64,000 nucleotides of DNA from Pseudoclavibacter helvolus (GTDB taxonomy: Bacteria > Actinomycetota > Actinomycetes > Actinomycetales > Microbacteriaceae): positions 806,001 through 870,000 of the forward strand of contig NZ_JACHWJ010000001.1 in the NCBI RefSeq assembly GCF_014191305.1. Direction: 5' to 3'. Below, one piece after another: positions 1 through 64,000 of the stretch. The stretch's first letter is position 1; each line of letters opens with the position of its first letter. Below the pieces are notes generated by a model that had not been told where the DNA came from, did no database searches, and was given only the letters and a program-made list of their open reading frames with translations. The translations under genes were made by a program, and so were the position numbers.

Positions 1-927
1 GCAGGCCGACGCTGTTGAACGCTCAGGCGAACCCGGCCTTAGGGTCGATCTCCTCCCAGTTCTGCATTCCGGTCAGGACCAATGTCGCGGCGACGTAGAG
101 CAGCATCGCGATGATCAACGACAGGATGATGGCCTTCGGCATGTGCTTCTTGCCGTCCTTCGCCTCTTCGGCGGCGGTACTCATGGCGTCACAGCCGAAG
201 ACCGCGAAGAAGACGGTGGCTGACCCGGCGAGGACGGCGCCGAACCCACTTGGCATGAACGGGTTGTAGTTGTTGGCGTCGATGTAGAAGACCCCGAGGC
301 CGATGAAGAACAGAATCAAGAGAACCTTGATGGCAACCGCGACGAGCTCGAAGCGCCCGAAGGCCTTGGTGCCGCGCGACAGGATCCACGTCACGAGCAG
401 GCAGACTGCGATTGCCGGGATGTTGACGATGCCACCCTTGCCCTCGTCGGCCGTGGAGGTCATCCAGACCGGCATGTGGATGCCGATCCCGGAGAGGAAC
501 GCGTCGAAGTAGCCGGAGATGCCGATCGCGACGACGGCCACGATGGCGATGTACTCAAGGAGGAGGTCCCAGCCGATGAACCAGCCGATGACTTCGCCGA
601 GCGCCACGTATCCGTAGGTGTACGCCGAGCCGGCTCGCGGGATCATGCCGGCGAATTCGGCGTAGGACAGGGCTGCGGCGGCCGACGCGAGGCCGGCGAT
701 CAGGAAGGAGATCAGGACCGCAGGCCCTGCTCCTGGTGTTCCTTCGCTGCCTGCCGCCACGAGTCCGGCAAGGGAGAAGATGCCGACGCCGATGATGCCG
801 CCGACGCCGATCGCCGTCAGTTGCCACAGCCCGAGAGATTTGAAAAGGCCGCTGCCTTGCTCTCCTCCTCCATGTCATCGATCGGCTTCCGCCTCATGAT
901 GGACCGAGACAAATCTCGTTCGCTCAT
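1..927 (-). pseudogene. APC-family amino acid permease, decayed, runs off the left edge
   Basis: The reverse strand encodes the N-terminal half of an amino acid-polyamine-organocation permease with several hydrophobic helices and motifs such as LWQLTAIGVGGIIG and SYAEFAGMIPRAGSAYTYG. An ATG at 927 has a GAGGAG site six bases upstream and reads MSERDLSRSIMRRKPIDDMEEE, a typical permease N-terminus. That frame hits TGA at 817-819, while the conserved body lies in another frame from about 860 onward, so there is a frameshift near 845-870. A TGA at 23-25 then interrupts the body, although the reading continues as AFNSVGL to position 1. Two independent lesions indicate a pseudogene; sequencing error at both sites is the alternative. 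Confidence 0.8.
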
Positions 928-1113
928 TAGATGCTCCTCGATAGACGCCGCGGCCACCACTGCCCTGTGGTGGTCGATCCGGCATGCTCAGTATGCGAGT
1001 GGAAGCACCGCAGTACGTGTGAATGATGCTTACGAGTACCCGCCAGATGTCGCGAAGATTGCGCACTGACGCAGGTCTTGAGTGTCGCTTCGCCGCCGCC
1101 TGGTTCGCCCGGC

Positions 1114-1119
1114 TAACGT
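1114..1119 (+). promoter_or_regulatory. -10 box (TAACGT) of a leaderless transcript
   Basis: TAACGT ends seven bases before the GTG at 1127. This matches the TANNNT-N6/7-start spacing repeated at many other genes here, so the promoter of the DUF5996 pseudogene appears intact. Confidence 0.45.
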
Positions 1120-1126
1120 CGGGGCT

Positions 1127-2017
1127 GTGACGACTCGCCCCATCCTTGCCGTGGACAGCTAGACCGACACCCGCGATACGCTGCACCGTTGGCTGCAGAT
1201 CGTTGGCAAGATCCGCATGGTGAGCACGCCCCACGTGAACCACTGGTGGAACGTCACGCTGCACGTCACACCCCGAGGCCTCGGGGCCGGGCCTCAGGTG
1301 GACGGCGACGCTATCTTCGACATCGAGTTCGATTTCGTAGAGCACAAGCTGGTGATTAGGCACAGCGACGGCGGTCAGCGTGTGCTCCCGCTCGTGCCCA
1401 TGACGGTCGCGGACTTCGCGGCGAGGCTCTTCGAGCAGCTCAGTGAGCTCGGACTCAACCCGCGCATCCACGGGGCACCGAATGAGGTGGAACTCGCGAT
1501 CCCGTTTGCTGAGGACACAACGCACGCCAGTTAAGACGCGGATGCGGCGCACGCCTTCTGGCGCCAGCTCGTGGACGCGGATCGGGCACTCACGACGTTC
1601 CGCTCGGGCTTCACTGGAAGGGTGAGTCCCGTTCACTTCTTCTGGGGCGCCATGGACCTCGCCGTGACCCGATTCTCCGGGCGCGAGGCGCCCCTGCATC
1701 CCGGTGGGGCACCGAACTGTCCGCACGAGGTCATGGTGGAGGGGTACTCGCACGAGATCTCGAGCGCGGGGTTCTGGCCGGGTGGCGGCGCCGAGGGCGC
1801 CTACTACTCGTACGCGTAGCCCGTTCCAGAAGGGTTTGCCGACGCGAGGGCTCCGGAGGGTGCCTACTGGGATGCTGCGCTCGGTGAGTTCCTCCTGCCG
1901 TACGAGACCGTCCGGCTGGCCGCTGACCCAGATGCGCTGGTGCAGAGCTTCCTGGCCGCCACGTACCGTGCCGCGGCGGACCTCGCAAGCTGGGACGCAG
2001 TCTCCGACTCGCGGTAG
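1127..2017 (+). pseudogene. DUF5996 family protein gene with three in-frame stop codons
   Basis: One reading frame from GTG 1127 to TAG 2015-2017 would give about 296 residues closely resembling DUF5996 proteins (LHRWLQIVGKIRM, HVNHWWNVTLHVTPRG, FDIEFDFVEH, PVHFFWGAMDLAVTRFSG, AGFWPGGGAEGAYYSYA). It is interrupted by TAG at 1160-1162, TAA at 1532-1534 and TAG at 1817-1819, where I expect Trp, Tyr and Tyr from the family. Each would be a single substitution. There is no frameshift anywhere, so decay looks recent. The function of DUF5996 is unknown. The leaderless promoter is retained. Confidence 0.85.
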
Positions 2018-2055
2018 CAACCGGGCCATGTGCGTCTCGAGGTGAGCCTGCTGAC

Positions 2056-2274
2056 CTACCTCCTGGACCCGTTCTCGCGTCGCTGATTCCAGTACCGGTA
2101 GACGAGCTCCGGGTACTCGGCCATCACGTCGACGTCAGCGACAAGCTGCTCGAGTCGAGACTCGTATCCCTCTGGGGTGAGGCCGAGCCTGCGGATCTTG
2201 TCGAGCTTCGGAAGGTCGCGGCCGGGATTGGCGGCCTCGAACTCCAGGAGCGCCCTTGCTCGTGCGTTGATCAT
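2056..2274 (-). CDS. small DUF3263-like protein
   Basis: This 72-residue protein starts MINARARALLEFEAANPG and has a helical pattern (LLEFEA, IRRLGLTPEGYESRLEQLV, YPELVYRYW) that resembles the small actinobacterial DUF3263 family, whose members read roughly ILDFE, then FGMSATRYYQ, then DPxLVRR. Family assignment is by eye. The start is supported by TACTCT at 2281-2286, six bases upstream of the ATG, indicating a leaderless mRNA. DUF3263 proteins are thought to be small DNA-binding-like proteins, but no function can be read from the sequence. Confidence 0.55.
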   Translation of the reverse strand: MINARARALLEFEAANPGRDLPKLDKIRRLGLTPEGYESRLEQLVADVDVMAEYPELVYRYWNQRRENGSRR

Positions 2275-2280
2275 CTCTGC

Positions 2281-2286
2281 AGAGTA
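2281..2286 (-). promoter_or_regulatory. -10 box (TACTCT), leaderless
   Basis: TACTCT on the minus strand, then six bases (GCAGAG), then the ATG at 2274. It fits the recurrent leaderless pattern. Confidence 0.45.
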
Positions 2287-2359
2287 GGTGAGGACATAAT
2301 GAGTCGCAGAAGTCTTGATTTTGGACTTCCGACTCTGTAGTGGGATGGCGGAGTACGGG

Positions 2360-2923
2360 TCAGCCGGCCACTGGGCGGATGCCGACGAACTGCATCCGGT
2401 CTTCGCCGTAGAAACACGACTGGAGTGCAAAATCGCCTTGGAGCCCGACAAGCGCCTCGGTTGTCTCCCAATGCTTGGCCGTGTTGCGCACATCGACGAC
2501 CTCGAATGTGCCCGGCTGGCCCTCAACCTCGAACTGGGTGCCGATCTCCCAGTTCAGGACGACGTCTCCGCCGCAGTTGTTGTGTGCCGCATACACCGCG
2601 GGAACGCCGACGGTGTTGCGGTAGCTCGCCATCTCGATGAACGAGCCGTCGCACGCGTCGAGCTCCGTCGTCCCGCCCTCGGCACCGAGGCGGACGGAGG
2701 GCAGTTGCACCTCAGCCGCAACGTCGTTGACCGCGGCCTTGACCTGCCCGTATCCGCGCTCGACGGCCGTGGGCGCGAAGAGCGACATCGCGAGGACGAT
2801 GGCACCACCCAGGATTAGGGTCGTCCCGAACACGCCAAGGAGGACGTTCCCGACCGAACGTCGACGGCGTGGCCTCGTCGCAGCTCGGGCGTGGGCTGGC
2901 GGCGCGGGCCGGGTGCTCGTCAT
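2360..2923 (-). CDS. membrane-anchored extracytoplasmic protein of unknown function
   Basis: This 187-residue protein has a basic Arg-rich cytoplasmic N-terminus (RRRRSVGNVLLGVFG), one hydrophobic helix at about residues 28-50 and an extracytoplasmic domain of about 135 residues with three cysteines (DACDG, NNCGG, QSCFYG). ATG 2923 was chosen because GAGGAGA lies just upstream; further upstream in-frame codons read as low-complexity sequence. I do not recognise the domain. It sits alone between a small DUF3263-like gene and a divergent small ORF. Confidence 0.7.
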   Translation of the reverse strand: MTSTRPAPPAHARAATRPRRRRSVGNVLLGVFGTTLILGGAIVLAMSLFAPTAVERGYGQVKAAVNDVAAEVQLPSVRLGAEGGTTELDACDGSFIEMASYRNTVGVPAVYAAHNNCGGDVVLNWEIGTQFEVEGQPGTFEVVDVRNTAKHWETTEALVGLQGDFALQSCFYGEDRMQFVGIRPVAG

Positions 2924-3053
2924 AGACAGAGGTCTCCTCGTGGTCGGGCGAATCAGATTCTCCAACAGCACCTTATGGGCTGCGTGTGAATGGATGCATC
3001 GCCGTTGCGACCTCCAGCGGGGAGGCACTCAAGTTTGTCTCGGCTGATCTGCG

Positions 3054-3059
3054 TACGGT
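3054..3059 (+). promoter_or_regulatory. -10 box (TACGGT), leaderless
   Basis: TACGGT, six bases (CGGAGC), then ATG 3066. The spacing matches the other leaderless genes and is the main support for the small gene downstream. Confidence 0.4.
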
Positions 3060-3065
3060 CGGAGC

Positions 3066-3269
3066 ATGTCAGATCAGCGAGCGACCCCAGAGCACGAGAA
3101 CGACACCACCCTCGAAGACACGAACAAGCGACTGGAAGCCGAATCGATCCAGGGCCTCGGCACCGGCGAGCCGAACCAGGAGCGGCCGGACCAGCCACCG
3201 ACCCAGGTTCGCGACGACGCGGCGCAGCACCGTGACGACACGATTCCGCCCGCGGGCGTCAACGGCTGA
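3066..3269 (+). CDS. small hydrophilic protein of unknown function
   Basis: A 67-residue, highly charged, Glu/Asp/Gln-rich protein with no hydrophobic segment or cysteine, probably disordered. Support comes from strong G/C bias at third codon positions, a -10 box spaced for a leaderless transcript, and a hairpin terminator right after the stop. The GGAG two bases before the ATG is too close to be a normal ribosome site. No family is recognised. Confidence 0.5.
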   Translation: MSDQRATPEHENDTTLEDTNKRLEAESIQGLGTGEPNQERPDQPPTQVRDDAAQHRDDTIPPAGVNG

Positions 3270-3273
3270 GCGG

Positions 3274-3313
3274 ACGAACGGGCCGGGTTCGCTACGTCGG
3301 GCCCGGCCTTCGT
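3274..3313. terminator. hairpin between a small gene and ligD
   Basis: GGCCGGG at 3281-3287 pairs with CCCGGCC at 3302-3308, extended by GAA/TTC outside a two-base bulge. It lies downstream of both the small gene (+) and ligD (-), so it could serve both. Confidence 0.55.
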
Positions 3314-3363
3314 CGTGCTAGGCGCGCGTGCCGTACGATCAGACGCTTCTGCGAGGCGTCATG

Positions 3364-5765
3364 TCAGCTGCCCTCGGGCACGACATCAGCCGGTGACTTG
3401 TCCGGCCGCCACCCACGCCAGCTCGGGTGCCGCAGTCGGTAACCGGCCGTCCACTCCGCGAACTCAACCTCGCCGACGAGTTCAGGTTCGACCCAGACGG
3501 CGCCACGCGCATCGGCCGCTGGGACGTCCACGAACGGTGAGGAGTCGCGGGTCAGCGGCTCGAGGCGGGTCGACGCGCGTTCGAGGTCGCGGTTGCTGAA
3601 GCCTGTCCCGACACGACCGACGTAGCGGAGCCCCTCGGGACCGGGAATTCCAAGGAGCAGGGACCCGATACCGTGCGACCGCCGTCCTCGCCCCGGGCGC
3701 CACCCACCGACCACCACTTCCTGGGACCTGTGGTGCTTGATCTTGACCCAGCTCTCCGAACGCCGACCGGGGCGGTAGGTGCTCTCGAGCCGTTTGGCAA
3801 CAATGCCTTCGAGCCCGAGATCAGCGCTGCTCCTGAGCGCAAGTTGGGCGTCCCCGCTGATCGTCGGTGGGACGCGAAGCCGCTCCTGCTCGTTGACGGT
3901 CTCGAGGAGCAGCGCACGTCGCTCCGCGTACGGTCGCGCCAGCAGGCTCTCGCCGTCCACCTCCAGCAGGTCAAAGGCGAAGTAGTGCACAGGCACGTCC
4001 TGGACGCCTCGCTCGACGTCCCGGTTCGAGCGCAGACCCATCCTCGTCTGCAGCCGACCGAAGTCGGGCCGGGAACTGCCGTCGAGGGCTACGACCTCTC
4101 CGTCGAGCACCGCCGAGCGTCCGGGCATACTGGCGCGGAGCGCATCCGCGACCTCCGGATAGGCCACCGTCACATCGGTGCCGTTCCTCGTGACGAGTCG
4201 CGCTCGGTGCGCATCGAGCGACGCCACGATGCGGATGCCGTCCCACTTCATCTCGAAGGACCAGGCGTCCTCCTCCTCGAACACATTCGTCTCGCGCGTC
4301 GTCGCGAGCATCGGCGCAACCGAGGCGCTGTGGTGCGTGGGCCGCTGCGATTCGCCCCGTGGCGAGGTTGTCGTCTTCACCGTCGAGGTCGCGACGTCCA
4401 TCCGGTGCAGCAGCCAGGTGCTCTTCTTGTCGCCGCTCCCCCGCGTGCGGATGAGCGCCAGGCGCGTCGGCCCACCGAGCCCGCCGGATTCAGCACCGTG
4501 GAGGGTGACGATGACTTCCTCGCCATCGCGCCACTTCTCGAGCTCGTAGGAGCCGGAGTCCCAGATGTAGACCTCGCCTGCCCCGTACTCCCCCTTTGGG
4601 ATCGTTCCCTCGAAGGAGCGGTACTCGAACGGGTGGTCCTCAGTCTGGATGGCGAGATGGTTCTTCTTCACATCCGTGGGGATGCCCTTGGGTACCGCCC
4701 AGGAGACGAGGACTCCGTCGTGCTCGAGCCTGAAATCGTAGTGCAGGCGACGCGCGTGGTGCTCCTGGATCACGAAGCTCCGCCCTGAGGAGGACAACGG
4801 GGCACCGGCAGGAACGGGCTCGGTCGTCCTCGCAGAATCTCGCATCGACCGGTAGCGCGCCAGCCTGTCCTCGCGTGCGGCGTCCGCGACAGCGGCCAAC
4901 GGGTCTGGCCGAGTGCGCATTCGCTTGAGCACCTCCTCGTATTCGAGGTGACGGAGCCTGGCGGAGGCGAGCTCGTGCCAGGTGCGCGGCACCGCCACTG
5001 TCGGGCGCACCCGGCCACGCAGCGAGTACGGCGCGATCGTCGTCTTCGCTGCGTTGTTCTGGCTCCAGTCAACAAGCACCTTGCCTGCTCTGATCGACAT
5101 CTTCATCTCGCTCACTACGAGGTCGGGGTGGTCGGCCTCGAGCGACCGCGCGAGTTCGTGCGCGACACGAGCGACCTGGTCGGACGTGTGCGTTCCGTCG
5201 AGGGCGGCATAGAGGTGGATGCCCTTGCTCCCACTCGTCACTGGCACCGGGTCAAGCCCATGCCCTGCAGGATGCTGCGGGCCAGTCGCGCGACCTCGGC
5301 GCATTCCGTGAGCCCGACGCCGTCGCCCGGGTCGAGATCGAGTACAAGCCTGTCGGGGTTCCGCGGGACTCCGTCCGATCCGAAGCGCCATTGCGGGACG
5401 TGCAGTTCCAGAGCCGCGACCTGGGCGAGCCACGTCAAAGCGGCGAGGTCTCGCACGAGCGGATACTCATTCGTGTGGTCGCGGTGCTCGATCCTCTGCC
5501 GCGGCACCCACTCGGGTGCACTCGCCTCGAGGTTCTTCTGGAAGAAGGCCTTCCCCGGGTGCTCCATCGTCCCGACTCCGTCGACCCACCGCTTGCGTGT
5601 GACCGGGCGCTGCTCCAGGTGCGGGATCAGGAACCGCGCGATCTCCGCGTAGTAGGCGAGCACATCCGCCTTGGTCGTGCGGGTCTCTGGGTACAGCACC
5701 TTGTCGAGGTTCGTGAGCGTCACGCGGTGACCATCAACCGTCACCGTCTGCTTCGAGGTCGCCAT
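3364..5765 (-). pseudogene. ligD: multifunctional NHEJ DNA ligase LigD, interrupted by a one-base deletion
   Basis: LigD repairs double-strand breaks with Ku. The domain order here is polymerase, phosphoesterase, ligase. The polymerase part from ATG 5765 (MATSKQTVTVDGH) contains DLDP and, after the break, SGSKGIHLY. The phosphoesterase part has RRLHYDFRLEHDG and GTIPKGEYGAGEV. The ligase part has the nucleotidyl-lysine motif EMKWDGIR. The frame breaks at about 5251-5260: GGGCTTGACCC lacks one base of the expected Gly-Leu-Asp-Pro coding, and the upstream frame stops four codons later. The gene length is one short of a multiple of three, as a single deletion predicts. Everything else looks intact, so a sequencing error or very recent loss is possible. 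Confidence 0.88.
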
Positions 5766-5858
5766 CGGCCAAGGATGCACCTCACGCCTGAGGCAATGAG
5801 CGGCGAACACTCAGCGACGAATCGGCCCGGCGACCGCCGTCTCGGCTGTACTTGGTGC

Positions 5859-6860
5859 ATGAGATCCATCTGGAAGGGCTCCATCGCGTTCCGGCTCGTG
5901 AACGTGCCCGTCAAGCTGTACAGCGCGACCGAGGACCACGACGTGCACCTGCATCAGGTTCACGACAAGGACGGTGGGAGGATCCGCTACCAACGCCGCT
6001 GTGAGGTGTGCGGCAAGGTGGTCGACTACGAGCACATCGACAAGGCGTACGCGGACGACGACAGGACCGTGGTGCTGACCGACGAGGACCTGAGCTCGCT
6101 CCCAGAGGAACGCAGTCGCGAGATCGACGTCGTCGAGTTCGTGCCGAGTGACCAACTGGACCCGATCATGTTCGACCGAAGCTACTTCCTCGAACCCGAC
6201 TCGACGTCGGCGAAGGCCTACGTCCTGCTCAGGCGAACGCTCGAGAAGACCGACAGGACCGCGATCGTGCACTTCTCGCTCCGCCAAAAGTCGCGCCTCG
6301 GGGCGCTTCGAACGCGCGGCGACGTGCTCATGCTGCAGTCGCTGCTGTGGGACGACGAGGTTCGCGAGGCGAGCTTCCCGGCACTCGACGAGCGCGTCCG
6401 AATCTCCGCGAAAGAGCTGAAAATGTCGGCGTCGCTTGTCGACTCGTTCGCAGCCGACTTCGCGCCGGACCGTTTCACCGACGACTACCAGGAGCAGCTG
6501 CAGCAGCTCATCGACGCGAAGCTCGCGGAGGGTGACGCCCTGGACACGGCAGCGACGTTCGGCGAGTCGGGAGACGACGAAGAGGCCGGAGGCGAGGTGA
6601 TCGACCTCATGGAGGCGCTTCGCCGGAGCATCGAAAGCGGTAAGAGGTCGAGTGCTGCCGAGCCGAGCACGAAGAAGACCGGTGCGAAGAAAACCGGCGC
6701 AGAGAAAACCGGCGCAGAGAAGACCAGCTCGAAGAAGACGAGCGTCAAGAAGACGAGCTCCAAGAAGACGGACTCCGAGACGACCAGCGCGACCAAACCC
6801 AAGTCGAAGAAGTCACCCGCCAAGAAGGCATCAGCGACGAAGAGCGCCAAGAGCGCGTGA
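5859..6860 (+). CDS. ku: Ku protein, NHEJ end-binding factor
   Basis: A 333-residue bacterial Ku homologue starting MRSIWKGSIAFRLVNVPVKLY, the family's usual N-terminus. The core beta-barrel continues to about residue 255 (PVKLYSATEDHDVHLHQVH, YFLEPDSTSAKAYVLL, LQSLLWDDEVREASFP). The last 70 residues form a Lys/Ala/Thr/Ser tail with repeated KKTGA/EKTGA/KKTS units, as in actinobacterial Ku proteins whose basic tails bind DNA. Homodimeric Ku recruits LigD. It is transcribed divergently from ligD across a 93-bp gap, a common arrangement, but its partner carries a frameshift here. Confidence 0.95.
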   Translation: MRSIWKGSIAFRLVNVPVKLYSATEDHDVHLHQVHDKDGGRIRYQRRCEVCGKVVDYEHIDKAYADDDRTVVLTDEDLSSLPEERSREIDVVEFVPSDQLDPIMFDRSYFLEPDSTSAKAYVLLRRTLEKTDRTAIVHFSLRQKSRLGALRTRGDVLMLQSLLWDDEVREASFPALDERVRISAKELKMSASLVDSFAADFAPDRFTDDYQEQLQQLIDAKLAEGDALDTAATFGESGDDEEAGGEVIDLMEALRRSIESGKRSSAAEPSTKKTGAKKTGAEKTGAEKTSSKKTSVKKTSSKKTDSETTSATKPKSKKSPAKKASATKSAKSA

Positions 6861-6866
6861 GCGGTT

Positions 6867-6886
6867 CACCCGTTCACCGGGTGTTT
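6867..6886 (+). terminator. weak hairpin plus T-run after ku
   Basis: A six-base stem CACCCG/CGGGTG with a five-base loop is followed by TTT directly downstream of the ku stop. The stem is short. Confidence 0.35.
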
Positions 6887-6968
6887 ACGCGGAGGCAGTC
6901 CCTGGGCGACACCCGGACGGTACGGTGACGGCGATCCCGTTAGCCACGCACGCCCCAGGAGGACACAC

Positions 6969-9812
6969 GTGACTCGAACTTGGCAGAAGCTCCTCGCGGT
7001 GGGAACCGCGACGACGCTTGCCGGAGGCGGCCTGCTGGTCGCCGCAGCGCCCCCGACCTTCGCAGCTCCGAGCGGCACCGAGCTGGTCATCAACGAAGCG
7101 TACGGCGGAGGTGGCAACGCAGGCTCGCTGTACACGAACGACTTCGTAGAGCTCTTCAACCCGAGCTCCGCGGAGATCAGCGTCGAAGGCTGGTCTGTCC
7201 AGTACTTCTCGGCGGGCGGCAACCTTGGCGGCATGGCGGAACTCACAGGGTCTGTTGCGCCGAATACGCACTACCTCGTTTCCCTCGCGGCGGGGAGCAG
7301 CGTTACCGGTGCACTCCCGGCCCCGGATGCGACTGGTGAGATCTCTATGGGCGCGCGAGGTGGAATCGTTGCCCTCGCGAGCACAACCGACACGCTGACG
7401 CTGCCAGGGGCGGGCGGCGTGGCCACAGACGGCCTCGTAGACCTCGTCGGCTACGGCGGCGCGAGCGCGTTCGAAGGCTCTGCTCCTGCTCCCGAGCTCA
7501 ACAACTCTCTCAGCGCGCAGCGTTCCACCACCGGGCTCGACAGCGATGAGAACTCCGCCGACTTCGTCGCCGCTACACCGACTCCGGAGAATTCGTCAGG
7601 TGGACCGACCACAGCACCCGAGCCGACCACAACGTCGACCCCGACGGTGCTTCCGGCGACCGAGCTCGTCTCGATCGCGGAGATCCAGGGCTCCGGCTCT
7701 GCGTCGCCGCTCGTGGACCAGACCGTCACTACTGAGGGCGTCGTCACCGCCGTGTATGCCGAGGGCGGACTCGGCGGTTTCAACATCCAGACTCCCGGTT
7801 CGGTGGACCCGAGCACGCACAGGGCGTCGACTGGGGTCTTCGTGTACGGCCCCGCGGCCGCGGCGCCGGTCAGCGTCGGCGACCGAGTGGCGGTGACCGG
7901 ACGCGTCAGCGAGCGATTCGAGTCGACGCAGATCAGCGCGAGCAGCGTCGAGCAGCTTGCTGGCGGCCCCGAGCACGTCGTCGAGCCGGTGTCGGTCGCG
8001 TGGCCGGAGACGGACGAGGAGCGTGAGCGCTACGAGGGGATGCTCCTCGCGCCGGCAGGCACTTACCGGGTCTCGGAGAACTACGCCCTCAACCAGTACG
8101 GGGAGGTCGGTCTGTCGGTGGGCGAGCGTCTGCTCGTGACGCCCACCGAGGTGGGCGAACCCGGCAGCGCCGAGGCGGTCGCTCAGGCTGAGTACAACGA
8201 GGCGCACAGCGTCATCCTCGATGACGGTGCGTCGACCGACTTCCTGCGCCGCGAGGGCGGGAGCATGATCAACGCGGACATCCCACTTCCCTACCTGAGC
8301 ATCGAGACCCCCGTCACCGTTGGCGCGACGGCTACCTTCACCGAGCCCGTTGTTGTCCACTACTCGTTCGACAGCTACCGATTCCAGCCCGCGACGACAC
8401 TCACGGGCTCAGACACGGCACCCGTCAGGTTCTCGGATGCCAGGGAGACGGAACCCGAACCCGTCGGCGGAAACCTGCAGCTCGGCACCTTCAACGTCCT
8501 CAACTACTTCACGAGCCTCGGCGTCGACTACTGCGCCCCAGACCAGAGCTACACGGACAGAGACGGCAACCCGATCAGCGCCAACGGGTGCCTCCCGCGC
8601 GGAGCCTGGGACGAGGAGAACCTCGCCAGGCAGGAGGCGAAGATCGTCGCCGCCATCAGCCAGCTCGACGCTGACATCGTCGCCCTCGAGGAGATCGAGG
8701 ACTCGTCAGACTTCGGCAAGGACCGCGACGCGGCACTCATCGACCTCGTCGCAGCGCTCAACGAGTCCGCGGGCACGCTGCGATGGGCCCACGTGCCATC
8801 GCCCGCCGAGGTGCCATCAACCGGCGACGACGTCATCCGGACGGCGTTCATCTACCAGCAGGCGAACGTCGAGGTGGTGGGCTCGTCGACCATCCTCGAT
8901 GATCCCGCGTTCATCAACGGGCGTGCGCCGCTCGCCCAGACATTCGCCGACCCGACGACGGGTTCTGAGTTCATTGTCGTCGCGAACCACTTCAAGTCGA
9001 AGGGTGGATCCGGGGACGGCGACAACGCTGACAACGACGACACGGTGGGCCCAGCCGGGGCTGTCGGGGGCTGGAACGGCGACCGGACGCGCCAGGCGCA
9101 GGCTCTTGTCGGCTTCACCGACGCGCAGCGCGAAGCGCACGCAACCGACCTGGTGTTCCTGACCGGCGATTTCAACAGCTACTCGCAGGAGGACCCCATG
9201 CGTGTCCTCGCCGACGCCGGCTTCGAGAACCTCGGGGATGCGCGTAACCGGACCGCGGGTGAGCCGGGGGTCGTCGGCACCGAGTACTCGTACAACTTCG
9301 ACGGCGCCGTCGGCTCCCTCGACCACATCCTGGCCAGCGGGGCGGCGGCCGATCAGGTCACGGGCGCTGACGTGTGGACGATCAACGCCTACGAGCAGGT
9401 GGGCATCGAGTACAGCCGAAACAACTACAACGTCACGCAGCTGTACTCAGTGGACGTCTCCCGTTCCTCTGACCACAACCCGTTCCTCATCGGACTCGAC
9501 TTCACGGGCGAGCCGACGCCAACTCCCACGTCGACTCCGCCGCTCGAACCGGCCCCAACGGAGACCTCAGCACCGGAGCCAACCCCGACCTCGACCGAGG
9601 GAGCTGGGCCCGGCGTGTCGCCGACCATGAGCGCAACCCCGCCAGCCGCGGGCGAGCCAAGCGGCACCCCAACTGGCGTCCCGGGAGCTGATGGTGGAAT
9701 GCTCGCGACCACGGGCGCCGAGCTCGGTCTGCTCCTGCCGTTCGGCGGCGCAGCGCTTCTGCTCGCGGGCACGCTCGCCCTCCTCGTGAAGCGACGCGCG
9801 GACCAGGCCTGA
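6969..9812 (+). CDS. ExeM/NucH-type extracellular nuclease with sortase-like anchor
   Basis: This 947-residue secreted protein belongs to the ExeM/NucH nuclease group. In order it has a signal peptide (about 1-32, cleavage near TFA-APS), a lamin-tail domain (about 36-165, ELVINEAYGGGGN), a Thr/Pro linker, an OB-like domain (about 230-340, VDQTVTTEGVVTAVY), and an endonuclease-exonuclease-phosphatase domain (about 490-860) with LGTFNVLNYF, ALEEIED, ANHFKSKG, LTGDFNSY and SSDHNPFL. A Pro/Thr/Glu-rich stalk leads to LATTG at 912-916, a hydrophobic helix and KRR, a sortase signal of the LAxTG type. It probably degrades extracellular DNA at the cell wall. The GTG start has AGGAGG eight bases upstream. 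Confidence 0.9.
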   Translation: MTRTWQKLLAVGTATTLAGGGLLVAAAPPTFAAPSGTELVINEAYGGGGNAGSLYTNDFVELFNPSSAEISVEGWSVQYFSAGGNLGGMAELTGSVAPNTHYLVSLAAGSSVTGALPAPDATGEISMGARGGIVALASTTDTLTLPGAGGVATDGLVDLVGYGGASAFEGSAPAPELNNSLSAQRSTTGLDSDENSADFVAATPTPENSSGGPTTAPEPTTTSTPTVLPATELVSIAEIQGSGSASPLVDQTVTTEGVVTAVYAEGGLGGFNIQTPGSVDPSTHRASTGVFVYGPAAAAPVSVGDRVAVTGRVSERFESTQISASSVEQLAGGPEHVVEPVSVAWPETDEERERYEGMLLAPAGTYRVSENYALNQYGEVGLSVGERLLVTPTEVGEPGSAEAVAQAEYNEAHSVILDDGASTDFLRREGGSMINADIPLPYLSIETPVTVGATATFTEPVVVHYSFDSYRFQPATTLTGSDTAPVRFSDARETEPEPVGGNLQLGTFNVLNYFTSLGVDYCAPDQSYTDRDGNPISANGCLPRGAWDEENLARQEAKIVAAISQLDADIVALEEIEDSSDFGKDRDAALIDLVAALNESAGTLRWAHVPSPAEVPSTGDDVIRTAFIYQQANVEVVGSSTILDDPAFINGRAPLAQTFADPTTGSEFIVVANHFKSKGGSGDGDNADNDDTVGPAGAVGGWNGDRTRQAQALVGFTDAQREAHATDLVFLTGDFNSYSQEDPMRVLADAGFENLGDARNRTAGEPGVVGTEYSYNFDGAVGSLDHILASGAAADQVTGADVWTINAYEQVGIEYSRNNYNVTQLYSVDVSRSSDHNPFLIGLDFTGEPTPTPTSTPPLEPAPTETSAPEPTPTSTEGAGPGVSPTMSATPPAAGEPSGTPTGVPGADGGMLATTGAELGLLLPFGGAALLLAGTLALLVKRRADQA

Positions 9813-9832
9813 GCTGATCGCGCGGAGCGAGC

Positions 9833-9904
9833 CCTGACTCGCCCCGAGTACCTGACTCGCCCCGAGTACCTGACTCGCCCCGAGTACCTGACTCGCCCCG
9901 AGTA
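9833..9904 (+). repeat. four exact tandem copies of an 18-bp unit
   Basis: The unit cctgactcgccccgagta occurs four times without mismatch, starting 20 bp after the nuclease stop and abutting a strong hairpin. Each copy contains TGA. The lack of any difference between copies suggests recent slippage expansion. Confidence 0.95.
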
Positions 9905-9948
9905 AGATGACCGGCCGTGGTGCGCAAGCGCACCACGGCCGGTCATCT
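9905..9948. terminator. 20-bp perfect hairpin, bidirectional terminator
   Basis: Arms of 20 bases (agatgaccggccgtggtgcg and its complement) flank a four-base loop CAAG. There is no T-run, as is common for actinobacterial terminators. It separates the nuclease (+) from the membrane protein (-), both of which end here. Confidence 0.85.
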
Positions 9949-9971
9949 ACGTTCGGGGCTGGCCTTGAGCG

Positions 9972-10844
9972 TCAGGTACCCGAGTCGCTGTCTGACCCCT
10001 CGGAGGGCGTCGGCTCCCCCGTCGGCTGCGGGTCCGTGGGCTCATCGGTCGGCTCAGGAATCGGAGGCTGCGTCGGAGGTGTCGTCTCGCCGGGTGTCGT
10101 GGTGGCCGCACCACCAGAGCCGTCGGGGACCGGCTGGCCAGTGAACGCGGGCGGAACGGGCGTCGATGGCTGGGGGGCCTGCGTCGCGGTGTCGTCGCCC
10201 GAGTTGTCGACGGGCTGCTCAGGCAGGGTGGTGTCGTCATCCTGCTGCGAGTCCACAGCCGCGCTGTGCGAGCTCTGCGCGGCGGTCGCCTGGCGCACCA
10301 GGGCGGAGATGCCGCTCGTGCGCTCCCGGTCGTCGCCGGCATCCGCCAGCTCGATGAGCGCGGCGTCGTAGGCGGTGAGGATGTCCGCAGCCGCGAGCGT
10401 GACTTGCAGGCGGTGCTCACGCCCAAGCGAGAGCGTGCTCGTCGCCATCCCCCCTACCGCGTTCTGCAAGGCCGTGTAGGAGGTTTGGAGCGCATCCGGC
10501 TCGGTCGACGTCGCGCTCAGCGCGTCCTTGACCTGCCGGAGGGCGTCCTCGAGAGCTGTCTTCTGCGTGCTGCCCACCCGCTCGGCAGGCAGGCTCGCGA
10601 GCGGCTGCGCGAGCATGTGCAGGTTCACGACGTCGCTCGAGCTCGCGCTGGTCGTCGCACCAGCAGTCTCGGGAACCGCGACGGTATCGATGGGAGACGC
10701 GACGTCTCCACCGTGGCCGTTCGTGACGGTCAGGGCCGCGACGACTGCACCCACGGCGATGACGCTCATCGTCGCTGCGGCAAGCTCACCTGGGCGCTTC
10801 TTGACGAACGCCAGTATGGCGTTCGAGGTCTCCCCGTTCGACAT
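9972..10844 (-). CDS. single-pass membrane protein with Pro/Thr-rich tail, unknown function
   Basis: A 290-residue protein with a short cytoplasmic N-terminus, one helix at about residues 20-41 (AATMSVIAVGAVVAALTV), a helical extracytoplasmic region (about 75-195) and a C-terminal 95 residues very rich in Pro, Thr, Asp and Glu that look like a disordered wall-spanning tail. ATG 10844 has GAGGAG four bases upstream. No family is recognised; the layout resembles actinobacterial anti-sigma-like or wall-associated proteins, but there is no zinc-binding motif to support that. Confidence 0.8.
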   Translation of the reverse strand: MSNGETSNAILAFVKKRPGELAAATMSVIAVGAVVAALTVTNGHGGDVASPIDTVAVPETAGATTSASSSDVVNLHMLAQPLASLPAERVGSTQKTALEDALRQVKDALSATSTEPDALQTSYTALQNAVGGMATSTLSLGREHRLQVTLAAADILTAYDAALIELADAGDDRERTSGISALVRQATAAQSSHSAAVDSQQDDDTTLPEQPVDNSGDDTATQAPQPSTPVPPAFTGQPVPDGSGGAATTTPGETTPPTQPPIPEPTDEPTDPQPTGEPTPSEGSDSDSGT

Positions 10845-10954
10845 ACGGCTCCTCTAAGACGTGCTGCTGGGACGCGCTGAAGCGCACAGCTCTCTCAAGG
10901 GTAGGGCGATCAGGGCGAATGTCGAAGTCAGAACTGCCCAGGCGCTCAGGAAAC

Positions 10955-11455
10955 TCAGAGCCACACGAAGTGCACGAAGATGGAGACGGCGAGGATCGTG
11001 GTGGCGACAATCGCGCACATGAGCTCGATCACCATGCCGAGGCCGAGGGCCTTGACCGCCGTCCAGCTCGAGTCGAGCGCGGCATGGAACTCTCGGACTC
11101 TGTAGTACTCGGATGCGACAAGTCCCACCGCGAAGCCGATCGGGAGCCCGAACGCAGGGAGCACTAAGAGCCCGACGATGCCGACGCCGAGTCCGATGAG
11201 CACCGAGCGATTCGGGACCTGCTTCTTCCGCAGGCCTCGACCCGTGAGGACCCAGCCGATGATCATGCCCGTGATGAGGAGCGCTGCCCCGATCCCGAAG
11301 GCCACCCACACTGGCCAGTTGCCCGCGAAGATCGCCCAGACGAGGAAGCCGACGACGATCGTGATGCTGCCCGGCAGTACGGGGACGATGATCCCGATAA
11401 TCCCGACGATGGCGAGGACCATGGCGACGATGGCTGCGATCACGGGTGCGCTCAT
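10955..11455 (-). CDS. DUF456 family membrane protein
   Basis: A 166-residue integral membrane protein with a hydrophobic Gly-rich N-terminal pair of helices (VGIIGIIVPVLPGSITIVV) typical of DUF456, then further helices separated by a short basic loop (GRGLRKKQVPNRS). Length and the PVLPG motif match the family, whose function is unknown. TACGGT six bases before the ATG indicates a leaderless transcript. Confidence 0.85.
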   Translation of the reverse strand: MSAPVIAAIVAMVLAIVGIIGIIVPVLPGSITIVVGFLVWAIFAGNWPVWVAFGIGAALLITGMIIGWVLTGRGLRKKQVPNRSVLIGLGVGIVGLLVLPAFGLPIGFAVGLVASEYYRVREFHAALDSSWTAVKALGLGMVIELMCAIVATTILAVSIFVHFVWL

Positions 11456-11461
11456 GCCTCA

Positions 11462-11467
11462 ACCGTA
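11462..11467 (-). promoter_or_regulatory. -10 box (TACGGT), leaderless
   Basis: TACGGT, six bases (TGAGGC), then the ATG at 11455 of the DUF456 gene. Confidence 0.45.
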
Positions 11468-11532
11468 CTGGGTCGAGGACCGACCGGACTGGGTGGGCCC
11501 GCCGAGCACGGCTGGGAGCGGCAGACGAGAAC

Positions 11533-11570
11533 GGGGGCCGTGCATCCACGAGAGTGGATGCACGGCCCCC
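11533..11570 (-). terminator. 17-bp perfect hairpin downstream of amt
   Basis: gggggccgtgcatccac (11533-11549) pairs perfectly with 11554-11570 around a GAGA loop, 18 bp past the amt stop. Confidence 0.85.
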
Positions 11571-11587
11571 GAAGGCTGTCCGCGTGA

Positions 11588-12820
11588 TCAGCGGGACAGC
11601 GCGTAGCCGGTCTCGCCGTGCACGACCACGTCGACGCCGGCCACTTCGTCCTCGTGGCGCACCCGGAAGCCGATGGTCTTCTGGATGGCCCAAGCCACGA
11701 GGAAGCTCACGGCGAACGAGTAGAGGAGGACGCCAAGGGAAGCGATGAGCTGGACGATGAGCTGCTCGAATCCGCCACCGGTGAAGAGTCCGGTGTCGAA
11801 GGCGAAGAGTCCAGGCCAGATGGAGCCGACGAGGCCGCCGACGAGGTGCAGGCCGACGACGTCGAGCGAGTCGTCGAAACCGAGCTTGAACTTCAGCTCG
11901 ATGGCGAAGGCGCAGAGCGCACCGGAGACGAAGCCGAGGAGGAGTGCCCAGCCTGGCGTCAACACTGCACAGGCGGGCGTGATGGCGACAAGACCAGCGA
12001 TTGCACCGGATGCGGCACCGATCGAGGTTGCTTTGCCGTTGCGCAGCTTCTCGACGATGATCCAGCCGAGGATACCGGCGGCTGGGGCCGCGATGGTGTT
12101 GATGAAGAGGAGGCCGGGACCGGGGAACTCAGTGCCTTCAAGGTCACCCCAGGCGGCGCCGACGTTGAAGCCGAACCACCCAAACCAGAGGATCGCGGTA
12201 CCGAGCAGAACAAGCGGCACGTTGTGCGGCTGCGTGATGCCCTTGGCGAAGCCGACTCGCTTGCCGAGGACAAGTGCAAGCGCGAGGGCAGCAGCACCGG
12301 CGTTGATGTGGACGGCGGTACCACCGGCGTAGTCGATGACCTCGACGCCCTCGAAGCCGAGCTGCGTGCCGAGCTGCATGATCCAGCCGCCACCCCAGAC
12401 CCATGCCGCGACCGGGAAGTACACGAAGGTCGCGAAGATACCGGCGAAGAGCATCCACGAGCCGAACTTGGCGCGGTCGGCAATCGCACCGGAGATGAGG
12501 GCCGTCGTGATGATGGCGAACGTTCCGCCGTAGGCCGCGCCGGCAGTCGCGTTGCTGTCCTGGATGAGGTTCGTCAGTGCGAAGTCAGAGAACGGGTCGC
12601 CCGCGAACTGGAAGAAGGAGTCGCCCGAGACGGCGGACATGTTGTAGCCGTAGAGAATCCACAGCACCGCGACGAGGCCGAGCGCCCCGAACGAGAGCAT
12701 CATCATGCTCACGACGCTCTTCTCCTTGACCATGCCGCCGTAGAAGAGGGCGAGTCCTGGTGTCATGAAGAGCACAAGCGCTGCGCTGATCATCAGCCAC
12801 GCGGTTCCACCGGTATCCAT
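11588..12820 (-). CDS. amt: ammonium transporter Amt
   Basis: This 410-residue protein of the Amt/MEP/Rh family forms trimeric inner-membrane ammonium channels. The usual signatures are present: FYGGMVKEKSVVSMMMLSF near the N-terminus, the first pore histidine in GGTAVHINAGAAALALAL and the second in DVVGLHLVGGLVGSIWPG. About eleven hydrophobic segments are visible and the length is normal. ATG 12820 has GAGGA six bases upstream. There is no glnK/glnD next to it, unlike many actinobacteria where amt-glnK-glnD is an operon. It is probably under nitrogen control together with the glnA block 39 kb away. Confidence 0.95.
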   Translation of the reverse strand: MDTGGTAWLMISAALVLFMTPGLALFYGGMVKEKSVVSMMMLSFGALGLVAVLWILYGYNMSAVSGDSFFQFAGDPFSDFALTNLIQDSNATAGAAYGGTFAIITTALISGAIADRAKFGSWMLFAGIFATFVYFPVAAWVWGGGWIMQLGTQLGFEGVEVIDYAGGTAVHINAGAAALALALVLGKRVGFAKGITQPHNVPLVLLGTAILWFGWFGFNVGAAWGDLEGTEFPGPGLLFINTIAAPAAGILGWIIVEKLRNGKATSIGAASGAIAGLVAITPACAVLTPGWALLLGFVSGALCAFAIELKFKLGFDDSLDVVGLHLVGGLVGSIWPGLFAFDTGLFTGGGFEQLIVQLIASLGVLLYSFAVSFLVAWAIQKTIGFRVRHEDEVAGVDVVVHGETGYALSR

Positions 12821-12933
12821 TGCATCCTCGCTTTCGCCACCCGTGCTGCGGCCTGGAGGACGCGTCGTCGTGACACGAGGTGGGGAGATGCAATGAGTCT
12901 GCTGGGGGCGCGTGTCGCTGATGGGGCGGTGCC

Positions 12934-12969
12934 GTTTCCATCATGTTTCAGAGCGGCCCGGCGTGTTAC
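12934..12969 (-). promoter_or_regulatory. possible GlnR-like half sites upstream of amt
   Basis: On the minus strand, GTAAC at 12969-12965, GAAAC at 12949-12945 and GAAAC at 12938-12934. Two GAAAC motifs six bases apart recall GlnR boxes, but the distance to GTAAC is two bases short of the consensus phasing. Confidence 0.25.
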
Positions 12970-13012
12970 GAGTCTGTGTCGGGAACGTCCAAGCCGCGCT
13001 CCGCGGAGGTGC

Positions 13013-14059
13013 TCAGACCGAGGCGGTCTGCTCCTGAGCCGTGGAGGCGATGAGGCGCGAAACGCAGCGAAGGTACTTCTTCCGGTAGCCGCCGTCGATC
13101 ATGCCGCCGCCGAAGATCTGGTCGAGCGCCACACCAGAGGCCGCAATCGGAATCTGTGCGTCGTAGACGCGGTCGATGAAGGCGACGAAGCGAAGCGCCT
13201 CCGCCTGATCGGTGAGTTCGTGCACGTCGCGAAGGGCGAGCAGGTCAACGTCCTCGACGAGACGCACGTACTTGGACGGATGCACGGTCGCAAGGTGTTG
13301 CACGAGGTCATCGAAGCCGTCGTAGGCGACGGTCCTGCCCCCTGCTACTGCCTCGTCGGCAAGCGAGGCGAGGCGTTCCGGCGGCGTCACGGTCGCGTGA
13401 CCGGACATGTCGCGGCGACGATAGTCGGTGCCGTCGATCCGGAGGGTGTCGAAGACCCCAGCCAGCTTCGTGATCTCGCGGAGGAAGTCGGATGCCGCGA
13501 AGCGTCCTTCGCCAAGCGCATTCGGTGGAGTGTTGCTCGTCGCGGCGATGCTCGTGCCAGAGTCCACGAGCTCGCCGAGGAGGCGCGACATGACCATCGT
13601 GTCGCCTGGGTCGTCGAGCTCGAACTCGTCAATCGCGATGAGGCTCGTGCCCTTGAGGGAGCGGACGGCCTCCGCGTAGCCGAGGGCGCCGACGAGGGCC
13701 GTGTACTCGATAAACGTGCCGAAGTACTTCCGCCCCGGGTGCGCGTGCCAGATGGAGGCGAGCAGGTGCGTCTTGCCGACTCCGAACCCGCCATCGAGGT
13801 AGATGCCTGGCTTGACGGGCGGGGCCTTCTTGCGGAAGCCGAAAAGCCCCTTGCTCCCGGAGCTCGCAGCGACTTTTACCCCGGCGAAGCGCTCCCCCGC
13901 TTCCACGGCGGCGGCCTGCGAGGGGTACTCCGGGTCGGGCCGGTAGGTGGCGAACTGCGCACCGTCGAACTGTCGAGGAGGAACGAGGTCCTTCACCATC
14001 TCTGCCGCCGTGACGGTCGGTGAGAGTTCGGTCAAGTGCAGCAAGCGGCCTTCGCCCAC
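13013..14059 (-). CDS. zapE: ZapE/AFG1-like cell division ATPase
   Basis: A 348-residue AAA-type ATPase of the ZapE/AFG1 family. Walker A is GGFGVGKTH and Walker B is SLIAIDEFELDD, followed by ATSNTPPNALGEGRF, a highly conserved family block that includes the sensor region. In E. coli ZapE associates with the Z-ring during constriction; its actinobacterial role is inferred. The start is GTG 14059 with GAGGA five bases upstream. It is divergent from sufE, which is also a common neighbour in related genomes. Confidence 0.9.
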   Translation of the reverse strand: MGEGRLLHLTELSPTVTAAEMVKDLVPPRQFDGAQFATYRPDPEYPSQAAAVEAGERFAGVKVAASSGSKGLFGFRKKAPPVKPGIYLDGGFGVGKTHLLASIWHAHPGRKYFGTFIEYTALVGALGYAEAVRSLKGTSLIAIDEFELDDPGDTMVMSRLLGELVDSGTSIAATSNTPPNALGEGRFAASDFLREITKLAGVFDTLRIDGTDYRRRDMSGHATVTPPERLASLADEAVAGGRTVAYDGFDDLVQHLATVHPSKYVRLVEDVDLLALRDVHELTDQAEALRFVAFIDRVYDAQIPIAASGVALDQIFGGGMIDGGYRKKYLRCVSRLIASTAQEQTASV

Positions 14060-14154
14060 GGAGTCCTCGTACTTTCCAGTGACAGATGCCCGGAACGGGC
14101 TCTCAAGATCCTACCGTCAGGCGCCCCTTCGAGCGTCGCGAGCAATCCGGACGG

Positions 14155-14160
14155 TACCGT
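14155..14160 (+). promoter_or_regulatory. -10 box (TACCGT), leaderless
   Basis: TACCGT, six bases (TGTCGC), then ATG 14167 of sufE. This spacing favours that ATG over the in-frame ATG at 14086. Confidence 0.45.
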
Positions 14161-14166
14161 TGTCGC

Positions 14167-14610
14167 ATGCACGACGTCACGCTGTCGGAATCGCTCGAGC
14201 TGCTTCGCGAGGAACTCCTCGAGGTGTCGTCCCGAGATCGCCTCGAGCTTCTCGCTGAGATCGGCGCCGAGCTCCCCACGGTCGACCCCGCAGATATTGC
14301 CGGATTCGAGCGCGTCATCGAGTGCCAGTCGCCGGTCTTCTTCGACGTGGCCCTCACACCGGAGGCGCGCATCCGGCTGCGCATCTCGGTCCCGCCGGGC
14401 GCTCCCATGACGCGTGGGTTCGCGGCTGCACTCGTGCAGGGAGTCGACGGACTCGAGCCCGATGCACTCCTGGGCCTCCCGGAGGACCTCCCCAGCGTTC
14501 TCGGGTTGTCCGACCTCGTGTCTCCGCTCCGCCGCAGCGGCATGGTCTCCCTTCAAGCTCGTGCCAAGCGGCAGCTGCTCGAGCGAATCGTAGCCGCGGC
14601 CCGCTCCTAG
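14167..14610 (+). CDS. sufE: SufE-family Fe-S assembly protein
   Basis: A 147-residue SufE homologue. SufE accepts persulfide sulfur from the cysteine desulfurase SufS and passes it to the SufBCD scaffold. The acceptor is Cys53 in VIECQSPVFFDV, the expected CQS context, and the first 30 residues form the usual acidic helix. The start at 14167 gives the normal family length and fits a leaderless -10 box. It stands apart from any suf operon in this window. A tandem repeat overlaps the region after its stop. Confidence 0.88.
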   Translation: MHDVTLSESLELLREELLEVSSRDRLELLAEIGAELPTVDPADIAGFERVIECQSPVFFDVALTPEARIRLRISVPPGAPMTRGFAAALVQGVDGLEPDALLGLPEDLPSVLGLSDLVSPLRRSGMVSLQARAKRQLLERIVAAARS

Positions 14611-14611
14611 G

Positions 14612-14647
14612 GCTCCCTGCTCGTCAGAAGCTCTCTGCTCGTCAGAA
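14612..14647 (-). repeat. two 18-bp tandem copies spanning the hydrolase stop codon
   Basis: The units gctccctgctcgtcagaa and gctctctgctcgtcagaa (one C/T difference) are adjacent. Read on the minus strand each starts TTCTGACGAGCAG; the first such copy supplies the last Phe codon and the TGA stop of the alpha/beta hydrolase gene. Confidence 0.9.
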
Positions 14648-15826
14648 CTTCGCGAGCCACTCGTCCAGCGAGTGCTCCCAACGCCCGCTGTCCACGTTCC
14701 AGAGGCGCGTGTGCAGCGCACGCTCGAACTCGCGATAGGTCACGAGGTCCGGTCGGCGTCTGGCCACCTCACGGCTGGCATCGACGGGAACCACGGTGTC
14801 GCCGCTCGAGTGGAACAGGAGGATGGGCACCGTCAGCTCAGCGAGCCGATCCGGGATCTCGAGCTCCCCAAGCGGTATGGGTGCCGCGAGACCGAGAAGC
14901 GGGCGGGCGAGTTGGCTGCCGATGAGCCAGATGCCGAGCCCGGTCACGAAGCCGGGGAGCTTCATAGCTGCGCCCTGGTAGCGCAGGATCGATCGCCAGC
15001 TCAGAGCGGGCGACTCGAGAAAGACGCCGACGACGAGCTCACGGTGCCGCGCGTTGAGGGCCGCTTGCAAAACGGTCCCGCCACCCATTGACCACCCGAC
15101 GAGGATGATGCGCTTGGCCCCACGTGCCGCCGCCCAATCCATGGCCGATTCAACATCGCGCCACTCCGTCGCTCCCAGCCCGAACTTCCCGTCCGGCGAC
15201 CGCGGCGCGAGCGCATCGTTGCGGTAGCTGACAACCAGCGAGTTCCACCCGCGACCCCGGAAGAGGGGCACAGCCCGAAGCGGCTCGGTCATGACGGCTC
15301 CCCGGCCGTGCACGTGGATCGCCCAGGAATCACTTGCCTGCGCCGCAGGAATCAGCCAGGCAGGCATCGCCCCAAGCGGGGTCTGCACATCCACCCATCT
15401 CCAAGGGAGATCGAGATCGCGGACCCAGAGCTGCGGGGCAGACGCAAGGCGAACCGACCTGACGCGTTCCAGTCGCGCTCCCTCTTCACCCCAGAAGCGC
15501 CGTGTCACCGTGCGCTCGGACTCCCCCACGACAGCTCCGACGTTTGCCCTGCCGGTCTCGGCCGCGAAGACCAAGCTGTAGTGGCCGGGCGCCGCCGTCT
15601 CAGGCGTTCGCGCGAGCGTGACGGTGCCGGCCTGCTTGTCGACGGCCAGCAGGCGCACCGGGTCCCTGCGACGGCGAGGCGGTGTGACGACGGCACGCGC
15701 GATCATGGTCGCCGCAGTTGCGACCACTGCTCCGAGTCCGACGGCAATGGCACCGACCGAGACCGCCGCGATCTTCACGGCGGACGAGCTCGAACCGGCT
15801 GAGGCACGTTTGGCGGCACACATCAC
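14642..15826 (-). CDS. membrane-anchored alpha/beta hydrolase
   Basis: A 394-residue protein with an N-terminal hydrophobic anchor (about 17-45, AAVSVGAIAVGLGAVVATAA), a roughly 110-residue extension and an alpha/beta-hydrolase fold. The nucleophile elbow is GWSMGGG, the acid lies in SSGDTVVP and the catalytic His in ALHTRLWN, preceded by the oxyanion HVHGRG region. The substrate is unknown; serine esterase or peptidase are the options. The start is GTG 15826 or ATG 15823; neither has a clear ribosome site. It converges on sufE with only 31 bp between the stops. Confidence 0.85.
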   Translation of the reverse strand: MMCAAKRASAGSSSSAVKIAAVSVGAIAVGLGAVVATAATMIARAVVTPPRRRRDPVRLLAVDKQAGTVTLARTPETAAPGHYSLVFAAETGRANVGAVVGESERTVTRRFWGEEGARLERVRSVRLASAPQLWVRDLDLPWRWVDVQTPLGAMPAWLIPAAQASDSWAIHVHGRGAVMTEPLRAVPLFRGRGWNSLVVSYRNDALAPRSPDGKFGLGATEWRDVESAMDWAAARGAKRIILVGWSMGGGTVLQAALNARHRELVVGVFLESPALSWRSILRYQGAAMKLPGFVTGLGIWLIGSQLARPLLGLAAPIPLGELEIPDRLAELTVPILLFHSSGDTVVPVDASREVARRRPDLVTYREFERALHTRLWNVDSGRWEHSLDEWLAKF

Positions 15827-15915
15827 GTCGATGATCGCGCAACTCGCCCGTGAACACGCCGAACGAGCGGCGTGCCGCTACGGCGCGCCTGATCTGCGTT
15901 GTCTGCCGCCAGGCC

Positions 15916-15921
15916 TAGTCT
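15916..15921 (+). promoter_or_regulatory. -10 box (TAGTCT), leaderless
   Basis: TAGTCT, six bases (CGTCGC), then GTG 15928 of the DUF3000 gene. Confidence 0.45.
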
Positions 15922-15927
15922 CGTCGC

Positions 15928-16533
15928 GTGGTTGTCCCGTTGCATCGATCTGCCCCGGAGTTCGAGGCCGCCGTAGAGGCGGTCCGTGCGGCCGAGTTCC
16001 GCTCTGCCCTCACGGTGAGCGAGATCCGACCCCCAGCGAACCTGGCCCCCGAATCGCTCGCGCTCTCCGGAGACGTGCGACCTACTGCCCACGCCCGCGA
16101 TTCAGAACTTGGCACCGGCAGATTCATCCTGCTTCACGACGAGAGCGAGCCAGAAGCCTGGCGCGGCGCGTTCCGCGTCGTCTGCTTCGCGCAGGCTCCG
16201 CTCGAGCCAGAGATCGGGGTCGACCCATTCCTCGCGCCAGTCGCGTGGTCATGGCTCATGGACGCGCTCGAATCGCGAGGGGCCGCGTTTGAGCACCCCT
16301 CTGGAACGGCGACGACCATTAACGGTCGCGGCTTCGGCGAACTCGAGGATCAGGGTGAGGGCGCGCAGATCGAGCTCCGAGCATCCTGGACCCCGCGCGA
16401 GACAGACCTCGCCGCACACGCTGAAGCGTGGGGCGAACTCCTCTGCCTCCTGGCTGGTATGCCGCCAGAGAGTGAGGCCGACGACGGGGTCGAGGTACTC
16501 CGTCACCTGAGAAAGGCAAAAGATGGGGCTTGA
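15928..16533 (+). CDS. DUF3000 family protein
   Basis: This 201-residue actinobacterial protein of unknown function matches DUF3000 in length and blocks such as APVAWSWLMDAL and ASWTPRETDLAAHAEAWGELLC. DUF3000 genes are known to precede an RNase D-like gene, and here the stop overlaps the rnd start by 11 bp, indicating translational coupling. The GTG start has a leaderless -10 box. Confidence 0.88.
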   Translation: MVVPLHRSAPEFEAAVEAVRAAEFRSALTVSEIRPPANLAPESLALSGDVRPTAHARDSELGTGRFILLHDESEPEAWRGAFRVVCFAQAPLEPEIGVDPFLAPVAWSWLMDALESRGAAFEHPSGTATTINGRGFGELEDQGEGAQIELRASWTPRETDLAAHAEAWGELLCLLAGMPPESEADDGVEVLRHLRKAKDGA

Positions 16534-17749
16534 CGCTGACCGTCTGAAGGCAGGCGGGCTGGAGGTCATCGAGACCGAAGAGCAGCTGCAGGAAGCACTT
16601 CAGCGTCTCGCAGCAGGTACCGGGCCGGTGGCCGTCGATGCGGAGCGAGCATCCGGCTACCGATACTCAGAACGCGCGTACCTCGTACAGCTGTACCGAC
16701 GCGGGAGCGGCACGCTCCTCATAGATCCCATCGCGACAGGCTCGCTCGCCCGACTTCAAGACGTCATCGGCGATGAGGAATGGATCTTCCACGCCGCCAC
16801 GCAAGACCTCACGTGTCTGCGTGAGCTCGACCTCGACCCGAGTCTCATCTTCGACACCGAGCTCGCTGCGAGGCTCCTCGGCTACGAGCGCGTGGGTCTG
16901 GGCGCCGTCATCGAGCGCCTGCTCGGGATCACGCTCGAGAAGGCGCACTCTGCGGCCGACTGGTCCACGCGCCCCCTGCCTGAGACCTGGCTCGCCTACG
17001 CCGCGCTCGACGTGGAGCTGCTCATCGACGTCCGAGATCAGCTCAATCAGGAGCTACAGGATGCGGACAAGCTCGACGCTGCCAGGGAAGAGTTCGCCGA
17101 CATCCTCACGAGAGAGCTCGGCGCCAAGAAGCCAGACGCGTGGCGACGCATCGGCGGTATCAGCAGGCTGCGTAGCCCTCGGGCGCTTGCCGTCGCGAGG
17201 GAGCTGTGGCTGTCCCGCGACGAGGCCGCAAGGAGCACGGACACCGCGCCGGGTCGCCTCTTCCCCGACCGCGCACTCGCGGCCGTCGCCACGGCGATGC
17301 CGCGTTCGCGAGGCGAGCTTGCGCGCCTCAAGGAATTCACCGGCCGCGCGTCACGGACGCAGCTCGACCGCTGGTGGGCCGCCATCGAACGCGGGCTCAC
17401 CACTGAGGATCTGCCACCACAGGCTCCGAGGGACCCTGAGCGCATGCCGCACCACCGGCAGTGGGAGCAGCGGGCTCCAGAGGCGGATCGACGCCTCAAG
17501 CTCGCTCGGGAGTTCCTTGTCGCGCACGCCGAGTCCCTGCAGATGCCGGTTGAGAACCTGCTGACGCCCGAGCTCCTGCGACGGGCGGCGTGGAAGCCGC
17601 GCCAGCCGGTTTCGGCCGAAGCGGTTGCCGAGCACCTCCGCGAACTCGGTGCGCGTGCCTGGCAGACCAGCGAGGTTGCACAGGGAATTGCTGTCGCTTT
17701 TGTAGAAGCTGACCAATTGACTTCCGCCCCGACCGTCGAGGGTTCGTAG
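16523..17749 (+). CDS. rnd: RNase D-like 3'-5' exonuclease with HRDC domain
   Basis: A 408-residue DEDD-family exonuclease involved in stable RNA 3'-end trimming. The catalytic acidic residues are visible in VAVDAERASGYRY, in the FHAATQDLTCLREL block and in YAALDVELLIDV. An HRDC domain follows (about 205-285, IGGISRLRSPRALAVARELW) with a second helical region after it. ATG 16523 overlaps the end of the DUF3000 gene. Actinobacterial members are usually annotated as HRDC domain-containing proteins. Confidence 0.92.
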   Translation: MGLDADRLKAGGLEVIETEEQLQEALQRLAAGTGPVAVDAERASGYRYSERAYLVQLYRRGSGTLLIDPIATGSLARLQDVIGDEEWIFHAATQDLTCLRELDLDPSLIFDTELAARLLGYERVGLGAVIERLLGITLEKAHSAADWSTRPLPETWLAYAALDVELLIDVRDQLNQELQDADKLDAAREEFADILTRELGAKKPDAWRRIGGISRLRSPRALAVARELWLSRDEAARSTDTAPGRLFPDRALAAVATAMPRSRGELARLKEFTGRASRTQLDRWWAAIERGLTTEDLPPQAPRDPERMPHHRQWEQRAPEADRRLKLAREFLVAHAESLQMPVENLLTPELLRRAAWKPRQPVSAEAVAEHLRELGARAWQTSEVAQGIAVAFVEADQLTSAPTVEGS

Positions 17750-17824
17750 CTTCACACGACGCATAAGCGTCCCACCAGGCAGTCATCCATAAGATGACCG
17801 AGTCAATAGATGCTTGGAGGCAGT

Positions 17825-19051
17825 GTGGCCAATCGAGAAGTGTTGTTCATCGACGGCGTTCGAACCCCCTTCGGACGTGCGGGCGAGAAGGGCATGTACT
17901 GGAAGACCCGTGCAGACGACCTCGCGGTCAAAGCGATCAAGGGGCTCCTCGACCGGAATCCGCAGATCCCGCACGACCGGTACGACGACGTCGCCATCGC
18001 CGCGACCACTCAGCAAGGCGACCAGGGGCTGACGCTTGGTCGGTCGACGGCGATCCTCGCCGGCCTCCCCAACACCGTGCCTGGTCTGGCGATCGATCGC
18101 ATGTGCGCGGGCGCCATGACGGCGGTCACGACTATGGGGTCCGGCATCGGCTTCGGTGCCTACGACCTGACCATCGCGGGCGGCGTCGAGCACATGGGCA
18201 GGCACCCGCTCGGAATCGGGGCAGACCCGAACCCTCGGTTCGTCGCCGAGCAGCTCGTGAGCGGTGACGCTCTGAACATGGGCAAGACCGCTGAACGTCT
18301 CCATGACCGTTTCCCGCAGCTCACGCGAGAGCGCAGCGACCGCTACGCGATGCGCAGTCAGCAGAAGGCCGCGGCGGCCTACGAGAACGGCCAGCTGCAG
18401 CCAGACCTCGTGCCGGTCGCGATCGAGTCGGAGGCCGGATGGGGTCTCGCGACGCGCGACGAAACTCTCAGGCCCGAGACGAACATGGAGACGCTCTCCA
18501 CCCTCAAGACTCCCTTCCGTCCGCACGGGCGGGTGACAGCCGGGAATGCCAGCGGCCTCAACGACGGCGCCACTGCAGCCATCCTGGCCTCGAGCGACGC
18601 CGCCAAGGAGTTCGGCCTCAAGCCGAAGATGCGCATGGTCACATTCGCCTTCGCTGGCGTCCAGCCGGAGGTCATGGGCCTCGGCCCCGTCCCCTCGACG
18701 GAGAAGGCCCTCGCCCGGGCCGGCATGACGATCGACGACATCGGGCTCTTCGAGCTCAATGAGGCTTTTGCCGTGCAGGTGCTCTCGTTCCTCGACCACT
18801 ACGGCATCGACGACGACGACCCATCCGTGAACCCCTACGGTGGGGCAATCGCGATCGGACACCCGCTCGCTTCATCCGGGGTTCGCCTCATGACCCAGCT
18901 CGCGAAGCAGTTCGAAGAGCACCCAGAGGTGCGCTTCGGCCTGACCGCGATGTGCGTCGGCCTCGGCCAGGGCGGCACGGTCATCTGGGAGAACCCGAAC
19001 TGGAACGGTAAGTCGCACGCACGCCGAGGCTTCGGCAAGAAGGGACGCTGA
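17825..19051 (+). CDS. fadA: acetyl-CoA acyltransferase (thiolase), beta-oxidation
   Basis: A 408-residue thiolase of the beta-oxidation complex, which releases acetyl-CoA from 3-ketoacyl-CoA. The nucleophilic cysteine is Cys94 in IDRMCAGAMTAV; the other active-site blocks are NEAFAVQ, AIGHPLASSGVR and MCVGLGQGG. GTG 17825 was chosen over ATG 17810 because GGAGG lies four bases upstream at 17816-17820 and the protein then starts MANREVLFIDGVRTPFG, as homologues do. It forms an operon with the multifunctional dehydrogenase gene five bases downstream. Confidence 0.93.
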   Translation: MANREVLFIDGVRTPFGRAGEKGMYWKTRADDLAVKAIKGLLDRNPQIPHDRYDDVAIAATTQQGDQGLTLGRSTAILAGLPNTVPGLAIDRMCAGAMTAVTTMGSGIGFGAYDLTIAGGVEHMGRHPLGIGADPNPRFVAEQLVSGDALNMGKTAERLHDRFPQLTRERSDRYAMRSQQKAAAAYENGQLQPDLVPVAIESEAGWGLATRDETLRPETNMETLSTLKTPFRPHGRVTAGNASGLNDGATAAILASSDAAKEFGLKPKMRMVTFAFAGVQPEVMGLGPVPSTEKALARAGMTIDDIGLFELNEAFAVQVLSFLDHYGIDDDDPSVNPYGGAIAIGHPLASSGVRLMTQLAKQFEEHPEVRFGLTAMCVGLGQGGTVIWENPNWNGKSHARRGFGKKGR

Positions 19052-19056
19052 GCACC

Positions 19057-21198
19057 ATGGCAACCGATCTTCGAGCACGCTACGCTCCCCTGCTGGCCAT
19101 GAGCACCGACGAGGTCGTGACCCACTCGCTCGTTCGCGACGTCACGCTCCCAAGCGGTCGCACGCTAGCCCTGATCACCTTGGACAACGGCCACGACTAC
19201 ACGCGTCCGAACACCCTCGGGCCCGAGACGCTGGCCGAGCTCGGCGAGGTGCTTTCTGGCTTGCGCGCGCGTGCCTCTTCGCACGACATCGATGCGATCG
19301 CCATCACCGGCAAGCGCTTCAACTTCGCTGCGGGCGCCGATCTCTCCAACGTCGGGTCTATCCCGAGTCGCGATGTCGCGCTGCTCCTCGCGAAGCTTGG
19401 GCATGAGGTACTCGGTTCCCTCGGGAGCCTCGGCGTCCCGAGCTTCACGTTCTACAACGGCCTGGCTCTGGGAGGCGGAGTGGAGATCGGCCTCAACTCC
19501 GACTACCGCACGGTCGATGCGACTGTCCCCGCATTCGCCCTGCCAGAGACCTTCCTTGGGCTTGTCCCTGGCTGGGGAGGCACGAGCATCCTGCCCAACA
19601 TCATCGGCATCGAAAACGCGCTCAAGGTCATCATCGAGAATCCGCTCAAGCAAAATCGGATGCTCAAGGGCCCGCAGGTCGCCGAGCTCGGAATCGCAGA
19701 CGCGATCTTCCCAAGCCTGAACTTCCTCGAGGATTCGCTCGCGTGGGCGGACAGGGTCATCGGCGGAGACATCGAGGTCAAGCGACCGCACGCCCCGGGG
19801 CGCCTCGAACGCCTCGCAAAATGGGACCTGGCGATCGGTATCGCCCGGAAGACGCTCGAGGAGAAGCTCGGCACGGTCGCGCTTGCCCCGTATCGCGCCC
19901 TCGACCTGCTCAAGCTGGCGAAGGGTGACGACCGTGCCAAGGGGTTCGCGGCAGAAGACGAGGCACTTGCAGACCTCATCTCCGGCGACCAGTTCGTCGC
20001 ATCGATCTACGCGTTCAACCTGGTCCAGAAGCGAGCAAAGCGTCCCGCCGGTGCCCCAGACAAGGCGCTGGCGCGTCCCGTCAACAAGGTTGGGGTCATC
20101 GGCGCTGGACTCATGGCGACGCAGTTCGCGACGCTCTTCGTCCGTCGACTCAAGGTTCCCGTCGTCATCACAGACCTGGATCAGGCACGCGTCGACACGG
20201 GAGTCGCGGCCATCCGCCGGGAACTCGAGAAGCTTCACGAGAAGGGCCGGATCGACGGCGACGAGTACGGGCGCCTGATCGGGCTCGTCCACGGGACAAC
20301 CGACAGGAGCGAGTTCGCAGACTGCGACTGGGTCATCGAGGCTGTCTTCGAAGAGCTCGGCGTCAAGCAGCAGGTGTTCGGGGACTTCGAGAAGATCGTC
20401 GGCCCGGAGACCGTGCTGGCAACGAACACCTCCTCGCTCTCTGTGGCGGAGATCGGCGCTCAACTCGAGCACCCCGAGCGCCTTGTCGGCTTCCACTTCT
20501 TCAACCCTGTCGCACAGATGCCGCTCATCGAAGTCGTCAAGACGGACAGCACCGATGACGCGACGCTCGCGACCGCGATGGCAACGGCAAAGATCCTGAA
20601 GAAGACGGCCGTCATCACGAGGGACACGCCCGGGTTCGTCGTAAACCGGGTGCTCGCGAAGGTGCTCGGCGAAGCCATGAACGCCGTGGACACCGGCACG
20701 ACGTTCGAGACGGTCGACCACGCGCTCGACCGGATCGGCCTGCCGATGACCCCCTTCGAGCTCCTCGAGCTGGTTGGCCTCAAGGTCGGCGCCCACGTCC
20801 TCGACACCCACCACAAGGCGTTCCCTGAACGGTTCTTCGAGTCGGAGAACCTGCACAGGCTCGCCGACTACGGCAAGCTCTACGACCGCGACGGCAAGGG
20901 CCGTGCCAAGGGCTTCGATAAGAAGGCAGTGCAGATCGTCGCGGGCGGGAAGACGCCGATGACCGCGGCGTCGTTCGCGGAGCGCGTCGAGGTCGGCCTC
21001 GCGGACGAGATCAAGAGGATGCTCGACGACCAGGTCGTCGCGGCAGCCGAGGACATCGACCTGTGCCTCATCCTCGGTGCCGGCTACCCGTTCCAGGCCG
21101 GCGGCATCACACCGTACCTCGACCGAATCGGCGCCTCTGAGAAGGCCTTCGGAGGCACCTTCCACACGCCGCCCATCCGCGGCGCAGCCTCGCGCTAA
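19057..21198 (+). CDS. fadB: enoyl-CoA hydratase / 3-hydroxyacyl-CoA dehydrogenase
   Basis: A 713-residue fused beta-oxidation enzyme. The hydratase half (about 30-290) has the oxyanion-loop blocks FAAGADLSNVG and GLALGGGVEIGL. The dehydrogenase half starts at about 345 with the NAD motif KVGVIGAGLMATQFA, followed by HFFNPVAQMPLIEVV with the catalytic His and DTPGFVVNRVL. It hydrates enoyl-CoA and oxidises the product, feeding the thiolase encoded five bases upstream. Length and order match FadB/FadJ-type alpha subunits. A strong hairpin follows the stop. Confidence 0.93.
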   Translation: MATDLRARYAPLLAMSTDEVVTHSLVRDVTLPSGRTLALITLDNGHDYTRPNTLGPETLAELGEVLSGLRARASSHDIDAIAITGKRFNFAAGADLSNVGSIPSRDVALLLAKLGHEVLGSLGSLGVPSFTFYNGLALGGGVEIGLNSDYRTVDATVPAFALPETFLGLVPGWGGTSILPNIIGIENALKVIIENPLKQNRMLKGPQVAELGIADAIFPSLNFLEDSLAWADRVIGGDIEVKRPHAPGRLERLAKWDLAIGIARKTLEEKLGTVALAPYRALDLLKLAKGDDRAKGFAAEDEALADLISGDQFVASIYAFNLVQKRAKRPAGAPDKALARPVNKVGVIGAGLMATQFATLFVRRLKVPVVITDLDQARVDTGVAAIRRELEKLHEKGRIDGDEYGRLIGLVHGTTDRSEFADCDWVIEAVFEELGVKQQVFGDFEKIVGPETVLATNTSSLSVAEIGAQLEHPERLVGFHFFNPVAQMPLIEVVKTDSTDDATLATAMATAKILKKTAVITRDTPGFVVNRVLAKVLGEAMNAVDTGTTFETVDHALDRIGLPMTPFELLELVGLKVGAHVLDTHHKAFPERFFESENLHRLADYGKLYDRDGKGRAKGFDKKAVQIVAGGKTPMTAASFAERVEVGLADEIKRMLDDQVVAAAEDIDLCLILGAGYPFQAGGITPYLDRIGASEKAFGGTFHTPPIRGAASR

Positions 21199-21216
21199 CC
21201 GTAGTACTGAGACAAC

Positions 21217-21256
21217 AAGGCGCCTCCTCCCCCGATAGCGGGTGAGGAGGCGCCTT
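21217..21256. terminator. hairpin between fadB and gldA
   Basis: aaggcgcctcctc (21217-21229) pairs with gaggaggcgcctt (21244-21256). It lies between convergent genes and can serve both. Confidence 0.8.
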
Positions 21257-21267
21257 GCTTCGTGATG

Positions 21268-22419
21268 CTAGTGCTTCGCGTGGTATTTGATGGGCTCCGG
21301 GAGCCCGGCCTCGGATCGGATGCGCCGGGACAGGCGCTCCAAGGACGTGAGCGCGGCGATCACGTCGTCGGCCGTCACGGCGAACGGCATGTTGTGGATG
21401 GTCTCCCCCGGCACCGTCGCCGCCTCGGCGATGAGGCGAAGCTCGTGCTTATCGTCAGTTCCGAGACCGATCTCCGTGAGCGTCGTGGGCAGCCCGAGCT
21501 TCGTGGTGAAGACGATGAAGTCCCTGATCTCCTCCTCGGGCGCTCCCTCGAGAATGAGCTGGGCGATCGACCCGATGTTGACCTTCTCGCCGTGCTGGAG
21601 GCCGTGGGTCTGCGGAGCTGCGGTCAGACCGTTGTGGATGGCATGGGCGGCGGCGAGCCCGCCTGACTCGAAGCCAAGGCCGGAGAGGAGAGTGTTGGCC
21701 TCGATGGCCCGGTCGAGAGCTGGAGTCACGACGCCATCCTCGACCGCGTCGAGCGCCGTCGGAGCGTTCTCCCAGAGGACGTCCCAGCTGAGTTTGGCAA
21801 GCGCCGTCCCGGTCTGCGTCGGCAGGCCTCCCGCCATCGTGGTGGAGTTCGACCGGCTCGTCGCGCGCGCCTCAAGCCAGGTGGCGAGCGCGTCGCCGAA
21901 GCCTGCCACGAGGAACCGTGCCGGCGCATCCGCGACAAGCTGCGAGTCGATCAACACCAGGTCCGGGTTGCGCGGGAAGAAGCGGTACTCCTCGAACTCT
22001 CCAGCCTCGGTGTACACGACGGCGAGCGCTGACGTCGGCGCATCCGTGGAGGCGACGGTCGGCACGCTCACCCAGCGGATACCAGCCAGGAAGCCGGCTG
22101 CTTTGGCCGCGTCGATCGTGCTCCCGCCGCCGACAGCGACGATGACGTCGCTGCCGCTCGTCTTGATGACCTCGACGAGTCGGTCGATCTCCCCAGACGA
22201 GGCGACGCCGTTGAAGCGTTCGCGCGGAACCTCGACCTCGACTCCAGTGAACGAGGTCGTGAGGCGCTCGCCGAGCAGGTCCCATACGAAGTCATCGGCG
22301 AGGAGGAGGGGCGACTCGCCGATCTGAGCGACGAACTCGCCCAGACGCGCGAGCGCGCCCTTGCCCTGCACGTATCGGCCAGGGCTCAGCACTGTGCGGA
22401 TCGGGATTTCACTGCTCAT
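21268..22419 (-). CDS. gldA: glycerol dehydrogenase family protein
   Basis: A 383-residue iron-containing-alcohol-dehydrogenase-fold protein of the GldA type, oxidising glycerol to dihydroxyacetone with NAD. The nucleotide-binding block VGGGSTIDAAKAAG is present, and metal ligands are likely in GFGDALATWLEAR, AAHAIHNGL and QTHGLQHGEKV. ATG 22419 has AAGGAG six bases upstream. Glycerol-1-phosphate dehydrogenase-like paralogues share this fold, so the substrate is not certain. It stands alone between two terminators. Confidence 0.85.
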   Translation of the reverse strand: MSSEIPIRTVLSPGRYVQGKGALARLGEFVAQIGESPLLLADDFVWDLLGERLTTSFTGVEVEVPRERFNGVASSGEIDRLVEVIKTSGSDVIVAVGGGSTIDAAKAAGFLAGIRWVSVPTVASTDAPTSALAVVYTEAGEFEEYRFFPRNPDLVLIDSQLVADAPARFLVAGFGDALATWLEARATSRSNSTTMAGGLPTQTGTALAKLSWDVLWENAPTALDAVEDGVVTPALDRAIEANTLLSGLGFESGGLAAAHAIHNGLTAAPQTHGLQHGEKVNIGSIAQLILEGAPEEEIRDFIVFTTKLGLPTTLTEIGLGTDDKHELRLIAEAATVPGETIHNMPFAVTADDVIAALTSLERLSRRIRSEAGLPEPIKYHAKH

Positions 22420-22523
22420 GGGGAACTCCTTCGTAGTCGGAAATCGCCCCAACGCTAGCGACCGCGGATGGGTGCTGACTCCGGGTCTTCTCAGTCACGG
22501 AGAACAGCGAGGGTGTACCAACG

Positions 22524-22557
22524 CCGAAGGGCGGAGCCTTTCGGCTCCGCCCTTCGG
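22524..22557 (-). terminator. 15-bp perfect hairpin after acnA
   Basis: ccgaagggcggagcc (22524-22538) pairs with 22543-22557 around TTTC, 18 bp beyond the acnA stop. Confidence 0.85.
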
Positions 22558-22575
22558 ACTTGTTTCCCTGCCTTG

Positions 22576-25392
<2,817 letters not shown>

Positions 25393-25501
25393 GTCTCGGC
25401 TCCTTCTTTGCAACTCTGGGTGCGCGGCCCGCGCCCAGCAATCATCTCGCGTCTCGCCGTGGCTTGCCTCGAAGGTGATCCTGAGTTGATCGAGACGCTT
25501 T

Positions 25502-25519
25502 TATCTTGACATCAAGATA
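25502..25519. promoter_or_regulatory. 18-bp palindromic operator upstream of acnA
   Basis: TATCTTGA-CA-TCAAGATA is perfectly self-complementary in both 8-base arms. It overlaps the last codons of the DUF3159 gene and lies 110 bp upstream of the acnA start. Its AT-rich arms stand out in this GC-rich DNA. The regulator is not identified; MarR- and TetR-type dimers bind sites of this form. Confidence 0.65.
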
Positions 25520-26261
25520 CTTTACCTGCTTCACTCTGCTCCCCTGACCGCGACGCACTCAAAAGCGCCCGGACGAAGAGCACGGTGACGACCAGGACAA
25601 CCGCGTACATGGGCGTGCCCATGAGCAGCCGCGCGAGGCCGAGTGCCTCGACGTTCCCGGCGAAGTAGAGCGGAAGCTGAACGACGAGGCGCAGCGCGAA
25701 GAACCCGACCCACACGAGCGTGATGACGGACATCCAGCGCAGAATCGAACGATCTTTGCGCCAGCTCGAGCCCTGACCCGTGATGAGCCCGGTGACGAGT
25801 CCGATCACCGGCCAACGCACGAGGACGGAGACCAGCAGCGCTGCCCCGTAGGCGGCGTTCGTGTAGAAGCCGACGAGGTAGAAGTTCTCGCCTCGGCCGG
25901 TTGTCATGGCGAGGACGCCGGAGATCAGGAGCGCGACGAGCCCGGAGATCGCCGGGACAACCGGTTCCTTCTGGAGAGCACGCACGAGGATGAACAGCAC
26001 GCCGAGGACCGCAGGGGCGAGGACGGCGACCCAGAGCTCGGTCCCGAGCGTGAAGAGGACAAGGAACACGATGCCGGGGAGGAGCGTCTCGACGAGTCCG
26101 CGCACGCCTCCCATTGCCGCGAGCAGCGAGGCGCCGCTGATGCCTCCCTCAGTGAGACGCCCGAGCGAAGAAGACTTCGCGACGTCCTCCAGCTTGCGCA
26201 TGTTCGGTGCATCGGAAGTGCCCTTGCCCTGCTCGGGCCCCTCGCCTGCGGGGAGCGTCAT
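25512..26261 (-). CDS. DUF3159 family membrane protein
   Basis: A 249-residue integral membrane protein with about six helices and a cytoplasmic N-terminus of about 45 residues. The block LLPGIVFLVLF and the loop RWPVIGLVTGLITGQG agree with actinobacterial DUF3159. Its ATG overlaps the DUF3710 stop (ATGA), so the two are translationally coupled. The dut-DUF3710-DUF3159 order is conserved among actinobacteria. The function is unknown. Confidence 0.85.
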   Translation of the reverse strand: MTLPAGEGPEQGKGTSDAPNMRKLEDVAKSSSLGRLTEGGISGASLLAAMGGVRGLVETLLPGIVFLVLFTLGTELWVAVLAPAVLGVLFILVRALQKEPVVPAISGLVALLISGVLAMTTGRGENFYLVGFYTNAAYGAALLVSVLVRWPVIGLVTGLITGQGSSWRKDRSILRWMSVITLVWVGFFALRLVVQLPLYFAGNVEALGLARLLMGTPMYAVVLVVTVLFVRALLSASRSGEQSEAGKVS

Positions 26262-27007
26262 GCCTTCTCGGTCTCCCCGGACGCGGCGTCTTCCGTGGCC
26301 GTCTTCGACGTAGGGTCTGCCATAGCCTTCGGCACGACGAGCGTCAGAAGCTCGCGCGGCGGGAGTGGCGCATCGCCGCGAACAACGACGACGCTCCTGA
26401 AGAGCTCGACAAGCTCGACGCGCGTCGCCTCGTCGCGAAGGGCCTTTCCTGTCAGGACTCCGCGAAGGAACCAGCGGGGGCCATCGACGCCGAAGAAGCG
26501 CGCCGACCTGGTCTGGGAGGAGGCCGCGCCCTTCACGACGACAGGGATCTTCGTGTCGAGCACGGGACCAAGAATGCCGTCGACCTCTTCTGCCGTGCCG
26601 CCCTGCTTGCGAACCTGCTCCGCGAGCTGCCCCATGATCGAGTGCCAGAGACCCGTCGACCTCGGAGCAGCGAACGCCTGGATCTGCATCGTCGACTCTT
26701 TGTAGTCGAGAGCGACGGCGACGAGCCGCTTCGTCTTCTCTTCGACCTCGAGGCGGAGCCCAAGGCCCTCACGCGCCGGGATGCGCAGCGCGCCGAGGTC
26801 CACGTAGCGCTTGGCAGGACTCGCCTCGCTGATGTCGAACGGTCCACGCGATTCGCGATCTTCCGGGGCGGACTTCGCGTCTTCGTCCTCGATCTCGTCG
26901 AGGTCGTCTTCGAAGTCTTCCTCTTCGATCTGCTCGTCATCGACCGTGAGCTTGACGGCCTTCTCGGGCTTCTCTTCCTCTTTCTTGAGGAAATCAAACA
27001 GTCCCAT
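26258..27007 (-). CDS. DUF3710 family protein
   Basis: A 249-residue soluble protein starting MGLFDFLKKEEEKPEK, with a strongly acidic stretch at about 24-45 (EEEDFEDDLDEIEDED) and a conserved core (RYVDLGALRIPAREG, LWHSIMGQLAEQV, GPRWFLRGVLTGKA) typical of DUF3710. The ATG lies inside the dut 3' end, a 14-bp overlap, and its own stop overlaps the DUF3159 start. This is a tight three-gene operon; the function is unknown. Confidence 0.88.
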   Translation of the reverse strand: MGLFDFLKKEEEKPEKAVKLTVDDEQIEEEDFEDDLDEIEDEDAKSAPEDRESRGPFDISEASPAKRYVDLGALRIPAREGLGLRLEVEEKTKRLVAVALDYKESTMQIQAFAAPRSTGLWHSIMGQLAEQVRKQGGTAEEVDGILGPVLDTKIPVVVKGAASSQTRSARFFGVDGPRWFLRGVLTGKALRDEATRVELVELFRSVVVVRGDAPLPPRELLTLVVPKAMADPTSKTATEDAASGETEKA

Positions 27008-27455
27008 CTTGGGCCTCCTGGTCAGATGAATAGCCGGTGGAGCCGAAACCGCCCTCACCGCGCTGCGAAGCGGAGAGCTGCTCGGTCTGGATGAAGTGCA
27101 CTGGTGCCAGCTGCATGACGACGAGCTGTGCGATGCGGTCGCCGGCGGCGATCGAGTAAGTCTCGCTGGAGTCTGTATTGAGAAGGATCACCTTGATCTC
27201 GCCGCGATAGCCAGAGTCGATCGTGCCAGGAGCGTTCACGAGGGTGATCCCGTGCTTGGCGGCGAGGCCGGAGCGCGGCATGACGAAGCCGACGGTGCCT
27301 TCCGGAAGCTCGAGCCGAACACCGGTGCCGACGATGGCGCGCTGACCAGGAGCGAGACTCACGGACTCGGTGGCGATCAGGTCGGCACCAGCGTCGCCCG
27401 GCTGGGCATACGTGGGGAGGACGCCCGAGACGGGCACATCTATGACAAAGCTCAC
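26994..27455 (-). CDS. dut: dUTP diphosphatase
   Basis: A 153-residue trimeric dUTPase that hydrolyses dUTP to dUMP, preventing uracil incorporation. Conserved motifs are visible: AGADLIA, MPRSGLAAKHGI, NAPGTIDSGYRGEI, DRIAQLVV and the C-terminal GEGGFGSTGYSS. The start is GTG 27455 with TACGCT six bases upstream, a leaderless arrangement, and this gives the standard length. First gene of the dut-DUF3710-DUF3159 operon, divergent from the DUF3093 gene. Confidence 0.95.
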   Translation of the reverse strand: MSFVIDVPVSGVLPTYAQPGDAGADLIATESVSLAPGQRAIVGTGVRLELPEGTVGFVMPRSGLAAKHGITLVNAPGTIDSGYRGEIKVILLNTDSSETYSIAAGDRIAQLVVMQLAPVHFIQTEQLSASQRGEGGFGSTGYSSDQEAQDGTV

Positions 27456-27461
27456 CGTACG

Positions 27462-27467
27462 AGCGTA
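27462..27467 (-). promoter_or_regulatory. -10 box (TACGCT), leaderless dut
   Basis: TACGCT, six bases (CGTACG), then GTG 27455. It decides the dut start. Confidence 0.5.
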
Positions 27468-27530
27468 GCCGAGGCGTGACCGGATCGTGATCTGACAGCG
27501 GTGCCAGCCAAAGCGTGATGCAATATCGCT

Positions 27531-27995
27531 ATGCCAGTTTTCCACGAGCGCCTGTGGCCAGCCGCCTGGGTCTACGCCGTCGGCTTCCTCATGGTGCCCG
27601 CCGTCATCCTCGTCTTCACACCCATCAACTTCTGGATCGGGGCCGCGATCGCGGTCACACTCTATGCGGCCTTCTTGACGCTTGTCCTGGCTTACTCCCC
27701 CATCATCGAGGTCACGGCGACACAGGTGCGCGTTGCCGGCGCGCACGTGCCGCTGAGCTTCACAGGACAGTGCCTCCCCCACACCACACGCGAGCGTGCG
27801 CGACTGGCAGCCGGTCCGCAGCTCGACCTGCGCGCGTGGTTGTGCATCCGCGGCTGGATCCCCACCTCGATCACGATCGAGATCACGGATGATGCCGACC
27901 CGGTGCCCTATTGGCTGGTCTCAACTCGTCGGCCGACGGAACTCGCCGCCGCCATCACGGAGGCGCGAGCCGTAAACAAGCGCCAGACCAACTGA
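27531..27995 (+). CDS. DUF3093 family membrane protein
   Basis: A 154-residue protein with two adjacent membrane helices (about 12-58), then a soluble C-terminal domain (PIIEVTATQVRVAGAHVPL, AWLCIRGWIPTSITIEI). The pattern and its place next to dut agree with actinobacterial DUF3093, of unknown function. Its last codons and stop lie within an 18-bp tandem duplication that yields a second in-frame stop six codons later. Confidence 0.85.
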   Translation: MPVFHERLWPAAWVYAVGFLMVPAVILVFTPINFWIGAAIAVTLYAAFLTLVLAYSPIIEVTATQVRVAGAHVPLSFTGQCLPHTTRERARLAAGPQLDLRAWLCIRGWIPTSITIEITDDADPVPYWLVSTRRPTELAAAITEARAVNKRQTN

Positions 27996-28016
27996 TTTCG
28001 CCAGACCAGCTGATCT
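27981..28016 (+). repeat. two 18-bp tandem copies containing the DUF3093 stop
   Basis: cgccagaccaactgattt is followed by cgccagaccagctgatct, two transitions apart. As 18 bp is six codons, the second copy places another TGA (28011-28013) in frame behind the real stop (27993-27995). Confidence 0.9.
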
Positions 28017-28063
28017 CGCGGAGAGATCCGTAGCGAACCCAAAAGCAGCAACGAAGCCGAAAA

Positions 28064-28099
28064 GAGCGAAGCCGCATCCGATCGGATGCGGCTTCGCTC
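28064..28099. terminator. 36-bp perfect palindrome between DUF3093 and DUF4193 genes
   Basis: The arm gagcgaagccgcatccga (28064-28081) is followed directly by its complement. It lies between convergent genes. Confidence 0.8.
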
Positions 28100-28116
28100 G
28101 TGGGTGATGCTGTCGG

Positions 28117-28413
28117 TCAGGCCGTCGCGCAGTCGTGGCAGACGGACCCAAGGGCCGAGGTCTTCTCGAGCTGCGAGCGGTGCTTGACGAGGAAGCACTC
28201 GACGCAGGTGAACTCGTCGGCCTGCGGCGGGATCACCACGGTCTCGAGCTCAACGTCTGCGAGGTCTGCCGCTGAGAGGTCGAAGCTGCCGGGGTTGTCG
28301 GCATCCTCGGCGTCAACGCTGCCGGAGAGACGATCCGGCACTCGCTCCTTCAGCGCCTCGATGGACTCTGCGTCATCGTCGGTCTTGCGAGGTGCGTCGT
28401 AGTCGGTCGCCAT
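28117..28413 (-). CDS. DUF4193 family protein
   Basis: A 98-residue acidic protein starting MATDYDAPRKTDDDAESIEAL, with two CxxC pairs near the C-terminus (FTCVECFLVKH and SVCHDCATA) that probably bind zinc. These features are characteristic of actinobacterial DUF4193, usually encoded next to sepH as here. The function is unknown. It is divergent from sepH. Confidence 0.9.
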   Translation of the reverse strand: MATDYDAPRKTDDDAESIEALKERVPDRLSGSVDAEDADNPGSFDLSAADLADVELETVVIPPQADEFTCVECFLVKHRSQLEKTSALGSVCHDCATA

Positions 28414-28626
28414 ACCTATCCAAATCTCTTCAACGAGGGGAACTCCCCCAGGCGCGGCAATTGTGCACGACTCACGGGTGAAACTCAAACCGAAGTGAGC
28501 AGTGTTCGCGCGGAGCGAGATCAAATGCGCAGTTGACTTGGGCGGCGCGCCCCGGAGCTCACCGATTCCGTCGCCGCCGCGTGTGATGCTGTGCCCCAGG
28601 AATCGGCAACGCCAAGGAGTACGAGC

Positions 28627-29736
28627 ATGCAAGAGCTCAGATTCATCGACCTGGATGAAGGTGCCCTCGTCGTGTCCGGAGATGACGGCCAGCGCTTCCG
28701 AGTCGTGATCGACGAAGCGCTGCGCGATGCCCTACGGCCGCGCATCTCCACGCGCGTGGATGCACCCAAGGTGCCCCCGCGCGCCATCCAGCAGCTCATC
28801 CGCGCCGGGAAGACGATCGACGAGGTGATCGAACTCACCGGCGCCGCGCGCGCGGACGTCGTGCGCTTCGAGGGGCCGGTGCGTGCAGAGCGCGACTACG
28901 TCGTGCGCCAGGCCCGAGCAGTCACCGTCCGTCTGAAGACCGACACTGATCCGCTGGGACAGGAAGGCACGAGCTTCGGAGAGGTCATCGACGACCGCCT
29001 TGAGGCTTCCGTCGCGACGGCCATCATCTGGGACGCCTGGAAAGACGAGGAAGAAGGCTGGCGGGTAGGCCTGTCCTTCGCAGTGGACGAGATTTCTCGG
29101 GAGGCCCTCTGGGGGTTCGAGCCCAAGACGCAAGCGCTCACTCCGCTGAACCCGACGGCGACGATGCTCTCGCAGCAGGGAGAGCCCACCTCGCTCGGCA
29201 GCCCGCGGCTGCGGGCAGTCGTCGAGGCACCACAACGCGAGGTGCAGTCTGTCGCTCACGTTGAACCGGCCGCAAAGGAGCCGGTCTCCTGGATCGGCGC
29301 AGCGGCCTCGCGTCTCGAGCGAGCCACGGAGCAGCAGCACCACGAGACGGCCGACCTGCTCGAGGCGCTCCGTCGGCGCCGCGGCGAGCGCGTTCCGCAG
29401 TCTTTCGAGGACGACAGCGACGGCGACGAGAGTGGTGAGTCCCCTTCGGAGGGAGCCCACGACGACGCCACTTCGCCCGAGATCGAGCCCTCGCCCGTGA
29501 AGCTCTTCACCCCCCGCGCCCGAGACGAGGATCGCTTCGAGACGGAGACGATCGAGCCGAGCGACCTGGGCACGGGCGGCGTCCGCGCGGTGGATGTGCC
29601 CCTCGACGGGCTCGACGAGCCGAAGCGCGAAGCCGATGAACCAGCTCAGAGTACGAAGAATGCACCCAAGCGCTCTGGTCGCGCAGCGATGCCAAGCTGG
29701 GACGAGATCGTTTTCGGCACTCGCAGCGACGAGTAA
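28627..29736 (+). CDS. sepH: cell division protein SepH (DUF3071)
   Basis: A 369-residue homologue of SepH, which promotes FtsZ assembly in Streptomyces and mycobacteria. The conserved N-terminal DUF3071 domain covers about 1-165 and includes the helix-turn-helix-like stretch PPRAIQQLIRAGKTIDEV and ALWGFEPKTQALTPLNP. The remaining 200 residues are acidic and disordered. ATG 28627 has AAGGAG seven bases upstream. A GC-rich palindrome follows the stop. Confidence 0.92.
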   Translation: MQELRFIDLDEGALVVSGDDGQRFRVVIDEALRDALRPRISTRVDAPKVPPRAIQQLIRAGKTIDEVIELTGAARADVVRFEGPVRAERDYVVRQARAVTVRLKTDTDPLGQEGTSFGEVIDDRLEASVATAIIWDAWKDEEEGWRVGLSFAVDEISREALWGFEPKTQALTPLNPTATMLSQQGEPTSLGSPRLRAVVEAPQREVQSVAHVEPAAKEPVSWIGAAASRLERATEQQHHETADLLEALRRRRGERVPQSFEDDSDGDESGESPSEGAHDDATSPEIEPSPVKLFTPRARDEDRFETETIEPSDLGTGGVRAVDVPLDGLDEPKREADEPAQSTKNAPKRSGRAAMPSWDEIVFGTRSDE

Positions 29737-29742
29737 CCGGCA

Positions 29743-29758
29743 CCGGGCGCGCGCCCGG
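29743..29758. terminator. GC-rich palindrome between convergent genes
   Basis: ccgggcgcgcgcccgg is a perfect 16-bp palindrome between the sepH stop and the phosphodiesterase stop. The stem would be six bases with a four-base loop. Confidence 0.5.
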
Positions 29759-29765
29759 CACGTTG

Positions 29766-30914
29766 TCAGTGGGTGAAAGCGCCCGCTCGGATGAGCGGCA
29801 CGATCGTCTCCTCAGGAGTGATCGAGCCGTGCTGACCGACGACGAGCCTGGCCCCTGACTGCATAGACGAGGCGTAGTAGGTGACCCCCTTGGTCGCCGC
29901 GACGATGACATCCCCTATGCGTTCTGCAGCGGCGGGCGCGACGATCGGCCCGTACCAGCCACCCTCGACAGCTTCAGCCCGAGTGAGGACGGTCGCGCGG
30001 GTTCCTTGCGACTCGAGCCACCTGTCCCGCAGCTCGCCCGCGGCGTCGACCGATGCGTCGTCCGCGAGGTAGAGATGCCGAAGTCGGGGCTCGCCCGCCA
30101 TCGCGACGACCCCATCGAACAGCGGGTCGTCATCGTCGACGTCGATCTGCCGATGCCTCGGGATGTCGATCATGCCGTGGTCTGCCGTCACGAGGATCCC
30201 CGTGCCAGCATCTACACCTCGGTTGAGCGAGTCGAAGGCTGCGTCGAGTTCCTCGAGTCGCGCAAGCCAGGGGTCCGATTCCCAGCCGTGCGCGTGGCCG
30301 GCCTGGTCGAGCTCGGCGTTGTAGAGGTAGATGAGCGCGCGCGGATGCTCGTCGAGGGCAGCGAGGGTCACCTCGACTCGCTCCTGCATACTCCCGCCCT
30401 CGAGGTACAGGGCTCCGCGGAGCGAGGCGTGCGTGAGCCCTGAGTCGCGGTACTGCGGCATGCCGACGACGATGCTCTGCACCTCGGGGGTCCCATCGCG
30501 GAGCTCCTCGAAGACCGTGCGCTGCAGCTGCCAGGTCGCCGGGTCCATACCGTCCCCCCAGCCAGACAGCTGATTGCGGATGACGCCGGACTCGCGGTCG
30601 AAGAGCGAATAGCCGAGAAGACCGTGCTCACCCGCGCGCGTGGCGGTCGTGAGCGAGGTGATGCCCGCGACCGTCGTCGAGGGGAACGAGAACGCAGTGT
30701 CCTTCTTGCGCCAGTCGGCGGTCAGGTGTCTCGCGTGACCGGTTCGAGAGCGCAGCATGGACGCGCCGAGCCCGTCGACGAGCATGACAACGATGGAACG
30801 TGCCTCAGGGAGGCCAAGCGCACCGGTTTCACCCCGCAGAGAGGTGAGCGAATTCGGCAACACGTCGGAGAGCGTCGGGCGACCGCTCGCCGCGCTGAAT
30901 AGCATGGACGACAT
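29766..30914 (-). CDS. alkaline phosphatase superfamily nucleotide pyrophosphatase/phosphodiesterase
   Basis: A 382-residue protein of the type I phosphodiesterase/nucleotide pyrophosphatase family. Metal and nucleophile blocks are visible: IVVMLVDGLGASML, FPSTTVAGITSLTTA with the nucleophilic Thr, YLYNAELDQAGHAHG, and LVTADHGMIDIP. No signal peptide is seen, so it is probably cytoplasmic. Start candidates are ATG 30914 (MSSMLFSAASGRP) and ATG 30905; neither has a clear ribosome site. The substrate is unknown. It is divergent from parC. Confidence 0.85.
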   Translation of the reverse strand: MSSMLFSAASGRPTLSDVLPNSLTSLRGETGALGLPEARSIVVMLVDGLGASMLRSRTGHARHLTADWRKKDTAFSFPSTTVAGITSLTTATRAGEHGLLGYSLFDRESGVIRNQLSGWGDGMDPATWQLQRTVFEELRDGTPEVQSIVVGMPQYRDSGLTHASLRGALYLEGGSMQERVEVTLAALDEHPRALIYLYNAELDQAGHAHGWESDPWLARLEELDAAFDSLNRGVDAGTGILVTADHGMIDIPRHRQIDVDDDDPLFDGVVAMAGEPRLRHLYLADDASVDAAGELRDRWLESQGTRATVLTRAEAVEGGWYGPIVAPAAAERIGDVIVAATKGVTYYASSMQSGARLVVGQHGSITPEETIVPLIRAGAFTH

Positions 30915-30984
30915 CCGTCCCAGTCTCCCACAGGGGCGCTTACGCGCTGAACTCCCAACAAGACACGGCCTTCCGACAGGTGAC

Positions 30985-33531
30985 ATGAGCACAACACGCA
31001 ACGACGACGCCTCCTCGATGAGCGAGCAGCGCATCGAGGACATCGACGTCTCGACCGAGATGCAGTCCTCCTTCCTCGAGTACGCCTACTCGGTCATCTA
31101 TGCGAGAGCGCTTCCGGATGCGCGCGACGGCCTGAAGCCAGTGCAGCGCCGCATCCTCTACCAGATGGCTGAGATGGGCCTTCGGCCCGACCGCGGGCAC
31201 GTGAAGTCTGCGCGCGTCGTCGGAGAGGTGATGGGGCGTCTTCACCCGCACGGCGACACCGCGATCTACGACGCGCTTGTCCGCATGGCGCAGGGGTTCG
31301 TGCAACGTGTTCCCACGATCGATGGCCACGGCAACTTCGGGTCACTCGACGACGGGCCAGCGGCCCCTCGCTACACCGAAGCGAGGCTCGACGCCGCCGC
31401 CCTCGCGCTGACGGCCGAGCTCGACGAGGACGTCGTCGATTTCGTCCCCAACTACGACAACTCGACGACCCAGCCAGAGGTGCTCCCGGCGGCCTGGCCG
31501 CACCTGCTCGTGAACGGGGCGAGCGGCATCGCCGTCGGCATGGCCACGAACATGGCGCCGCACAACCTCGGCGAGGTGATCGCCGGCGCCCTGCACCTGC
31601 TCGAGAACCCGGGTGCGACCCTCGAAGAGATCATGCAGTTCATCCCGGGTCCGGATCTCCCGTCTGGCGCGCGCATCACGGGCCTCGACGGCATCAGGGA
31701 TGCGTACGCCCGTGGGCGAGGATCCTTCCGGACACGTGCCACGGCGAGCGTCGAGCGGGTCACTGCGCGCAAGTCCGGCATCGTCGTCACCGAGCTGCCG
31801 TACATGGTCGGCCCGGAGAAGGTCATCGAGAAGATCAAGGACGGCGTGCAGGCGAAGAAGCTCGCCGGCATCAGCGACGTCGCCGACCTCACCGACCGCA
31901 AGCACGGCCTTCGGCTCGTCATCGAGATCAAGACGGGGTTCGATCCCGAAGCAGTACTCGAGCAGCTCTATAGGCACACGCCGCTCGAGGACATGTTCCA
32001 CATCAACAACGTGGCGCTTGTCAACGGCGGACCGCAGACGCTCGGACTCATCGAGCTCCTTCGCGTCTACCTCGACCACCGCATCCAGGTCGTCCGCAGG
32101 CGAAGCGCCTTCCGTCTCGCGCGACGGCTCGAGCGCCTTCATCTCGTCGAGGGACTGCTCGTCGCGATCCTCGACATCGACGAAGTCATCCAGATCATCC
32201 GCTCGAGTGACGACGCCTCGGCTGCCGGCGAGCGCCTGCGCATCGTGTTCGACCTGTCGGAGTTGCAGTCCGACTACATCCTCGAGCTCCGACTTCGTCG
32301 CCTCACGAAGTTCTCGCGGATCGAACTCGAGTCGGAGCGGGATCAGCTCAAGCAGGAGATCGCAGAGCTCGAAAGGCTGCTCGGTGACGAGAAACTGCTC
32401 CGTGCGCGAGTCGGTGCCGAGCTCCAAGAGACGAGCGACCGCTTCGCGACTCCGCGACGCACGCTGCTCACGGAAGGACAGGGCACTCCCCCGAAGCGCG
32501 GAAAGGCGATCGAGACCACGCAACTGCAGCTCGCCGATTCCCCGACGCAGGTTCTGCTCTCGACAACGGGCCGCCTGCTGAGGATCGACACGCCAGAGGC
32601 GGACGCGCGCCTGCAGCAGCCGTCGCGGCGCAGCAAGCATGACGCCGTCCGCTCGCACGTGACGACGACCGTCCAGGGCGAGCTCGGGGCCGTCACCAAC
32701 CTCGGTCGGCTACTTCGGGTCCCTGTCGTTGCCCTCCCGTCGAGCCCGCAGGGATCGGTGCTGCTCTCGGCTGGTGTGAAGGCGCACGACTTCGTTGGGT
32801 TGACGACCCCCAAGGAGCAGGTCGTCGCCCTGGTGCCCATCGATCAGGAGACGCCGATCGCCCTCGGCACCAAGCTCGGAGTCGTGAAGCGCGTGACGGG
32901 CATCGACTTCGGGAAGAACCGCGAGCTCGAGATCATGACCCTCAAGGCCGGGGACGAGGTTGTCGGCGCCGCCCTCGCCTCCGACGAGGATGAGCTCATC
33001 TTCGTCACGGACGACGCGCAGTTGCTTCGCTTCTCCGGCAAGCTGGTCAGGCCGCAGGGCCGGTCTGCAGCGGGAATGGCCGGCATGAAGCTGTCCGACG
33101 GGGCGGCCGTGCTCTCATTCGCAGTCGTGGCTGCCTCGAACATCGAGATCGCAGAGGTCGCGAGCGTGGCGCGCAACGAGGACGCGCTCGAGGGCACAGA
33201 CTCGGGGACGGCCAAGGTCTCCAGCCTCAGCGAGTTCCCCGCAAAGGGACGCGCGACTGGCGGGGTCAGGGCGCAGCGCCTCCTCCGCGGTGAGCGACGT
33301 CTCAGCGCGGCCTGGGTCGGCCCAGGTACCCCATTCGGGAACGCGCGCGACGGTGCCGTGCGGGCTTTGCCCACCGGCGGCGCGAAGCGCGACGCATCCG
33401 GAACTCCGCTCGAACAGGTGGTTGAGCTCATCGGCCGCGGCATCGGCGACCCAACGCCGTTGCCCGTCGTCGAGGGTGAGGAAGCCGCGCACGGCTCCGA
33501 AGAAGCGACGGCCGCATCCGTCGCCGACTGA
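30985..33531 (+). CDS. parC: DNA topoisomerase IV subunit A
   Basis: This 848-residue type IIA topoisomerase A subunit cuts and rejoins DNA and partners ParE. The quinolone-region block MGRLHPHGDTAIYDALVRMAQ is present and the catalytic tyrosine is Tyr130 in AAPRYTEARL. The C-terminal beta-pinwheel (about 520-800) lacks the canonical GyrA box, which fits a second, topo IV-like enzyme rather than gyrase. ATG 30985 is the start homologues use. It is convergent with parE, sharing a hairpin terminator, and divergent from the phosphodiesterase gene. Confidence 0.92.
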   Translation: MSTTRNDDASSMSEQRIEDIDVSTEMQSSFLEYAYSVIYARALPDARDGLKPVQRRILYQMAEMGLRPDRGHVKSARVVGEVMGRLHPHGDTAIYDALVRMAQGFVQRVPTIDGHGNFGSLDDGPAAPRYTEARLDAAALALTAELDEDVVDFVPNYDNSTTQPEVLPAAWPHLLVNGASGIAVGMATNMAPHNLGEVIAGALHLLENPGATLEEIMQFIPGPDLPSGARITGLDGIRDAYARGRGSFRTRATASVERVTARKSGIVVTELPYMVGPEKVIEKIKDGVQAKKLAGISDVADLTDRKHGLRLVIEIKTGFDPEAVLEQLYRHTPLEDMFHINNVALVNGGPQTLGLIELLRVYLDHRIQVVRRRSAFRLARRLERLHLVEGLLVAILDIDEVIQIIRSSDDASAAGERLRIVFDLSELQSDYILELRLRRLTKFSRIELESERDQLKQEIAELERLLGDEKLLRARVGAELQETSDRFATPRRTLLTEGQGTPPKRGKAIETTQLQLADSPTQVLLSTTGRLLRIDTPEADARLQQPSRRSKHDAVRSHVTTTVQGELGAVTNLGRLLRVPVVALPSSPQGSVLLSAGVKAHDFVGLTTPKEQVVALVPIDQETPIALGTKLGVVKRVTGIDFGKNRELEIMTLKAGDEVVGAALASDEDELIFVTDDAQLLRFSGKLVRPQGRSAAGMAGMKLSDGAAVLSFAVVAASNIEIAEVASVARNEDALEGTDSGTAKVSSLSEFPAKGRATGGVRAQRLLRGERRLSAAWVGPGTPFGNARDGAVRALPTGGAKRDASGTPLEQVVELIGRGIGDPTPLPVVEGEEAAHGSEEATAASVAD

Positions 33532-33554
33532 GCGATCAACCCCGCCAGTACGAC

Positions 33555-33584
33555 GAAGGCAGACTCCCGTGGGAGCCTGCCTTC
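33555..33584. terminator. hairpin between parC and parE
   Basis: gaaggcagactccc (33555-33568) pairs with gggagcctgccttc (33571-33584) with one mismatch, followed by TCTCT. It is shared by convergent genes. Confidence 0.7.
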
Positions 33585-33643
33585 TCTCTGTGTCACGAGC
33601 GCTCCTGAGCGGCAGGCGCTCCCGTCGTGCGAGTCGAGCGCTG

Positions 33644-35743
33644 CTACACGTCGATGTCTGCCCGCGCGACCTGCTCGGAGCCTTCGATGATGAACTCCTT
33701 GCGAGGCGCCACATCACTGCCCATCAGCAGGTCGAAGACGCGCTCCGCGTTGTGCGCGTCAGCGTTCGTGACTCGCCTCAGGAGGCGCGCACTCGGGTCC
33801 ATCGTCGTGTTCCAGAGCTGGTCCTCGTCCATCTCGCCGAGGCCCTTGTAGCGCTGGATGGGGTCCTGATAGCGCTTGCCCTGCTTCTCGAGCTTCGAGA
33901 GCAACGTGTGCAGCTCCTTCTCGGAATAGGTGTAGACCGTCTCGTTCGGCTTGCGGCCGGCGTGCATGATGACGACGCGGTGCAACGGCGGGACGGCCGC
34001 GTAGACCCGGCCAGCATCGAGCATCGGCCGCATGTAGCGGAAGAACAGCGTGAGCAGCAGGGTGCGGATGTGGGCGCCGTCGACGTCGGCGTCGCTCATC
34101 AGAATCACCTTGCCGTAGCGTGCCTGGCCGATGTCGAAGCTGCGACCGGAGCCAGCGCCCACCACCTGGATGATCGATGCGCACTCGGAGTTCGAGAGCA
34201 TGTCAGAGATAGACGCCTTCTGCACATTGAGGATCTTGCCGCGGATCGGGAGCAAGGCCTGGAACTCCGAGTTACGGGCGGGCTTGGCCGTGCCGAGCGC
34301 GGAGTCCCCCTCGACGATGAACAGCTCGCTCTGCGCGACGTCATTCGAGCGGCAGTCGACGAGCTTCGTCGGCAGCGATGAGCTCTCGAGCGCGTTCTTC
34401 CGACGCTGGGTCTCCTTGTGGGCGCGTGCGGAGAGGCGCGACTTCATTTCCTGCACGACCTTGTCGAGCAGGAGGTTCGACTCCGCCTTGTCCTGGCGCT
34501 TGGTCGACGTGAACTTCTCGGTAAGCCCGGCCGTCACTGCCTTCTGGACGATCGCGCGCGCTGCCGGCGTGCCGAGCACTTCCTTCGTCTGCCCCTCGAA
34601 CTGGGGCTCAGGGATGCGCACCGTCACGACGGCCGTGAGACCCGCCAGCACATCGTCCTTGTCGAGCTTGTCGTTGCCGACTTTGAGGCGCCTGGCGTTC
34701 TTCTCGACCTCTGCGCGGAAGAACCGGAGCATCCCCTGCTCGAAGCCCGCGAGGTGCGAGCCGCCCTTGGGCGTGGAGATGATGTTGACGAAGCTCTTCA
34801 CGTTCGTCTCGTAGCCCGTGCCCCAGCGCAGCGCGAGGTCGACGTGCATCGTCCGAGCGACTTCCTTCGTCACGAGCTGGAGGCCCTCGTCGTCCAGCAC
34901 GGGGATGGTCTCCGTGAACTCCCCGCTCCCCTCGATTCGCCACGTGTCGGTCGTGGGAGCATCCGGTGCCAGGAAATCGGCGAACTCGGTGATGCCTCCG
35001 TCGAAGCGGAACTGTTGCGTCGTGGGCTCGGCCGACTCGTCGCGCGCATCCTCGATGACCATCTCGAGCCCTGGCACGAGGAACGCGGTCTGCCTCGCGC
35101 GCTCGGCGAGGTCGTTCGTCTGGAAGCTCGCCTCCTTGATGAACACCTGAGGGTCGGCCCAGTAGCGCACGCGGGTACCCGTGACGCCACGCTTCGCCTT
35201 GCCGACGACGCGCAGCTCGCTCGTGCTGGTGAAGGGAACGAAGTTCGAAGTCGGGCTCGGCCCGCCGGCTCCGTCCTCGAAGATGCCCGGCTCGCCTCTG
35301 CGGAAGCTCATGGCGTACGTCTTGCCGCCGCGGTCGACCTCGACGTCGAGGCGGGCGGACAGCGCGTTGACGACGGATGCGCCAACGCCGTGCAGTCCAC
35401 CGGCGGACCCGTAGTTGCTCGCGCCGAACTTGCCGCCTGCATGCAGTTTCGTGAAGACGACCTCGACGCCGCTCAGCCCGGTCTTCGGCTCGATATCGAC
35501 CGGAACGCCTCGCCCATCATCATCGACGCTGACGGAGCCGTCGCTGTGCAGCTGTACGCGGATGCGAGACCCGTGACCAGCGAGCGCCTCGTCGACGGAG
35601 TTGTCGATAATCTCCCACAGGCAGTGCATGAGACCGCGGGAATCGGTCGACCCGATGTACATGCCGGGCCTCTTCCGAACCGCATCGAGCCCGTCGAGCA
35701 CCGAGAGGTGTCTGGCTGAGTATGCGTCTCCGGAATTCGCCAC
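33644..35743 (-). CDS. parE: DNA topoisomerase IV subunit B
   Basis: This 699-residue ATPase subunit has the GHKL ATP-binding blocks WEIIDNSVDEALAGHG, DDGRGVPV and GGLHGVGASVVNALS, then the transducer and TOPRIM domain with IVEGDSALG and LMSDADVDGAHIRTL. GTG 35743 is given as the start (MANSGDAYSARHLSVLDGL) but lacks a good ribosome site. An ATG at 35774 in another frame reads MMTQKKDVDLGGEF, which looks like a plausible N-terminus. Either that is chance or a one-base shift near 35740 separates it from the body. Confidence 0.92.
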   Translation of the reverse strand: MANSGDAYSARHLSVLDGLDAVRKRPGMYIGSTDSRGLMHCLWEIIDNSVDEALAGHGSRIRVQLHSDGSVSVDDDGRGVPVDIEPKTGLSGVEVVFTKLHAGGKFGASNYGSAGGLHGVGASVVNALSARLDVEVDRGGKTYAMSFRRGEPGIFEDGAGGPSPTSNFVPFTSTSELRVVGKAKRGVTGTRVRYWADPQVFIKEASFQTNDLAERARQTAFLVPGLEMVIEDARDESAEPTTQQFRFDGGITEFADFLAPDAPTTDTWRIEGSGEFTETIPVLDDEGLQLVTKEVARTMHVDLALRWGTGYETNVKSFVNIISTPKGGSHLAGFEQGMLRFFRAEVEKNARRLKVGNDKLDKDDVLAGLTAVVTVRIPEPQFEGQTKEVLGTPAARAIVQKAVTAGLTEKFTSTKRQDKAESNLLLDKVVQEMKSRLSARAHKETQRRKNALESSSLPTKLVDCRSNDVAQSELFIVEGDSALGTAKPARNSEFQALLPIRGKILNVQKASISDMLSNSECASIIQVVGAGSGRSFDIGQARYGKVILMSDADVDGAHIRTLLLTLFFRYMRPMLDAGRVYAAVPPLHRVVIMHAGRKPNETVYTYSEKELHTLLSKLEKQGKRYQDPIQRYKGLGEMDEDQLWNTTMDPSARLLRRVTNADAHNAERVFDLLMGSDVAPRKEFIIEGSEQVARADIDV

Positions 35744-35946
35744 CGAGGTCCACGTCCTTCTTCTGCGTCATCATGCGTTCGATCTCGGCCGAACCGCAGG
35801 GCAGCGGCAGGCCACCTTAGAGCGTAGACCGGATGCGGAGAATCGGGCGCCTCCCACACCAGGACGGCCGCACGCGCGCCTCAGCCGAGCCCGGAACCGC
35901 CGGTGCTAGCCTGACCACGCCCAGCGACGACCAGAGAGGGCACAAC

Positions 35947-36645
35947 GTGCAGACTCCCGAGCCGGTGCGCAGACGCATCCACATCGACCTTCGTGCGATC
36001 CGCGAGAACTCGACCCGTCTTCTGGGATCAGAGACCGCCAGCTACGCCGACCTTCGCGCCGATGCCTACGGCCACGGCGCGCTCCGAGTGGCCGATGCTC
36101 TCGACGTCGAAGGGTACGAGGGGTTCATCGTCTCTCCCGACCTGGACCGCTCGTCCTTATCGCAGTTGAACACCCCGCTGCTCGAGGCCGACGTCGTCAA
36201 TTCGGACAGAATCACGGGTGGCTCGCTCTACGGGCTCACCGACCGCGCCTATCGGCCCGCGATGCGCGTCAGCGCGGAGGTCCTCGCAGTGAAGGACGTC
36301 GGAGCTGGCGAGGGCGTCTCCTATGGCTACAGCTATGTGACGACGCAGCAGACCCAGCTCGCGCTTGTTGGCGTCGGCTACGCGCACGGCGTCGTCCGGC
36401 GCGCATCGAACACCGCCTCTGTCCTCATCGGCGGGGAGACGCGCACTATCGTGGGCGCGATCTCCATGGACCAGTTCTCAGTCGACCTGCTCGGCGCCGA
36501 GGTTGCCCCCGGTGACCTGGCCATCTTGTTCGGGGATCCGGCGCTCGGCGAGCCGAGCATCCTCGACTGGCAGCGCGCAACGGGTCTGCGAGCCGCAGCG
36601 ATCGCAAGCCGGATGAGTCCGCGATTCGAACGGAGCTACACATGA
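35947..36645 (+). CDS. truncated alanine racemase homologue, C-terminal domain intact
   Basis: This 232-residue protein is a shortened paralogue of fold-type III alanine racemases. Residues 11-97 are a remnant barrel: the PLP motif reads DLRADAYGHG, with Arg37 where the PLP lysine belongs, and strands beta3-beta7 are missing. Residues 103-232 keep a full-length C-terminal beta-domain: GVSYGYSYVT, the catalytic tyrosine Tyr145 in GVGYAHG, and ISMDQF (Met174-Asp175-Gln176). The start is GTG 35947 with AGAGGG seven bases upstream. Its stop overlaps the next gene's ATG (ATGA). Alone it cannot bind PLP in the known way; with the next protein it could complete one composite active site (inference). 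Confidence 0.9.
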   Translation: MQTPEPVRRRIHIDLRAIRENSTRLLGSETASYADLRADAYGHGALRVADALDVEGYEGFIVSPDLDRSSLSQLNTPLLEADVVNSDRITGGSLYGLTDRAYRPAMRVSAEVLAVKDVGAGEGVSYGYSYVTTQQTQLALVGVGYAHGVVRRASNTASVLIGGETRTIVGAISMDQFSVDLLGAEVAPGDLAILFGDPALGEPSILDWQRATGLRAAAIASRMSPRFERSYT

Positions 36646-37694
36646 GCCGCGCAACCGCGCACGTCGATCTTGGGGCCATCAGCCACAACATCCAGGCGCT
36701 TGGTGCCCTCGCGCCGCGGTCGCAGTTCATGCTCGCCGTAAAGTCGAATGCCTATGGCCACGGCCTCCACGAAGTCGTGCGCACGGGGCTGGACGCTGGA
36801 GTGTCCTCCTTCGGCGTCCTCGAATCGACGGCGGGGATCGAGCTTCGCAAAGCTGGCGTCGACGTGCCGCTCTTCGCCTGGATGCACGGGCAGGACACCG
36901 ATTTCGCGGCGGCTGCCGAGGAACGCATCGACCTTGGCGTGCAGACCTTCTGGCAGCTCGAAGCGATCGCCGCGAGTGGCGCGCGTGTTGTGCCGCGCGT
37001 GCACCTCAAGATCGACACCGGCCTGCACCGCGGCGGTGCCGACCAGCCTCGCTGGGCGGAGTTCGTGACCGAGGCGCTGCGGTTGCAGGCGCTCGGCAGG
37101 CTCGAGGTCGTGGCCGCCTGGAGCCACCTGTCCGACACCTCGCACAGCGCCGACCTCGAATCGACCGCTCTGTTCGGCGCTGCGGTGGAAGAGGCTAAGG
37201 CGCTTGGCGCCGAGTTCGAGCTGCTGCATCTCGGCGCGAGTGCCGCCGTGATCGACCTCCCCGAGGCGCACTTCGACCTCGTGCGGGTGGGCATTGCGGC
37301 CTACGGCATCTCGCCGTTCGGCGATCGGAGCGCCGCCGATCTCGGGCTACGGCCGGCGATGCGACTGAGCGCCCCGGTCTTGGATGCACGCCACGGGCTG
37401 GCCAGCATTGCGGTCGGCTACGGCGACGGAATTCAGTCAGACCCTGACGCAGGCGCCTATGTCATCATCGACGGCTTCGTGGCGCCCGTCATCGAGGTCG
37501 GAGTCGACGAGACCGTCGTCGCGCTCCCCGAGAGCGCTGGGCAGGTGGGTGCCGACAGTGTGTGCATCGTGTTCGGCGATGGCGCACACGGCGAAGCAAC
37601 GGCTGAGCAGTGGGCCGTCTGGGGTGAGACGGTCGGCGACGAGATCGTGACGGGGCTCACCGGCCGTGTGCGCCGGGACTTCTCCGGCGCCTGA
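36642..37694 (+). CDS. alr: alanine racemase-like protein, barrel intact, C-terminal domain reduced
   Basis: This 350-residue protein keeps the PLP barrel: Lys34 in AVKSNAYGHG, Arg130 in DTGLHRGG, His162 in WSHLSD and Arg215 in LVRVGIAAYG. The C-terminal domain is degenerate: about 19 residues including the VSYG segment are missing between RPAMRLSAPVL and VGYGDG, and GVDE (287-290) stands where MDQ is expected. Tyr260 in GYGDG remains. Alanine racemases work as head-to-tail dimers, each site using the barrel of one chain and the C-terminal domain of the other. The losses here complement those of the overlapping upstream gene. The product should be a D-amino acid for peptidoglycan; the substrate is open. 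Confidence 0.9.
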   Translation: MSRATAHVDLGAISHNIQALGALAPRSQFMLAVKSNAYGHGLHEVVRTGLDAGVSSFGVLESTAGIELRKAGVDVPLFAWMHGQDTDFAAAAEERIDLGVQTFWQLEAIAASGARVVPRVHLKIDTGLHRGGADQPRWAEFVTEALRLQALGRLEVVAAWSHLSDTSHSADLESTALFGAAVEEAKALGAEFELLHLGASAAVIDLPEAHFDLVRVGIAAYGISPFGDRSAADLGLRPAMRLSAPVLDARHGLASIAVGYGDGIQSDPDAGAYVIIDGFVAPVIEVGVDETVVALPESAGQVGADSVCIVFGDGAHGEATAEQWAVWGETVGDEIVTGLTGRVRRDFSGA

Positions 37695-37730
37695 CCGAAT
37701 CCCAAAGCAGCTGACCGAGTTCCAGAGCAG
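37691..37730 (+). repeat. two 20-bp tandem copies beginning at the alr stop
   Basis: ctgaccgaatcccaaagcag is followed by ctgaccgagttccagagcag, three transitions apart. The first copy contains the alr TGA stop. Confidence 0.9.
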
Positions 37731-37731
37731 T

Positions 37732-37764
37732 AGCGCTGGGGTGCGTCCAGCGCACCCCAGCGCT
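37732..37764. terminator. 14-bp perfect hairpin between alr and gatD
   Basis: agcgctggggtgcg (37732-37745) pairs with 37751-37764 around TCCAG. It lies between convergent genes. Confidence 0.85.
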
Positions 37765-37768
37765 CGGC

Positions 37769-38527
37769 TCAGGACGTCGGTGCGGACACGCCGATCCGCC
37801 GCATGAGCGCGAGCCGCGCGTTCTGCGACCAAAGATCGAGGCGTGCGAGTTCCTCTCCCCCGTCGCCGAGGCTGCGGTCGGCGTCGCGGCGGTGCACCGC
37901 CTGCTCGAGGAGCTGATCCGCCAGGGAGGGGTTCAGGGCGAGGATCGGGCCGTGGAGGTGCGTACCGATGGCCGAGAGCTGGCGGATTCCTTCTGCGCCC
38001 GCGTTCTCAGCTGCAGCTCCGCCGTTGCCGAACCCTCGGACGACCTCGCCGAGGGCTTCCGCGGCTGCGTCAAGCGTCGTCACCGCGTTGTGGTTGGCAA
38101 ACCCGGCGAGAAGACCGCCTTCGGTGCGCACGACCGTCTCGGCGACGCTCTGTGACGGCTCCCGGACGGCGGTGGAGGCGAACACTCCGAGACCGTCCAG
38201 CTCTCCGTCGTCGTGCGTGATGCTGGAGCCGAGCAGCTCCCAGCCACCGCCGATCGCGAGAAGGGGCATGCCGGCCGCCACAAGTTCGCGGAGCTGCGCT
38301 GCGTGCCGCAACGCGTCAGCCTGGACCGTCTGCACGGCGGCGAGCGGCCCCGAACCGACGTGGAGGAGATCGACGTCATCCGGCAGCGCGGTGGCACCAC
38401 GGCCGACGTTGACTACCTCGACCTCGAAGCCGCGGGCTCTCGCACGCTTGGCGAGGACCGTCACGTTGCCAACGTCGCCGTTGATACCGAGCTCGACCGG
38501 GTAGAGGTGCGCGATACGCAACTTCAT
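37769..38527 (-). CDS. GatD-like class I glutamine amidotransferase lacking the catalytic cysteine
   Basis: A 252-residue homologue of GatD, the glutaminase partner of MurT. The N-terminus (RIAHLYPVELGINGDVGNV) and GTHLHGPILALNP with the catalytic-type histidine match the family. The nucleophile motif, ICGGYQ in canonical GatD, here reads AIGGGWELLG: Gly93 replaces cysteine. The VGFENHGGRT block is altered to AGFANHNAVTT. It therefore should not hydrolyse glutamine. The ATG overlaps the murT stop (ATGA), so the two are made together, and the fold probably persists as a structural or substrate-channelling subunit. Confidence 0.88.
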   Translation of the reverse strand: MKLRIAHLYPVELGINGDVGNVTVLAKRARARGFEVEVVNVGRGATALPDDVDLLHVGSGPLAAVQTVQADALRHAAQLRELVAAGMPLLAIGGGWELLGSSITHDDGELDGLGVFASTAVREPSQSVAETVVRTEGGLLAGFANHNAVTTLDAAAEALGEVVRGFGNGGAAAENAGAEGIRQLSAIGTHLHGPILALNPSLADQLLEQAVHRRDADRSLGDGGEELARLDLWSQNARLALMRRIGVSAPTS

Positions 38528-39807
38528 GAGTTGACCTTCCCCTCGATGCCCGATTGCCCGAGTCGGCGGCGGATAGACATCATCTGCTCGTAGTTCACGA
38601 TCATCGTCTTCATTCCTCGGCTGGGCTTGGGCAGTGCGAGGAACTTATCGAGCGCCTCACCGAGGCTCGGCTCCACGAGCCCGACCGGGATGTCGCCGTA
38701 GCCGAGCCTCGCTGCGATCTGCCATGCCTTTGTGCCGGAGACCACGTCGACGTGGTCCAGTCGGCTCAGGTCGGCCCCGAAGATCCACGACGGATCGGGC
38801 GTGCCCTCGTCGACTGAGACGAAGACCTGCTCTGGTGCTTCTTCGAGCGCATCCAGGTTCATCTGGAGACTCGGCGGGTTCTTCATCATGATGATCTCGA
38901 TGTCTTCGCCACGCACGCTCATGACCTCGCCGCGACCGTAGACGGTCTGGGACTCGCCGAGTGCCTCAGCGACGAGGGCTGGCACAAAGGAGTCACCGAG
39001 GATGCGCTGCGCGGTCGCCGCCGCACCTGCGGCGTCGAGTGCGTAGTGAAGGCCGCGAGCAGGAAGCTTGATGGCAAGCTCTTCGTCGCCGATGCGGAGG
39101 GTCGCGTCACGCCCAGAGAGCGCGACGACCTGTACAGCTCGATCACCAGCTGCCACCTCGACGCTCGCGGCCGAGATGTCATCGAAGTTCGAGAGACCGT
39201 TCGGGGACTGCTCGATGAGCTCGGGAGCGACTCCGAACCACGTGACCGGAGCTTCGAGCGACAGCGGCAGGCTCCGGAGCGACGCGTCGTCGGCGTTGAG
39301 CACGCTGAAGTCGCCGCACGCCGCCGCGATCGTGCGGAGGAACTCCGTCACCCTGGACGGGTCGTAGAAGCGGTTGAGCTGGTCGACCTGCACGTTGAGC
39401 AGGAGCACGCCGCGCGGGTGCAGGTGCCCGAGGAGACGAGGACCGTAGGCCTCGTCGACTTCCAGCACCGCGATGTCAGCGCGAAGGTTGCCGTTGACGT
39501 CAACGTCGGGGAGCATCGAAGAGGCAATGCCCTGCGGCAGGTTGCCACCGGAGGAGTTCGTGAAGACTCGCAGTCCGTGGCGACGGAGCATCCTCGTGAG
39601 GAAGTGGGTGGTGGTCGACTTGCCGTTGGACCCAGACACAAAGATGACGCCGAGCGGAAGCTTCGCCACTGCCGTCTCGAGGAAGTCCGGGGAGATGGCG
39701 AGTGCCACCCTGCCTGGCACAGCGGAGCCACCGCCGCGGAGGCGCATGGCTCCTCGCGCGCTCCGTCCGAGACCGACGGCGATCATTCGCCGCAGCTTGC
39801 CACCCAT
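38524..39807 (-). CDS. murT: MurT-like Mur ligase lacking the zinc ribbon
   Basis: This 427-residue Mur ligase-fold protein activates a carboxyl group with ATP. The P-loop is SGSNGKSTTT at about 58-67, followed by NSSGGNLPQGI and AVLEVDEAYGP, with a C-terminal DUF1727-like domain. Canonical MurT carries a four-cysteine zinc ribbon in the central domain; no cysteine occurs in that part here (after FSVLNADD). In the C-terminal domain GTKAWQIAARLGYG has Gln near where MurT supplies an Asp to the GatD triad (alignment by eye). ATG 39807 has GGGAG five bases upstream. In known systems MurT-GatD amidates D-Glu2 of lipid II. Confidence 0.88.
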   Translation of the reverse strand: MGGKLRRMIAVGLGRSARGAMRLRGGGSAVPGRVALAISPDFLETAVAKLPLGVIFVSGSNGKSTTTHFLTRMLRRHGLRVFTNSSGGNLPQGIASSMLPDVDVNGNLRADIAVLEVDEAYGPRLLGHLHPRGVLLLNVQVDQLNRFYDPSRVTEFLRTIAAACGDFSVLNADDASLRSLPLSLEAPVTWFGVAPELIEQSPNGLSNFDDISAASVEVAAGDRAVQVVALSGRDATLRIGDEELAIKLPARGLHYALDAAGAAATAQRILGDSFVPALVAEALGESQTVYGRGEVMSVRGEDIEIIMMKNPPSLQMNLDALEEAPEQVFVSVDEGTPDPSWIFGADLSRLDHVDVVSGTKAWQIAARLGYGDIPVGLVEPSLGEALDKFLALPKPSRGMKTMIVNYEQMMSIRRRLGQSGIEGKVNS

Positions 39808-40033
39808 GCACACTCCCGTTCCCGCGCAGTGCCTGCGCATCTGTCACAACGGCGAGAAACCTCGCCTCGCTGACCGCCGCAAGTATCTCACGGGCCCGTG
39901 TCGCGGCCACGGACCTCACGCGGCGGAGCCACTGCTACGCGCAGGGCGAACCTGACCCCTCAAATCACCCGGGATTCCGGCGCCCGTGCTCTAATTGTCG
40001 TGATCGCAAGATCACCGAAGCTTTGGAGGCATC

Positions 40034-40273
40034 ATGACGGAGAGCACAACGGCCCTGCGCACCGACTCGGCGCCCATCGCCGCAACAGACCGTTGCGACG
40101 CGTGTGGAGCTCAGGCGTACGTACGCGTGCAGCTGAGCGCGGGAGAGCTCCTCTTCTGCGCCCACCACGCGACGCGCCACGAAGAGAAGCTCCGCCAGCA
40201 GGCGGTGGCTTGGCACGACGAGACTTCGCGCCTGCACGGCGAGAAGGCTGCAGCCGGACAGCCCGCGGAGTAA
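40034..40273 (+). CDS. DUF7455 family small zinc-finger-like protein
   Basis: A 79-residue protein with CDACGAQAYVRVQL and LFCAHHATRHEEKL, a Cys-Cys-Cys-His arrangement that probably binds zinc. Actinobacterial DUF7455 proteins of this size are encoded next to the primary sigma factor gene, as here. TTGGAGG lies five bases upstream of the ATG. The function is unknown. Confidence 0.85.
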   Translation: MTESTTALRTDSAPIAATDRCDACGAQAYVRVQLSAGELLFCAHHATRHEEKLRQQAVAWHDETSRLHGEKAAAGQPAE

Positions 40274-40307
40274 CCGAACCACGAATCACGTCGCTGCCCG
40301 CGCCGTG

Positions 40308-40351
40308 TACGACGAAGGCCCGGATGCAAATGCATCCGGGCCTTCGTCGTA
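40308..40351. terminator. 21-bp perfect hairpin between DUF7455 gene and sigA
   Basis: tacgacgaaggcccggatgca (one arm, 40308-40328, 21 bases in all) pairs with 40331-40351. It is placed between convergent genes and is the longest perfect stem in the window. Confidence 0.85.
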
Positions 40352-40397
40352 GCGGGCCGGGTGACGTCGTCAGCCTGAGCCCGCTCGGCCGTTCTCG

Positions 40398-41804
40398 CTA
40401 CTCGAGGTAGTCGCGCAGCGACTGCGAGCGTGACGGGTGGCGCAGCTTCGCCATCGTCTTGGACTCGATCTGGCGAATACGCTCGCGAGTCACACCGAAC
40501 GTGTCGCCGATCTGGTCGAGCGTCTTCGGCATGCCATCTCCAAGACCGAAGCGCATGCGGATGACGCCGGCTTCGCGCTCGGCAAGCGAGTCAAGCAGCG
40601 ACTCGAGCTGGCGCTGGAGCATCGTGAAGCTCACCGCATCCGCAGGGACCACGGCCTCGGTATCCTCGATGAGGTCACCGAACTCGCTGTCTCCGTCTTC
40701 ACCGAGCGGCGTATGCAGCGAGATGGGCTCGCGACCGTACTTCTGCACCTCGACGACCTTCTCAGGCGTCATGTCGAGCTCCTTGGCGAGCTCCTCAGGC
40801 GTGGGCTCGCGGCCGAGATCCTGCAGCATCTGACGCTGGACGCGGGCGAGCTTGTTGATGACCTCGACCATGTGCACGGGGATGCGGATCGTGCGGGCCT
40901 GGTCCGCCATGGCACGCGTGATCGCCTGACGGATCCACCAGGTGGCGTACGTCGAGAACTTAAAGCCCTTGGTGTAGTCGAACTTCTCGACTGCACGGAT
41001 GAGGCCCATGTTGCCCTCCTGGATGAGATCCAGGAACTGCATTCCGCGGCCCGTGTAGCGCTTCGCGAGGCTCACGACGAGGCGGAGGTTCGCCCCGAGG
41101 AGGTGACTCTTGGCCCGGTCTCCGTCGCGAGACACCCACTTGAGCTCTCGGACGAGCTGCTTGTCGAGCTCACCCTCCTGCTCCTTGAGCTTGTCGGCGG
41201 CGAACAGGCCAGCCTCGATGCGCATGGCCAGGTCGACCTCTTCGGCCGCGTTCAGCAGCGCGACCTTTCCGATCTGCTTCAGGTAGTCCTTGACAGGGTC
41301 AGCCGTCGCACCCGTGATCGCCGCGGAGTAGACGGGAGTCTCTTCCTCGTCGTCACTGGGGGTGAGGACAATGGCGCCCTGCACGCGGGCCTTCTCGGCG
41401 TCTGCCTTGGCGTCCTTCGGGTCGGCTGGCTTGATGGAGTCGTCGTCGGAGTCACCGCTGTCTGACGCGTCCGCGTCGACATCGATCTCTTCGATCTCGC
41501 CTTCATCTGCGCCGTCTTCGGGCTCGTCGCCCTCGACCTTCTTCTTCGCGGCGGCCCGCTTGCGCGGCGCGGCTTTGGCCGTCGCGCCCTCGTCCGCAGC
41601 TGCTGTCTTGCGCTTTGCCGGTGCGCGCTTCGCGGCGGGCTTCTTCGCCGTCGCAGCGTCGTCAGTAGTGCTCTCGGTGTCGACGGCTGCGCTTGAGTCA
41701 GCGCTCGCCTTCTTCGCCGGCGTCGCGCGCTTGCGCGCTGGCGCCTTCTTGATGTCCTCGGTTGCTTCTGCAGTAGCCGTGGTAGCTCCCGTGCGTGTCG
41801 CCAT
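40398..41804 (-). CDS. sigA: primary RNA polymerase sigma factor
   Basis: This 468-residue sigma-70 directs RNA polymerase to housekeeping promoters. The first 150 residues are a Lys/Ala- then Asp/Glu-rich low-complexity extension typical of actinobacteria. Region 1.2 starts near [11 protein letters not shown], region 2 contains [19 protein letters not shown] and [19 protein letters not shown] for -10 recognition, region 3 contains the [14 protein letters not shown] block, and region 4 contains [20 protein letters not shown] for -35 recognition. GAGAGGGG lies nine bases before the ATG. Confidence 0.97.
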
Positions 41805-41935
41805 GTTCAGACCCCTCTCGTCACGGTGCGGGCATAAGGAAGGCCCTTGTCAAGTCTGCGCGAAGGCAGACCCGCAGGGTCCATCCGTTGATTATGGCAC
41901 GGTTTCAGACGAAACCCTGGATTGACGCCGTGGAT

Positions 41936-43261
41936 TCACATCCCGCGTCTGCCTGACCCGAACCATTTCCTGCCTATTGCAACCCAGATCGGGTCGATAA
42001 TTATTCCCTCGTCGCGAGCCATGCGACCTCGCGTGCGTCGACGACTGAGCAGCAGACCGCTGAGCCCGACAAGCATGACACCCGGGATAACCCAGAACGC
42101 GAGCTTGTACTGCTGCCAGTCCACAGCCCCTGCAACGCCGATCCCCAGCGCGTCGAGCGAGATGCCGATGAGGAACATCGTCGTGAAGCTGGCGACGAAG
42201 CCGCCTACGTTCACGATGCCAGAGGCTGAGCCGAGGCTTGACGCCGGGTTGAACGTTCGCGCGTAGTCGAAGCCGATCGCCGATCCTGAGCCGCCGATGC
42301 CCATGACGATGAGGAGGACGATCAGTAGCCAGAGGGGCGGTTGGCCCGGCCACAGCAGCATTGCGACCCAGACGGACAGGATCAGGAGCACGCAGATGAG
42401 CACAAGATTCGAGCGGCGGAGCGGATAGCGCCCCGTGAGTACCCCGAGGAAGGGGCCGAGGACCATCCCCGCGAGGACAATGACCGGCAGCAACGATGAC
42501 GCGACGGCCGGTTCGAGGCCAAGGCCCTGCGTCATGAGCGGGTACCCCCAGAGCAGCCCGAAGACCGTGCCGGGGAACTGCGTGGAGAAGTGCGCCCAGA
42601 ATCCGAGGCGAGTGCCTGGCCGTCGCGCGGCCTGTCCGACCTTCACGAGCACCCCGCGGACGCTGATCGCCTCGCCGGCTCGGCGCAGATCGGGGCTGTC
42701 TCGCAGGAAGACGGCGACGGCGATCGCCGTGATGAAAGCGAGGCTCGCCACTGAGAGGAACGCCGGAGTCCACGAGGTTGAGCGGAGCAGGAACCCGAAC
42801 GGCACTGCGGAGAGCACCTGCCCGAGCTGACCGAGGTTCCCGTACCACTGGACGAAGATCGGCACGCGGCGCGGCGGGAACCAGGCCGCGATGATGCGCA
42901 GCCCAGAGACGAAGGTCGTCGCATCCCCCGCTCCGACGAGCATCCTGCCGACGACCGCGACGCTGAGCTCCGGCGCCAGCGCGACGATCAGCTGCCCGCC
43001 GGACATGAGCAGCGCGCCGACGAGGATGAGCCTCGCGGGCCCGAACCTGTCGAGGAGCATCCCGACGGGAATCTGCAGGGCCGCGTAGACCGCGAGCTGT
43101 GCGACCGCCAGCGTGGAGAGCGCAGTCGCACCCACGTCGAAGCGCTCGCTCGCGAGCACGCCGGCGACCCCAAGTGAAGAGCGCTGCGTGACAGCGACCA
43201 TATAAGCGAACGCCGTTATGGCGAACATCGCGGGGGCAAGACGACGATTCATCCTCGCCAT
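41936..43261 (-). CDS. MFS transporter
   Basis: A 441-residue major facilitator with about twelve helices and the family's loop 2-3 signature as MLLDRFGPARLIL. GDATTFVSGLRIIAAWFPPRR resembles the NarK/GlpT-like part of the family, but the substrate cannot be read. The last 40 residues are basic and cytoplasmic. SD-like GGTGGGGG precedes the ATG. It lies between sigA and a PAC2 gene, same strand, with 42 bp to the latter. Confidence 0.85.
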   Translation of the reverse strand: MARMNRRLAPAMFAITAFAYMVAVTQRSSLGVAGVLASERFDVGATALSTLAVAQLAVYAALQIPVGMLLDRFGPARLILVGALLMSGGQLIVALAPELSVAVVGRMLVGAGDATTFVSGLRIIAAWFPPRRVPIFVQWYGNLGQLGQVLSAVPFGFLLRSTSWTPAFLSVASLAFITAIAVAVFLRDSPDLRRAGEAISVRGVLVKVGQAARRPGTRLGFWAHFSTQFPGTVFGLLWGYPLMTQGLGLEPAVASSLLPVIVLAGMVLGPFLGVLTGRYPLRRSNLVLICVLLILSVWVAMLLWPGQPPLWLLIVLLIVMGIGGSGSAIGFDYARTFNPASSLGSASGIVNVGGFVASFTTMFLIGISLDALGIGVAGAVDWQQYKLAFWVIPGVMLVGLSGLLLSRRRTRGRMARDEGIIIDPIWVAIGRKWFGSGRRGM

Positions 43262-43303
43262 TGTCCCCCACCTGAGGAGACAAGCCGGCTCGACCCCTAC
43301 GAC

Positions 43304-44218
43304 TTAGGCGTCGTCGTCACGCCCAAGAGCCAGATACCGCTCGATCTCCGCTGCCAGCTGGTCGGCCGAGGGAAGTTCGCCCGCAGCATCCTCGAAGTCG
43401 TTGGTCACCGCAAGATTCTGTAGGTACGCGTCGTGCTGAGTCTCGAGCGCATGGATGAGCTTCTGCCCGTCCGGGTTCGACTCGAGTTCGGCATCAACAC
43501 CAGCGCGGAACGTGCGGTCGCGCTCGCGCAGCGCCTCGGTTGCGATCATGCGCCCCGTCGCGCTGCCGAGCGCAGAAAGGGCGGCGACGGCTCCGGCCGG
43601 CACGGACGAGTCCGCGACATAGTGCGGGATGAGCATCGCGAGGCTCAGCACGGGATGCCCGAGCTCCTCTGCCCTGACCTGGAAGTACTGCATGACGTGG
43701 GCGGGCGCCTCTGTCGTCGGGTTCCAAACGGAGAGGGTGTCGACGAGCTCCTCTCGGTTCCCCGTCGCTGCGATGCGGATCGGGCGCGTGTGCGGAACCG
43801 GCATCGGCACCGCGTGGACCCACGTTGTCGAGGACACTTCGAGTGCATCGACGGCGCTCACGAGGGCCTCGCTGAAGAGGCGCCAGCGATAGTCCGGCTC
43901 GAAGCCGGACAAGAACAGGAACTCCTGACCGAGCTCGTCAGTGACGAGGCGGAGATCGAGCCGCGGCTCCGAAACGGACTTCACGCGCCCGTTTGCCACG
44001 GAGACGATCGGGCGACGCGCCCGGTAGTCGTACAGCTCATCGACGTCGAACTCGGCGACGATTCGTGCGTCCGCATCGAGGTCGATGATCTCGTCGGAAA
44101 CTTGTGCGGCTACGGCCCCCGCGTCATGCCCGCCGCGCAGCGCCACAATGAGGGGCAGGCCGGCAGGGACGTCGTGCCAGGCGGCAGCCACTCGGAAGAT
44201 GCGCTCAGTCTCGCTCAT
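43304..44218 (-). CDS. PAC2 family protein (proteasome assembly chaperone-like)
   Basis: This 304-residue protein matches the actinobacterial PAC2 family, with blocks such as LIVALRGGHDAGAVAAQ, EFDVDELYDYRARRP, FLSGFEPDYRW and LAMLIPHYVADSS. The archaeal/eukaryotic relatives assist proteasome assembly; the bacterial role is unproven. TAGCAT seven bases before the ATG indicates a leaderless transcript. It is divergent from pepA. Confidence 0.87.
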   Translation of the reverse strand: MSETERIFRVAAAWHDVPAGLPLIVALRGGHDAGAVAAQVSDEIIDLDADARIVAEFDVDELYDYRARRPIVSVANGRVKSVSEPRLDLRLVTDELGQEFLFLSGFEPDYRWRLFSEALVSAVDALEVSSTTWVHAVPMPVPHTRPIRIAATGNREELVDTLSVWNPTTEAPAHVMQYFQVRAEELGHPVLSLAMLIPHYVADSSVPAGAVAALSALGSATGRMIATEALRERDRTFRAGVDAELESNPDGQKLIHALETQHDAYLQNLAVTNDFEDAAGELPSADQLAAEIERYLALGRDDDA

Positions 44219-44225
44219 GAGCTCA

Positions 44226-44231
44226 ATGCTA
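44226..44231 (-). promoter_or_regulatory. -10 box (TAGCAT), leaderless
   Basis: TAGCAT, seven bases (TGAGCTC), then ATG 44218 of the PAC2 gene. Confidence 0.45.
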
Positions 44232-44306
44232 GGTCCGAAGGCTGACGTTCACGCGGGCGTTCGCGCTTGGCGCACGAGGTCACCAGCTGGACCGACACGG
44301 CCGCAA

Positions 44307-44312
44307 TATGCT
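44307..44312 (+). promoter_or_regulatory. -10 box (TATGCT), leaderless pepA
   Basis: TATGCT, seven bases (GGCATGC), then ATG 44320. The upstream in-frame ATG at 44308 lies inside this hexamer, so it is unlikely to be the start. Confidence 0.5.
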
Positions 44313-44319
44313 GGCATGC

Positions 44320-45786
44320 ATGACGCTCGCCATCCTGGACCTCGCCGAATCCGCCCCCGACGCACAGCTCCTGGTGCTCCCCGTGCTCCGACTCGAGGAG
44401 TCGCTCACGATCTCTGCACCTCCTGGATTCCCGAACCTCGAGCCCTACTTGGATGCGACCGGCTTCCGCGGGAAGAGCGGCGAGACGCAGAAGATCGCGA
44501 TCCCGCTCGACGGCGGCGTCCGGGCCGCCATCGCGCTCGGGCTCGGCGACGGGAGCGACGACGAGCAGGCGCGCCGCGCGGGCGGTGCCCTCGCTCGGGC
44601 CGCTGGGACTTCGGAGATCGCCATCGACGCGGATGCGCTCGAGCCCACCGTGCGCCAGGCCGTTCTGCTCGGCGCGCTCCTCGCCACCTATCGCTTCACC
44701 GAATACAAGTCAGAGGCGGATGCGTCGGCGCTCGCCAAGATCACCGTCGTGACGTCGGACGTGGCTCGCGCAACCTCCGAGAATGCGAGGGCCACGACCA
44801 TCGCTCAGGCGGTCGCCCTCGTCCAGGACGCGGTCAACACTCCACCGAACGACTTGCCTCCTGCAGCCCTCGCGGACATCGCACTTCGGGTCGCTAAGGA
44901 GAACGGCATCGAGGCGCGCGTCTGGGACGAGCAGGAACTCCGCGCCGGCGGGTTCGGCGGGCTGACGGCCGTAGGCCAGGGGTCGTCTCGCGGCCCGCGC
45001 CTGGTCCGCCTCGACTACCGCCCCGACGGGGCGGAACTGCACATCGCACTTGTTGGCAAGGGCATCACCTTCGACACCGGTGGACTCTCGCTCAAGCCCG
45101 CAGGCTCGATGGTCGGCATGAAGTTCGATATGGCTGGCGCCGCGACAATCGTCGGCGTCCTGCAGGCGGCCGCGGAGCTCGGGATCAAGGTCGCGATCAC
45201 CGGGTGGCTCTGCATTGCGGAGAACATGCCATCGAGCACCGCTACCCGCCCGGATGACGTCGTGACCATCTACGGAGGCAAGACCGTGGAGATCACGAAC
45301 ACCGACGCGGAGGGCCGCATCGTCATGGCGGACGGCATCGCGGCGGCGAGCGAAGAGCACCCCCACCTGATCATCGACATCGCGACGCTTACGGGCGCCC
45401 AGGTCGTCGCGCTCGGCGACCGCACCACTGCGGTCATGGGGAACGACGAGGCGTGGATCTCCAGCGTCGTCGAGGCTTCCAAATCCATCGGCGAGCCTTC
45501 CTGGGCGATGCCGATTCCCGAGGAGGTCGGCGACACGCTCAAGTCCCCCGTCGCGGACCTCGCGAACATGCGATCCGGCAACCGCTCGGCCGGCATGCTC
45601 GTCGCTGCCGCGTTCCTCGAACGATTTGTTGGAGACCGCGCAGACGGAAGCGGAGCGATCCCGTGGGTACACCTCGATATCGCGGGACCTTCGAACAATG
45701 AGTCCGCTCCTTACGGGTACGTACCCAAGGGCGCGACCGGCGTGATGGTGCGAACACTCATCGCGCTTCTCGAGTCCCGCTCCTGA
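44320..45786 (+). CDS. pepA: leucyl aminopeptidase (M17)
   Basis: A 488-residue cytosolic M17 aminopeptidase that removes N-terminal residues from peptides. The metal- and substrate-binding blocks are GKGITFDTGGLSLKP, MKFDMAGAATIVGV and the signature NTDAEGRIVMADG. The N-terminal regulatory domain of about 170 residues is present. ATG 44320 is preferred to 44308 because of the leaderless -10 box. It is divergent from the PAC2 gene and followed by lpd. Confidence 0.94.
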   Translation: MTLAILDLAESAPDAQLLVLPVLRLEESLTISAPPGFPNLEPYLDATGFRGKSGETQKIAIPLDGGVRAAIALGLGDGSDDEQARRAGGALARAAGTSEIAIDADALEPTVRQAVLLGALLATYRFTEYKSEADASALAKITVVTSDVARATSENARATTIAQAVALVQDAVNTPPNDLPPAALADIALRVAKENGIEARVWDEQELRAGGFGGLTAVGQGSSRGPRLVRLDYRPDGAELHIALVGKGITFDTGGLSLKPAGSMVGMKFDMAGAATIVGVLQAAAELGIKVAITGWLCIAENMPSSTATRPDDVVTIYGGKTVEITNTDAEGRIVMADGIAAASEEHPHLIIDIATLTGAQVVALGDRTTAVMGNDEAWISSVVEASKSIGEPSWAMPIPEEVGDTLKSPVADLANMRSGNRSAGMLVAAAFLERFVGDRADGSGAIPWVHLDIAGPSNNESAPYGYVPKGATGVMVRTLIALLESRS

Positions 45787-45904
45787 GCTGGTTATTCCTG
45801 CCAGTACGACGCGTGTAGGCTTCCCTGAGGGGTAATTTCGCCGCGCGTGGCGACCACAAACCGGCCGCCGCTTCTCTATGAATTCCATTGAGGGAGTTTT
45901 CCGG

Positions 45905-47278
45905 GTGTCAGAACACAATTTCGACCTCGTCGTCCTTGGCGGAGGAAGTGCGGGATACGCCGCAGCTATCCGCGCCGTTCAGCTGGGCTCAACCGTCGCT
46001 CTGGTTGAGAAGGACAAGCTCGGAGGCACGTGCCTCCACCGTGGCTGCGTGCCTACCAAGGCCATGCTCCACGCGGCAGAGCTTGCCGACAACGCACACG
46101 AAGCCGCATCCGTCGGCGTGCTGACGGAGTTCCAGGGCGTCGACATCGTGAAGGTCAACGCCTTCCGCGAGGGCATCGTCGCCAGCAAGTTCAAGGGTCT
46201 GCAGGGGCTCCTGAAGGCCAAGGGCGTCACCGTCTTCCAGGGTGAGGGCAAGCTGGTCTCCCCCACGACCGTCCAGGTCGGAGACGACACGCTCACGGGC
46301 AAGAACGTCGTGCTTGCGACGGGATCGTTCTCCCGTTCGCTTCCGGGGCTCGAGATCTCGGGCAACGTCATCACGAGCGAGCAGGCACTCGAGCTCGAGT
46401 GGCTGCCGAACCGCGTCGTCATCCTCGGTGGCGGTGTCATCGGCCTGGAGTTCGCCAGCGTTTGGCGTTCGTTCGGCGTCGAGGTCACGATCGTTGAGGG
46501 GCTCAAGCACCTCGCACCCGCCGAAGAGGAATCAGTCTCCAAGCAGCTCGAGCGCGCGTACAAGAAGCGCGGCATCGACTTCAAGCTCGGTGTGCGATTC
46601 AAGGCCGTGACGCAGGACGACTACGGCATTCACGTGGAGCTCGAGTCCGGTGACGTGCTCGACGCAGATCTGCTGCTCGTCGCAGTCGGCCGCGGTCCGG
46701 TTACCGAAGGCATCGGCCTCGAAGAGGTCGGCGTCACGACGGACCGCGGATTTGTCCCCGTAGATGAGGCGCTCCAGACCAACGTGCCTGGCGTCTACGC
46801 GATCGGCGACATCGTTCCAGGTCTGCAGCTCGCGCACCGCAGCTACCAGCACGGCATCTTCGTCGCTGAGCAGATCGCCGGCCTCAATCCCGTGCAGGTC
46901 GAGGACATCAACATCCCGAAGATCACGTACTCCGACCCCGAGATCGCCTCGGTCGGCTACTCCGAGGTCAAGGCCAAGGAGAAGTTCGGCGCTGACGCCA
47001 TCTCCACCGCCGAGTACAACCTCGCTGGCAACGCGAAGAGCTCGATCCTCGGCACGAGCGGCACCGTCAAGCTCGTGCGTGTCAACGACGGCCCGATCGT
47101 CGGCGTCCACATGATCGGCGGCCGCGTGGGCGAGCTTGTGAGCGAAGCCCAGCTCATCGTCAACTGGGAGGCCTACCCAGAGGACGTCGCGCACCTCATC
47201 CACGCCCACCCGACGCAGGGTGAGACGATCGGCGAGGCAGCACGTCTGCTCGCCGGCGTCCCGCTGCACGCACTCTGA
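45905..47278 (+). CDS. lpdA: dihydrolipoyl dehydrogenase (E3)
   Basis: This 457-residue flavoprotein reoxidises dihydrolipoyl groups of 2-oxo-acid dehydrogenase complexes. The FAD motif is VVLGGGSAGYAAAI, the redox disulfide Cys43-Cys48 lies in LGGTCLHRGCVPTK, the NAD motif is VVILGGGVIGLEFASV, and the catalytic His lies in HAHPTQGE. GTG 45905 is preferred to ATG 45878 since GAGGGAG lies about nine bases upstream and the product then starts MSEHNFDLVVLGGG. The E2 gene follows after 32 bp with its own strong ribosome site, so the two form an operon. Confidence 0.94.
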   Translation: MSEHNFDLVVLGGGSAGYAAAIRAVQLGSTVALVEKDKLGGTCLHRGCVPTKAMLHAAELADNAHEAASVGVLTEFQGVDIVKVNAFREGIVASKFKGLQGLLKAKGVTVFQGEGKLVSPTTVQVGDDTLTGKNVVLATGSFSRSLPGLEISGNVITSEQALELEWLPNRVVILGGGVIGLEFASVWRSFGVEVTIVEGLKHLAPAEEESVSKQLERAYKKRGIDFKLGVRFKAVTQDDYGIHVELESGDVLDADLLLVAVGRGPVTEGIGLEEVGVTTDRGFVPVDEALQTNVPGVYAIGDIVPGLQLAHRSYQHGIFVAEQIAGLNPVQVEDINIPKITYSDPEIASVGYSEVKAKEKFGADAISTAEYNLAGNAKSSILGTSGTVKLVRVNDGPIVGVHMIGGRVGELVSEAQLIVNWEAYPEDVAHLIHAHPTQGETIGEAARLLAGVPLHAL

Positions 47279-47310
47279 CCCGCCAGAACCACGCAAGGAG
47301 AACCCACATC

Positions 47311-48762
47311 ATGAGCGAAGACGTAACGCTCCCGGCACTCGGCGAGAGTGTCACCGAAGGAACTGTCACTCGTTGGCTGAAGAGCGTCGGCGACACCGTC
47401 GAGGTCGACGAGCCGCTGCTCGAGGTCTCGACCGACAAGGTCGACACCGAGATCCCATCGCCGATCGCGGGCGTGCTCGAGGAGATCCTCGTCGGCGAAG
47501 ACGAGACCGTCGAGGTCGGTGCGGTCCTGGCTCGCCTCGGCGACGGCTCCGGTGCCGCATCATCCGGCGACAGCGCCCCGGCCGAGGAAGAGGCAGCAGC
47601 TGAGCCTGAGGTCGAGGAAGCCGCGGCTCCCGCAGCCGAAGACGCTCCGGCAGCGAAGGAAGACGAGGGCTACGCGGAGCCTGCTCCCGAGAAGGAGACA
47701 ACCTCGGAGGCTCCGGCGAAGCAGGCCGCAACTCCTGCTGCGCAGACCGCCCAGCAGTCTGCTTCCGCTCCGAGGCCCCCTGCCCAGCCCAAGCAGCCGT
47801 CACAGCCGAAGCAGGGTGGCGAGTCGGCGCAGGCTGCCTCCAGCTCCGACCCCCGCTATGTGACTCCTCTCGTCCGCAAGCTTGCTGCAGACGCCGGCGT
47901 CGACCTCACGAAGGTCCAGGGCACTGGAGTCGGCGGACGCATCCGCAAGGAAGACGTCGTCGCCTTCGCCGAGTCGAGCAAGAGCGCAGCTCCGGCGGCC
48001 TCCGCCGGTACGCCGGGCGAGCCGACGCCGTTCGAGGTCTCCGAGCTGCGTGGCACGACCGCGAAGATGTCACGTCTCCGCAAGGTCGTTGCCGAGCGCG
48101 CGGTCGCGTCGATGAACTCGACGGCTCAGCTCACGACGGTCGTCGAGGTCGACGTGACTCGCATCGCGCAGCTGCGCGATCGCGTCAAGGGCGACTTCCA
48201 CGCGAAGACGGGCAACAAGCTCTCGTTCCTTCCGTTCTTCACGCTCGCTGCGGCCGAGGCGCTCCAGAGCTTCCCGATCATCAACGCGACGGTCGACGGA
48301 GACTCCATCGTCTACCCGGAGTCAGAGAACATCGCGATGGCGGTCGACACCGAGCGCGGTCTGCTCACGCCAGTCATCAAGAAGGCGTCTGAGTTCGACA
48401 TCGCGGGTCTCGCAGGGCAGATCGCTGATCTCGCCGGGCGTACGCGCGACAACAAGCTCCTCCCTGACGAGCTTGCAGGTGGCACGTTCACCGTCACGAA
48501 CACGGGCTCGCGTGGCGCGCTGTTCGACACGCCCGTCGTGTTCCTCCCGCAGAGCGCCATCCTCGGCACGGGAATCGTCGCTAAGCGTCCCGCGGTCGTC
48601 AAGACGGCCGACGGACAGGAGTCCATTGCGTTCCGCTCGCTGGTCTTCCTGGCGCTGAGCTACGACCACCGCATCATCGACGGTGCGGATGCAGCTCGCT
48701 TCCTCTCGCAGATCAAGAACCGTCTCGAAGAGGGCGCATTCGAGGGCAACCTCGGGCTCTAG
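47311..48762 (+). CDS. sucB: dihydrolipoamide acyltransferase (E2) of a 2-oxo-acid dehydrogenase
   Basis: This 483-residue E2 protein has one lipoyl domain (about 1-78, lipoylated Lys in STDKVDTEIPSP), a long Ala/Pro/Glu/Gln linker (about 85-180), a small E3-binding domain (about 185-222, YVTPLVRKLAADAGVDL) and a catalytic domain with SYDHRIIDGADAARF. Actinobacteria often share one E2 between pyruvate and 2-oxoglutarate complexes, so the exact acyl group is not settled; SucB/OdhB-like naming is by resemblance. AAGGAG precedes the ATG. It is co-transcribed with lpdA. Confidence 0.9.
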   Translation: MSEDVTLPALGESVTEGTVTRWLKSVGDTVEVDEPLLEVSTDKVDTEIPSPIAGVLEEILVGEDETVEVGAVLARLGDGSGAASSGDSAPAEEEAAAEPEVEEAAAPAAEDAPAAKEDEGYAEPAPEKETTSEAPAKQAATPAAQTAQQSASAPRPPAQPKQPSQPKQGGESAQAASSSDPRYVTPLVRKLAADAGVDLTKVQGTGVGGRIRKEDVVAFAESSKSAAPAASAGTPGEPTPFEVSELRGTTAKMSRLRKVVAERAVASMNSTAQLTTVVEVDVTRIAQLRDRVKGDFHAKTGNKLSFLPFFTLAAAEALQSFPIINATVDGDSIVYPESENIAMAVDTERGLLTPVIKKASEFDIAGLAGQIADLAGRTRDNKLLPDELAGGTFTVTNTGSRGALFDTPVVFLPQSAILGTGIVAKRPAVVKTADGQESIAFRSLVFLALSYDHRIIDGADAARFLSQIKNRLEEGAFEGNLGL

Positions 48763-48780
48763 CAACGCCTCGCGATCGGC

Positions 48781-50427
48781 CTAGGCCACTCGCACATCAC
48801 GTAGACGCCATCCGGCCTCCCCACGAGCGATCGTGAGGGAGGCCGGTGGTGTTTCCGAGGCCTGTACCGCGTCTGCTGGCCAGAGGTCGACGACGGCGAA
48901 GTCGCCGTAGCGATCGCGGAGCGTCGCCGTCGTGAGCCCCGCAAGCTCGTCGCCGGTTTCTTCCGCACGTGCGAGGTCTACGTGGAGGCCAGGCGCGTCA
49001 CTCTGGTACACCTCCTCGAGGCAACCGTCTGGCGAGCTCGCAAGGCACTCCGCTCTCCGTGCGACGAGGGCCATGGCGGCGGCAGTCGGATCCTCGAGCG
49101 TCGCCGCAGCTCGCCAATCCGACGCTGTCGACTCCTGAGCGACCGGTTCCGCATTCTCTGGCGTTGGCAGGACCTCGCCAGGCAGCGGAGCAGTCTTCCC
49201 CTGCGTCTCCGCCTCAGGCTCCGTGAGCTCGACGGCGCTGGACTCCGGGACGCTGGGGTTCAACGGTCCTGCCCCTTGTTGGGCTCCCCCGCCCCGCCCT
49301 CCGCCGAGGAGGCCGATCATCACGGCACACACGCACATGACGACGGCAGCTGCAGCAGCTATCCGGTAGGGCAGCCGGATTCCGGAGAGTACGCGTTGCC
49401 CGGTGTCAGGTCGCCGCTGAGCGCGCTGCGCCCTCCTGCTCTCCGCATCGCGTGTACTGATGGCGCGCCGGGGGTCTACGACCTCCTCGGCTGAGTCATC
49501 CGCGAGGAGGGAGTCGGCGCGGTTGCGGTTGTCCGTGGGGCGAGGATGCTCCAGCCGCCCGAGGGAGGCGGTCTCGGGGTCCCGTTCGACGAGGATCGCG
49601 TTTCGTGGCGCCCGCTCGCCCGCCGCGGGGTCGAGCACTTCCCTGGCATCCTGCCAGGAAAAGAGCGCGTCGAGCAGGCGGTGGCCGATCTGTGCATCCA
49701 CTTCTCCGGAAAGGCAGCGGTCGAGTTCCCGCTCCAGCGCGGCGGGCAGCTCGGTCTGGCTGGGTAGCTGGGCCAGCACGAGGTCGGCCATCGACTCGAG
49801 CGACTTCCAGTCACGAGCGACACTCGCGCGCGCTCGCCCATCGACCTCGGGGAGTCGAGCAACCGCGTGCCAGTCCTTGAGTACCGGCCGCCCAGCCGCG
49901 GTGAGCCGCACGTCCTGGCAGCGCAACGCGCCGAGTGAGACCCCATGCTCGTGCAGCTCGACAAGAGTCTCAACGACGGGGGCCAGGATCGTGACGATCT
50001 CACCAGCGGTGAGCGGGTTCGGCCGGTCGAGGAGTTCGTCGACGCTCGATCCGAGCGTCGCTTCGAGCACGGCGACCGCTTCCTGTTCCTCGGTCATGCC
50101 CACGTCGAGGATCTCGGGAACGCTTGGCGCCTCGATCTCATCGAAGAGCTCGCAGAGTTCCGACAGGGTGAGGCCGAGCCCGGGCGATGCCTCCACGAGT
50201 AGCTCGACGGCGCTCACGGGGGCTGTCAGCGCTGCAGCATGCGAAGCCGCATGGGCGGTTCCGGCCAGCCAATCGCCGTCGTCGGGCACTGCCCGCTCCC
50301 GCGCCACTGCGAGGTACCGGCGCCATGGGCCCGCGTCTGCGAGCATCTCGACGACGCGCCACCCCACGATGTCGAGGTAGTCGAGACGATCGCTTTGGTC
50401 GCTTCTCCGCTGATTTCTGGCTTGCAC
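48781..50427 (-). CDS. membrane pseudokinase with extracytoplasmic domain
   Basis: This 548-residue protein has a cytoplasmic N-terminal half that follows the order of a Ser/Thr kinase fold but without its catalytic residues. The catalytic-loop position reads HEHGVSLGALRCQDVRL (no HRD aspartate pattern) and the DFG position reads PVLKDWHAVARL. An Arg-rich stretch leads to one membrane helix at about 350-375 (AAAAAVVMCVCAVMIGLLGG), then a Pro/Glu linker and an extracytoplasmic domain of about 120 residues with two cysteines. It should be catalytically dead and act as a scaffold or sensor. The kinase resemblance is by eye. It converges on the E2 gene with 18 bp between stops. Confidence 0.65.
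   Translation of the reverse strand: MQARNQRRSDQSDRLDYLDIVGWRVVEMLADAGPWRRYLAVARERAVPDDGDWLAGTAHAASHAAALTAPVSAVELLVEASPGLGLTLSELCELFDEIEAPSVPEILDVGMTEEQEAVAVLEATLGSSVDELLDRPNPLTAGEIVTILAPVVETLVELHEHGVSLGALRCQDVRLTAAGRPVLKDWHAVARLPEVDGRARASVARDWKSLESMADLVLAQLPSQTELPAALERELDRCLSGEVDAQIGHRLLDALFSWQDAREVLDPAAGERAPRNAILVERDPETASLGRLEHPRPTDNRNRADSLLADDSAEEVVDPRRAISTRDAESRRAQRAQRRPDTGQRVLSGIRLPYRIAAAAAVVMCVCAVMIGLLGGGRGGGAQQGAGPLNPSVPESSAVELTEPEAETQGKTAPLPGEVLPTPENAEPVAQESTASDWRAAATLEDPTAAAMALVARRAECLASSPDGCLEEVYQSDAPGLHVDLARAEETGDELAGLTTATLRDRYGDFAVVDLWPADAVQASETPPASLTIARGEAGWRLRDVRVA
48812..48846 (+). terminator. hairpin inside the 3' end of the pseudokinase gene
   Basis: ccggcctccc (48812-48821) pairs with gggaggccgg (48837-48846), and an inner CACGA/TCGTG stem extends it. 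It lies 50 bp past the E2 stop but within the coding end of the convergent gene, so it may terminate the lpdA-E2 operon. Confidence 0.55.
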
Positions 50428-50543
50428 ACCGGGAGTCTGACGGCGCTTGCCTTGCAGGAGCGGACGAGCTTCATCGTCTGTGGAGAAGTCGTCACGAGTC
50501 CGAATGTGAATACGGGGTGAAGTGCCGGTATTCTGGATGCACT

Positions 50544-51263
50544 ATGGCGAACTCTCCACAAGCTGGCGCAGCAGCGGAAAAAGAACCGGGTCGCTTCAAG
50601 CAGATCTGGCAAGTCCTCAAGATGACGGTCAAGTACGACAAGACCGCACCTTGGATCATGGTCGCTGCCGTGCTCGTCCCCCTGATCATCGCAGCGCTCG
50701 TGAGCATCTTCCTGCCCGGATCGAACGCGCTCATCTGGATCCTCACGATGATCCTCGGCCTCATGGTCGGCGTGCTTCTCTTCATGTTCACGCTGAACTG
50801 GCGCGCAGAGCGGGTCGCCTTCGGGCAGCTCGAAGGACGTGCCGGTGCGGCGGGCCAAGTGCTCACCAGTGCTCTGCGCGGAACCTGGCAGACGAGCGAG
50901 ATGCCTGTTGCCTTCAACGCGAAGACGCAGGACGCCGTCTACCGTGCCATCGGCAAGCCCGGCGTTGTCATCCTCACCGAGGGCAGCAAGGCTGGCACGA
51001 AGCGCCTGCTCGACGACGAGCGCCGCAAGACCGCGCGCATCCTGCCGAACGTGCCGATCCACCACTTCCACGTGGGGACCGGGGCCGACGACGTGAAGCT
51101 CGTCAAGATCCGCAAGACCCTCAACAAGCTCCCCAAGAAGCTCACCAAGCCGGAGATCGTCGCTGTGACGAGCCGACTCAAGGCTCTTGGCAGCAACGCG
51201 CTCCCGATCCCCAAGGGCATTGACCCAATGCGGATGCGCTCGTCGCGTTCGCAGATGCGCTGA
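50544..51263 (+). CDS. DUF4191 family membrane protein
   Basis: A 239-residue protein with two membrane helices (about 37-85) and a basic cytoplasmic C-terminal domain (TWQTSEMPVAFNAKTQDAVYR, GRPGVVILTEG-like block as GKPGVVILTEG). The layout agrees with actinobacterial DUF4191, function unknown. TATTCT at 50529-50534 ends nine bases before the ATG, suggesting a near-leaderless message. It precedes a convergent RDD gene and then glnA. Confidence 0.87.
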   Translation: MANSPQAGAAAEKEPGRFKQIWQVLKMTVKYDKTAPWIMVAAVLVPLIIAALVSIFLPGSNALIWILTMILGLMVGVLLFMFTLNWRAERVAFGQLEGRAGAAGQVLTSALRGTWQTSEMPVAFNAKTQDAVYRAIGKPGVVILTEGSKAGTKRLLDDERRKTARILPNVPIHHFHVGTGADDVKLVKIRKTLNKLPKKLTKPEIVAVTSRLKALGSNALPIPKGIDPMRMRSSRSQMR

Positions 51264-51285
51264 CCTGCAGCATCCCCGCCAGAGA

Positions 51286-51322
51286 CTCGCCCTGTCGCTC
51301 TACACGAGCCGCAGGGCGAGTT
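51286..51322. terminator. hairpin with T-run between DUF4191 and RDD genes
   Basis: actcgccctg (51286-51295) pairs with cagggcgagt (51313-51322) and is followed by TTT. The stem's right arm lies within the last codons of the convergent RDD gene. Confidence 0.7.
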
Positions 51323-51725
51323 TTGTCATGATGTCGTGCCCGCCGCGCTGGTCGCTGTCCCACACGAGCATGGGGAGCACGAGCGTGACCAGGAGCTGGC
51401 GGATGAGGGGACGCACATAGCCCGGGGCTGAGCCATCGAGCCTCGTCACACGCATCCGGAACAGCAGGTGACCGAGCGAACCGCCGAACAGCATGATCCC
51501 CACGGTCGTCATCGCGAAGAAGAGCAGCAGGATCGCGATCGAGTCGTAGTCGAAAAAGAGGAAGGCGAGCCCCGCAGCGACCGCGTAGTCGACGATGAGG
51601 GCGGGGATGCGGCGACGCATGGGCGCCATCGAGCCGCGGCCCTCTTCTGGGTAGCCGAGGCGATAGCCCGGGTAGCGATTGTTCTCCGGCTTTGCGAACT
51701 CCGGACTGCTTGACTGTGCGGGCAT
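51300..51725 (-). CDS. RDD family membrane protein
   Basis: A 141-residue protein with an RDD-type domain: helices at about 38-85 and 105-120 and the conserved RRRIPALIVDYAVAAGLAF start, where IVDY stands for the usual R-x-D-D context. RDD proteins are small membrane proteins, some implicated in ion transport. TAAGCT six bases before the ATG indicates a leaderless transcript. It is divergent from glnA. Confidence 0.85.
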   Translation of the reverse strand: MPAQSSSPEFAKPENNRYPGYRLGYPEEGRGSMAPMRRRIPALIVDYAVAAGLAFLFFDYDSIAILLLFFAMTTVGIMLFGGSLGHLLFRMRVTRLDGSAPGYVRPLIRQLLVTLVLPMLVWDSDQRGGHDIMTKLALRLV

Positions 51726-51731
51726 CCGGAA

Positions 51732-51737
51732 AGCTTA
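51732..51737 (-). promoter_or_regulatory. -10 box (TAAGCT), leaderless
   Basis: TAAGCT, six bases (TTCCGG), then ATG 51725 of the RDD gene. Confidence 0.45.
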
Positions 51738-51792
51738 CCGTTGGCGAATGCCCCGAAAACTGGGTCAGCCGCACGTCAATATCACGCTCGGC

Positions 51793-51830
51793 GTAACGTG
51801 CGCGAAACATAACAGTGACCACGGGGCAAC
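51793..51830 (+). promoter_or_regulatory. GlnR box upstream of glnA
   Basis: GTAAC-n6-GAAAC-n6-GTGAC-n6-GCAAC with exact six-base spacers reproduces the actinobacterial GlnR consensus gTnAC-n6-GaAAC-n6-gTnAC-n6-GaAAC with one deviation in the last element. It lies 64 bp before the glnA start. It predicts control by the global nitrogen regulator GlnR. Confidence 0.8.
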
Positions 51831-51894
51831 AGCGAGTGGTTAGCTTGTGACAGGACCCCGTCCGCCAACACCTTCGACACGACCCGGAGAAGCC

Positions 51895-53319
51895 ATGTTC
51901 AAAGAACCGTCTGAAGTCCTCGCCTATATCGCCGATAACGATGTCAAGTTCCTCGACATCCGCTTCACCGACCTCCCTGGTGTGCAGCAGCACTTCAACA
52001 TCCCCGCGTCGACCGTTGACGAGGAGTTCTTCTCCGTCGGCCAGCTCTTCGATGGCTCCTCGATCCGCGGCTTCGCGTCGATCCACGAGTCGGACATGCA
52101 GCTCATCCCCGACGTCACGACGGCCTACCTCGACCCGTTCCGCGACGCGAAGACGCTCATCATGGTCTTCGACATCTACAACCCGCGCACGGGTGAGATC
52201 TACCACCGCGACCCGCGCCAGGTCGCGAAGAAGGCAGTCGACTACCTGTCCTCGACCGGAATCGCCGACACCGCGTTCTTCGCACCAGAGGCCGAGTTCT
52301 ACATCTTCGACGACGTGCGCTACTCCGTGACGTCGAACCAGAGCTTCTACTCGGTCGATTCCGAAGAGGGCGCCTGGAACTCGGGCCGCGAAGAAGAGGG
52401 CGGCAACCTGGGCAACAAGACGCCGTTCAAGGGCGGCTACTTCCCCGTCTCCCCCGTCGACAAGACGGCCGACCTTCGTGACGACATCACGCTCAAGCTC
52501 ATCGAGGCCGGATTCATCCTCGAGCGCTCGCACCACGAAGTCGGCACGGGCGGCCAGCAGGAGATCAACTACCGATTCGACACGATGGTCAGCGCGGCGG
52601 ACGACATCCTGAAGTTCAAGTACATCGTCAAGAACACGGCAGAGCAGTGGGGCAAGTCGGCCACGTTCATGCCGAAGCCGCTCTACAACGACAACGGCTC
52701 GGGCATGCACACGCACCAGTCGCTCTGGAAGGACGGCGAGCCGCTGTTCTACGACGAGGCAGGCTACGGCTCGCTCTCCGACACCGCTCGCTGGTACATA
52801 GGCGGCCTGCTCGCGCACGCCAACTCGCTCGCGGCGTTCACCAACCCGACCACGAACTCCTACCACCGTCTGGTGAAGGGCTTCGAGGCTCCCATCAACC
52901 TCGTCTACTCGGCTGGTAACCGCTCGGCTGCCATCCGCATCCCGATCACGGGCTCCAACCCGAAGGCGAAGCGCATCGAGTTCCGCGCTCCGGATGCTTC
53001 CGCGAACCCGTACCTCGCGTTCGCCGCTCAGCTCATGGCTGGCCTCGACGGAATCCAGAACCGCATCGAGCCGCACGAGCCGGTCGACAAGGACCTCTAC
53101 GAGCTTCCCCCGGAAGAGGCGAAGAGCATCCCGCAGCTCGCGACCTCGCTGCCAGAGGCGCTCGCAGCTCTCGAAGCTGACCACGAGTACCTCACGAAGG
53201 GCAACGTCTTCACGCCGGAGCTCATCGAGAACTGGATCAACTACAAGACGATCAACGAAGTGCAGCCGCTCGCACAGCGCCCGCACCCGTACGAGTTCGA
53301 GCTCTACTACGGCGTCTAA
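51895..53319 (+). CDS. glnA: glutamine synthetase type I
   Basis: This 474-residue GS-I-beta enzyme makes glutamine from glutamate and ammonia and acts as a dodecamer. Signatures are [17 protein letters not shown], the metal-binding EAEFYIFD and [14 protein letters not shown], and [12 protein letters not shown]. The adenylylation tyrosine is Tyr402 in [10 protein letters not shown], so it is a substrate of GlnE encoded downstream. ATG 51895 has GGAGAA five bases upstream. A canonical GlnR box lies in the promoter region and a hairpin follows the stop. Confidence 0.97.
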
Positions 53320-53362
53320 TCGTCCGCTGAGCTCCTGCGTGTGTAACGCAGAGATCGACGCT

Positions 53363-53405
53363 GAGCCCGCCTGGTCTTCCTCGCCGAGGGAGGCCAAGCG
53401 GGCTC
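53363..53405 (+). terminator. imperfect hairpin after glnA
   Basis: gagcccgcctgg (53363-53374) pairs with ccaagcgggctc (53394-53405) with one mismatch, followed by TTCTGTT. Confidence 0.65.
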
Positions 53406-53453
53406 TTCTGTTCCCTCCCAGGAACGCAGGGCAGCACGTGTCAGGCTTGGCAG

Positions 53454-53780
53454 ATGGAAGAAGCAGAGCTCCGCGCGCAGGCCCTGGCCGCCATCGACCA
53501 CCACAAGCGCCTCGCGGCCAGCATCCACGCAGCCGCTGTCCGCCGGCTCTCGTCGGAACCGCAGAGCGAAGAATGGCAGCGACACAACGAAGACGTCGAC
53601 CGCTTCATCGACGAGTTGCTCGCCCACGAGTTCACGACGGCGAAGTCGGCATTGCAGGCCCTCGCCTCGCACGAGGCGCAACACGCTGTCGGCATCGGCA
53701 GACAGTCAGGCCTCGATGCGGTCCTTATCGCCAACAGCCTCGAGCGCGCCATTCTCGATCAGCAGGCGACGAAAGCCTGA
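53454..53780 (+). CDS. small helical protein of unknown function
   Basis: A 108-residue, entirely helical-looking protein rich in Ala, His, Glu and Gln (AAIDHHKRLAASIHAAAVRR, ALASHEAQHAVGIG), without membrane segments. Strong G/C bias at third codon positions supports real coding. No clear ribosome site or -10 box precedes the ATG. It lies between the glnA terminator and the convergent glnE gene; no link to nitrogen control can be read. Confidence 0.6.
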   Translation: MEEAELRAQALAAIDHHKRLAASIHAAAVRRLSSEPQSEEWQRHNEDVDRFIDELLAHEFTTAKSALQALASHEAQHAVGIGRQSGLDAVLIANSLERAILDQQATKA

Positions 53781-53824
53781 CCTCCTGAACTGTGTAACCA
53801 GCAGGCCCTGCTGACGTCGCTGAG

Positions 53825-56800
53825 CTACTCGCCGTAGAAGAGGCGCTCGAAGACACGGCGTGAGCGCCGAGTCTCCCCCAGGTAGTCGTCCTCGAGGTGC
53901 GGACCGGAGCCTGGCGCGTAGCCGAGCGCCCGCGCGACGGCGTCGAGAGTCGGCCCGTCCTGCGGTAGGAGGTCGGACTGCTTGTTCGTCGCGAGGTAGA
54001 GCGCCGAGCGCACCCGCGACGCCAGCAGCCAGGCATCCCGCAGTTGGTTCGCATCTGCAGGAGTAAGCAGCTCCTCGGCCTGCGCGGCGTCGAGCGTTCC
54101 GAGCGTCGAGGTCGTGCGCAGCGAGGGCACGTGCATTGCGTGCTGCAGCTGCAACGTCTGAGCTAGCCACTCGACGTCGCTCAGCGAGCCGCGGCCAAGC
54201 TTCAAGTGCCGTTTCGGGTCTGCGCCCTGCGGCAGGCGCTCGTTCTCGACGCGAGCCTTGATGCGACGCACCTCGCGCAGGCCGTCCTCGGAAAGCTCCT
54301 TGCCGTAGCGGACGTCATCGACGAGGTCCATGAAACGGTCACGCACGTTGGGATCGCCGACGACGTCCTGCGCGCGCAGGAGCGCCTGAGTCTCCCACCC
54401 GAGCGACCAGCGAGCGTAGTAGCTGCGGTAGGCGGATAGGGAACGCACGAGCGGGCCGGACTTGCCCTCGGGGCGGAGCCCAGCATCCAGGTCGATGGGC
54501 ATACGCGGGTCAGCGGTGAACTCGACGATGCGGTGCACAAGCGAGAGGGCCCGCCTGCTCGCGAGGTCGGGGTTCGAGAAGTCGCCTGGCTCGAACACGT
54601 AGAGCACGTCGAGGTCCGAGCCGAAGCCGAGCTCGCGGCCCCCATAGCGACCCATCGCGATGATCGCGAACGGCGGGTACTCGACCTTGTCGATTCTGCG
54701 CACCGCGTCGTAGGCGCCCTGGAGAGTCGCCGTCGCGATGTCCGAGAGCCCAGACCCCGTCTGCTTGATGTCGATGAGGCTCAGGAGGCCGCCGATCGCG
54801 AGGCGCAGCACCTCACGCCGGCGGAAGGTGCGGAGCGCACGCCGCAGCGCAACCTCGTCGTCGTGACGACGGATAGTCGTGGCTACCTCGTCGAGCAGGG
54901 CGCTGAGCGAGCGGGGCTTCAGCTGTGCGTCGTCATCGAGCCACTTCACCGCTTCCGGGTAAAGCTCGAAGAACTCCGCCGCAAACTTTGAGCCTGACAG
55001 CAACTGCGTGAGTCGCTTCGCCGCTGCCGAGCTGTCCCGTAGCAGCCGCAGGTACCAGGCGGTGTCGCCGAGCCGCTCGGAGAGCTTCCGGAAGGCCAGG
55101 AAACCGCTGTCAGGGTCGCTCCCCTGCGAAAACCAGTCGATGAGCACCGGAAGCAACGTGCGCTGCATGATGGCGCGCCGCGAGACTCCCTTCACGAGCG
55201 CCGTGATGTGTGCGAGCGCGCCCTTCGGGTCGAGGAAGCCGATCGCTCGCAGGCGGGCCTCCGCCTGGTCGGAGCTCAGCGCGAACCCCTCGGTGGGCAG
55301 CGCAGCGACTGCAGAGAGCAGCGGCCGGTAGAAGACCTTCTCGTGGAGGCCCCTGACACGCAGCTTGACTCGCTGCCACTCGTCGGTGAGCTCACGCGAG
55401 TTTGCGAAGCTGGCGGACCTCGCCAGCACGGCCCGCTCGATGTCGCTCGTCGGCATGAGATGCGTGCGACGCAGCGCGCGAAGCTGGATGCGGTGCTCCA
55501 GCAGCCTCAGGAACTCATAGTCGGAGGAGAACTGGTTCGCGTCGTCGCGTCCGATGTACCCACCCTCACTGAGCGCCTCGAGCGCGGCGAGCGTCGAACG
55601 CTCACGCACGCTCTCGTCGTGCTGTCCGTGCACAAGCTGGAGCAACTGGACGGTGAACTCGATATCGCGCAACCCGCCTGGGCCCAGCTTGATCTGCAGA
55701 TCGACTTCCTCGGCCGGGATGTGGTCCGTCACGCGCTCACGCATCGCCCGCACCTGGTCGACGAAATCGGCCCGGCTCGCGCTCGCCCAGATGAGCGGCT
55801 CGACGCGACGCTCGAACTCGGCCCCGAGACGCAGGTCTCCTGCCATGGCCCTCGACTTGATGAGCGCCTGGAACTCCCAGTTCTTCGCCCACCGCTCGTA
55901 GTACTTCGCGTACGAGTCGATCGTGCGGACCAGGGCGCCATCTTTGCCCTCGGGGCGAAGGTTGGCGTCTACCTCCCAGAGCGCGGGTTCGACGTCGGTC
56001 GAGTCGATGACTCGCATGGTGAGGCTCGCGAGCCTCGTGCCGATCTCGACGGCCCTTGGGACGGCGACGCAGTCCGGGTCCGACGACTCCGCGACGAACA
56101 TGATGTCGACATCGCTGATGTAGTTGAGCTCCTCGGCACCGGCCTTGCCCATGCCGATGACCGCAAGACGGACGCATTCGACCTGCTCCGCGGGGAAGCG
56201 TCCGAATCCGCTCGGAGGCGCCTGGGTCTCGGCGCGCGCGACCATGATCGCCGCATCCAACGTCTCGCCTGCGAGGTCGGCAAGCGCGCGGCTCACCTCT
56301 CTGACGCAACCGCGCTGATCGTCCTGCGCGAGGTCGAAAGCCGTGATGCGGGCCAGCTCTGTTCGGTACCGGATGCGCAGCGACCTAGCGGCCTCCGATC
56401 CGGTCAGTTGAGCAACCGCCATGCCGAATCCACCGTCTGCGTCGGCGCGTTCGGCGTCGACGCCCACGCTCGCCGCCATGCGCCGCTGCAGTTCGTCGCG
56501 AGTCGGCAGCTCGGCCTCACCGGACTGCACCACTTCCATCGTGCGCGGGTGCCGCAGGAAGAACTCAGCGAGCCCCGTCGAGGCTCCGAGGAGGCGCACT
56601 ACGGTCTTCGCGTTGGGACGCTCGGCGAACAGCGAGTCGACGGCGCTCGGGTGCTGCCTTGCGAGGTAGACCAGCCACTGCAGCGCCTGGTCGGGGTCGG
56701 CGACACGCTCGTCGACCACCGAGAAGACGTCGTCGGCGCGCACCCCGGTCAGCTCGGCGAGCTCCGTAAGACGCGGCTCGGCCTCGCTTGGCGCGGCAAA

Positions 56801-56842
56801 GCCCGCCCTCGCGAGGCGCGTCCGGAGTCCGTCTGAGCGCAC
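53825..56842 (-). CDS. glnE: glutamine synthetase adenylyltransferase/deadenylase
   Basis: This 1005-residue bifunctional enzyme has two nucleotidyltransferase domains. The N-terminal deadenylase half contains LNYISDVDIMFVAE and the C-terminal adenylylating half contains GFGSDLDVLYVFEP, each with the G-x-D-x-D metal motif, joined by helical regulatory domains. It sets GlnA activity by modifying its tyrosine. The GTG at 56842 lies three bases after the glnA2 stop, so translation is coupled. Length and order match full-size GlnE. Confidence 0.95.
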   Translation of the reverse strand: MRSDGLRTRLARAGFAAPSEAEPRLTELAELTGVRADDVFSVVDERVADPDQALQWLVYLARQHPSAVDSLFAERPNAKTVVRLLGASTGLAEFFLRHPRTMEVVQSGEAELPTRDELQRRMAASVGVDAERADADGGFGMAVAQLTGSEAARSLRIRYRTELARITAFDLAQDDQRGCVREVSRALADLAGETLDAAIMVARAETQAPPSGFGRFPAEQVECVRLAVIGMGKAGAEELNYISDVDIMFVAESSDPDCVAVPRAVEIGTRLASLTMRVIDSTDVEPALWEVDANLRPEGKDGALVRTIDSYAKYYERWAKNWEFQALIKSRAMAGDLRLGAEFERRVEPLIWASASRADFVDQVRAMRERVTDHIPAEEVDLQIKLGPGGLRDIEFTVQLLQLVHGQHDESVRERSTLAALEALSEGGYIGRDDANQFSSDYEFLRLLEHRIQLRALRRTHLMPTSDIERAVLARSASFANSRELTDEWQRVKLRVRGLHEKVFYRPLLSAVAALPTEGFALSSDQAEARLRAIGFLDPKGALAHITALVKGVSRRAIMQRTLLPVLIDWFSQGSDPDSGFLAFRKLSERLGDTAWYLRLLRDSSAAAKRLTQLLSGSKFAAEFFELYPEAVKWLDDDAQLKPRSLSALLDEVATTIRRHDDEVALRRALRTFRRREVLRLAIGGLLSLIDIKQTGSGLSDIATATLQGAYDAVRRIDKVEYPPFAIIAMGRYGGRELGFGSDLDVLYVFEPGDFSNPDLASRRALSLVHRIVEFTADPRMPIDLDAGLRPEGKSGPLVRSLSAYRSYYARWSLGWETQALLRAQDVVGDPNVRDRFMDLVDDVRYGKELSEDGLREVRRIKARVENERLPQGADPKRHLKLGRGSLSDVEWLAQTLQLQHAMHVPSLRTTSTLGTLDAAQAEELLTPADANQLRDAWLLASRVRSALYLATNKQSDLLPQDGPTLDAVARALGYAPGSGPHLEDDYLGETRRSRRVFERLFYGE

Positions 56843-56845
56843 GGT

Positions 56846-58183
56846 CTACAAGGCGTGCAGATTCGAGGCGAGCTCGAACGGCGTGACCTGGGCCCGGTAC
56901 TGCTTCCATTCGGCGCGCTTGTTCGCCAGGAAGTAGGCGAAGACCTGCTCACCGAGCGTCTCGGCGACAAGCTCCGAGTTCTCCATGATGGAGATCGCCT
57001 CGTTGAGGCTGGAAGGCAGCGGGGCGAAGCCGAGCACACTGCGCTCGCGCGGCGACATCTCCCAGATGTCCCCCTCGATCTCGGCCGGAAGCTCGTACTC
57101 CTCCGCCACGCCCTTGAGCCCGGCGGAAAGCAGGACCGCGTACGCGAGGTACGGGTTGGCAGCAGAGTCGATGCCGCGGTACTCGACACGAGCTGAGCCG
57201 CCCTTGTTGGGCTTGTAGGTCGGGATGCGGACGAGCGCCGAGCTGTTGTTGTGACCCCAGCAAGCGTAGCTCGGGGCCTCGTCCCCGCCCCAGATCCGCT
57301 TGTAGGAGTTCACGAACTGGTTGGTCACCGCGGTGATCTCCGGCGCGTGCTTGAGTAGGCCGGCGACGAAGTGCCTGCCGATCTTGGAGAGCTGGTACTC
57401 GGCACCTGGCTCGTGGAAGACGTTGGTGTCGCCCTCGAAGAGCGAGACGTGCGTGTGCATTCCGCTGCCCGGGTGCTGCCACATGGGCTTCGGCATGAAC
57501 GTCGCGTAGACGCCCTGCTCGATGGCGACTTCCTTAACGACCGTGCGGAACGTCATGACGTTGTCTGCCGTGTTGAGCGCGTCGGAGAAGCGGAGGTCGA
57601 TCTCGTTCTGGCCTGGACCCGCCTCGTGGTGGCTGTACTCGACGGAGATGCCGAGGTCCTCCAGGATGCGGACCGCGCGGCGACGGAAGTCGTGCGCGGT
57701 GCCTCCCGGAACGTTGTCGAAGTAGCCGGCGTTGTCGGCGGGTACGGGCTCGCCGCCGAGCGCCTCATCTGACTTCAGGAGGTAGAACTCGATCTCGGGG
57801 TGCACGTAGAACGTGAAGCCCTGCGCAGAGGCTACGTCGAGAGCGCGGCGGAGTACCCGGCGCGGGTCGGTCACGGAAGGCTGACCATCCGGAGTCGAGA
57901 TGTCGCAGAACATGCGAGCCGTCGGGTCGATATCGCCGCGCCACGGAAGCATCTGGAACGTCGAGGGGTCCGGGTGAAGGAGCATGTCGGCTTCAGAACG
58001 CCTCGTAAAGCCCTCGACGGCCGAGCCGTCGAGACCGATGCCTTCGTTGAAGGCACCCTCGACCTCCGCCGGTGCGATCGCCACGGACTTCAGTGTTCCG
58101 AGAACGTCCGTGAACCACAGGCGGATGAACTTGATCCCGCGCTCTTCAATCTGGCGGAGTACGAAGTCCTGCTGCTTGTCCAC
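56846..58183 (-). CDS. glnA2: second glutamine synthetase-like protein
   Basis: A 445-residue GS-I homologue of the GlnA2 type found beside glnE in actinobacteria. GS blocks are [42 protein letters not shown] and [13 protein letters not shown]. The adenylylation region reads [13 protein letters not shown], without the tyrosine, so GlnE should not modify it. Homologues lack strong GS activity in some species or use polyamines, so the substrate is open. The start is GTG 58183 with GGAG upstream. No GlnR box is seen in the 63-bp gap to panB. Confidence 0.9.
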
Positions 58184-58245
58184 TCGGGCTCCAATTCTTG
58201 TTGTGCGCCTCCCCCTAGGCTACTGGGCCTGAGGCCGCCCCGCCG

Positions 58246-58251
58246 TATGAT
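58246..58251 (+). promoter_or_regulatory. -10 box (TATGAT), leaderless panB
   Basis: TATGAT, seven bases (GGCCAGC), then ATG 58259. Two upstream ATGs lie within the hexamer, so 58259 is the likely start. Confidence 0.55.
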
Positions 58252-58258
58252 GGCCAGC

Positions 58259-59086
58259 ATGTCTCAGGCCAGTGCACCGAAGCGAGTCCGAATTCGACAC
58301 TTTCAGACGGCCAAGGCCGCCGGTGAGCGCATCACCGCTCTGACGAGCTATGACGCCATGACCGCTGCGGTGTTTGACGAGGCCGGCATCGACGTGCTCC
58401 TCGTGGGCGACTCAGCGGCCACCACGGTGCTCGGAGAGACGTCGACACTCCCCGTCACCGTCGACGAGCTGATTCCCATGGCTCGCTCCGTCGCGCGCGG
58501 CGTGTCGCGAGCCCTCGTCGTCGCCGATCTGCCCTTCGGCAGCTACGAGCGCGGGCCGGACCAGGCGCTCGACACCGCCGTGCGTTTCATGAAGGAGGCA
58601 GGCGTGCAGGCGGTCAAGCTCGAGGGCGGCGTGCGGTCGCAGGCGACCATTAAGCGCATCGTCGAGGCTGGCATCCCAGTCATGGCGCACATCGGCTACA
58701 CGCCGCAGAGCGAGCACGGGCTCGGCGGTCACGTAGTGCAGGGCAGGGGCGACTCCGCCGATCGCGTGCGAGCGGATGCACGGGCCGTGCAGGAAGCCGG
58801 AGCCTTCAGCGTTGTCCTCGAGATGGTGCCCGCCGTGCTCGCGGCCGAGATCACGCGCGAGCTCGTGATCCCCACGATCGGCATCGGCGCCGGTGCCGAG
58901 TGCGACGGTCAGATCCTCGTGTGGACTGACGCCATGGGCCTCGGCACCGGGCGAGTGCCTCGCTTCGTCCGCAAGTACGCAGACCTGCGCACGACCCTTC
59001 TCGACGCAGCATCCGCCTACCGCGATGAGGTCAAGTCAGGTGCGTTCCCGTCTGAGGCAGAGAGCTTCGAGGACCTGACCAGCTGA
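58259..59086 (+). CDS. panB: 3-methyl-2-oxobutanoate hydroxymethyltransferase
   Basis: This 275-residue enzyme performs the first step of pantothenate synthesis, adding a hydroxymethyl group from methylenetetrahydrofolate to ketoisovalerate. The metal and substrate blocks are [48 protein letters not shown] and [16 protein letters not shown]. The start is set by the -10 box. It is monocistronic and divergent from glnA2. Confidence 0.94.
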
Positions 59087-59118
59087 GAAGGCGTCGAAGC
59101 TTCGAGAGGGCCGCGAGA

Positions 59119-59307
59119 TCAGCGGTTCTCTTCAGCTTCTTCCTCTGCCCAAGCCTTTGCGCGCTCCTGAAGCTTTTCGGGGGCGCGCTTCGCTTCCGCC
59201 TCCGACGTGAACGGGCCGACGAGATCGGAAGCGAGGGACTGCTTTCCGACCTCGACCTCACCTGTGCGGGAGTTGTACCAGAATTCCTGTGCATGCGTAT
59301 CGGTCAT
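59119..59307 (-). CDS. small SPOR-like actinobacterial protein
   Basis: A 62-residue acidic protein with EFWYNSRTGEVEVGKQ, LVGPFTSEAEA and a charged C-terminal helix. Actinobacterial genomes carry similar short proteins annotated as SPOR-domain, often next to map. TACGCT seven bases upstream of ATG 59307 marks a leaderless start, only 12 bp from the divergent map start. The function is unknown. Confidence 0.7.
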   Translation of the reverse strand: MTDTHAQEFWYNSRTGEVEVGKQSLASDLVGPFTSEAEAKRAPEKLQERAKAWAEEEAEENR

Positions 59308-59312
59308 AGGCT
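59307..59312 (+). promoter_or_regulatory. -10 box (TAGGCT), leaderless map
   Basis: TAGGCT, seven bases (CAAGCGT), then ATG 59320. Its first base is the first base of the opposite gene's ATG. Confidence 0.5.
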
Positions 59313-59314
59313 CA

Positions 59315-59320
59315 AGCGTA
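59315..59320 (-). promoter_or_regulatory. -10 box (TACGCT), leaderless small SPOR-like gene
   Basis: On the minus strand TACGCT, seven bases (TGAGCCT), then ATG 59307. Its first base pairs with the A of the map start codon. Confidence 0.5.
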
Positions 59321-60192
59321 TGCCGAAAGACCCGAGAACCGGACTCCTCACGCCCGGACGAAGTGCGCCGATCCGAACTGTCCCAAGCGCCATCGCCCGG
59401 CCGCCGTACGTTGGAAAGCCTGCCCCTGACAAGTGGACGGGTGGGGACGTCTACACGCCAGAGGAGGTCGCGCGCATCGCGCGCGCATCCGCGATCGCCG
59501 CCGATGCCCTGCAGCACCTCGAGCAGTACGCGGTCCCCGGGGTCACGACGGACGAGCTCGACAGCATCGCCCATGACTTCGTGATTGCCCGGGGTGCCTA
59601 CCCCTCAACGCTGGGCTACCGCGGATTCCCGAAGTCGAGCTGCACCTCGCTCAACGAGGTCATCTGTCACGGCATCCCTGACGACACCGTGCTCGAATCT
59701 GGCGACATCCTCAACGTCGACATCACCGCCTACTTCGAGGGGATGCACGGCGACACCAACCGCATGTACCTCGTCGGTGAGGTCGACGAGGAGTCGCGGC
59801 TGCTTGTCGAGCGCACCCACGAGGCGATGATGCGAGGGATAGCCGCAGCGAAACCGGGGCGTCAGGTGAACATCATCGGCCGGGTCATCGAGAAGTACGC
59901 GGGTCGGTTCGGCTACGGAGTAGTACGCGACTACACGGGGCACGGTGTTGGCAGCGCCTTCCACTCCGGCCTGATCGTCCCTCACTATGACGCGCCGCAG
60001 TACAGCACGATCATCGAAGAGGGCATGGTCTTCACGGTGGAGCCGATGCTCACGCTCGGCACTTCAGACTGGCGGCTCTGGGAGGACGGTTGGACGGTTG
60101 TTACCGCCGACGGATCCCGATGCGCGCAGTGGGAGCACACCGTCGTCGTGATGGCGAACGGCGCGGAGCTGCTCACCGTCCCGAGCGCCTGA
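59320..60192 (+). CDS. map: type I methionine aminopeptidase
   Basis: This 290-residue metallopeptidase removes the initiator methionine. The N-terminal 40 residues (MPKDPRTGLLTPGRSAP) form an actinobacterial extension with a PxxP stretch. Metal ligands lie in LNVDITAYFEGMHGDTN, the histidine in DYTGHGVGSAFH, EPMLTLG and QWEHTVVV. ATG 59320 is supported by the leaderless -10 box. Next on the same strand is ppgK. Confidence 0.94.
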   Translation: MPKDPRTGLLTPGRSAPIRTVPSAIARPPYVGKPAPDKWTGGDVYTPEEVARIARASAIAADALQHLEQYAVPGVTTDELDSIAHDFVIARGAYPSTLGYRGFPKSSCTSLNEVICHGIPDDTVLESGDILNVDITAYFEGMHGDTNRMYLVGEVDEESRLLVERTHEAMMRGIAAAKPGRQVNIIGRVIEKYAGRFGYGVVRDYTGHGVGSAFHSGLIVPHYDAPQYSTIIEEGMVFTVEPMLTLGTSDWRLWEDGWTVVTADGSRCAQWEHTVVVMANGAELLTVPSA

Positions 60193-60228
60193 GCTCCTCC
60201 CCGAATCGAGCCGAGCCCTCGTGCCGGA

Positions 60229-60234
60229 TATGCT
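60229..60234 (+). promoter_or_regulatory. -10 box (TATGCT), leaderless ppgK
   Basis: TATGCT, seven bases (CACTCGC), then ATG 60242. It rules against the upstream GTG 60221 and ATG 60230. Confidence 0.5.
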
Positions 60235-60241
60235 CACTCGC

Positions 60242-61024
60242 ATGGGGAAGAGCAGAGCCACGAAGGCCATCGGCATCGACATCGGCGGGACCGGCATCAA
60301 GGGAGCACTCGTCGACCTGCGCACTGGGGAGCTCCTCTCCAAGCGCCGGAAGGTTCCGACGCCTGTTGGCGGCGACCCGCGCGAGGTCATCGAAGCGACC
60401 ATGGAGATCGTCCGGAAGATCTGGGACAAGGACCTCGACGGCGACTCGGACGTGCCCGTCGGCATCAGCGTCCCCGCGATCGTCAAGCACGGTGTGACGC
60501 GGTCCGCCGCGAACATCTCCCCGCTCTGGATCGACTTCGCCGCACGCGCGGCGTTCTCGGAAGCAGTCGGGCGTGAGGTCGCGCTCGCGAACGACGCCGA
60601 CGCTGCCGGTATCGCCGAGGTCCGCTTCGGAGTCGCACACGGTCGGCTCGACAGCGTCATCATGACCACGCTCGGCACCGGTATCGGTACCGCGATGTTC
60701 TACGGCGGCCACCTGTTCCCTAACAGCGAGCTCGGCCACATCAGCATCGGCGAGCACAGCGATTACGAGAAGTTCGCGTCCTCGAAGGTCCGCGAACGGG
60801 AAGAACTCGCGTTCGCAGAGTGGGGCGCCAGGCTCACGCCGTACTACCGACAGCTCGAAGCCCTCTTCTCCCCGGATGTGTTCATCGTTTCCGGGGGAAT
60901 CTCCAAGCAGGCCGATGAGTTCCTTCACTACATCGACGTGGAGACGCCCATCGTCGTCGCGGAGTTCATGAACAACGCGGGCATCGTCGGATCTGCCTGC
61001 CTCGCGGCAGAGCACTGGGTCTAG
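60242..61024 (+). CDS. ppgK: polyphosphate glucokinase
   Basis: A 260-residue ROK-fold kinase of the actinobacterial PpgK type, which phosphorylates glucose using polyphosphate or ATP. The phosphate loop is GIDIGGTGIKGALVD, catalytic Asp lies in LANDADAAGIAE, and TTLGTGIGTAMF follows. The PpgK hallmark HISIGEHSDYEKFASS is present in place of the ROK zinc cluster. The start is set by the -10 box. The terminator is shared with rnpB. Confidence 0.94.
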   Translation: MGKSRATKAIGIDIGGTGIKGALVDLRTGELLSKRRKVPTPVGGDPREVIEATMEIVRKIWDKDLDGDSDVPVGISVPAIVKHGVTRSAANISPLWIDFAARAAFSEAVGREVALANDADAAGIAEVRFGVAHGRLDSVIMTTLGTGIGTAMFYGGHLFPNSELGHISIGEHSDYEKFASSKVREREELAFAEWGARLTPYYRQLEALFSPDVFIVSGGISKQADEFLHYIDVETPIVVAEFMNNAGIVGSACLAAEHWV

Positions 61025-61041
61025 AAGCAGGCAGAGCAAGA

Positions 61042-61082
61042 CGCGGGAGGCCGGGGGCGATTGTCGCTCCCGGCCTCCCGCG
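61042..61082. terminator. hairpin between ppgK and rnpB
   Basis: cgcgggaggccggg (61042-61055) pairs with 61069-61082, and an inner GCGA/TCGC stem makes it nearly continuous. It is shared by ppgK (+) and rnpB (-). Confidence 0.85.
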
Positions 61083-61097
61083 TTGTCTGACGAAGAC

Positions 61098-61486
61098 GAG
61101 CAGGCCGACCGATACGCCGGGTTCTGTCCCGACCTGGGTCGGGGGCGGCCATCTCTCTCGCTCGCACGTTGCCGCGCGAATCTAGCGGCCTACCCGGGGA
61201 CTCGGCGAGCCGCGTCATCATCCCCTGTATGGCCTTGCTCCGGACGAGGTTTACCGTGCGGCGCCTGTCACCAGGCGCCCGGTGGGCTCTTACCCCACCC
61301 TTTCACCCTTACCCGTGCACCCCGAAGGGCGTCACCGTTTCTCAAGAGAAGCGGCGGGGCGGTCTGCTTTCTGTGGCACTGTCTCGCGGGTTTCCCCGGG
61401 TGGGCGTTACCCACCGTCCTGCCCTATGGAGCCCGGACGTTCCTCGGCATGGTTTCCCATGACGCGACCGCCTAGTCGACCTGCTC
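61098..61486 (-). ncRNA. rnpB: RNase P RNA, bacterial type A
   Basis: The minus strand carries the catalytic RNA of RNase P, which trims tRNA 5' ends. The ends pair as helix P1: GAGCAGGTCGAC at the 5' end with GTCGGCCTGCTC at the 3' end. Universally conserved segments are recognisable, including the 5' GAGGAACGTCCGGGC, ACAGAAAGCAGACCGCC, GGTAAGAGCCCACCGG and the 3' ACAGAACCCGGCG. The length of about 389 nt is normal for actinobacteria. The 5' end at G61486 is consistent with the -10 box seven bases upstream. Confidence 0.95.
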
Positions 61487-61493
61487 TTCTCCC

Positions 61494-61499
61494 ATCGTA
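61494..61499 (-). promoter_or_regulatory. -10 box (TACGAT) of rnpB
   Basis: TACGAT on the minus strand, seven bases (GGGAGAA), then the predicted RNA 5' end at 61486. No convincing -35 is seen. Confidence 0.5.
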
Positions 61500-61630
61500 T
61501 CGCGCTCGACACGCATCGTTGCTTGCGAGAGCACCATGACGCTCGAGCGAGCGCGTGCCGTTGTCCTGCGAAACAACATATTCGCCTCAGATACCGTCGC
61601 TTCTCACCGCGCGGGACATCAATTGATAAC

Positions 61631-61819
61631 GGGCTCTTCCCAGATGAGGGTGTAGGTCGGCCGGGCGAGTCGGTCCGCAGATAGACGTCGAGGTCTCCCG
61701 ACGATGGAGGTTCCTGCGCCATCCGTCCGAAAGATCTCGACGTGACCGACGCTACCCCGCCGGCTGGCTTCGGCCGCCCTGACCTGACCGCCTTCGCGGC
61801 TCATCCCAGTCGACCCTGA
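61631..61819 (+). mobile_element. ISL3-family left end with truncated transposase start
   Basis: The stretch begins GGGCTCTTCCC, which looks like the terminal inverted repeat of ISL3-type elements. The leader and first codons of an ISL3 transposase follow from GTG 61742 (TDATPPAGFGRPDLTAF), then the frame leaves homology after 61797 and stops at 61817-61819. The same leader reappears before the complete transposase start at 63495. The AT-rich bases before 61631 are a possible target site, but the other end is outside the window so no duplication can be shown. Confidence 0.7.
61666..61797 (+). repeat. 132-bp direct repeat, copy 1
   Basis: Identical to 63419-63550 except for five substitutions. 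It covers the IS leader and the first 18 to 19 transposase codons. Confidence 0.92.
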
Positions 61820-62025
61820 TCGGGTCTGCTGACCCCCTCGATGAGAACGCAGCGACATCACAGCCACCCAACCCCGACCGTCCGGGAAGCCGGGACACGT
61901 CACATGGGCTGTGCTGCGGGCGTGTCGAGTGGGTAGTCCAGGGGCGACGCAGGAGCGTCGACGCGACGTGCTGAGAGGTGGTTCCAGTCGAGCGCTAGGA
62001 CACCGGCTACAGGCATGGCGATAGG

Positions 62026-62967
62026 TCAGGAACGGCGTCGCTCCCTGCGCAGGAGGGAGCGCAGAGTCTCGGCGTTCGCGTAGCCGACCCGTAGCGCGAT
62101 CTCGGCGGAGGTGAAGTCCGTGGTTGCTGAGAGGTGCCGAGCTCGTTCGATGCGAAGCCGTTGGACGAAGCCGAGCGGAGTGAGGTTGAGCGCCGCACGG
62201 ACTCGTCGTTCGAGGGTACGCCGGCTGGTGCCGAGCGACTGCGCGACGAAGGCGACGTTGAACGGTTCGTCCAGGCGGGCGCGCACGAAGCGTTCGAACT
62301 CGACGACGATCGGGTCCTCGTGCCGGAGATGTTCGTAGGCGACGAAAGCCGCCTGCGACGGGCGCTCGTCGATGATGAGGAGCTTGGCGACATGTTGGGC
62401 CAGGTCGGGGCTGATCGATCGCACGAGTGAGAGCGCGAGGTCGATGTGGGCGAAGGCGGCGCCGGCGGTGACGAGGTTCCCGTCGACCACGACCATGGTG
62501 TCGAGATCGAGGGCGACGGTCGGATAGCGCTTCAGGAACTCCGGCCCCAGGAACCAGCTGGTCGTCGCCCTCCGATGATGCATCCGTCCGGTCTCGGCGA
62601 CAGCGAACACGCCGGTACACGCCGCGGCGATCCGGGTGGTCGCCTCGTCGAGGCGCCCGAGCGAGGCGATGACCGAACGAGCATCTCGGCTCTGGAGGGC
62701 GTCGTGGGTCGCGGCGGCCGTAAGGGTTCCAAGCGCAGGGACGACGACCACGTCGAACTCTCCGGACTCCGACAGCGGGTGGTCCACCGACAGGGTCATC
62801 GATGCCGTCGTGGTCACTCGCCGTTTCGGTCCGAGGATGGCGAGTTCGATCGGGTCGATCCGCGGGTCGACATCGCCGCGGGCTCCGTCGGCCACCCGCA
62901 CGATGTCGATGATCGACGCGATAGCCGAACCGAAGCAGCCGTCGATCGCGATCAGTCCGATACGCAT
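62026..62967 (-). CDS. GlxA-type transcriptional regulator (DJ-1/PfpI-like plus AraC HTH)
   Basis: A 313-residue regulator with an N-terminal DJ-1/PfpI-like domain (about 1-185, MRIGLIAIDGCFGS, IAAACTGVFAVAETG) and a C-terminal AraC-type double helix-turn-helix (about 215-310, FNVAFVAQSLGTSRRTLERR, AEIALRVGYANAETLRSLLR). ATG 62967 is favoured by TATTGT seven bases upstream. It is divergent from a small monooxygenase gene, which it probably controls. It lies between the two IS leader copies, suggesting horizontal arrival. Confidence 0.9.
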   Translation of the reverse strand: MRIGLIAIDGCFGSAIASIIDIVRVADGARGDVDPRIDPIELAILGPKRRVTTTASMTLSVDHPLSESGEFDVVVVPALGTLTAAATHDALQSRDARSVIASLGRLDEATTRIAAACTGVFAVAETGRMHHRRATTSWFLGPEFLKRYPTVALDLDTMVVVDGNLVTAGAAFAHIDLALSLVRSISPDLAQHVAKLLIIDERPSQAAFVAYEHLRHEDPIVVEFERFVRARLDEPFNVAFVAQSLGTSRRTLERRVRAALNLTPLGFVQRLRIERARHLSATTDFTSAEIALRVGYANAETLRSLLRRERRRS

Positions 62968-62974
62968 GACGTAA

Positions 62975-62980
62975 ACAATA
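62975..62980 (-). promoter_or_regulatory. -10 box (TATTGT), leaderless
   Basis: TATTGT, seven bases (TTACGTC), then ATG 62967 of the AraC-type gene. Confidence 0.45.
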
Positions 62981-63075
62981 GCAATACTGCCGTATACGCC
63001 ACTCCCCACCGGCCCTCGCTCGTCATACACTGAACTCGCCCCACAAAGAACCCCGACTTCAAGGAGAACCCCCTT

Positions 63076-63387
63076 ATGTCCATACCCGCATCACTTCCGT
63101 ATGCCTTCGTCGCCAAGATCGTCGCGGCCGATGGACAGCACGACGCGCTCGCCGATCTGCTCGCCGGCGCTGTCGCGCTCGCCAACGAAGAAGTAGGAAC
63201 GATTGTCTGGTTCGCGGTCAGGACCCACGCCGACACCTTCTGGATCTTCGATGCATTCCCCGACGAGGCCGCTCGCGACGCCCACGCCAACGGCGCCATC
63301 GTCGCAGCCCTGATGGCCAACCAGCACCTCCTCAGCGCAGCACCCGAGATCCTGGCGGCCGACGTCCTCGCGTCCAAGCTCCCGTAG
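63076..63387 (+). CDS. antibiotic biosynthesis monooxygenase-like (ABM fold) protein
   Basis: A 103-residue dimeric ferredoxin-fold protein of the ABM/quinol monooxygenase type. The pattern of a short beta strand (YAFVAKIVAADGQHDALADLL), a helix, then WFAVRTHADTFWIFDAFPDE and ANGAIVAALMA fits the family. Members oxidise quinols or act in stress responses; the substrate is unknown. AAGGAG lies nine bases before the ATG. It is divergent from the AraC-type regulator. Confidence 0.85.
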   Translation: MSIPASLPYAFVAKIVAADGQHDALADLLAGAVALANEEVGTIVWFAVRTHADTFWIFDAFPDEAARDAHANGAIVAALMANQHLLSAAPEILAADVLASKLP

Positions 63388-63418
63388 TCCGCCAACGCAC
63401 GCGACGATCGCGCCCCGC

Positions 63419-63550
63419 CGAGTCGGTCCGCAGATAGACGTCGAGGTCTCCCGACGATGGAGGTTCCTACGCCATCCATCCGAAAGACCTCGACGTGTCC
63501 GACGCTACCCCGCCGGCCGGCTTCGGCCGCCCTGACCTGACCGCCTTCGC
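63419..63550 (+). repeat. 132-bp direct repeat, copy 2
   Basis: Second copy of 61666-61797. Homology to copy 1 starts 35 bp inside the element end, so this copy has no terminal inverted repeat in front of it. Confidence 0.92.
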
Positions 63551-64000
63551 TCGACTCGACGGCCTCGGTCTGAGCGTGATCGGGCAACGACTTGAACCGG
63601 ATCGTGCGGTCCTCGCGTGCCGCGTGGTGGAACCAGATCAGTGGTGCCGACGGTGCGGCAGCGAAGGCGCCGCTCGTGACACCGTGATCCGGCGGTTGGC
63701 CCACGAGCCGCTGGGCTGGCGACCGACCGTGCTGGAGGTTGTAGTGCGCCGCTACCGCTGTGCCGACTGCGGACACGTGTGTCGCCAAGACACCAGCGCC
63801 GCGGCGGAGCCACGCGCGAAGCTCTCGCGCACCGGGCGGCGGTGGGCGCTGGAAGGGATCGTGGTCGCACACCTCACCGTCGCCCGTGTCGCCGAGGGAC
63901 TCGGGGTCGCGTGGGACACCGCCAACAACGCGGTCCTGGCCGAAGGCAAGCGGCTGCTGATCAACGACCCCACGCGGTTCGAGGGCGTGAAGGTCATTGG
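63495..64000 (+). CDS. ISL3 family transposase, partial at the right edge
   Basis: The first 168 residues of an ISL3 transposase, running off the window. The N-terminal zinc-binding region has ACRVVEPDQWCRRCG and CADCGHVCRQD, followed by an HTH-like stretch ALEGIVVAHLTVARVAEGLG. The catalytic DDE residues would lie further downstream and are not seen. GTG 63495 is the start, in the same position as in the truncated copy at 61742. It closely resembles transposases of corynebacterial and related ISL3 elements. Confidence 0.93.
   Translation, partial: MSDATPPAGFGRPDLTAFARLDGLGLSVIGQRLEPDRAVLACRVVEPDQWCRRCGSEGAARDTVIRRLAHEPLGWRPTVLEVVVRRYRCADCGHVCRQDTSAAAEPRAKLSRTGRRWALEGIVVAHLTVARVAEGLGVAWDTANNAVLAEGKRLLINDPTRFEGVKVI

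Follow-up and report, generated by a model that had tools for sequence, protein, structure and literature searches.

Alanine racemase (Alr) is a textbook homodimer and drug target that makes D-alanine for the cell wall. Other racemases of the Alr superfamily, namely the broad-specificity enzyme BsrV, the lysine racemase Lyr and the serine racemase VanT, are to our knowledge known only with both halves of the active site in each chain. Serine palmitoyltransferase (LCB1/LCB2), a PLP enzyme of fold-type I, joins two paralogues, one of them without the PLP lysine, in a heterodimer; we know of no mirror-image forms or fusions of this enzyme of the kind described below. Each active site of Alr takes its lysine from one monomer and its tyrosine from the other, and dimerisation is described as essential (PMC3146814). 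The prozymes of trypanosomatids represent a further type of unequal partnership: an impaired deoxyhypusine synthase is reported to be activated by a dead paralogue (DHSc/DHSp; PMC3663545), and AdoMetDC is reported to need a prozyme, a paralogue without the catalytic residue (PMC5201418). No split, heterodimeric or tandem-fused Alr was found among the matches listed in a literature search whose scope excluded subscription journals and preprints.

The two proteins described here, A and B, are encoded by adjacent genes of Pseudoclavibacter helvolus. In their models they have the same fold as ordinary Alr (EC 5.1.1.1; PF01168 + PF00842; Streptomyces lavendulae 1vfh, Geobacillus stearothermophilus 1sft) and as BsrV, Lyr and VanT. 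The catalytic residues are also the same, but here they are shared between two chains, the barrel of one and the tail of the other. Whereas ordinary Alr proteins are homodimers with two equal sites, A and B have complementary defects that would leave one site, whether they are encoded by separate genes or joined in a fused chain. A paralogue without the lysine is common to A/B and LCB1/LCB2, although the PLP fold and the reaction differ in the latter. Of the features of prozyme-type systems, co-occurrence of the partners and loss of the lysine (in A) are both seen. However, a prozyme is a dead activator, while A and B each carry residues lost by the other, and the loss runs in both directions.

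The genes lie in a 64,000-nucleotide stretch of the genome (contig NZ_JACHWJ010000001.1, positions 806,001 to 870,000), referred to below as the window. Subunit A (35947-36645, plus strand; 232 aa, GTG start) is the putative tail donor, with most of its barrel deleted and its C-terminal domain intact. An upstream in-frame ATG for A is also open at 35833. Subunit B (36642-37694, plus strand; 350 aa) is the putative barrel donor, with a whole barrel that includes the PLP lysine and with the catalytic-tyrosine loop missing. The stop codon of A and the start codon of B overlap in the sequence ATGA (36642-36645, plus strand), which makes translational coupling of the two genes likely. Of 77 sequence-unique A reading frames examined (some from A genes 3' of B), 47 end in ATGA and 26 in GTGA. 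The pair is flanked on the minus strand by genes that also neighbour A and B elsewhere: a parE-type gene (33644-35743) on one side and gatD-murT (37769-39840) on the other. A sigma-70 gene lies farther out. A gene finder calling two alanine racemases here, or one alanine racemase and a fragment, would hide what may be a single enzyme.

A matches the whole of the Pfam domain Ala_racemase_C (PF00842; 107.7 bits, positions 1-127), whereas its match to Ala_racemase_N (PF01168) covers positions 1-54 only and is below the cut-off. B matches the whole of Ala_racemase_N (166.4 bits) and Ala_racemase_C only from position 29. Neither A nor B has both domains whole in one chain; this is true only of the pair, or of a fused chain, taken as a whole. 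The barrel set (PLP lysine, Arg136, His166 and Arg219) is present in B and absent from A. In B these residues are Lys34 (codon 36741-36743, plus strand; invariant in 25/25 B proteins), Arg130, His162 and Arg215, all of which are invariant in the 25 aligned B proteins. The lysine position of A is occupied by Arg37 (codon 36055-36057, plus strand; Arg in 8/8 aligned A proteins). A keeps Tyr126 (codon 36322-36324, plus strand; invariant in 33/33 A proteins) and Met174-Asp175-Gln176 (MDQ), while the catalytic tyrosine and MDQ are both absent from B. Tyr126 aligns with the VSYG tyrosine of S. lavendulae Alr (1vfh), which we take to be the catalytic tyrosine (Tyr270 in S. lavendulae Alr, Tyr265 in Geobacillus numbering). 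When B is aligned to 1vfh, a gap falls over VSYGHHY. Since neither protein carries the full catalytic set, neither homodimer would be expected to have a complete site.

The original prediction, made from the window sequence, had described both reading frames with their four-base overlap, an A protein with Arg37 at the lysine position, little barrel and an intact tail, and a B protein with the four barrel residues and a damaged C-terminal domain. All of this is confirmed by the sequence and the alignments above. It had also named Tyr145 as the key tyrosine of A, and this part does not hold: the 1vfh alignment gives Tyr126. Tyr145 is the tyrosine of GYADG, and it cannot tell A from B because B keeps its counterpart in VGYGDG.

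Single-chain AlphaFold2 models were built for A from a 33-row alignment (pLDDT 94.5, pTM 0.90) and for B from a 25-row alignment (pLDDT 91.9, pTM 0.89). The A model is similar to Alr 1vft (228/232 residues align at 2.1 A, Z 24.6), and the B model to Alr 1vfh (348/350 residues align at 1.7 A, Z 45.0). Because 228 of its 232 residues lie on the Alr fold, A is predicted to be an Alr with an internal deletion, folded barrel remnant included. In the A model the Tyr126 loop is flanked by strands 106-118 and 136-141. In the B model a turn of two residues (37392-37397, plus strand) connects the matching strands (240-250 and 253-256), and in both the 1vfh alignment and the model this turn replaces the catalytic-tyrosine loop of other Alr proteins. 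Both genes are under purifying selection. In comparisons of the window genes with three Pseudoclavibacter strains using a Nei-Gojobori script, dN/dS is 0.087, 0.075 and 0.094 over the whole of A; 0.15, 0.11 and 0.10 when only its barrel remnant is considered; and 0.082, 0.112 and 0.130 over B.

Because the lysine and the tyrosine of an Alr site come from different monomers, A and B would by analogy fit the roles of tail donor and barrel donor. Together they very probably constitute one Alr-type enzyme with a single working site, derived from a tandem alr1-alr2 pair by a loss of one site that could go either way. A and B would assemble head to tail like ordinary Alr dimers. The working two-base site would be formed by the B barrel (Lys34 with PLP, Arg130, His162 and Arg215) and the A tail (Tyr126, Met174 and Asp175). 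The opposite site, composed of the A barrel remnant and the shortened B tail, would be dead and would have a structural role. Physical assembly of A with B, catalysis by the complex and alanine as its substrate are predictions of this model. The putative heterodimer is strongly supported by the comparative sequence data presented below.

Alr homologues were classified by means of a residue table for which an HMM of 40 conventional Alr proteins served as the reference, and the final recount covered all loci read, as sequence-unique systems. Class A proteins have no Lys39 and have Tyr265, while class B proteins have Lys39 and no Tyr265 (Geobacillus numbering). There are 142 sequence-unique complementary systems: 104 with A then B, nine with B then A, 25 BA fusions and four AB fusions (L115, from the genus of the window genome, L229, L285 and L299). 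In the first set, Lys39 and Arg136 are present in 103/103 B proteins and Tyr265 in 0/103; as the classes were set by residues, the independent result is that the partners are always adjacent and complementary. The residue at the lysine position of the 113 separate A proteins is Arg in 82, Thr in 10, Ala in 6, Ser in 6, Gly in 3, Asp in 1 and Pro in 1, the remaining 4 being unaligned. No A was found without B among the loci read, and the three B genes without A (L064, L277 and L289) are all at contig ends. As an independent test of pairing, 24 B-length loci were newly chosen among the matches listed in a search with the B profile only. Of these, 20 have an A gene followed by B, including two repeats of earlier loci; AB fusions account for two, and the remaining two are truncated at a contig end. 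The window A gene is 88-92% identical to A of four Pseudoclavibacter strains, and A/B systems are also found in Leifsonia, Microbacterium, Diaminobutyricibacter, Homoserinibacter, Pseudolysinimonas, Salinibacterium, Lacisediminihabitans and Gulosibacter. A frameshift artefact was considered and rejected, as the same split is found in many assemblies. The complementary losses are real and general in Microbacteriaceae.

An order-wide search for A covered 297 genomes, 274 of them outside Microbacteriaceae (19 families); among the matches listed, A-type proteins come from Microbacteriaceae only. The listed matches from outside this family that start before profile position 70 (G409, G431, G511, G452 and G674) are ordinary alr genes, that of G409 being cut at the contig start. 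Among 79 pair loci of at least 8 kb (some counted twice), the neighbours include a homologue of the window parE gene at 77, gatD and murT at 63, sigA at 63 and none of these at 1. Given the frequency of the parE-type gene and of gatD/murT, the chromosomal place of the pair is considered to be old. At L168, A-B lies 3' of murT-gatD and shares their strand; compared with the window the arrangement is inverted, and the pair perhaps forms a single operon with these lipid II amidation genes. At L281 (G225:C9), a second A/B-type pair apparently follows the first on the same contig; this locus was partly read and the second pair was left out of the counts.

A search of the window genome with the Alr barrel family identified five places. 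The strongest besides the window pair is a gene encoding a 623-aa protein (L001:1480-3351), located 3' of a glmS-type SIS-domain gene, a place common to Alr and the fused form. The first half of this protein has a barrel with all of its residues and is missing the catalytic-tyrosine loop. In the second half, Ser takes the place of the lysine, most of the barrel is missing and the VSYG...MDQ tail is intact. Judged by these residues, the protein is a B-A fusion with the same complementary losses as the window pair. A search with the C-terminal family identified only four half-domains, all in the window pair and the 623-aa fusion, and found no complete Alr in the window genome (97.2% complete). 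Two weaker barrel-family matches (L003 and L004) have no Alr C-terminal domain and are probably other fold-type III enzymes.

According to the original prediction, a second complete alr elsewhere in the genome, with the pair itself unexpressed, would speak against a heterodimer. A second gene is indeed present, but it is not complete, and the objection was rejected since the 623-aa gene is itself B-A. The complementary losses are not due to chance, given their occurrence in 142 sequence-unique systems and the low dN/dS values. The expected co-occurrence of A and B is likewise seen, at 22 of the 24 loci chosen with the B profile as well as wherever A was read. The proposed heterodimer has hence survived comparative tests that include the presence of A beside B and the search for a second complete alr. 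The analysis also goes beyond what had been predicted: there are natural fusions in both orders and genomes with such a pair as the only Alr, and mirror-image forms are found together in one genome, with intermediates in its relatives.

The supply of D-alanine was checked in 37 genomes of five genus groups (g1, g16, g21, g50 and g77). The D-Ala-D-Ala ligase gene ddl is present in 37/37. When the C-terminal matches were read with the residue tables, no complete Alr was identified in 29/37; among these 29, G389 has a completeness of only 83%. Complete Alr proteins are encoded by the other eight, each of which was read: four have an extra divergent protein (G073, G188, G274 and G339), three an extra complete one (G352, G332 and G384) and one a tandem pair (G369). 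D-amino-acid transaminase as a source of D-alanine was rejected, as no match exceeds the TIGR01121 cut-off in any of the 37 genomes; weaker matches occur in 33/37, the strongest being in G015 (64.7 bits, cut-off 277.45). We infer that the A/B forms make D-alanine, because genomes with ddl need it and have no other Alr. In G015, the split pair is the only Alr, ddl is present and the pair has parE-, gatD- and murT-like neighbours as in the window. Eight genomes of other genera (G226, G028, G066, G041, G113, G006, G143 and G281) have a complete alr and a split pair, so the pair is not always the sole source. In the window genome, the 623-aa fusion alone could supply D-alanine, and the pair could therefore have another substrate or be dispensable. 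The extra complete alr at L232 (G332:C1:1722000-1728000) and L234 (G384:C11:222500-228500) adjoins an extra D-Ala-D-Ala ligase homologue, the two possibly forming a module of their own for the cell wall or for resistance. Four Pseudoclavibacter-group genomes (L051, L235, L236 and L269) encode a complete but divergent Alr relative in which MNC replaces MDQ; it was not found in the window genome.

Several genera have two complete alr genes in tandem, and in one such pair (L228) the genes overlap by 4 bases. In the barrel tree, split B proteins group with alr2, while fused B and g77 B proteins group with alr1 and single alr (100/99). Gene order matches this division: B proteins of the alr2 kind have A upstream, and those of the alr1 kind have A downstream. 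Split B proteins are not one group within the alr2 clade, so there were at least two losses and probably more. Among the g77 genomes, both mirror forms occur in seven, each form as separate genes (all fourteen loci were read). The eighth (G369) retains a complete tandem pair, and in a tree of 84 barrels the alr1 of this pair is the sister of g77 B (99/88).

Nine systems contain an A with a dead barrel (L282, L284, L287, L290, L293, L294, L296 and the AB fusions L285 and L299). These A proteins keep all or most of the barrel, have Ser, Thr, Gly or Asp in place of the lysine, have lost Arg136 and His166 where aligned and retain the tyrosine. In a tree of 83/99 rows (extra Alr and L229 dropped, lysine column masked), the dead A barrels and the partly aligned L283 join three alr1 (99/95), with long branches and a bootstrap that had not settled. 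Their B partners fall in the alr2 clade (100/99), beside alr2 of the same tandem genera. In these systems, therefore, A derives from the first gene and B from the second, and loss of the lysine preceded loss of the barrel. In this tree the dead-barrel pairs are closest to the tandem complete pairs at L086, L088 and L089. In the latter, MDQ is replaced by MNA in alr1 and VSYG by VSYD in alr2, the two complete copies being already unequal.

The proposed origin of the A/B systems is as follows. A tandem-duplicated homodimer would have become a heterodimer with two sites, barrel1+tail2 and barrel2+tail1, either of which could be lost singly. In the line leading to the window locus, the tandem alr1-alr2 would have lost one site such that B comes from alr2, with A upstream. 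The mirror-image loss, in which B comes from alr1 with A downstream, would have been followed by fusion and would have given the other locus of the window genome. The window cell would carry one product of each: the barrel2+tail1 site encoded by two genes, and the barrel1+tail2 site in a single fused chain. The steps of this series are all represented by extant forms, which would run from a single alr through the tandem complete pair and the pair with a full-length dead first barrel to the pair in which the dead barrel is mostly deleted, the fused chain, and a polypeptide composed of a barrel, a broken tail, a bare tail and TsaE. We consider this sequence of events probable, though less firmly established than the single-site enzyme itself.

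Other explanations of the pair and its history have to be weighed against this model. The same heterodimer might act on a substrate other than alanine, the pair making a D-diamino or other D-amino acid for the cross-bridge and the fused or conventional Alr making D-alanine. D-diamino acids are found in the peptidoglycan cross-bridge of Microbacteriaceae; the window pair lies between a parE-type gene and gatD-murT, the latter genes being present at most pair loci (63/79), and a complete alr accompanies the pair in the eight genomes listed above. G015, however, has ddl and, apart from a pair at this chromosomal position, no other Alr, so that its pair should serve D-alanine synthesis. A different substrate, which would not conflict with the architecture proposed above for the enzyme, is accordingly viewed as possible but rather doubtful. 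B might instead form a homodimer that functions by itself with a changed chemistry, such as that of an aldolase-like PLP enzyme, with A as a regulator or relic. The B model does appear to be a whole Alr fold without the catalytic tyrosine, and a Tyr265Ala variant of Geobacillus Alr is described as having largely reduced racemisation and a newly created aldolase activity (PMC6411801). Nevertheless, A is under purifying selection, is found beside B wherever the contig reaches, has repeatedly been fused to B and keeps exactly the residues that are missing from B, and 29/37 genomes would be left without an alanine racemase; a solitary role for B is thus very unlikely. Decay of a duplicate into two pseudogenes, with the fused alr doing the work, would account for the absence from A and B of parts needed by an ordinary Alr. 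It is hardly credible for genes that have dN/dS values of about 0.1 (0.10-0.15 for the A barrel remnant) and high-confidence predicted folds, whose pairing and chromosomal place are kept across many genera and which are the only Alr of G015.

With respect to ancestry, all A/B systems might be derived from a single asymmetric pair, the different gene orders having arisen by rearrangement. The A tails are consistent with this. The short tails of window A and of fused A are placed by neither the C-terminal-domain tree (repeat loci, extra Alr L051/L052 and three cut B omitted) nor the A tree (108/129 rows, without L097, four nearly identical Leifsonia rows and 16 unselected single alr), and the origin proposed for them above is taken from gene order. 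In the C-terminal-domain tree, the majority of fused A tails group on long branches with a subset of the split A tails (support 89-93), and the A barrel remnants look alike in both kinds. The barrels of B, however, argue against a single origin. A single clade of all B is rejected (dlnL 155.7, AU p 3.5e-8) in a test on 63/127 barrels, in which the group was the residue class and which was run after an earlier tree had been seen. Fused and g77 B proteins belong with alr1 and single alr while split B proteins belong with alr2, and the sister of g77 B is a complete alr1 (G369). One origin for all systems is for these reasons quite unlikely, and loss in both directions from tandem duplicates is the preferred explanation.

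Members of Microbacteriaceae appear to depend on an asymmetric, two-part Alr. Loss in both directions would provide a natural series, with intermediates, from homodimer to heterodimer to single chain, in which the mirror-image outcome would serve as an internal replicate. The A/B system would also allow a clean test of half-of-sites function.

Further fusion of the system has occurred in g50, where two genomes have B followed by an A-TsaE gene and seven have a B-A-TsaE chain. The TsaE domain is recognized by Pfam in 4/7 of the chains and in 1/2 of the A-TsaE genes. Fusions to TsaE, a tRNA t6A enzyme, are found at the g50 loci L041, L042, L240, L241 and L231, and a chain of a complete alr2 and TsaE is encoded at L083 (g35).
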